22,167 nucleotides of DNA from a virus. Made by a program: the position numbers and the translations under genes. The notes beneath the pieces are model-generated. The model was given only the letters and a program-made list of their open reading frames with translations, was not told the origin of the DNA and ran no database searches. How positions within the stretch are numbered: position 1 is the first letter of the stretch; every line of letters begins with the position of its first letter. Location of the stretch: positions 1 to 22,167 of IMG/VR virus record IMGVR_UViG_3300027773_000206. One strand, written 5' to 3'. This document shows positions 1 through 22,167 of the stretch, piece by piece.

Positions 1-1329
1 CTAGGATACCCACCTTGAAAACCAGGCCATCACGACTTCAATCGACGGCACACTTGGACTCGTGAGTGAGATCGTGAAACTGGTGGCGCCTGGTTGTAGC
101 ACCGGAAAGATACCGGAGTAGGCCAGCGGCGAGCCGCCATTGAGCACGACCGAGTAGGCCGGTTCCAGGTTGTAGCCCGTCGCGTTGAGTTGGCCGGTCG
201 GGTCGCAGTTGAAGATATTGCTGTCGCCATACACCTGCATGAGACTGGTATCCCCGGTGACCGTAATCGCCCGGTTATCGGTCGTCTCCGTGATCGTGAG
301 GCTCGTCGGGCGGATATCATGCACAATCGGCGTGCCAGCCGGCCAGGAGTTGGTGATCGTCACACTATTGAAGAACACCGAGGTTGTTTGTCCTGCCGAT
401 GCCGCCGTGGAAACCGTCAGGCTCTGCGGCGTTGAGCCAAAGACCCCAAACCCCAGGATAATGGAGTCCCCGACTGAGAGCGCAGTCGGGATGGCGGTAC
501 GCGGCGTAAAGTTGTTGTTCACCCCGCCGGCGGTGTAGCCAGCGCCACCGAGGACCATTGCTTTATAGACCGTCGCGCCACTTGCGTAACTGTAGTGGGG
601 CGTCCAGGAGGAGATCGGGATGTACCCCCCGCCCGTGTTATAGGCGCCGGTCGCGGTCACGTACTCGTACTGCGTCGGGTTGCCCCACCCCACGATAAAG
701 ACATCATTATTGAGGATGGTGCCGCCTGGATTGCTACAGAGCAGTTGCGTCACGCCCGAATTGCTGGGGGTATAGGCGCTGGTGAGCGTCCCCTGCACCG
801 AGGGTGTCTTGAGCGTAACGGTGATCGAAGGATATGTCCAGATGTTGCCCCCACCTGTCACGGAGTAGGTGTAGGTATACGTCGGGCCGGAGCCGCTCAT
901 TTGCTGCACGCCGGTATCATTGGCGGAGACGGAAGATGCCCAGGGATAGGGCTGGAAGGCGGTAAACGTGATCGTACAGACTGCTGTTAAGGGCACATTG
1001 GAGGCCAGGGAAAGTTTCACATCGGTTACCGTCCCGCGCCAGTAGCGCCCGTCGCTATGCAGTGAGAGGGTCACGTTGGGAGTTGCCAGGGCTTGATAGA
1101 GCGTGTCGATATTGCTTTCCAGGTTGCTCCGTGAGGTCCCAAGGATACGCACCTGAATGGGGATCGTGCGTGGCTTGATATCATAGCCCGTGACCGTATT
1201 GCCTTCAAGCCGAGCAATCTTTGCCAGTGCAGGGCTGGCTGTCGGGAAGTCAAAGGGCTTATTCAGGACGAAAAATGATGTCCCGTTGTTGATATTCAAG
1301 CCGTTGAGTAGGTAGGACGTGGCGCTCAC
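1..1329 (-). CDS. Distal tail (Dit-like) protein
   Basis: This 442-residue protein is probably the distal tail protein that forms the hub between the tail tube and the tip. Residues about 1-135 have the pattern of the siphovirus tail component family: a short beta start, then a stretch with RTIPIQVRI followed by helical residues (SNLESNIDTLYQAL) and the motif GRYWRGTVTDVKLS. The rest (about 150-430) is Gly/Thr/Ser-rich beta sequence like the carbohydrate-binding or Ig-like extensions often added to Dit proteins. The start is GTG at 1329 with GAGGG about 6 nt upstream. The stop is the first triplet of the window, so the gene is complete. It lies after the tape measure gene, the normal Dit position, but a GIY-YIG gene on the other strand separates them. 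The family call rests on position and N-terminal pattern; the tail extension is unassigned. Confidence 0.8.
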   Translation of the reverse strand: MSATSYLLNGLNINNGTSFFVLNKPFDFPTASPALAKIARLEGNTVTGYDIKPRTIPIQVRILGTSRSNLESNIDTLYQALATPNVTLSLHSDGRYWRGTVTDVKLSLASNVPLTAVCTITFTAFQPYPWASSVSANDTGVQQMSGSGPTYTYTYSVTGGGNIWTYPSITVTLKTPSVQGTLTSAYTPSNSGVTQLLCSNPGGTILNNDVFIVGWGNPTQYEYVTATGAYNTGGGYIPISSWTPHYSYASGATVYKAMVLGGAGYTAGGVNNNFTPRTAIPTALSVGDSIILGFGVFGSTPQSLTVSTAASAGQTTSVFFNSVTITNSWPAGTPIVHDIRPTSLTITETTDNRAITVTGDTSLMQVYGDSNIFNCDPTGQLNATGYNLEPAYSVVLNGGSPLAYSGIFPVLQPGATSFTISLTSPSVPSIEVVMAWFSRWVS

Positions 1330-1347
1330 TGCTTACCCTCTTTCCAC

Positions 1348-1376
1348 TTTCCGCATCCCTAGAAAGAATATATAAT
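1348..1376 (+). promoter_or_regulatory. Promoter candidate for GIY-YIG gene 1
   Basis: A perfect -10 hexamer TATAAT occupies 1371-1376. The best -35 match at 17-bp spacing is TTTCCG (1348-1353), only 3 of 6 to consensus. The site points towards the GIY-YIG gene on the plus strand, which cannot be reached by the minus-strand virion transcript. Confidence 0.45.
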
Positions 1377-1399
1377 AAAGATTGCATCGTCTAGCCTTG

Positions 1400-1436
1400 G
1401 CCAGCGAAAAGCACGGAAAGTCTTGCCGTGCCTGGC
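1400..1436 (+). promoter_or_regulatory. Leader hairpin of GIY-YIG gene 1
   Basis: GCCAG (1400-1404) pairs with CTGGC (1432-1436), and inside it GCACGG (1411-1416) pairs perfectly with CCGTGC (1426-1431), leaving a one-sided 6-nt bulge. An alternative GTG start (1428) lies in the 3' arm and would be buried by the fold, which is one reason to prefer the ATG at 1482. Confidence 0.45.
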
Positions 1437-1481
1437 GGTGCACGAAGAAACAAGACGGACGAAACGAAAGACGGTTTCGAT

Positions 1482-2396
1482 ATGATGCCTCCATTTCCTC
1501 ATGTCCCTGGCGTCTATGCCATCGTGAACCTCGTAAACTATCATCTTTATGTTGGCAGTTCTCTTGACCTTTACAAGCGCCGCCAAGGACATCTAATTCA
1601 CTTGAGACAGAAGAAACATCATAACCGCCACTTACAGGCCGCCTATGATCTCTATGGTGAAGATGCTTTTGCGTGGTATATTCTTGAGTTTGTCGCTGAC
1701 CATCAGAACTTAGAGGTGCGGGAACAGTTCTATCTCGATACATGGAAACCCACCTACAACCTTTCCCCTACTGCTGGCACTCCACGCGGTGTCAAGCATA
1801 CCGAAGCAACCAAGGAAAAACTTGCTACTGCCAAACGAGGGAAACCTGGAAACCGTCGCGGTATTCCACAATCGAAGGAAGCCCGTGAAAAGATGTCTCG
1901 TGCCGCAAAAAATCGTCCAAGTCCTATGGCCGGGAAAACCCACTCTGACGCTACAAGGCAAAAGATATCACGAACGCTGAAAGCTAATCCACCTCCAACA
2001 ACTCCTAAAAAATTGGCAGCAGTAGCGGCAAATGGACGTGCTCGTAAAGGAAAGAAATTTACTCCTGAGCAAATTGCCAGAATGAGTCTGAGCCGTAAAG
2101 GGAAGGGAACAGGGAAGAGAAAGCCCCATACGGCTGAAGCAAAAAGAAAGATGTCAGAGGCTTTGAAAGGAAGAAAGCCTACTGAGGAAACACGTAAAAA
2201 GCTCAGTATAGCCCATAGCAATCCAAGCGCGGAGACACGTAAGAAGTTGAGCGATGGTACTCGTGCAGTATGGGCACAACGCCATGCTGTTGAACTCGCT
2301 AAACACCTTATCCCTCCATCACCTGACAGCATTGTTCCTGCTCCTCGTGACATTACCTTGAAGTCCTTATGGGATGATATGGATATGTCGTCATGA
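1482..2396 (+). CDS. GIY-YIG homing endonuclease with NUMOD3 repeats (gene 1)
   Basis: A free-standing homing endonuclease of about 304 residues. The catalytic domain covers the first ~95 residues: GVYAIVN followed by YVGS is the GIY-YIG signature, with the expected Arg in the KRRQGHL segment, a Glu in VREQFYLDTW and the PTYN motif. The remainder is a chain of Lys/Arg-rich repeats of the form HTxEAxxKxSxAxKG, matching the nuclease-associated modular domain NUMOD3 that reads DNA. The gene is on the plus strand between the tape measure and distal tail genes, ends 13 bp from the tape measure stop, and looks AT-richer than its neighbours, so it is a late insertion. ATG at 1482 (or 1485) is preferred because the GIY domain begins directly after it; an upstream in-frame GTG at 1428 adds 18 residues of unlikely sequence. 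The ribosome site is weak. Confidence 0.9.
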   Translation: MMPPFPHVPGVYAIVNLVNYHLYVGSSLDLYKRRQGHLIHLRQKKHHNRHLQAAYDLYGEDAFAWYILEFVADHQNLEVREQFYLDTWKPTYNLSPTAGTPRGVKHTEATKEKLATAKRGKPGNRRGIPQSKEAREKMSRAAKNRPSPMAGKTHSDATRQKISRTLKANPPPTTPKKLAAVAANGRARKGKKFTPEQIARMSLSRKGKGTGKRKPHTAEAKRKMSEALKGRKPTEETRKKLSIAHSNPSAETRKKLSDGTRAVWAQRHAVELAKHLIPPSPDSIVPAPRDITLKSLWDDMDMSS

Positions 2397-2409
2397 AACA
2401 TTATGTCAA

Positions 2410-5400
2410 CTACCACCCATTCACGGCGCCCCGTAGGGCGTTCTCTATCGCCAGCCCCAGGTAATAGTTGTTTTGCTGATAGTTTTGTAGCGCCGTCGGC
2501 TGGGCGTTGGGCGCCATCGTAAAGGCGTTGATCGTCGTCGCCTGGTTCTGTGTGCCCCGACTCAGTACCTGGATGAGTTGTTGCATATCCATGTGCAGCG
2601 TATCGAGGCGGTCGGTGACACCACCCTGATCCATCAGTCCGCCGGAAAGCGCACTATTGGGCAAGATGGACGCGCCTGGTGGTACCCACATGGGTTCCGG
2701 GCCTCGCTCACCAACCAGTGCCCAGTGTCCGATTGGGTTGTTGAGGATACCAGAGGCATGACCAGGGACGCTGGTCGTACCAGAACCGCCCGTTTGACTC
2801 TCAGCATCGGCGTTGACCGCCAGCGTATGTCCCGCAGTCCCACCCTTCTTATCTGTCTTTTTCGCCTGTGTCTCAATATTGTTCTCAAAGGTCGCGTTAT
2901 TGGCGGTTTGTTGCGCCTGATTGACGACGCCGATGATGTTGTTCCAATACTGTGTGGTATTCTTGTCTACCGTCTGCATGATCTGGTCGGCGGCGGCACC
3001 TAACCCTTGTAAGTATTGCGTTGCCTGGCTGGTGTAGCCCTGCACCTTGTCTAATCCCTCGGATTTCAGTTGCGACATGGCGTTGTCAATCTGCTGGTTA
3101 TAGCCGACGACAGCACTAACCATTTGCGGGCCGTACTGAGTGTAGAGATTCTGCATGCCTTGATTCATCTGCATGATCCCAAGAATCGATTGATCCTTGA
3201 GGGTGAAGATTTCCGTCTGGATGAGTTGGGACATCCCGTGAACTTGCGCGACGGAATCTGTATTCATACGCTGTGCATCACTCACCCATTCATCGGCGAG
3301 GCGTTTGCCTTTTTCCTCGCTATATGCCCCTAATTGATCGAGATCGTCTTCGATATGCTGCTTCATGTCATCGACTTGTTTCGTTGACATCTGGCTCGTG
3401 TTTTTCAACGCTGACGCATATTTTGCGTAGACCTGTGCTGCTGCATCGGCATTCTTGCTGGCTGTATCGCTCCTGGCTGAATTGATCACGCCCCCGAGCC
3501 ACTGCGCTCCCGTGATGGCAATTGGGAGCAAGGCGAGCGGACCAAGTGCGGCTGAAAGCGCGGCCCCCATTCCTGCTGCTGCCGTTTCAACCGTCGCGGC
3601 GGTGGCTTCTGCTTCGGGCCCAATGGCGGCGATGGAGGCTTCAGCCGAGGTTGCGCCTGCCGCTACATCATCAGCGACAGTGGTCTCCATCGTCGTCCCA
3701 AGAGCTTCAAGGGGTATCTGGGTGAGTTCAGCTTGCGTTGAGATTGCTTGCAGGGAGCCTTCTATCGAAGCGGCGCCTGCGGTGACTTGTGCGGGAACGT
3801 CCTGCGCACAGAGCTGTCCGAGTTCTTCCCAACTCAGCTTAGTGTAACTCAGTTGTTCATCCACGCCTTCCAGCGCAGTTTCCATAGATGCGCCTGCCTC
3901 TTCCGCGTCTCCTGCCATTGCTCGCAGGATGTCTCTATTTTCTTGCAGCGCGGCAATAATCCTGGATTCCGTAGACTCTGCCACGTCTCCGATACCGGCA
4001 ATGGACACTTCGGCTTCAGCGGCACCCGCATCTATCTCCGGGACGACGTTCTCTGACACGGCGGCTCCCATGTCCCTAAATGAGTACTCTGTCGTAGCTA
4101 TTTGTCCATCCAGACCTCGTAATGGCCCATTTATTCCCTCTACCGATGACTTGAGAGCAGGAATATCCCCATTGATGATTTGTCCGATGCCCTTTCCCCA
4201 TTCCTGGAATTTGCCGATCAGTCCCACCACGCCGTTGAACATGTCTCCGATCCAGGAGGAGACACGAATAGCGGTCATGGCAACGAGTGCCCCGGCTAGC
4301 AGATCGACGACCGCTTTATTTTGGAGGAGCCAGCCGGCAACCTCGCCAAGAGTAACAAGAATGGGGCCAAAGACTTCCGCGTAGACGATGCCGATACGGA
4401 CCACGCCCTCAATAAATTTGCCAATCCCCTCAATCAGATTTTTATAGATGTCATAGAGCGCGTTGGTATGCTTCCCGGCGGCATCAACGGTTGGGTTCAT
4501 CACGGCTTGCCACCACTGCCCGAACTGCTCAAAGTCCGGTGCCAGGTCATGGACGACCATCCGAAAGGTATCGACCCACGGCTGGAAGATGGCGGTCAAT
4601 ACCCGCCCAATCGCTTGCCCTGCCGGGACAACAGTCCCCTGTATCCACCCAATCAGGCCGTCGAGATCACGCTTTGCCTCAGCGATCAGTCCACCAAGCA
4701 GCCCGCCAAGCCCGCCGGTGCTGATGTTGAGGCTCGGCATCTTGAAGAAGGAGGTCAGGTCTAACCCCTTGGCAAGAATCGGGCCGAGATCATGCGAGAG
4801 GGTAAGGGTAAGGGCAAGCGCATCCTTTTGCGCGGTCAGGAAGGCCCCGCCAAGATTGGTGGAGATGGTCTCCGCGAAGCTGGCATAGGTCGCCTGTGAG
4901 GTGAGCGGCTTGCCGACGGCATCCAGGAAGGAGAGCGCGTCCCCGCGCGCCGATACATAGGCCGCACCCACCTTGTCACGCACAATCAGCGAGAGGTTGG
5001 TATAGATCGGCCCGCCCGTGTTCAGTACCCAGGTGCTTGTCCGCTCAAGCGCGTCGTAAAATTCGTTTTTGAGGTAGCCGGTGAGTGGTTCCAGCACGCT
5101 CTCAATGGAGCGGATCGCCTCAACCAGTTGGCGTCCAAGCGCCTGCGTCATCCAGACAAGCGGCGCCGTGATGGTGCCAATCGCTGAACTCAAAAGCGAG
5201 ATGCCTCCGCCGATGCCTTGCCCGATCATGACTGCAAACTGCTGGAACTGCGAACTGGCAACGACGGAGAGCAGTCCCATTAAGCCTTCTTTGGCAACAT
5301 CGAAGAGGGGTGCCGTGATGGAACGCCAGGCCATGTTGAGGTTATCGACAAGGGTACTCATCAGGCCATTAAAGGTTTCGGCCTGCTTTGCCATGCCGCC

Positions 5401-6342
5401 GCCATAGAGCTTCTCCATGCCCTTGGTCAGCCAGTTCATGGCATCGGCGGCATCTAGCCCCTTCTTGGTCATCTCTTGCAGAGTGGCAATAGACTTGCCG
5501 GAGCCTTCGGAGAGGATTTTCCAGGCGGGCAGCATGTGCTTACTCATCTCCATCATCTCGACCGAGGTCAGCTTGCCACCGGTCTGGATTTTGTCGAAGA
5601 TTTGCACCACGCTACTCATGTCAGCGGCAGAGCCACCGACCGCCGATATGGAGTCGCCCATTGCCGTGAGATCGGGGATGACTTGCTTCGCGTTGATGCC
5701 GACGGCAATCATCATCTTGGCGTCAGTGGCTAGATCGGGAAACTGAAAGGGGGTCTTGGCCGCAAACTGGTAGAGGGCCTGAAGTTCAGCATTGGCGGCT
5801 TTGGTTGACCCCATCAAGGTCGTGAGACCCACCTGCAACTGCTCATTGGCAGCGTTGGCGCCAAAGAAGACGTTGCCGAGTTGTTGAAAACCCTGGAAGG
5901 CCGCCTGGATGCCAAAGAACTTGAAGCCAAGGTTGGTGATCGAGTTGGCAATATCCCCAAAGCCGCCAAGCATGGATGAACGGGCGGCATCAGAACGCGC
6001 TGGGAGGGTATCAAGCGCTGCCCCCGCGTCATTGACTGAGGAGGTAATTGACTCAATACCGCCTGACGCTTCACCGATCCCTTCCAGTGAGGTCGAGGCC
6101 GCTTCCGCATTGCCTGAGACCGCTTCAAGCGACCCGCCAAGGGACTCAAAGCCTGCGGTGACCGCTTCAGCAAGGTCTTGAATGGAGGAGAGGATACCGT
6201 CGAGTACCGACAGGCCTTCACCAGAGGCCCCAAAGGACGAGACGGCTTCCGTCGCGCTTTCGGCGCTGCCAATGATCTCATCAAAGGAGGCAAGCAGCGA
6301 CTCTGCATCGCCCACGATTTCTACAATAATCGGGTCTGCCAT
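2410..6342 (-). CDS. Tail tape measure protein
   Basis: At 1310 residues this is the longest gene in the window and sets tail length by spanning the lumen during assembly. Residues roughly 160-350 fit the conserved tape measure domain (TIGR02675-like), including FQFPDLATDAKMMIAVG, a TGGKLTSVEMMEMSKHMLP-type stretch and the FNGLMSTLVDNLNMAWRSI-type helix. Before and after it come long alanine-rich helices, hydrophobic segments (for example near residues 660-720) and repeated acidic heptad-like units around 740-920. The C-terminus has GHWALVGERGPEPMWVPPG, a motif frequent at tape measure ends. ATG at 6342 follows GGAGGAGG by about 9 nt. By the usual rule of about 1.5 angstrom per residue, the tail would be near 200 nm. 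It directly follows the frameshifted chaperone genes, as expected. Confidence 0.95.
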   Translation of the reverse strand: MADPIIVEIVGDAESLLASFDEIIGSAESATEAVSSFGASGEGLSVLDGILSSIQDLAEAVTAGFESLGGSLEAVSGNAEAASTSLEGIGEASGGIESITSSVNDAGAALDTLPARSDAARSSMLGGFGDIANSITNLGFKFFGIQAAFQGFQQLGNVFFGANAANEQLQVGLTTLMGSTKAANAELQALYQFAAKTPFQFPDLATDAKMMIAVGINAKQVIPDLTAMGDSISAVGGSAADMSSVVQIFDKIQTGGKLTSVEMMEMSKHMLPAWKILSEGSGKSIATLQEMTKKGLDAADAMNWLTKGMEKLYGGGMAKQAETFNGLMSTLVDNLNMAWRSITAPLFDVAKEGLMGLLSVVASSQFQQFAVMIGQGIGGGISLLSSAIGTITAPLVWMTQALGRQLVEAIRSIESVLEPLTGYLKNEFYDALERTSTWVLNTGGPIYTNLSLIVRDKVGAAYVSARGDALSFLDAVGKPLTSQATYASFAETISTNLGGAFLTAQKDALALTLTLSHDLGPILAKGLDLTSFFKMPSLNISTGGLGGLLGGLIAEAKRDLDGLIGWIQGTVVPAGQAIGRVLTAIFQPWVDTFRMVVHDLAPDFEQFGQWWQAVMNPTVDAAGKHTNALYDIYKNLIEGIGKFIEGVVRIGIVYAEVFGPILVTLGEVAGWLLQNKAVVDLLAGALVAMTAIRVSSWIGDMFNGVVGLIGKFQEWGKGIGQIINGDIPALKSSVEGINGPLRGLDGQIATTEYSFRDMGAAVSENVVPEIDAGAAEAEVSIAGIGDVAESTESRIIAALQENRDILRAMAGDAEEAGASMETALEGVDEQLSYTKLSWEELGQLCAQDVPAQVTAGAASIEGSLQAISTQAELTQIPLEALGTTMETTVADDVAAGATSAEASIAAIGPEAEATAATVETAAAGMGAALSAALGPLALLPIAITGAQWLGGVINSARSDTASKNADAAAQVYAKYASALKNTSQMSTKQVDDMKQHIEDDLDQLGAYSEEKGKRLADEWVSDAQRMNTDSVAQVHGMSQLIQTEIFTLKDQSILGIMQMNQGMQNLYTQYGPQMVSAVVGYNQQIDNAMSQLKSEGLDKVQGYTSQATQYLQGLGAAADQIMQTVDKNTTQYWNNIIGVVNQAQQTANNATFENNIETQAKKTDKKGGTAGHTLAVNADAESQTGGSGTTSVPGHASGILNNPIGHWALVGERGPEPMWVPPGASILPNSALSGGLMDQGGVTDRLDTLHMDMQQLIQVLSRGTQNQATTINAFTMAPNAQPTALQNYQQNNYYLGLAIENALRGAVNGW

Positions 6343-6376
6343 CGCGTGTCTTCCTCCTCCCTACCTACGTCTTGTC

Positions 6377-7260
6377 CTATCGTCGCCCTCGTCCATGTGC
6401 GTCCCACGTCTGGACCGGCTGCAAGGACTGGGCGAACTGCACCTCTTGTATCTGCTGCTGTGCCAAACGCTGGATTTCCGCCTCATCGCGTCCCGCGCGT
6501 TCTTCTGCCAGCATCGCGTTGACTTCCTCTAAGAAGCCGAAGAAGCGTGGGTAGTGCATCCTATCCAGCACTTCAGGGGACGCCCAGGCAAAGTAGCGTC
6601 CTAAGCGTACATACAGGCGGCGTGGGTTGTACGGCACGCGCACCGGTGGCACAGGTTCCCGCTGTCCGTTCTCATCCTCCTGGACGTGGAGTGCTGCCTG
6701 TAACAGTGCGGAGGCTGCCTCCGGGTCGCGGCGTGCGACCTGTCGCGCCTTGCGGAGGGCAGCCTCCGCAATCTCGTCTCCTACGGGCGCCGAACCTACG
6801 CTTTGTTGCCGGTTTTGGACGCCTGCAAGAGTTCGTCGAAAAAAACGGCGTAGAGCTTTCTGAGCTTCGTGAGTCGCAGTCCTACCGCCAGCTTTTCACG
6901 CGGCATAGAGGGCTCGGTGAGTTTCCAGACTTCCCACACCATATCGATCATCCACTCGATGATCTTGGCTTCACTGCGCTCCGGGTCGCGCATCAACTGC
7001 TCGCGGGTCAGGAGCAGTTTATTGTACAGCGCCATCGGCACATAGGTCTCAATGATGTGTGTGCTCTGGCGCAGCGCCTGGCGCGAAATGGGGTTGCCAT
7101 CAGCATCGGTGCCGTCTTCTACCGCGATGTACTCTTCGAGCGTCACTTTGACCGGTTGCGGTGCCGCCTCTTCCAAGTTGATCGACCCAACATCGTCAAA
7201 CCAGGAGAGCGCTTTTGCCGCCTCGTGTTCTTGTGCTTGTGGTGGTGTTGGTGTTGTCAT
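6377..7260 (-). CDS. Tail assembly chaperone, -1 frameshift product (gpGT-like)
   Basis: This is the long form made when a fraction of ribosomes slip back one base while translating the upstream chaperone gene. Reading starts at ATG 7260, follows the first frame to the slippery site T TTT TTC (6844-6838), and then continues in the -1 frame, which is open without a stop down to TGA or equivalent at 6379-6377. The product is about 294 residues: 141 shared with the short form and 153 unique, starting RRTLAGVQNRQQ and ending in a charged, glutamine-rich helix (RLAQQQIQEVQFAQ). The unique part has no convincing start or ribosome site of its own; the possible GTG at 6652 lacks a Shine-Dalgarno. Position just before the tape measure gene and a -1 direction match lambda G/GT and many siphoviruses. 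The fusion is inferred from sequence. Confidence 0.85.
6796..7260 (-). CDS. Tail assembly chaperone, short form (gpG-like)
   Basis: A 154-residue acidic to neutral protein, EEYIAVEDGTDADGNPI in the middle and predominantly helical afterwards (PMALYNKLLLTREQLM, KIIEWMIDMVWEVWKL). It lies between the tail tube and tape measure genes, the fixed place of the lambda gpG class, which coats the tape measure during tube assembly. ATG at 7260 is chosen because a GAGGAAGGAAAG stretch sits upstream at a somewhat long spacing; a TTG 8 codons earlier has no ribosome site. Fourteen codons before its end the frame crosses the slippery run described separately, and the stop TAG is at 6798-6796. Sequence similarity to known gpG proteins is not obvious, so the call depends on context and on the frameshift architecture. 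Confidence 0.85.
   Translation of the reverse strand: MTTPTPPQAQEHEAAKALSWFDDVGSINLEEAAPQPVKVTLEEYIAVEDGTDADGNPISRQALRQSTHIIETYVPMALYNKLLLTREQLMRDPERSEAKIIEWMIDMVWEVWKLTEPSMPREKLAVGLRLTKLRKLYAVFFDELLQASKTGNKA
6838..6844 (-). promoter_or_regulatory. Programmed -1 ribosomal frameshift site (T TTT TTC)
   Basis: In the frame of the short chaperone the codons are GTT TTT TTC GAC. The heptamer T TTT TTC lets both tRNA-Phe molecules re-pair on TTT TTT after slipping back one base, and the next codon becomes CGA in the frame that stays open to 6377. The direction of shift (-1) and the place in the operon both agree with known tail chaperone sites. Confidence 0.85.
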
Positions 7261-7287
7261 AGGTGCGTGTCTTTCCTTCCTCAAGAA

Positions 7288-8544
7288 TTAATAGGAGGTT
7301 GTCTGTGAGTTGGTGACCGTCGTTTGCAAGAGGTAGCTATTCACCCCCTGGTTGCTGACGCTACTCGCACTGAGCGCCTGCACAAAGTGCTTGCCGTCCT
7401 TCTTGGGTGTCGGGAAGCCAATCTTGGAGTATTGCAGGGTCGTGAGCGTGTAGGTCACGCTGTGGAAGCCATCGGCCTGCGTGAAGACGAGCGTCAGGCT
7501 GCCTGGAATGATGGCCTGCGCATCGGTCGCGCCCGCTCCTGGGGTGCTGCCTGCCGCCGTGCCGAAGTAGGTCTGCCCGATCAGCGCCGAGTTCTGGAAG
7601 ACGACGTTGGCCGCGACATCGACGTTGAGGTTACCGAAGATCAGCGCGGCATAGATCAACTGTTCGGTCTGAATGGTCGTATCCAGGTTGTTCTTGCGCG
7701 TGATATCGAAGGACTCCACCGCTAGCGCATCGCCCGTCGTTGCACCGTTGAGTGTCCAGACGCCTTGCGTGTACAGGAACGGGTTATGTGCTTCAAGCGT
7801 GACGGTCGAGGCCGTGGTGCGCACCACGCTCGTGATGCCGACCCAATCCTCTTCATACATGAGCAGCGACCCCGCCTTGCCGCTCACCTTTACCTGGTCG
7901 AGCTTGCAGTCGGTGACGCGCAAGATGAGTCCCGATGTGCCGCCAAGGGAGAACTCCCACGTGAAGTAGTTGCCATCACTCTGGTCGGTGAGAGCATGGC
8001 TCGTACTGGAACGCACGGTTGAACTCGCGGCGTGCGTGAACTTGAGGCCGGTTGAGGGCGTCGTCACCGTGTAGACATAGGGGCCGGTGCCCGTGCCAGG
8101 CGTGGTGACCGCCACCACTTCCTCATTGGCGGTGCCAGGCTCCAGCATCAAGTAGGCGGTGCCTGTGCCGGTGAGTCCGGTATTGGCCGTAAGCGTGAGT
8201 GAGGTTGCCCCCGCCGTATTGGAGGAGCCTGACGTGGTGGTCGCTACACTTGCCGCCGTCACGCTATCGGAACCTGACCCCTGCGCGGCCTGCTCAATAA
8301 ATCCGAGCAAGACCGGGCGCGGGGTATGCGTGATCTTGAACTTGACTTCCTGCTTGTTCTTGATAAATTGTGAGAGCCTGCGGGAACTATCTCCTTCCCA
8401 CACGTCCTCTGCCGTCAAATCAATCTGTATCGTGGTGCCGTCCATCCACCTCGGAAAGACGGTCGGGGCGACAGGACTGCCCTGGGATGACTGTTTGCCT
8501 GATGCGACATAGGCATTATCCGCACGTAAGGGGATGATCGCCAT
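7288..8544 (-). CDS. Major tail tube protein with inserted beta domain
   Basis: A 418-residue protein in the tail tube position, immediately upstream of the chaperone pair. The N-terminal part (MAIIPLRADNAYVASGKQ, then GTTIQIDLTAEDVWEGD) and the C-terminal part (SLTLVFTQADGFHSVTYTL and KIGFPTPKKDGKHFVQAL) look like the two halves of a tube fold. Between them, residues about 95-185 are Thr/Gly/Ser-rich with AGATSLTLTANTGLTGTG and NEEVVAVTTPGTGTGPYVYTV, resembling inserts in other head and tail proteins here; such inserts usually project from the tube surface. ATG at 8544 follows GGAGG by 9-10 nt. The usual size of tube proteins is 150-300 residues, so the extra length is explained by the insert. 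Assignment is from position and pattern rather than a recognised homologue. Confidence 0.75.
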   Translation of the reverse strand: MAIIPLRADNAYVASGKQSSQGSPVAPTVFPRWMDGTTIQIDLTAEDVWEGDSSRRLSQFIKNKQEVKFKITHTPRPVLLGFIEQAAQGSGSDSVTAASVATTTSGSSNTAGATSLTLTANTGLTGTGTAYLMLEPGTANEEVVAVTTPGTGTGPYVYTVTTPSTGLKFTHAASSTVRSSTSHALTDQSDGNYFTWEFSLGGTSGLILRVTDCKLDQVKVSGKAGSLLMYEEDWVGITSVVRTTASTVTLEAHNPFLYTQGVWTLNGATTGDALAVESFDITRKNNLDTTIQTEQLIYAALIFGNLNVDVAANVVFQNSALIGQTYFGTAAGSTPGAGATDAQAIIPGSLTLVFTQADGFHSVTYTLTTLQYSKIGFPTPKKDGKHFVQALSASSVSNQGVNSYLLQTTVTNSQTTSY

Positions 8545-8581
8545 TACTCACTACCTCCACACTTCCACTCCCTCCACCTTC

Positions 8582-9049
8582 TCAGGCTTCAGAGGACTGT
8601 TCTTCACTTTCCTGGACATCCACGGGTGCAGATGCCTCTATTTGCACGTCAGACAATGCTGGCGCGGCATTTTCTACGAACGCCGTGTTCTGCGCCACGT
8701 ATGCAGAGACACCCCCTCTTGGGCTTCCTGGCGCACCAGGAACGATCTCCTGAAAATCAGGCCGTCCTGCACAGAACTGATACCCCACCTGTGCCAGTTC
8801 CGCGTCTCTGAGGCCGGCATGTTCCGGTTTTACGACGCGGCCTGTGCCAAGAAACTGCGTTGGAGCTTCACCGCGTGGGTCGAACAGGTAGGTATCCCCG
8901 CGTATCTCATGCTCCTCCATCATGAGCGTGTCGCCCGTATGGAGCAGGAGTGAGTCGCGCAGGTTGCCCTCGCCATCATAGTACGGCCCGCCATACGAGC
9001 CAAGTTTTAGGGTATGCTCACCGATGTAGCGAGCAGGAATTTTTGCCAT
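8582..9049 (-). CDS. Hypothetical tail-region protein
   Basis: I do not recognise this 155-residue protein. It starts MAKIPARYIGEHTLKLGSYGG, has a compact mixed beta region with MMEEHEIRGDTYLFDPRGE near residue 50, and ends in an acidic tail (VDVQESEEQSSEA) that is likely disordered. The gene lies between the tail terminator candidate and the tail tube protein on the same strand, with about 30 bp on each side, so it is part of the late structural transcript. ATG at 9049 has only a weak purine-rich upstream sequence (AAGGCGG), suggesting modest translation. It could be a small tail or connector accessory protein. Confidence 0.7.
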   Translation of the reverse strand: MAKIPARYIGEHTLKLGSYGGPYYDGEGNLRDSLLLHTGDTLMMEEHEIRGDTYLFDPRGEAPTQFLGTGRVVKPEHAGLRDAELAQVGYQFCAGRPDFQEIVPGAPGSPRGGVSAYVAQNTAFVENAAPALSDVQIEASAPVDVQESEEQSSEA

Positions 9050-9081
9050 ACACTTCTACCGCCTTCTACTCTTTCACTTGT

Positions 9082-9588
9082 CTACGTTTCATCGTAGGGT
9101 AAGATATTCACGTAAATGACCAGTTCGCGCTTGACGACCGTGAGGCCGGGCGCAATCGAACTATCCAGCATGCCATGATAGCCGCTAAGCGTCAGTTTTG
9201 GGACGCTGGTCGCATGTTCGACGCCGTTCACGACCAGTGCCTCATTCTTGCCGACATTGCTTTTCATGATCTCCAAGTCCGCCGCTATCGCGTCTCGAAT
9301 AGCCTTGATCGTGTTGGGTTGCGTGTCCCAGCGGTCGCAATATTCCGCGTGAAACTGCGCTCCCCCGTCATAACTCAGTTGCGAGTTGCGCGTGTAACTC
9401 TGCGTATCGGCGTACAACTGCAAGGCCGGAAACGCCCCCTGTGCCATACTGAAGTCATCCTGGATGTAGACCGTGCTGCCATACGGCGCCGTCGGCGTGA
9501 TCGGATTGAGCGCCAGCAGTCGCGTCCCAACGGGCAAGATCGCCGCCAGTGCTTGCAGGATGACAAGATCAGTATTCGGGTTTGCCAT
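9082..9588 (-). CDS. Tail terminator / tail completion protein candidate
   Basis: A 168-residue protein beginning MANPNTDLVILQALAAILP, with a central beta segment (ALQLYADTQSYTRNSQLSYDG), a helix (TIKAIRDAIAADLEIMKS) and a C-terminal beta strand with KRELVIYVNILPYDE. Size, alternating helix/strand pattern and location between the HK97 gp10-like gene and the tail tube gene fit the tail terminator slot (the gpU-like ring that caps the tube). ATG at 9588 follows GGGGTG at about 8 nt, and only 3 bp separate it from the preceding stop, so translation is probably coupled. No sequence motif proves the function. Confidence 0.6.
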   Translation of the reverse strand: MANPNTDLVILQALAAILPVGTRLLALNPITPTAPYGSTVYIQDDFSMAQGAFPALQLYADTQSYTRNSQLSYDGGAQFHAEYCDRWDTQPNTIKAIRDAIAADLEIMKSNVGKNEALVVNGVEHATSVPKLTLSGYHGMLDSSIAPGLTVVKRELVIYVNILPYDET

Positions 9589-9591
9589 TCT

Positions 9592-10080
9592 CTACACCCC
9601 ATCCATTGCGACTTGTACTTGCGAGAGCGCCGCGTCAAACTGCTCAGGTAGGCCGCCGATAGCTTCATCCACCACCGGGCTGACAAAATCGTTAGCGACA
9701 CTTGCCGCCGCGTGTCGTACCGGATGCGCGAGTCCAGGCCAGAACAAGGCTTTTTTCGTGACCGGAAAGACTTCACCGCGTCCCTCCACCACGAAGGCCA
9801 GCTTCTGTGGCTGACTGGTTGAGACAGTCCCCGTCACCATCACCTCTTCCGCCTCTAGCGCATAGGAGAAGGAGTCGGCCAAATGGCCTGCTGCATCCCC
9901 CGGCGGAGGCTCCGCTGCATCGTCACCTGTGCCACGTGGGGCGGCGCTTGATAGGCCGTTCTGTACCTGCTCGCAGGTCGCCTCCACCGCGTCAGCGACC
10001 GCAGGCATCACCGCGTCACGCGCCGCCATGAGCGCATCACGCAAGCGTTGTAACCCATCGGTGTTGATCGTGATTCGCAT
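9592..10080 (-). CDS. HK97 gp10-like head-tail joining protein
   Basis: A 162-residue protein with the usual pattern of the HK97 gp10 family: an N-terminal helix (GLQRLRDALMAARDAVMPAVADAVEATCEQVQNGLSS, split over about residues 9-45), a segment with HLADSFSYALEAEEVMVTGTVS, then VEGRGEVFPVTKKALFWPG, which resembles the family's FxxxGT...PARPFLRPA region, and a final helix. It acts in the neck, linking head and tail before tail attachment. ATG at 10080 has GGAGGAGG about 8-10 nt upstream; an in-frame start 19 codons earlier lacks support and would run into the small His-rich gene. Confidence is moderate to good because of both pattern and position. Confidence 0.75.
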   Translation of the reverse strand: MRITINTDGLQRLRDALMAARDAVMPAVADAVEATCEQVQNGLSSAAPRGTGDDAAEPPPGDAAGHLADSFSYALEAEEVMVTGTVSTSQPQKLAFVVEGRGEVFPVTKKALFWPGLAHPVRHAAASVANDFVSPVVDEAIGGLPEQFDAALSQVQVAMDGV

Positions 10081-10102
10081 TGCTCCCTTCCTCCTCCCTT
10101 GC

Positions 10103-10285
10103 CTAGCCGTACAGTCGGAACTTGTTGGCCGTTGCACTCAGCCGATGGTGATGATGGCGCGTGCCGTGATGCGTCGGTGCATGCCGGTGATGGGCATGCT
10201 TCACACTGTGATGCTTCTTCAGCCGCGCATGCTTGTGCCTCAGAACGTGATGCACTCTGGCGCGATGCGAGCGATGTCTTGTCAC
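10103..10285 (-). CDS. Small histidine/arginine-rich protein
   Basis: A 60-residue, strongly basic protein with 18 histidines, many in pairs and one run of four (RHHHH), and numerous Arg/Lys. Only the last dozen residues (LSATANKFRLYG) look like ordinary protein. The GTG start at 10285 is 9 nt after AGGAG, and the stop at 10105-10103 falls just before the GGAGGAGG of the next gene, so it fills the gap between the two neck genes exactly. A competing reading begins at ATG 10290 after the same AGGAG and runs to 10008, but it overlaps the next gene by more than 70 bp and has unusual composition. Possible roles are binding of DNA or divalent metal at the neck; nothing proves this. Confidence 0.55.
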   Translation of the reverse strand: MTRHRSHRARVHHVLRHKHARLKKHHSVKHAHHRHAPTHHGTRHHHHRLSATANKFRLYG

Positions 10286-10297
10286 CCATGCACACTC

Positions 10298-10672
10298 CTA
10301 ACTGTAGGTTGGTCCGCCGCCAAGAAAGCGGCCAATGAAGGCGGTCCGTGCCGAGAGCGGCCCTGGCGTCCCTTCGATCACAAAGACAATCCACCACGCC
10401 TCATTCGCGTTGTAGCCAGGCCAGGGTGTCACCCCATCGGTAATCAGCACAATCGCGTTGATCTTATCGCCCGTATGCACATCCGTACCCACGTCGATGG
10501 TCGCCTTGTATTTGGCCTCCAACGTGCCCGTGGGAAGTTTCACCCAATCGGAGGCTTGCAGCGGCCCGATATGGGCATCAACTTGCGTATACGGTTCCGG
10601 TGCGGATGTGCCAGTTGCCGTGCTATAGGCGCTCCGCGACGTAAAGAGCGTCACATTGGGCAGTATTGGCAT
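10298..10672 (-). CDS. Head closure / neck protein candidate
   Basis: A 124-residue mostly beta protein (MPILPNVTLFTSRSAYSTA, then LEAKYKATIDVGTDVHTGDKI, then WWIVFVIEGTPGPLSARTAF). The central part with DVHTGDKINA and the overall size resemble the head closure or stopper proteins (SPP1 gp16 class), which usually contain a segment like VKVGDRI. It follows the head-tail adaptor gene by 18 bp and precedes the gp10-like gene, exactly where a closure protein would be. ATG at 10672 is preceded by GGAGGAGGAG at 7-8 nt, a very strong ribosome site. The role is inferred from order and fold-like pattern. Confidence 0.65.
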   Translation of the reverse strand: MPILPNVTLFTSRSAYSTATGTSAPEPYTQVDAHIGPLQASDWVKLPTGTLEAKYKATIDVGTDVHTGDKINAIVLITDGVTPWPGYNANEAWWIVFVIEGTPGPLSARTAFIGRFLGGGPTYS

Positions 10673-10690
10673 GTCCGCTCCTCCTCCTGC

Positions 10691-11617
10691 CTACGCTGCC
10701 GCAATCGGCAAATAGTATGAGAGCTTTTGTTCCGCCGCCGTACACAAGGCCGTCACCCCTGCCGTATCGCGGGTCAGGTTGCGTTTCAACTGCTGTTCGC
10801 CACTGCGAATCAAGTCCAGTCCTTGCGCCCCCATCTTGTTGAGCGCCCGTTGCCCAAGCAGCCAGCTTGTCTGGTAGACCGTCGCATCACGTACTGCATC
10901 AGGGATGGTGTAGCAGTAGTCCGCCGTGATCACATCCGTACTCAGATTGGCACTGCTAAAGGTGACCATGCCCTCTGTGTAGTTGATCGTGAAACCACTG
11001 GACTGCACGACCCCATTCTTGTAGATGACCGGCGGGATAGCGGGTAGCGTATTCGGTTGAATGCTTGGCGCTTGCGTATAGGACGAGGCCCAGAAGCCGC
11101 GCTGCGCGTAGTACGTCGTGTTGCTGCTATCGGCTTGTAGGAGCGTCTCGCCCGTTACGGCTAAGAAATAGCCTGCCTCGTAGTCCAGTTGCACAATCGG
11201 CGGCCTTAGCCCAAGTTGCACCAGGACAGGCGCGAGGCTGTAGGTGATGCTTTGCAGCGGCACGATCTCAAGATAGTTGTCAAAGGTGTTATAGGCCACG
11301 TCGTTATTGTTGATGGTTGCCATGAAGCCCGCGCCACTGGTCGAGAGGTTGCTGACCTGGATTTGATAGCGCAAGGCACGGCGCACGGGTACCGGAAAGT
11401 TCGGGATTTTCGTGCGCATGGTTTTCGCGTCCCACTGGTGCTGTACCCACCCTACATGTGGCTCAAAACCTGATAGCCTCAGATCAAAGCCCATCGCATC
11501 ATCGATGTCTGACTCCGCACGGGCAATCGTACGGGCAAGCAGGAAGTCAGTGATGTCATTGGTCAGGTTGAAATCATCGAAGGCGCGATATTGCGCCACC
11601 GAAAGATACTTTGGCAT
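10691..11617 (-). CDS. Head-tail adaptor (connector) protein candidate
   Basis: A 308-residue protein. The N-terminal helix-rich part (YLSVAQYRAFDDFNLTNDITDFLLARTIARAESDIDD, about residues 4-40) and the C-terminal helices (AVRDATVYQTSWLLGQRALNKMGAQ and following) match the helical pattern of head-tail adaptors such as HK97 gp6 and SPP1 gp15, where residues from both ends form the bundle under the portal. Between them, residues about 60-235 are beta-rich and much longer than in classical adaptors (about 100-120 residues), so this is an expanded version. ATG at 11617 has GGAGGAGG about 10 nt upstream. It is the first gene after the large intergenic hairpin and is followed by the closure candidate. 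Confidence 0.65.
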   Translation of the reverse strand: MPKYLSVAQYRAFDDFNLTNDITDFLLARTIARAESDIDDAMGFDLRLSGFEPHVGWVQHQWDAKTMRTKIPNFPVPVRRALRYQIQVSNLSTSGAGFMATINNNDVAYNTFDNYLEIVPLQSITYSLAPVLVQLGLRPPIVQLDYEAGYFLAVTGETLLQADSSNTTYYAQRGFWASSYTQAPSIQPNTLPAIPPVIYKNGVVQSSGFTINYTEGMVTFSSANLSTDVITADYCYTIPDAVRDATVYQTSWLLGQRALNKMGAQGLDLIRSGEQQLKRNLTRDTAGVTALCTAAEQKLSYYLPIAAA

Positions 11618-11652
11618 CTCCTACTTCCTCCTCCCTGTCCACTTCGTTTCGT

Positions 11653-11740
11653 AAGGCGACGGGACGGCTTGATCTTCCCCCAACACGCACCACTGCACAC
11701 ACACACCACGAGGCAAGCCGCCCGTCCTGTTCGTCGCCTT
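11653..11740 (-). other. Large bulged inverted repeat between two head genes
   Basis: AAGGCGACG (11653-11661), GGACGG (11662-11667) and CTTG (11668-11671) form one continuous arm. The other arm has CAAG (11714-11717), CCGTCC (11722-11727) and CGTCGCCTT (11732-11740), separated by two 4-nt bulges. This gives 19 base pairs around a 42-nt loop with a CA-rich run. It begins 5 nt after the stop of the upstream gene in transcription order. No T-run follows on the minus strand, so it is not a standard intrinsic terminator; an RNA processing site, a stability element or a partial transcription barrier are possible. Confidence 0.7.
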
Positions 11741-11745
11741 TCCGC

Positions 11746-12288
11746 TTACGCTGCCGCCTGATCCAGATACGTCAGGGTGTAGTCCCCTGGCGTGCCTGTG
11801 AGCGAATAGAACAACCCAGCATCACAACTACAGTCAAAGGGGATAGCCTGCCCTGCTGAAAATCCACTCAGCACCGCGAAGGCCGCGCCCGCCTTGGGCA
11901 GCGTGTTCGGAGAACCGTTGTACAGCGTGATGCTTACACTCGTTCCAGGCTGATTGATCACCAACTTGCCGAGAAACGTGCCACTCATCGAGGTGATGGT
12001 GTACGCCCCTGAGTGGTTGTTGACAAAGGTGGCGGTAAAGGTCGTACTTGTCGTTGCAGTCACAACCACCGTCTCTGCCGTTCCTGTCCCATTGGCGAAG
12101 TTGAGCTTTTGCCCCACGTAGATACCATTCATCGAGGCAGGGGTCACCACGACGTTACTGCCTGCGGTGATGGTGGTCGAACTGGTCGTATTGACACAGT
12201 TGCCCACTGGCACAAGCGTGCCTGTCGCCGTGATATGCAGCGGGGTATATTCGGGTACCGGCGCGTAGCGCGTATGGCGCTGTGGCAT
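11746..12288 (-). CDS. Head accessory or decoration protein with beta insert
   Basis: An unrecognised 180-residue protein. After a short N-terminus (MPQRHTRYAPVPEYTPL), residues about 35-105 form a Thr/Val-rich module with SNVVVTPASMNGIYVGQKL, TAETVVVTATTSTTFTATF and NNHSG; the same module occurs in the next gene upstream. The C-terminal part (LVINQPGTSVSITLYNGSP, FDCSCDAGLFYSLTGTPGDYTLTY) resembles short beta proteins that sit on capsid or tail surfaces. ATG at 12288 follows a GGGGAG sequence by 6-7 nt. It lies between the capsid gene and the neck genes, which suggests a virion surface or head decoration role. No catalytic motif is visible. Confidence 0.7.
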   Translation of the reverse strand: MPQRHTRYAPVPEYTPLHITATGTLVPVGNCVNTTSSTTITAGSNVVVTPASMNGIYVGQKLNFANGTGTAETVVVTATTSTTFTATFVNNHSGAYTITSMSGTFLGKLVINQPGTSVSITLYNGSPNTLPKAGAAFAVLSGFSAGQAIPFDCSCDAGLFYSLTGTPGDYTLTYLDQAAA

Positions 12289-12307
12289 CGCTTTTCTCCC
12301 CTCTTAT

Positions 12308-13033
12308 CTAGCCAAGTGGCTGATTATTGGAGAGCATCACCCATTCGGCCATGACTGCCACGTTGGGCGAGCCACCGGAGAGGCCGGTGCCATACGAGAC
12401 ACGCGCAAAGGTCAGCACATCACCCGGCTTGAACTGATTGGCAAGGGGCGTGAACTGGTGCGTGGTCATCGCGGCTTCCGTCACGCCTGAGCCGTTGTAC
12501 CAGTTGGCTGCCAGGTAGGTGCCGGTGATGGCAGTATTGGCGTTGTGGTTGAAGGCAAAGGTGGCGGTGAAGGTACCGTTAGCGGCAGAAATCGCCGTCA
12601 CGATCACATCTTCCGCTGTGCCGCCGCCTGCCGCGATATGCAGCACCGTGCCAACCTGGATACCCGCCATCAGCGTTCCAGTCACAGGGGTCACCACGAC
12701 GGAGCCCGCGGTAATCGCGGCAGTATTCTGCGTGCTGATCTGGTTCAGCACCGAGCCGCCGCGCCACTGGCGAAAGCCCCACAGGAAATTGTTGGTCGCT
12801 GCGCCGGTCACCGCCGCTTCTGGTATGATCGCCAGCGTGCGGATATACAGGTCATTGGTGGGCAGCAAGCCTGATGCATTGGTCGGGGTATTGGCAAGGC
12901 TAGCGAGATTGGGAATAATCAAGATCGGGTGCTCATAGTCATTGCTGCTCGCTGCCGCTGCGGAGCCAATATAGAACATTTCCTCTTGCGGGACATCACG
13001 ATTGCCCCCCAGGAGTTTCGAGAATCGTGCCAC
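12308..13033 (-). CDS. Virion structural protein with the same beta insert
   Basis: A 241-residue protein of unknown family. The flanks look like one domain (YEHPILIIPNLASLANTP, LYIRTLAIIPEAAVTGAATN, then FKPGDVLTFARVSYGTGLSGG and VAVMAEWVML) interrupted at about residues 100-170 by a module with SVVVTPVTGTLMAGIQVGTVL, TAEDVIVTAISAANGTFTATF and NHNANTA. Removal of the insert would leave a continuous beta-sandwich-like sequence of about 170 residues. The start is GTG at 13033, 7-8 nt after GAGGAAG. Together with the next gene it occupies the place where decoration or head fibre proteins are often encoded. Function beyond virion component is not inferable. Confidence 0.7.
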   Translation of the reverse strand: MARFSKLLGGNRDVPQEEMFYIGSAAAASSNDYEHPILIIPNLASLANTPTNASGLLPTNDLYIRTLAIIPEAAVTGAATNNFLWGFRQWRGGSVLNQISTQNTAAITAGSVVVTPVTGTLMAGIQVGTVLHIAAGGGTAEDVIVTAISAANGTFTATFAFNHNANTAITGTYLAANWYNGSGVTEAAMTTHQFTPLANQFKPGDVLTFARVSYGTGLSGGSPNVAVMAEWVMLSNNQPLG

Positions 13034-13081
13034 GGGTCTTCCTCACTTCCATCCATCCACCACGAGGGCGAGTGGCCAGTA

Positions 13082-13549
13082 TTACTTATCGTCGTCGTTG
13101 GTTGCTTTGCGACTGCTCACCTGCGCCTGTACAGCCTTGGCAAAGGCTTTGGCGTGTTCGTCGCCCAGGATGGCAATCAATTTCTCAGGACTGATCGTCT
13201 GTAGGGCCGTTGCCAGGTTGCCTGGCTCAAGCGGATTGCGTCCGGTAGCCTTCATGAAGTCCTCGACGCTCGCGTTGTTGGCAAAGATGTGGTCTTTGCT
13301 CACGATGCCGAGCTTGACCCACTTTTTCGCCAGGTCATAGCGCACGTTCCGCGCCACACCGCCGGTGAACGTCACGCGGTCAATGGAGGCTTCTTTGAGC
13401 GGCGGGCACAACTGTGGGTCGCCCCACGAACGGGCAATCACGGTCACAAAGTCGTCGTCTTCAAAGACAAGTTCGGGTTTCTTGGTAACGGGGGCAGGTT
13501 CTGCTGTGCCTGCCGCGTCTTTCGGTTTGGTGTCGGTCAGTGTTGTCAT
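13082..13549 (-). CDS. Hypothetical head-region protein
   Basis: A 155-residue protein that I do not recognise. The first 30 residues are polar and Pro/Ala/Lys-rich (probably disordered), followed by LVFEDDDFVTVIARSWGD, a short beta region (DRVTFTGGVARNVRYDLAKKWVKLG) and a helical C-terminus (EKLIAILGDEHAKAFAKAVQAQ) that ends in charged residues. ATG at 13549 is preferred because GAAGAGG lies upstream, although at a long spacing; an in-frame GTG 13 codons earlier has no ribosome site. It is the first virion gene after the GIY-YIG gene that follows the capsid gene, so it would normally be adjacent to the capsid gene. It may be a head assembly or connector accessory protein. Confidence 0.7.
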   Translation of the reverse strand: MTTLTDTKPKDAAGTAEPAPVTKKPELVFEDDDFVTVIARSWGDPQLCPPLKEASIDRVTFTGGVARNVRYDLAKKWVKLGIVSKDHIFANNASVEDFMKATGRNPLEPGNLATALQTISPEKLIAILGDEHAKAFAKAVQAQVSSRKATNDDDK

Positions 13550-13594
13550 GTGGTGTGTGTCCTCTTCACTTCCATCTTCCGCTACCACAAAGGT

Positions 13595-14284
13595 TTAGGA
13601 GGATTTCTTGAAACGTCCTTGCTCGTCATGAGGACGTTGGTTATAGTTTTTGTATAAACCTTGCTCAAACTTTCGTCGCTTAGTCTCAGAGATTTTATCC
13701 TTGACCCATTGTGGACGCTCTTTGCCACGAGTAACTAGTACTGATGCAGCGGTGGCCTTCGTTGGCTCACAGCCTTTCTTTGCGGCACTCATCTTAGCAC
13801 GGGTTGCGTCCGATGGATTAGACTTAGCTATTCGGATATTCTCACGCCATTCTTCAGAAAACGTCATACCTAGCCTTGCCTGACGTAACAATTCCTTTGT
13901 TGCTGGCGTACGCTTTAGTCCCGTTACCCTGGTTTTCATTTTCTCAACACTTTCGGGCCGAGGATGATAACCAGTGTTATTCTGAGCAATAGGACGAACG
14001 TTATAAACAGGTTTCAGGGTATCAATGTAGTACTGTTCGCGTTCTTCGAGAGCTTTCTTAAGGGCCTGTACATCTTCCAGAAGCTCAAATAGTTCGATTT
14101 CAACGAACTCAAAAGCCTCTTCACCGTACTTTGCCCAAGCGTTCAATAGTACAGGGTTTTCGCGTACACCTTTACGTAGATTATGTCGATGTGTCCACCA
14201 TCTACCCCGTAAGTCTCTTGTCGAACCTACGTACATATGTCCATTGACCTTATTAACGATAGCATAGATGCCAGGTTGCTTCAT
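13595..14284 (-). CDS. GIY-YIG homing endonuclease (gene 2)
   Basis: A 229-residue homing endonuclease. GIYAIVN and MYVGS form the GIY-YIG core within the first 20 residues, followed by the Arg-containing DLRGRWWTHRHNL segment, the catalytic Glu region (EEREQYYIDTLKP) and VYNVRP. Residues about 105-220 contain Lys-rich NUMOD3-like units (RPESVEKMKTRVTG, ATRAKMSAAKKG, WVKDKISETKRRK). Unlike the other two endonuclease genes it is on the same strand as the virion genes and is inserted directly after the capsid stop. ATG at 14284 is 6-7 nt after GAGGGAG, which itself lies in a hairpin loop. It is clearly AT-richer than the neighbours. The two GIY-YIG proteins share the core motifs but differ strongly elsewhere, so they are not a recent duplication. 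Confidence 0.92.
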   Translation of the reverse strand: MKQPGIYAIVNKVNGHMYVGSTRDLRGRWWTHRHNLRKGVRENPVLLNAWAKYGEEAFEFVEIELFELLEDVQALKKALEEREQYYIDTLKPVYNVRPIAQNNTGYHPRPESVEKMKTRVTGLKRTPATKELLRQARLGMTFSEEWRENIRIAKSNPSDATRAKMSAAKKGCEPTKATAASVLVTRGKERPQWVKDKISETKRRKFEQGLYKNYNQRPHDEQGRFKKSS

Positions 14285-14318
14285 GTCTAACTCCCTCTGT
14301 TAGTTCCCTATTGCGGTT

Positions 14319-14381
14319 GGTTGCCAGGTCGGTAGGGTTCCAACTCTTCGGCTTGGGAAGCTACTCCAAGCCTAGGCAACC
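14319..14381 (-). promoter_or_regulatory. Three-way-junction leader of GIY-YIG gene 2
   Basis: In the transcript, GGTTGCC (14381-14375) pairs with GGCAACC (14325-14319) to close a domain with two inner hairpins: GGCTTGG/CCAAGCC (14372-14366 with 14356-14350, 7 bp) and GTTGG/CCGAC (14344-14340 with 14332-14328, one G-U pair). It lies between the promoter and the start codon. Downstream, CTAAC and GTTAG (14307-14287 region) form a small hairpin that holds the GAGGG ribosome site in its loop. Confidence 0.6.
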
Positions 14382-14387
14382 ATTGAC

Positions 14388-14416
14388 ATTATACTATCTT
14401 CTTCTTTTCTTGTCTA
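14388..14416 (-). promoter_or_regulatory. Promoter of GIY-YIG gene 2
   Basis: TAGACA (14416-14411) and TATAAT (14393-14388) are separated by exactly 17 bp, 5 of 6 and 6 of 6 matches to the vegetative consensus. Transcription would begin near 14381, at the first base of the structured leader. It is the best promoter match I found in the window and lies between the capsid stop and the endonuclease gene. Confidence 0.75.
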
Positions 14417-14464
14417 CGAAAAACGGTAACAAATCAGCCTGAGAAGCTAGCTTAAAGCAAGCGA

Positions 14465-15390
14465 CTAGCTGTACAAACGTCTGACCTTGCCAGCGAATAA
14501 TGGTGCGCCTACTTCGAGGCCGAACATGCAGAAGACAATGTATCTCGAACTCAACTGGCTATCAACGCCGCTGGGGATTTCCAGCACCGTGAAGCTGTCG
14601 CTATAGAGCCAGCGCAACCAGAGCATGCTGCTATCCAGCACGTACATGTCCTCAACGGTATTGCTGGTGAGCGGGCTGGTATAACTGCCAAGGGTGGTGC
14701 CAGGGACGGGCAAGACATCCAGATCGCCATCGGCTGCGCTGATCTGATTGACGCGCAGGCCGGGGATAATCTCGCGCTTGTCGTCGTTGTAGCGGCGGTT
14801 GCCCTGCTGCTCGGTATCCAGTGCTTGCTTGGAGTTCATGCTCATAATCACAAGATCAGGATGTCCGCCGTTGTTAGCGGCTTTGGAGGCCACGAACTGC
14901 AAGCTTTCCAGGATGTTCAGGGTGCCGATTTCCGCTTGGATGGCATTGTTGCTTGAGTAGTTTGAGCCGGAGACGCTGCCCAAGATGACGCGCAGGCCAT
15001 CAAAGCCGTTGGCGTTGTAGTTGCCGCCCTCGTTGGAGGAGGTACCACTGGTATAGCTGCTCGTTTGGGAGAGCATCGTATACTGCACGTCACGGGCAAG
15101 CACCACCATCGCGTTTGCCAATTCTGTCGCCAGCGGGTTGTAGGGTGCGCCACCAGCCGCAACCGCGCCCTGCTCTTTGAAGGACACGCCACGACCGGTT
15201 GCAAACACCGCGATGTTGGCGGTCTGACGGGCAAAGGTCGTTTGCTGGTAGGAGACAGAGCCAAGCTCGGTAATGATTGATCCGCCCAGGCTGCTTCCAT
15301 CAGGGGCTGTCATCTGGTTATAGGCATGCACCAGGCCGTTTGACTGTCCCTTCTGGATACGCTCAAAGGCCGGAAAGTTCTTGACATACA
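14465..15390 (-). CDS. Major capsid protein, exon 2
   Basis: This is the 3' exon of the capsid gene; joined to 16816-16507 it gives 1236 nt, exactly 412 codons, and a 411-residue HK97-fold capsid protein. Exon 2 supplies the last two bases of the junction Leu codon and then YVKNFPAFERIQKGQSNGL, VHAYNQMTAPDG and the rest of the shell domain, ending FAGKVRRLYS. The reading frame also extends upstream into the intron to a GTG at 15406, but that would-be start has no ribosome site, adds only intron-derived residues (SNNN) and would lack the N-arm and scaffold-facing region needed for a capsid subunit. The protein is the main head shell component, processed and matured with the protease encoded upstream. 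Confidence 0.9.
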
Positions 15391-15481
15391 CATTGTTGTT
15401 ACTCACTCTTACGAGTGGGTGAGGTCATTTCTGCCTCACTCTTATAGTTCCCTATAAGATCGGACTATAGCATCATCCTGT

Positions 15482-15510
15482 TTTACGTGACTGAAAAAGA
15501 ATGATAGAAT
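15482..15510 (+). promoter_or_regulatory. Promoter of the intron-encoded HNH gene
   Basis: TTTACG (15482-15487) and TAGAAT (15505-15510) are separated by 17 bp, 4 of 6 and 5 of 6 to consensus. The site lies in the P8 loop of the intron and drives the plus strand, so the endonuclease does not depend on the capsid transcript. Confidence 0.55.
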
Positions 15511-15536
15511 GAATAGGGCTTGAAGCTGCCTGATCA

Positions 15537-15565
15537 GCGGCTTGACGAGCGGTTTTCCGAGCCGC
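15537..15565 (+). promoter_or_regulatory. Leader hairpin of the HNH gene
   Basis: GCGGCT (15537-15542) pairs with AGCCGC (15560-15565), and CGG/CCG (15550-15552 with 15557-15559) forms an inner stem with a TTTT loop. It lies between the promoter and the start codon and resembles the structured leaders of the two GIY-YIG genes in position. Confidence 0.45.
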
Positions 15566-15609
15566 GCCCATCCAACATCGGAAGTAGCACTATCGGAGGT
15601 GTTTTTCTT

Positions 15610-16398
15610 ATGGGCAAACCATGTCCTGACCCATCTATTCTCACGAGAGAGTTCCTCTACAATGCCTACCGTGTTGAAGGTCGTACCGTTCTTCAAATTG
15701 CTCGTTCGGTCAAGTGCCGTAACGGGACCGTTATCAGATTGCTGCAAGAGTATGGGCTTTCTCAGAATGTAACCAAAGAGTGGCTGATTGAACACTATGT
15801 CACTCTTCAGGAGACCACTGATGATATGGCAGTACAACTCGGCTGCTCTGAGGGAAACGTTCGGGCCTATCTTCGCAAGTTCAAGATACCTATCAAGAAG
15901 CGAGGGAAGATAAACATTCCTCAGTTGAGCAATCGAACTTGGCTGTATGAACAATACGTCACGCTTGGTTTTTCGACGTGCAAGATTGCTGATGATCTGA
16001 ATGTTGCCGTTTCCAGTGTTCAGAGTGCGCTTAACCGCTTGAACATTCCTTTGCGTCCTGTAGGAACGATGTCTCCCACCGGGAAGAAGCACTCCTATCG
16101 TCGCAATTTTTCTCATCGTAAACGCCGCCTCATCTACCAACGTGATAATCATACCTGTCAATGGCCTGGATGTGGTTCTACCTCAAATCTTGATGTTCAC
16201 CACATCATTGCTGCTAGAAAGCTTGGGAATACCGATCTTGATAACGGTATCACCCTTTGCGAACACTGCCATGTGAAAACGTATGGCAGGGAAGAGGAGT
16301 TTGCTCCTCTGTTTCAAACTATCATTTCACTCAAGAAATCAGGAGCCGCTCACTTAGTCTCTACGCCTATTCAATTAAGGATGTTTTGCAATCCTTAA
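15610..16398 (+). CDS. HNH homing endonuclease, antisense in the group I intron
   Basis: A 262-residue endonuclease that should cut the intron-free capsid gene and so spread the intron. The C-terminal nuclease (residues about 180-235) has DNHTCQWPGCG, then LDVHHIIAARKLGN, DNGITLCEHCH: the paired cysteines bind zinc, HH and the later N and H are the HNH catalytic residues. The N-terminal part has three helix-turn-helix-like repeats (about 12-50, 54-95 and 110-150) with the pattern W/FLxxxY..G.T..xIA..L.....V...L, likely used to read the target. ATG at 15610 follows CGGAGGTG by 8 nt; an in-frame TTG at 15520 is rejected. The gene is on the strand opposite to the capsid gene, inside P8, and its last 50 bp are antisense to P3', P7, and P6. 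The stop codon lies in the P6 hairpin. Confidence 0.93.
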   Translation: MGKPCPDPSILTREFLYNAYRVEGRTVLQIARSVKCRNGTVIRLLQEYGLSQNVTKEWLIEHYVTLQETTDDMAVQLGCSEGNVRAYLRKFKIPIKKRGKINIPQLSNRTWLYEQYVTLGFSTCKIADDLNVAVSSVQSALNRLNIPLRPVGTMSPTGKKHSYRRNFSHRKRRLIYQRDNHTCQWPGCGSTSNLDVHHIIAARKLGNTDLDNGITLCEHCHVKTYGREEEFAPLFQTIISLKKSGAAHLVSTPIQLRMFCNP

Positions 16399-16506
16399 TC
16401 ACTTGGCTCGGTGTTGTCCACTACTCATTTCCGTAAGTGTTGGGAGTTTCACCGACTTCAGAGCGGTTTGCTCTGGCAATTACTCACCAGAGGCGCAGTT
16501 TTGTTT

Positions 16507-16816
16507 ACGCATAGATCAAAGGTTCCAGGTCCTGGCGAACCAGCACGGAGCCGCCTGATGTGCCACCACCGGTTGAGTCCAGGATGGATTTGCGGGTGAG
16601 TTGCTCGCCGATGCCAGTATCGAGAATACCACCAATGACCTCTTTGGTGACGTCACCGACGTTCTCAGGACGGGGCTGGCTCGCTTGATAGAGCAGGGCG
16701 TCCCGAAGCTGGTTGGTGCTCATGGGAAGGTATTCGTTGTAAATGAGGCGCTGCCGCTTCTTGCGGTATTGCGCGTCTTTGGGGTTAAAGCTGACGCTTG
16801 AGGTAAGTGTTTCCAC
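16507..16816 (-). CDS. Major capsid protein, exon 1
   Basis: The 5' exon encodes the first 103 residues and the first base of codon 104. It contains FNPKDAQYRKKRQRLIYNE, a helical N-arm, a linker with SILDSTGGGTSGGS and then VLVRQDLEPLIYA, a motif typical of the start of HK97-fold shell domains. An unspliced message stops at once, since the stop TAA is formed by the last exon base and the first two intron bases. After splicing the sequence reads LEPLIYALYVKNFPAFER with no break. The start is GTG at 16816, 11 nt after GGAG; no better start exists before the next upstream stop. A standalone 103-residue protein is unlikely to be functional. Confidence 0.88.
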
Positions 16817-17060
16817 TCTGCCACGTTCTCCACTTCTTCATCATCATCTACCGTGCCGTGGCTTGCATCGCTCTCGTCTCAACTAGAGGGTAGTCGGAGA
16901 CCTCTGGCTTCTCGCATGCTGCACACTGAGGGTGTTCACTTGTTCATGAATGGTTCGTGAAGTGGCTGGTGTGTGTCTACTCTGATCGTTACGGATATAG
17001 ATGGGTGGGATAGAAATCGAAAGGATGAAGGGCATGTCCACACCAACCACCACACGTTCT
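16817..17060 (-). other. Long untranslated leader of the capsid transcript
   Basis: This 244-bp stretch has no gene on either strand that I can support. It would be the 5' leader if transcription starts near 17061. An 11-bp inverted repeat (TCTCAACTAGA at 16877-16887 and its complement at 17058-17068) brackets most of it, and an imperfect hairpin with CACTT/AAGTG ends lies around 16937-16964. Length and repeats suggest cis regulation of capsid synthesis; no known riboswitch is recognised. Confidence 0.4.
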
Positions 17061-17067
17061 AGTTGAG

Positions 17068-17097
17068 ATTATAGCATAAGCACATTGAAATTTGCAA
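17068..17097 (-). promoter_or_regulatory. Promoter of the capsid operon
   Basis: TTGCAA (17097-17092) and TATAAT (17073-17068) are separated by 18 bp, 4 of 6 and 6 of 6 matches. It reads towards the capsid gene and could drive the whole head and tail operon. Confidence 0.6.
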
Positions 17098-17100
17098 ATT
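17089..17100. promoter_or_regulatory. 12-bp palindrome over the -35 box (operator candidate)
   Basis: AATTTGCAAATT is a perfect 12-bp palindrome and completely covers the -35 hexamer of the minus-strand promoter. A dimeric repressor bound here would block the capsid operon. It also lies 41 bp before the divergent plus-strand gene, so both could be controlled together. Confidence 0.5.
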
Positions 17101-17141
17101 AGGAGGAGAAGCGGCTAGAATGACAGGAAAAGGAGCAGGTC

Positions 17142-17423
17142 ATGAATAGCACAAGGCAACCAGGGCAAATCTTGAAAATTGGCATAGGAAGTGTCTATGG
17201 AGTAAGTAACGACCATGAGCAGCCTGGGAAGATACTTACGCTCTACGATGGGGAGACGGTACTCTGTAGCTTGCCATTGGACAAGGCGTTCCCTACGAAG
17301 GTCTTTCCTTTGGCAGATGGAATGAAAGATATTGCGCCAGGGATTGTACTCAATAGAGCGTTCAAGACAAGCCTACGAATAGAGACTGATGGGGAACTTG
17401 ATATCTTCTGGCAAAGCCCCTAG
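17142..17423 (+). CDS. Hypothetical protein, divergent from the capsid operon
   Basis: A 93-residue protein I do not recognise: MNSTRQPGQILKIGIGSVYG, a beta-rich middle (KILTLYDGETVLCSLPLDKAF) and SLRIETDGELDIFWQSP at the end. No DNA-binding helix-turn-helix is visible, which argues against a repressor despite its place next to the operator-like palindrome. ATG at 17142 has AGGAG about 5 nt upstream. A 9-codon frame with a stronger AGGAGGAG begins at 17120 and ends across this start, which may couple translation. It is one of only three plus-strand genes and the only one that is not an endonuclease; it converges with the small-gene cluster. It could be a moron or a minor structural protein. 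Confidence 0.6.
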   Translation: MNSTRQPGQILKIGIGSVYGVSNDHEQPGKILTLYDGETVLCSLPLDKAFPTKVFPLADGMKDIAPGIVLNRAFKTSLRIETDGELDIFWQSP

Positions 17424-17457
17424 AGGAACATCAGACGTCAGTCCGTTCTGTCATATC

Positions 17458-17688
17458 TCAAAGAGGCCTTGGAATAAATTTGCTGATTGGTTGAAGCCTC
17501 TCTATTGCCCGAATTGTCTCTTCAGCCGTCATCGTTCGCAGTGATTCATAGTCAGCGGTGTTGATGTAGTAATTCCATCTGTCATGCCAGTGATAACCAG
17601 GTGGAATATGCTTGGATGCATAGATGGTGAGAAGAGGCGGAGAGGTAACAGGAAGCCAGGTAACGTGTGCATCAAATTCTTGTGGCAT
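17458..17688 (-). CDS. Hypothetical small protein, end of the overlapping cluster
   Basis: A 76-residue protein with aromatic-rich centre (PPGYHWHDRWNYYINTADYESL) and a helical C-terminus (TAEETIRAIERLQPISKF). No family is recognised. ATG at 17688 begins 2 nt after the preceding gene's stop, so it depends on coupled translation; the nearest GGAGGAAGGG is about 14-20 nt upstream within that gene. A longer in-frame start at GTG 17748 would overlap the neighbour by 58 bp and is less likely. It is the last gene of the five-gene cluster. Confidence 0.65.
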   Translation of the reverse strand: MPQEFDAHVTWLPVTSPPLLTIYASKHIPPGYHWHDRWNYYINTADYESLRTMTAEETIRAIERLQPISKFIPRPL

Positions 17689-17690
17689 GC

Positions 17691-17972
17691 TTATCGTCGC
17701 GGCTTCCCTTCCTCCAACGGCACATACAATCCCACCGTCTCTAAGCACAATCTGCCAGCAATCCGCACCTGCACATCGAAGAACACGAACTTGTTATCGG
17801 CCTCATCAAGCGTCTTTGTTTTCGCGTTCCAGACGAAACTATGCTCGGTATCACGCTTGCGCACACTTCCCACAAGCTGCACTTCCGCATTGTAGACATG
17901 CGCAAGCCGATCAAGAAAAGCAGGGGAATGCACAGCGCGTTCAGCAAGGGCGAGGATATCAGCGTCGGTCAT
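17691..17972 (-). CDS. Hypothetical small protein
   Basis: A 93-residue protein beginning MTDADILALAERAVHSP, with a helical N-terminal half and a beta-rich part (AEVQLVGSVRKRDTEHSFVWNAKTK, NKFVFFDVQVRIAG). Not recognised. The start at 17972 shares ATGA with the stop of the preceding gene, and GGAG lies 9 nt upstream; an in-frame ATG 5 codons earlier is also possible. The context is an operon of tightly packed small genes, likely made together. No transmembrane segment or catalytic motif is visible. Confidence 0.7.
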   Translation of the reverse strand: MTDADILALAERAVHSPAFLDRLAHVYNAEVQLVGSVRKRDTEHSFVWNAKTKTLDEADNKFVFFDVQVRIAGRLCLETVGLYVPLEEGKPRR

Positions 17973-18271
17973 TGGGGATATCTCCATTTCAATTCTGCCT
18001 CAAGTTTCACGAGACTCATTGTTGCGCTATCAGCAATCCTATCGCCTGTTAGCAGCACGCCGCCACACCCTGGACATGTAAGCACCTCTTTGTCATGAGC
18101 ATAGTAGGTAATGGTCTCAATATGCCCATAGTTGATAGAGGTGTCGATAACAGGAGGTTCATCTCGTGCTGCCAGAATGGACAAGTCGTCAATTCCCGTT
18201 TGTACAGGGCGATAGAGGCGTTGCCGTTCTATTGGATAGTTGCACTGAGTACAATGTCCAGGTTCTCTCAT
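17969..18271 (-). CDS. Zinc-ribbon small protein
   Basis: A 100-residue protein with two CxxC pairs: CTQC at residues 7-10 and CPGC at about 68-71. They could form one zinc ribbon with a long insert between the knuckles. The segment between (LYRPVQTGIDDLSILAARDEPPVIDTSINYG) has mixed character. ATG at 18271 begins directly after the stop of the upstream gene (TAAATG), with AAGGG just 3-4 nt before it. The role is unknown; a nucleic-acid-binding or protein-binding ribbon in a phage accessory operon is plausible. The zinc site is predicted from spacing alone. Confidence 0.72.
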   Translation of the reverse strand: MREPGHCTQCNYPIERQRLYRPVQTGIDDLSILAARDEPPVIDTSINYGHIETITYYAHDKEVLTCPGCGGVLLTGDRIADSATMSLVKLEAELKWRYPQ

Positions 18272-18448
18272 TTACCCTTCGTTCACTTCCCAACCAATCC
18301 TGACTATCACTTTCCACAAGGCAGGGCTTGCCTCACACCACTGCTTGATTTGCTCAAGATGCACTTCGTCTTCCCTAGAAAGCCTCTCGTGCAGCGACTC
18401 AATCGCGGCTTGTGCCTGAGTAATCCAGAAGTCTACGTCTTCGGTCAT
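18272..18448 (-). CDS. Hypothetical 58-residue protein
   Basis: A short gene that is easy to miss. The translation begins MTEDVDFWITQAQAAIESLH and continues with a charged helix, then QWCEASPALWKVIVRIGWE and ends VNEG. Support comes from junctions: its ATG at 18448 overlaps the upstream stop as ATGA, and its stop TAA is followed immediately by the next ATG. The codon use is similar to that of the neighbours. Two amphipathic helices are suggested. Function unknown. Confidence 0.72.
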   Translation of the reverse strand: MTEDVDFWITQAQAAIESLHERLSREDEVHLEQIKQWCEASPALWKVIVRIGWEVNEG

Positions 18449-18675
18449 TCTGCTTCTCCTAGCAATCGCGCCGGATCGTCGATAACCGGTGAGACGCTGC
18501 CTTCTACCGTCTTTTCATCGAACCCAAGTTCCTGAAATGAAATACCAAAGATGTTGCAAATGCGTGACGCGATGTATTGCTGTGTCTTGACGAACTGCTC
18601 ATCCTGCTTGCTTACAGGAATATCTAGCCACGTGAAGTCACCAGCATAGAGCCATTCAGGTCGCTCATTTTCCAT
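18445..18675 (-). CDS. Hypothetical 76-residue protein
   Basis: Begins MENERPEWLYAGDFTWLDIP and ends SPVIDDPARLLGEAE. The middle (VKTQQYIASRICNIFGISFQELGF) is helical and has a weak similarity in rhythm to portal-type segments (isRicniFgi), where phage portal proteins have a conserved arginine-phenylalanine helix; the end, however, does not support a portal. The ATG at 18675 overlaps the preceding gene by 11 nt and the stop overlaps the next start as ATGA. It could be a truncated or relict portal-like piece or an unrelated small protein. Confidence 0.68.
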   Translation of the reverse strand: MENERPEWLYAGDFTWLDIPVSKQDEQFVKTQQYIASRICNIFGISFQELGFDEKTVEGSVSPVIDDPARLLGEAE

Positions 18676-18997
18676 ATTTCACCCACTCAGGCTGTTCTTT
18701 GGCAAAGCGTTCGCAATGTTGCCAGGCATAGGTATACCATGTCTCCCATTTGCCACCAGGAAACGCTGCCGCAAGTACGGTCTCATTCTCAGTCCAACGC
18801 ATCAGCCACTGGCATTGGGCATACGTGAGACTGATACCAGCCTGGATAGCCTGCTCAATATCACGATAATCCTGGTAATCATAGTCCTTCCATCCAGGAA
18901 CCTCAAGCAGTGGTTCGGTCTTGGAAGCGTCAGCCTGCTGTGAGGATGGAGAGGGAGAAGAAGGAGGAAAATAGAAATACTGAGAACTTGCGTACAT
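18665..18997 (-). CDS. Hypothetical protein, first gene of the small cluster
   Basis: A 110-residue protein. After MYASSQYFYFPPSSPSPSSQ the sequence is low-complexity (Ser/Pro), then a helical, aromatic part (DIEQAIQAGISLTYAQCQWLMRWTE, WETWYTYAWQHCERFAKEQPEW). ATG at 18997 follows GGAGG by 6 nt, the best ribosome site of the cluster; a longer frame to 19054 lies in the terminator and promoter region and is rejected. It heads five genes that overlap or touch each other and would be transcribed from the extended -10 promoter just upstream. Not recognised. Confidence 0.7.
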   Translation of the reverse strand: MYASSQYFYFPPSSPSPSSQQADASKTEPLLEVPGWKDYDYQDYRDIEQAIQAGISLTYAQCQWLMRWTENETVLAAAFPGGKWETWYTYAWQHCERFAKEQPEWVKYGK

Positions 18998-19023
18998 CCC
19001 CAACCTCCTTTGTTTTTCTGTAG

Positions 19024-19032
19024 AGTATACCA
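19024..19032 (-). promoter_or_regulatory. Extended -10 promoter of the small-gene cluster
   Basis: TGGTATACT (19032-19024) is an extended -10 element (TGN plus TATACT). No good -35 is visible; that region is the terminator stem. It lies about 30 bp before the first gene of the cluster. Confidence 0.45.
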
Positions 19033-19039
19033 TACAAGC

Positions 19040-19066
19040 AAAAACCTCTACCATCGCTGATAGAGG
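19040..19066 (-). terminator. Intrinsic terminator of the ncRNA unit
   Basis: On the minus strand CCTCTATCA (19066-19058) pairs with TGGTAGAGG (19053-19045) around a GCGA tetraloop, 9 bp with one G-U, followed at once by TTTTT (19044-19040). Its shape is that of a strong rho-independent terminator for transcripts coming from the right. Confidence 0.85.
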
Positions 19067-19416
19067 CTCTGCTAGTGTCTTTGCTCTCCCTTAGTGCTCG
19101 CTCCGGCTACAAGCCATCAACACGGATGTTAGTCCAGCGGGATACCAAGCCCTACATTTCCCTAATAAGCGGGAATTGTATCAAAGCACGAAGGAAGGAG
19201 TTGCACCTTCCATACTCACCTGTCTGGATAGTGGCAAGCAGAGCGCAGGCAGTGATCTCCCGTTCTTGTGTCTACCTTTTCCACCATTCGTGCTACGGAC
19301 TATTGGTTTTTCGTCTTTGAGTCCGTGTCCCGACTAGTTACGGATTCGCCCCCTGTATCCCGTATCGCGGATGTCCGTGGTCAGCCACAGCTATTAAGGG
19401 AGCCATCACTCAACCT
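19067..19416 (-). ncRNA. Structured non-coding RNA candidate
   Basis: This gene-free interval between the protease gene and the small cluster shows a complete RNA unit: promoter at 19445-19417, a folded body and the terminator. CTCCCTTA near the 5' end (19402-19395) pairs perfectly with TAAGGGAG near the 3' end (19093-19086). Inside are further helices: a GTGG/CCAC hairpin, TACGG-AT/ATCCGTA with one bulge, ACGGACT/AGTCCGT (7 bp), GCACGAA/TTCGTGC (7 bp, 19293-19186) with an inner GGAAGG/CCTTCC hairpin, TTCCC/GGGAA, and GGCT/AGCC. No long reading frame with a ribosome site runs through it. I do not recognise a known RNA family. It is unusual in the middle of a head module. Confidence 0.65.
19186..19293 (-). 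ncRNA. tRNA-Leu-like domain inside the ncRNA
   Basis: The 108-nt domain is closed by a 7-bp acceptor-like stem GCACGAA/TTCGTGC. The 5' side continues TGGTGGAAAAGGTAGACAC, which has the D-arm pattern of bacterial tRNA-Leu. Next to the 3' acceptor strand is a T-arm-like hairpin GGAAGG/CCTTCC with a 7-nt loop TGCAACT. But the middle (about 56 nt) has no normal anticodon arm and is about 20 nt too long. It may be a tRNA mimic or a decayed tRNA gene, not a standard tRNA. Confidence 0.45.
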
Positions 19417-19445
19417 AGTATAGCATACCGCTTACCGTACCTCAA
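19417..19445 (-). promoter_or_regulatory. Promoter of the ncRNA unit
   Basis: TTGAGG (19445-19440) and TATACT (19422-19417) are separated by 17 bp, and TGC before TATACT makes an extended -10. The -35 box is inside the last codons of the protease gene. Transcription would begin near 19410, just before the 5' arm of the long-range helix. Confidence 0.6.
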
Positions 19446-22167
19446 CCGGATCGTCGATAAGTGGTACCATTGCAAATCCCAAATCTTGATACGCCAGAAT
19501 ATGATCGGGCCGCATCATGCTCTTCTGGTCGCTAGTAAGTGGCGGTCGCACTCCCTTACCAACGCCTGCTTCCCAAATGCGATAGCCCTTCTCGACTCGT
19601 GTTTGTGCTAAGGCATCGGCAAGCGTCCCATTGCTACTCGTCCCATTCACTGAGAGCAGGTCTTCATAGCTTGCAATGTTGGTCTCGCCACCCTCACGCA
19701 CAAAAGATGGTTGCACGGTACGGGTCAGGGTCGTCGGACGACCGACCGGCATGTTCTTGAGCTTCCCTAACTGCTCCGCCACGGCCTGTTGTTCTTCTTG
19801 CAGGGCCAGCAGTTGCTTTCTGTGCTGTGCCAGGGCTTCACCGACGGCTTTACTCACCGCGCCATCCACAGCAGATTTGACATTGAAGCTCTCGAATGCC
19901 TTTGCCAGATTGTCCAGTGAGGCAAGGCCCGCCACTGTGTTGTAGCCCTGTCCCTGTCCCATCTGCCGTGCTTCCTCTTGCGCATCAGCCACCGTCTTGC
20001 CATCGGATTGATGTTGCGTGCCGTCGCCATGTATCCCCTTCGTGCATTTGCAAGCGTCGGGATGCAACGAGGCAATCATATCGTGAATCATGACGCTGTG
20101 GTCATGAACCATGCCAAGAGTAAGCGCATTCTTAGCAGAGATTTCACGCCCATCTTTAGTGGTGATGCCAGCATCTGAGAGACTGTAGTAGCCAGAAGGC
20201 GCAGAGACTGCATCGCCATCGTTGGTATCAGGTACTCCTAACATGCTCATCAGTTGATCGACGTAGGAGTCAGTCCGCTGCGCCATCAGTACCATCGCAT
20301 CAGAGCAATCATCCAGGGCTGATAAGACCGAACGGGCAATGGCGGCGTCCCCTTCAGAGTCCACCAGACTGCACTTAGTGCGGTACTGCTCAATGGTGAG
20401 TTCCGCCAACCCTAAGTCCTTGTTGAGACTGTTGAGGAGCGAGAGTTTTGCCAGCGTGATCGGGTCTAATTCCTTCACCTCTTCAGCAGGGACTTCTTTG
20501 GTGACTGCTGTCTGCTCTGTCCCCTTTTCCTCAATCGTCTCTTCAACATGGCTATGAGCGGGACTCTCTTCATGTGCCTGTTCCTCACTGGCAACTTTGT
20601 CCACATGCTCTGTGGATTTTTCCACATCACTGTCATCGTGACTATGCCCGTGATCGGCATCCCCGTTATGCTCGTGTGAGTGGGTATGCATATCGTCATC
20701 GCCTTGTGAGCCTGCCGCCGTATGTGGATGCTCATGAACGCCTTTGCATGCAGCGTGCGTGCCATCACTCTTCACTTCTACGTCTTTCGCGTCCGGCATC
20801 GCTGCCTTTTCTTTGTCTTTCATGTCCTCGTCCTCCTCCACTTCTTCGCCCAAGTCCTGTCGAACGGGGGCACTACCACTGGTTGTCTCTAAGATACCTG
20901 CTGATTTCTCGTCCTTCTCCCAGGGTACTACCCAGGCGGGATCAGGCGAAAACTCGCTGTTTATTCTGCCGTACATGGTCTTGACTTTGGCTTTCATACC
21001 GTCCTGGTCATTTGCTGAAGCGCCAACGCCTCCGCGTCCTCCTGAGAGGACATTGGCACAGGCCCTCACCCCCAACGGTACGATCTTGGGAGAGCCATCA
21101 ACGATGTAGCAATAGGGGCACGAATAGCCGCTCTGCTTGTCGCTATTGTCAGGGTCACAATGTAAGAAACATTGTTTTGCCTTTGTCGCCACAATGTCAC
21201 CATCATCGTTACGTGCCCAATCGAAGATTTGCGATTCTGCACGGCTCCCTGTCCACTCAGTATCAAGAGCCATGAGCGGCCAGGATGTTTTGCCGGTCGC
21301 GGCTTTGGTGACTTCAGGCTCGCTGTGCTTCTGAAGGAGCGCCGCTGTTTCGTCACGGGTCAGGGATTTCTTGCGCTTGCCGTCGTCGAGGTAGAAGCCC
21401 TCTTCTCCATCGAAGGTGTACATGATACGCCCTCGTGGTGCCGTCCGTGACTTTACCAGCGTCAAATCTTTGCGGAGTCCTTCACTGGTGACATTATTGG
21501 TGACTGACTCGTAATCACGCGAAAAGAGGCTCTTGAAGGTAGGGGCAAGTTGCCGTACAGCATCACCATTCCCTTCAATCAGCAGCCGCCCGAAAAGACC
21601 TTTAATAGCATTTTCGACCCAACACCTCTGATTCGCGGGCACTGAGACCACCGACCATTCTACTACATATACGTGTTTTATATAAACAGCAGAATAGGGG
21701 TCTTCTGGATCAGCAAACTCCCAGTCCAATACTTGACAGCCAACGGAGCACCCTAAACGTAGTTTATCCTTCACGATATAGTTATAGGTCTTCTCCGCCG
21801 CTGGATTGGAGAGCACTACCTGAGCGGTCAACCAAAGATCGGCAATGCCCTTTTGCATTTGGATTGTTGGGGAGCCATAGAGACGGCCAAAAACCGCGTC
21901 TGGGAGGTCATATGTATGGTTGAGATATAAAAGTAGATCAGGACTAACTTGCGTCATATCCTGCAAGGCGGAGAGTGTCATGATATCCCCTTGCAAGTCC
22001 TTAACGGTTGAGGAGCCAACCATACGTACAATTGGCTTGCCTTGATCTTCTTCTGACAACTCCTTCTGTTCAGCCGGTATCATGGCCCCTGTATAGACAG
22101 CAAAGTCTATACCAGGATGCATTTTACGTGACTGTACATAACTCGGAGCGATGAGGGAATTGCTAGT
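19432..22167 (-). CDS. Prohead protease fused to scaffold-like region (5' partial)
   Basis: A very long protease protein, open to the right edge (15 more codons before the ATG at 22122; that ATG lacks a ribosome site, so the real start is probably outside). Numbering from it: residues 30-170 are a U35-type prohead protease, with catalytic His in NHTYD (H69), Ser in LRLGCSVGC (S126), and the conserved VEWSVVSVPAN (E155 region). Residues 285-395 hold a second domain with paired cysteines (CPYC) and PLGVRACANVLSGGRGG. Then come a disordered acidic stretch, a His-rich tract (456-525), a helical middle and a C-terminal coiled-coil (about 745-800) as in scaffolding proteins. It would guide shell assembly and then cleave itself and the scaffold. 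The length, 896+ residues, is three to four times that of HK97 gp4. Confidence 0.88.
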   Translation of the reverse strand, partial: TSNSLIAPSYVQSRKMHPGIDFAVYTGAMIPAEQKELSEEDQGKPIVRMVGSSTVKDLQGDIMTLSALQDMTQVSPDLLLYLNHTYDLPDAVFGRLYGSPTIQMQKGIADLWLTAQVVLSNPAAEKTYNYIVKDKLRLGCSVGCQVLDWEFADPEDPYSAVYIKHVYVVEWSVVSVPANQRCWVENAIKGLFGRLLIEGNGDAVRQLAPTFKSLFSRDYESVTNNVTSEGLRKDLTLVKSRTAPRGRIMYTFDGEEGFYLDDGKRKKSLTRDETAALLQKHSEPEVTKAATGKTSWPLMALDTEWTGSRAESQIFDWARNDDGDIVATKAKQCFLHCDPDNSDKQSGYSCPYCYIVDGSPKIVPLGVRACANVLSGGRGGVGASANDQDGMKAKVKTMYGRINSEFSPDPAWVVPWEKDEKSAGILETTSGSAPVRQDLGEEVEEDEDMKDKEKAAMPDAKDVEVKSDGTHAACKGVHEHPHTAAGSQGDDDMHTHSHEHNGDADHGHSHDDSDVEKSTEHVDKVASEEQAHEESPAHSHVEETIEEKGTEQTAVTKEVPAEEVKELDPITLAKLSLLNSLNKDLGLAELTIEQYRTKCSLVDSEGDAAIARSVLSALDDCSDAMVLMAQRTDSYVDQLMSMLGVPDTNDGDAVSAPSGYYSLSDAGITTKDGREISAKNALTLGMVHDHSVMIHDMIASLHPDACKCTKGIHGDGTQHQSDGKTVADAQEEARQMGQGQGYNTVAGLASLDNLAKAFESFNVKSAVDGAVSKAVGEALAQHRKQLLALQEEQQAVAEQLGKLKNMPVGRPTTLTRTVQPSFVREGGETNIASYEDLLSVNGTSSNGTLADALAQTRVEKGYRIWEAGVGKGVRPPLTSDQKSMMRPDHILAYQDLGFAMVPLIDDPVEVR

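Follow-up and report, generated by a model that had tools for sequence, protein, structure and literature searches.

Between the head maturation protease gene and the major capsid protein (MCP) gene of a phage, we find a gene-free stretch bounded by a promoter and an intrinsic terminator that both exceed chance expectation, that is, a stand-alone transcription unit. Comparison with related phages indicates that this unit is cargo of a variable accessory slot rather than a conserved RNA of the head or of packaging. We favor, with a probability of roughly 0.45, the reading that the stand-alone non-coding unit is lineage-specific cargo whose RNA, if functional, most likely acts late and in trans; its main rival is that the unit arose as a by-product of promoter duplication. 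The comparison also separates such cargo, which is absent from relatives, from the core of the module, represented by a different RNA element that precedes the MCP gene and carries compensatory changes.

The window, that is, the whole stretch of DNA that was analyzed, is an entire IMG/VR record of 22,167 bases, with nearly all genes on the minus strand. The protease gene (22122-19432) is followed by accessory frames and then by the split MCP gene (16816 to 14465), all on the minus strand, and downstream of the MCP lie further head and tail genes, including the tape measure. Relatives in IMG/VR have MCPs 36 to 71% identical to that of the window, and genomes in this phage group reach at least 122 kb. 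One distant MCP relative (38%) sits in a metagenome-assembled genome of the Chloroflexota (Anaerolinea), which suggests, without proving it, that the hosts of the group belong to the Chloroflexota.

Promoter, terminator and absence of a gene

The unit lies on the minus strand; the initial annotation, which proposed a complete non-coding transcription unit at this place, had left the strand unstated. Its predicted promoter (19417..19445) consists of a -35-like TTGAGG (19445-19440) and an extended -10, TATGCTATACT (19427-19417), laid out as TTGAGG, 17 nt, and TATACT preceded by TG. The window contains three copies of the 11-mer TATGNTATANT, before the unit RNA (19427), before the next open reading frame (19034; TATGGTATACT, 19024..19034, minus strand) and before the MCP leader (17078; TATGCTATAAT, 17068..17078, minus strand), against 0.02 copies expected, an expectation that is optimistic because the motif was written down after some of these sites had been seen. 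Independent support comes from the relatives, with a single copy upstream of the MCP in L012 and another in L017, and this recurrence upholds the proposal of an extended -10 promoter.

At the other end, the terminator (19040..19066, minus strand) combines a 9-bp stem and GCGA loop (19066-19045) with a run of five T's (19044-19040), reading CCTCTATCA-GCGA-TGGTAGAGG-TTTTT. A terminator of this strength is expected 0.005 times on both strands of the window and is observed once, so the GCGA-capped terminator described by the initial annotation is the sole such site on either strand. Since the second copy of the promoter motif follows it directly, the unit is delimited at either end. The predicted non-coding RNA is about 373 nt long (19038..19410, minus strand), its start being placed from the -10 element and its end from the T-run. 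Transcription of the unit, its start site, its timing and any action of its RNA are inferred.

The statement that no credible gene lies inside also stands: among minus-strand frames that begin with a start codon, the longest has 23 codons and no clear Shine-Dalgarno site, a plus-strand GTG frame of 81 amino acids has no relative, and a tblastx search for a decayed gene in the interval returned nothing credible. The unit lies outside the protease gene, as the protease C-terminus is intact in comparison with L010, and an intron in that gene is ruled out by its full length. The interval is likewise no group I intron (18900-19500 gives no Intron_gpI match, even with E values up to 10 allowed), contains no tRNA or tmRNA detectable by ARAGORN, and lacks the arrangement that would mark a type III toxin-antitoxin system, in which tandem RNA repeats precede a ToxN-like gene. 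Self-comparison of the window gave no long complementarity between the RNA and other parts of the window, so no target of the RNA is evident there.

Folding of the predicted RNA and searches for relatives

The ends of the predicted RNA can pair through the 8-bp helix proposed in the initial annotation, with CTCCCTTA (19395..19402) as the 5′ arm and TAAGGGAG (19086..19093) as the 3′ arm, both on the minus strand, at a pairing probability of 0.90; a helix as long arises between the same end segments in 21 of 1,000 dinucleotide shuffles (2.1%). The body between these arms is a different matter. Its fold has a z score of -1.2, with 34 of 300 shuffles equally stable, and of -1.9 in a second scan based on 24 shuffles, in which the group I intron stretch of the MCP gene reached -5.5; with the terminator included, the whole RNA has a z score of -2.0. 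A predicted internal domain (19185..19294, minus strand), closed by AGCACGA/TCGTGCT (probability 0.96) and holding three inner hairpin stems, does not differ significantly from shuffles when the RNA is assessed as a whole, and well-defined pairs are not in excess in the body. The RNA body thus does not show the stability above dinucleotide shuffles by which a structured non-coding RNA is recognized, and the structured RNA of the initial annotation is not confirmed as structured beyond chance. The six or more local helices cited in its favor are matched by random RNA of equal size; because both the fold of the body and its pair count resemble those of shuffles, they are no evidence of selected structure, and a structure no better than shuffles gives no positive indication that the RNA is under selection. 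For the interval 19070-19414, the plus strand has a lower folding z score (-3.2) than the signal-bearing minus strand (-1.9).

No homolog of the unit RNA turned up in INPHARED phages (blastn), in nine related records, in eight further relatives of the protease or in 400 Chloroflexota genomes, nor did an exact 18-base pattern reveal one in IMG/VR. The best matches of these searches, located upstream of a ribosomal-protein gene, inside a coding sequence and in an unrelated A-rich gene, were attributed to chance. A covariance search of the 600-base region against Rfam gave only two chance miRNA matches (E values of 4.7 and 8.1) and no family, in line with the earlier remark that pRNA, GOLLD and ROOL do not obviously match. 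Nor is the unit RNA a duplicate of the MCP leader: model R1, which scores 88 bits on the true leader, reaches at best 0.7 bits on the minus strand of the unit with filters off, showing that chance accounts for the suggestive places seen when MAFFT aligned the RNA to MCP leaders.

The protease-MCP slot and the origin of the unit

Behind the terminator lies an accessory open reading frame (18665..18997, minus strand) of 110 amino acids from the ATG behind AAAGGAGG, or 129 from the first ATG, which belongs to no known family and has no relatives in IMG/VR or INPHARED. It is followed by a 76-amino-acid frame (18445..18675, minus strand), a portal-like fragment that ends in an IDDP sequence resembling the protease tail. 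Two copies of a 15-bp direct repeat, CCGGATCGTCGATAA, at 18471..18485 and, within the 3′ end of the protease gene, at 19446..19460, flank the RNA unit, the 110-amino-acid frame and most of the portal fragment. One such repeat in DNA of this size is by itself not significant; together with the hybrid portal-like and protease-tail frame, it looks like a recombination scar, and the simplest reading is that the accessory DNA would have been inserted by illegitimate recombination.

Related phages organize this junction differently. In L012, 205 bp separate the protease stop from the MCP start and hold the MCP leader alone, with the MCP promoter directly after the protease stop, in the same place as the unit promoter in the window. 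The junction is similarly short in L041, L044, L046 and L047, and L048, L017 and G001 carry other accessory genes in the slot. Thus, of the proposed complete unit inside the head module, the promoter-to-terminator architecture without a gene stands, with signals beyond chance and no reading frame, and a conserved head function does not, the unit being absent from the junction of relatives. This absence without trace, an outcome named beforehand as telling, counts against a conserved head function and not against a lineage-specific RNA. It also disfavors the suggested role in packaging or assembly, which is unlikely because relatives do without the RNA. In G001 (L002 10782-13287), a GIY-YIG gene on the opposite strand (10913-11947) splits a head gene; the first ∼40 residues of that head gene occur twice, with one copy on each side of the insert.

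We propose that a copy of the promoter used by the phage for its own head genes drives transcription of the unit. As the unit uses this promoter class, the RNA would most likely be made together with the MCP and thus probably late, a timing read from the promoter. Transcription would then halt at the strong intrinsic terminator, ahead of an accessory gene with its own promoter, and the RNA, if functional, would most likely act in trans, late, in this phage lineage. The principal competitor, somewhat less probable but still a serious candidate, holds that the accessory insertion merely duplicated the head-gene promoter, leaving an RNA without a role and a terminator that insulates the accessory gene. 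The position of the L012 MCP promoter right after the protease stop, the portal fragment and repeat in the slot, an RNA body that folds no better than shuffles and the lack of the RNA in every relative examined all agree with such an origin. Yet, for a relic, the closed unit of 370 nt with its strong terminator looks tidy; a former gene or MCP leader has left no trace in it, and the helix between its ends is unusual to a moderate degree (2%).

Set against this trans-acting, lineage-specific RNA are three further explanations. The RNA lies directly upstream of the accessory gene, on the same strand, and ends in a terminator, as would a long regulatory leader whose conditional terminator allows read-through into the 110-amino-acid gene by attenuation or a riboswitch-like mechanism; moreover, the 8-nt AGCAGAGC (19073-19066) beside the terminator can pair with GCTCTGCT (19244-19237) inside the RNA. 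This pairing, however, reaches no further into the terminator stem than its base and would therefore make a poor anti-terminator, chance yields about three 8-bp inverted repeats per 600 bases, as seen, and a promoter of the accessory gene's own lies directly behind the terminator, so that we consider such a leader unlikely. More doubtful still is a large structured phage RNA of a class so far undescribed, made with the capsid protein, serving head assembly, packaging or host control and too rare or too fast-changing to appear in the collections searched. The neighborhood of capsid genes, the promoter shared with the MCP and the end-closing helix would suit this explanation, but the body is not structured beyond chance, Rfam gives no match and the RNA is missing from all related phages examined. 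Least probable is an origin from a mobile intron, of which a remnant would be left, or from a gene that has decayed: although mobile elements abound in the phage group (GIY-YIG genes and, in the MCP, a group I intron accompanied by an HNH gene), the interval has no group I match at E up to 10, tblastx shows no trace of a gene and the protease gene is uninterrupted.

Several known systems resemble the unit in part. Phage morons likewise bring a promoter and a terminator of their own, sit between conserved genes and are absent from relatives; they are normally protein genes, whereas the unit described here has none. The pRNA of phi29 is a phage RNA tied to head function, but the unit RNA has no Rfam match to it, and relatives of the window phage, in a group with genomes of up to at least 122 kb, make heads without the unit RNA. 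GOLLD, ROOL and OLE are longer than the unit RNA. These are ornate non-coding RNAs, of which GOLLD and ROOL occur in phages and prophages (PMC12286853), and they differ from the unit RNA, which has no covariance match and no significant fold. The closest known kind are the orphan non-coding transcripts of phage ICP1, abundant in RNA-seq data, the main one being about 800 nt long and located beside lysis genes (PMC7567579). Both cases are gene-free phage intervals that belong to no known family, although the ICP1 transcripts are known from RNA-seq and our unit from DNA signals alone, and the lengths differ (∼373 compared to ∼800 nt). Gene-free transcription units of phages are easily overlooked, few have a known role, and the one reported here has unusually clear boundaries.

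The MCP leader and mobile elements around the MCP gene

Our alignments indicate that the truly conserved RNA of the head module is the MCP leader, not the unit RNA. The leader (16840..16932, minus strand) reads GUGNRCAGC, a hairpin and RAGCCWCGRCAC, has helices that covary in relatives, lies outside the unit and is not homologous to its RNA. The motif scores 78.8 to 88.4 bits in the window and three relatives, the four sequences from which the model was built, with copies in L012 (9084-9177), L013 (9535-9625) and L017 (9581-9670, beside a weak second copy of 10.7 bits at 9509-9580). In the alignment of these four, 95.5% of cells pair, a level nowhere near reached by slid versions, and both partners are changed in 6 of the 17 pairs. 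Searching 2.9 million viral contigs with an IUPAC pattern of the motif matched only the three known relatives. Looser copies, all between protease and MCP, are found in L046 (13047-13138, 36.5 bits), L048 (13275-13398, 22.5 bits), L042 (12946-13025, 15.8 bits), L044 (from 11644) and, in tandem, L047 (from 11973 and 12070). When ten sequences are aligned, standard pairs make up 88.8% of cells in the basal helices, compared to at most 39% in slid versions. The leader corresponds to no Rfam family, and a 26-bit match of its model in a bacterial genome, antisense within a regulator gene, was judged to be chance. As its CCAC/CCUC could pair with the ribosome site of the MCP, a natural hypothesis is that the leader is possibly a translational operator of the MCP, and it could thereby control the most abundant protein of the phage.

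The MCP gene itself carries insertions in several of these phages. In the window, it is interrupted by a group I intron (15441-16516, minus strand; 43 bits, just under the gathering score), opposite which lies an HNH endonuclease gene (15520-16398, plus strand). It is also interrupted in L041 (Intron_gpI, 52.8 bits), L044 and L046, and apparently in L043, where an HNH-like frame runs antisense. In L012, nothing is inserted at the position downstream of the MCP where the window carries a match to the int-alpA RNA (RF02996; 14306-14382, minus strand; 37.8 bits compared to a gathering score of 35.8), located between the MCP and a GIY-YIG endonuclease gene (13595-14284). The 3′ flank of this int-alpA match (14281-14311) and the 3′ end of the MCP intron (15425-15455) share 81% identity.
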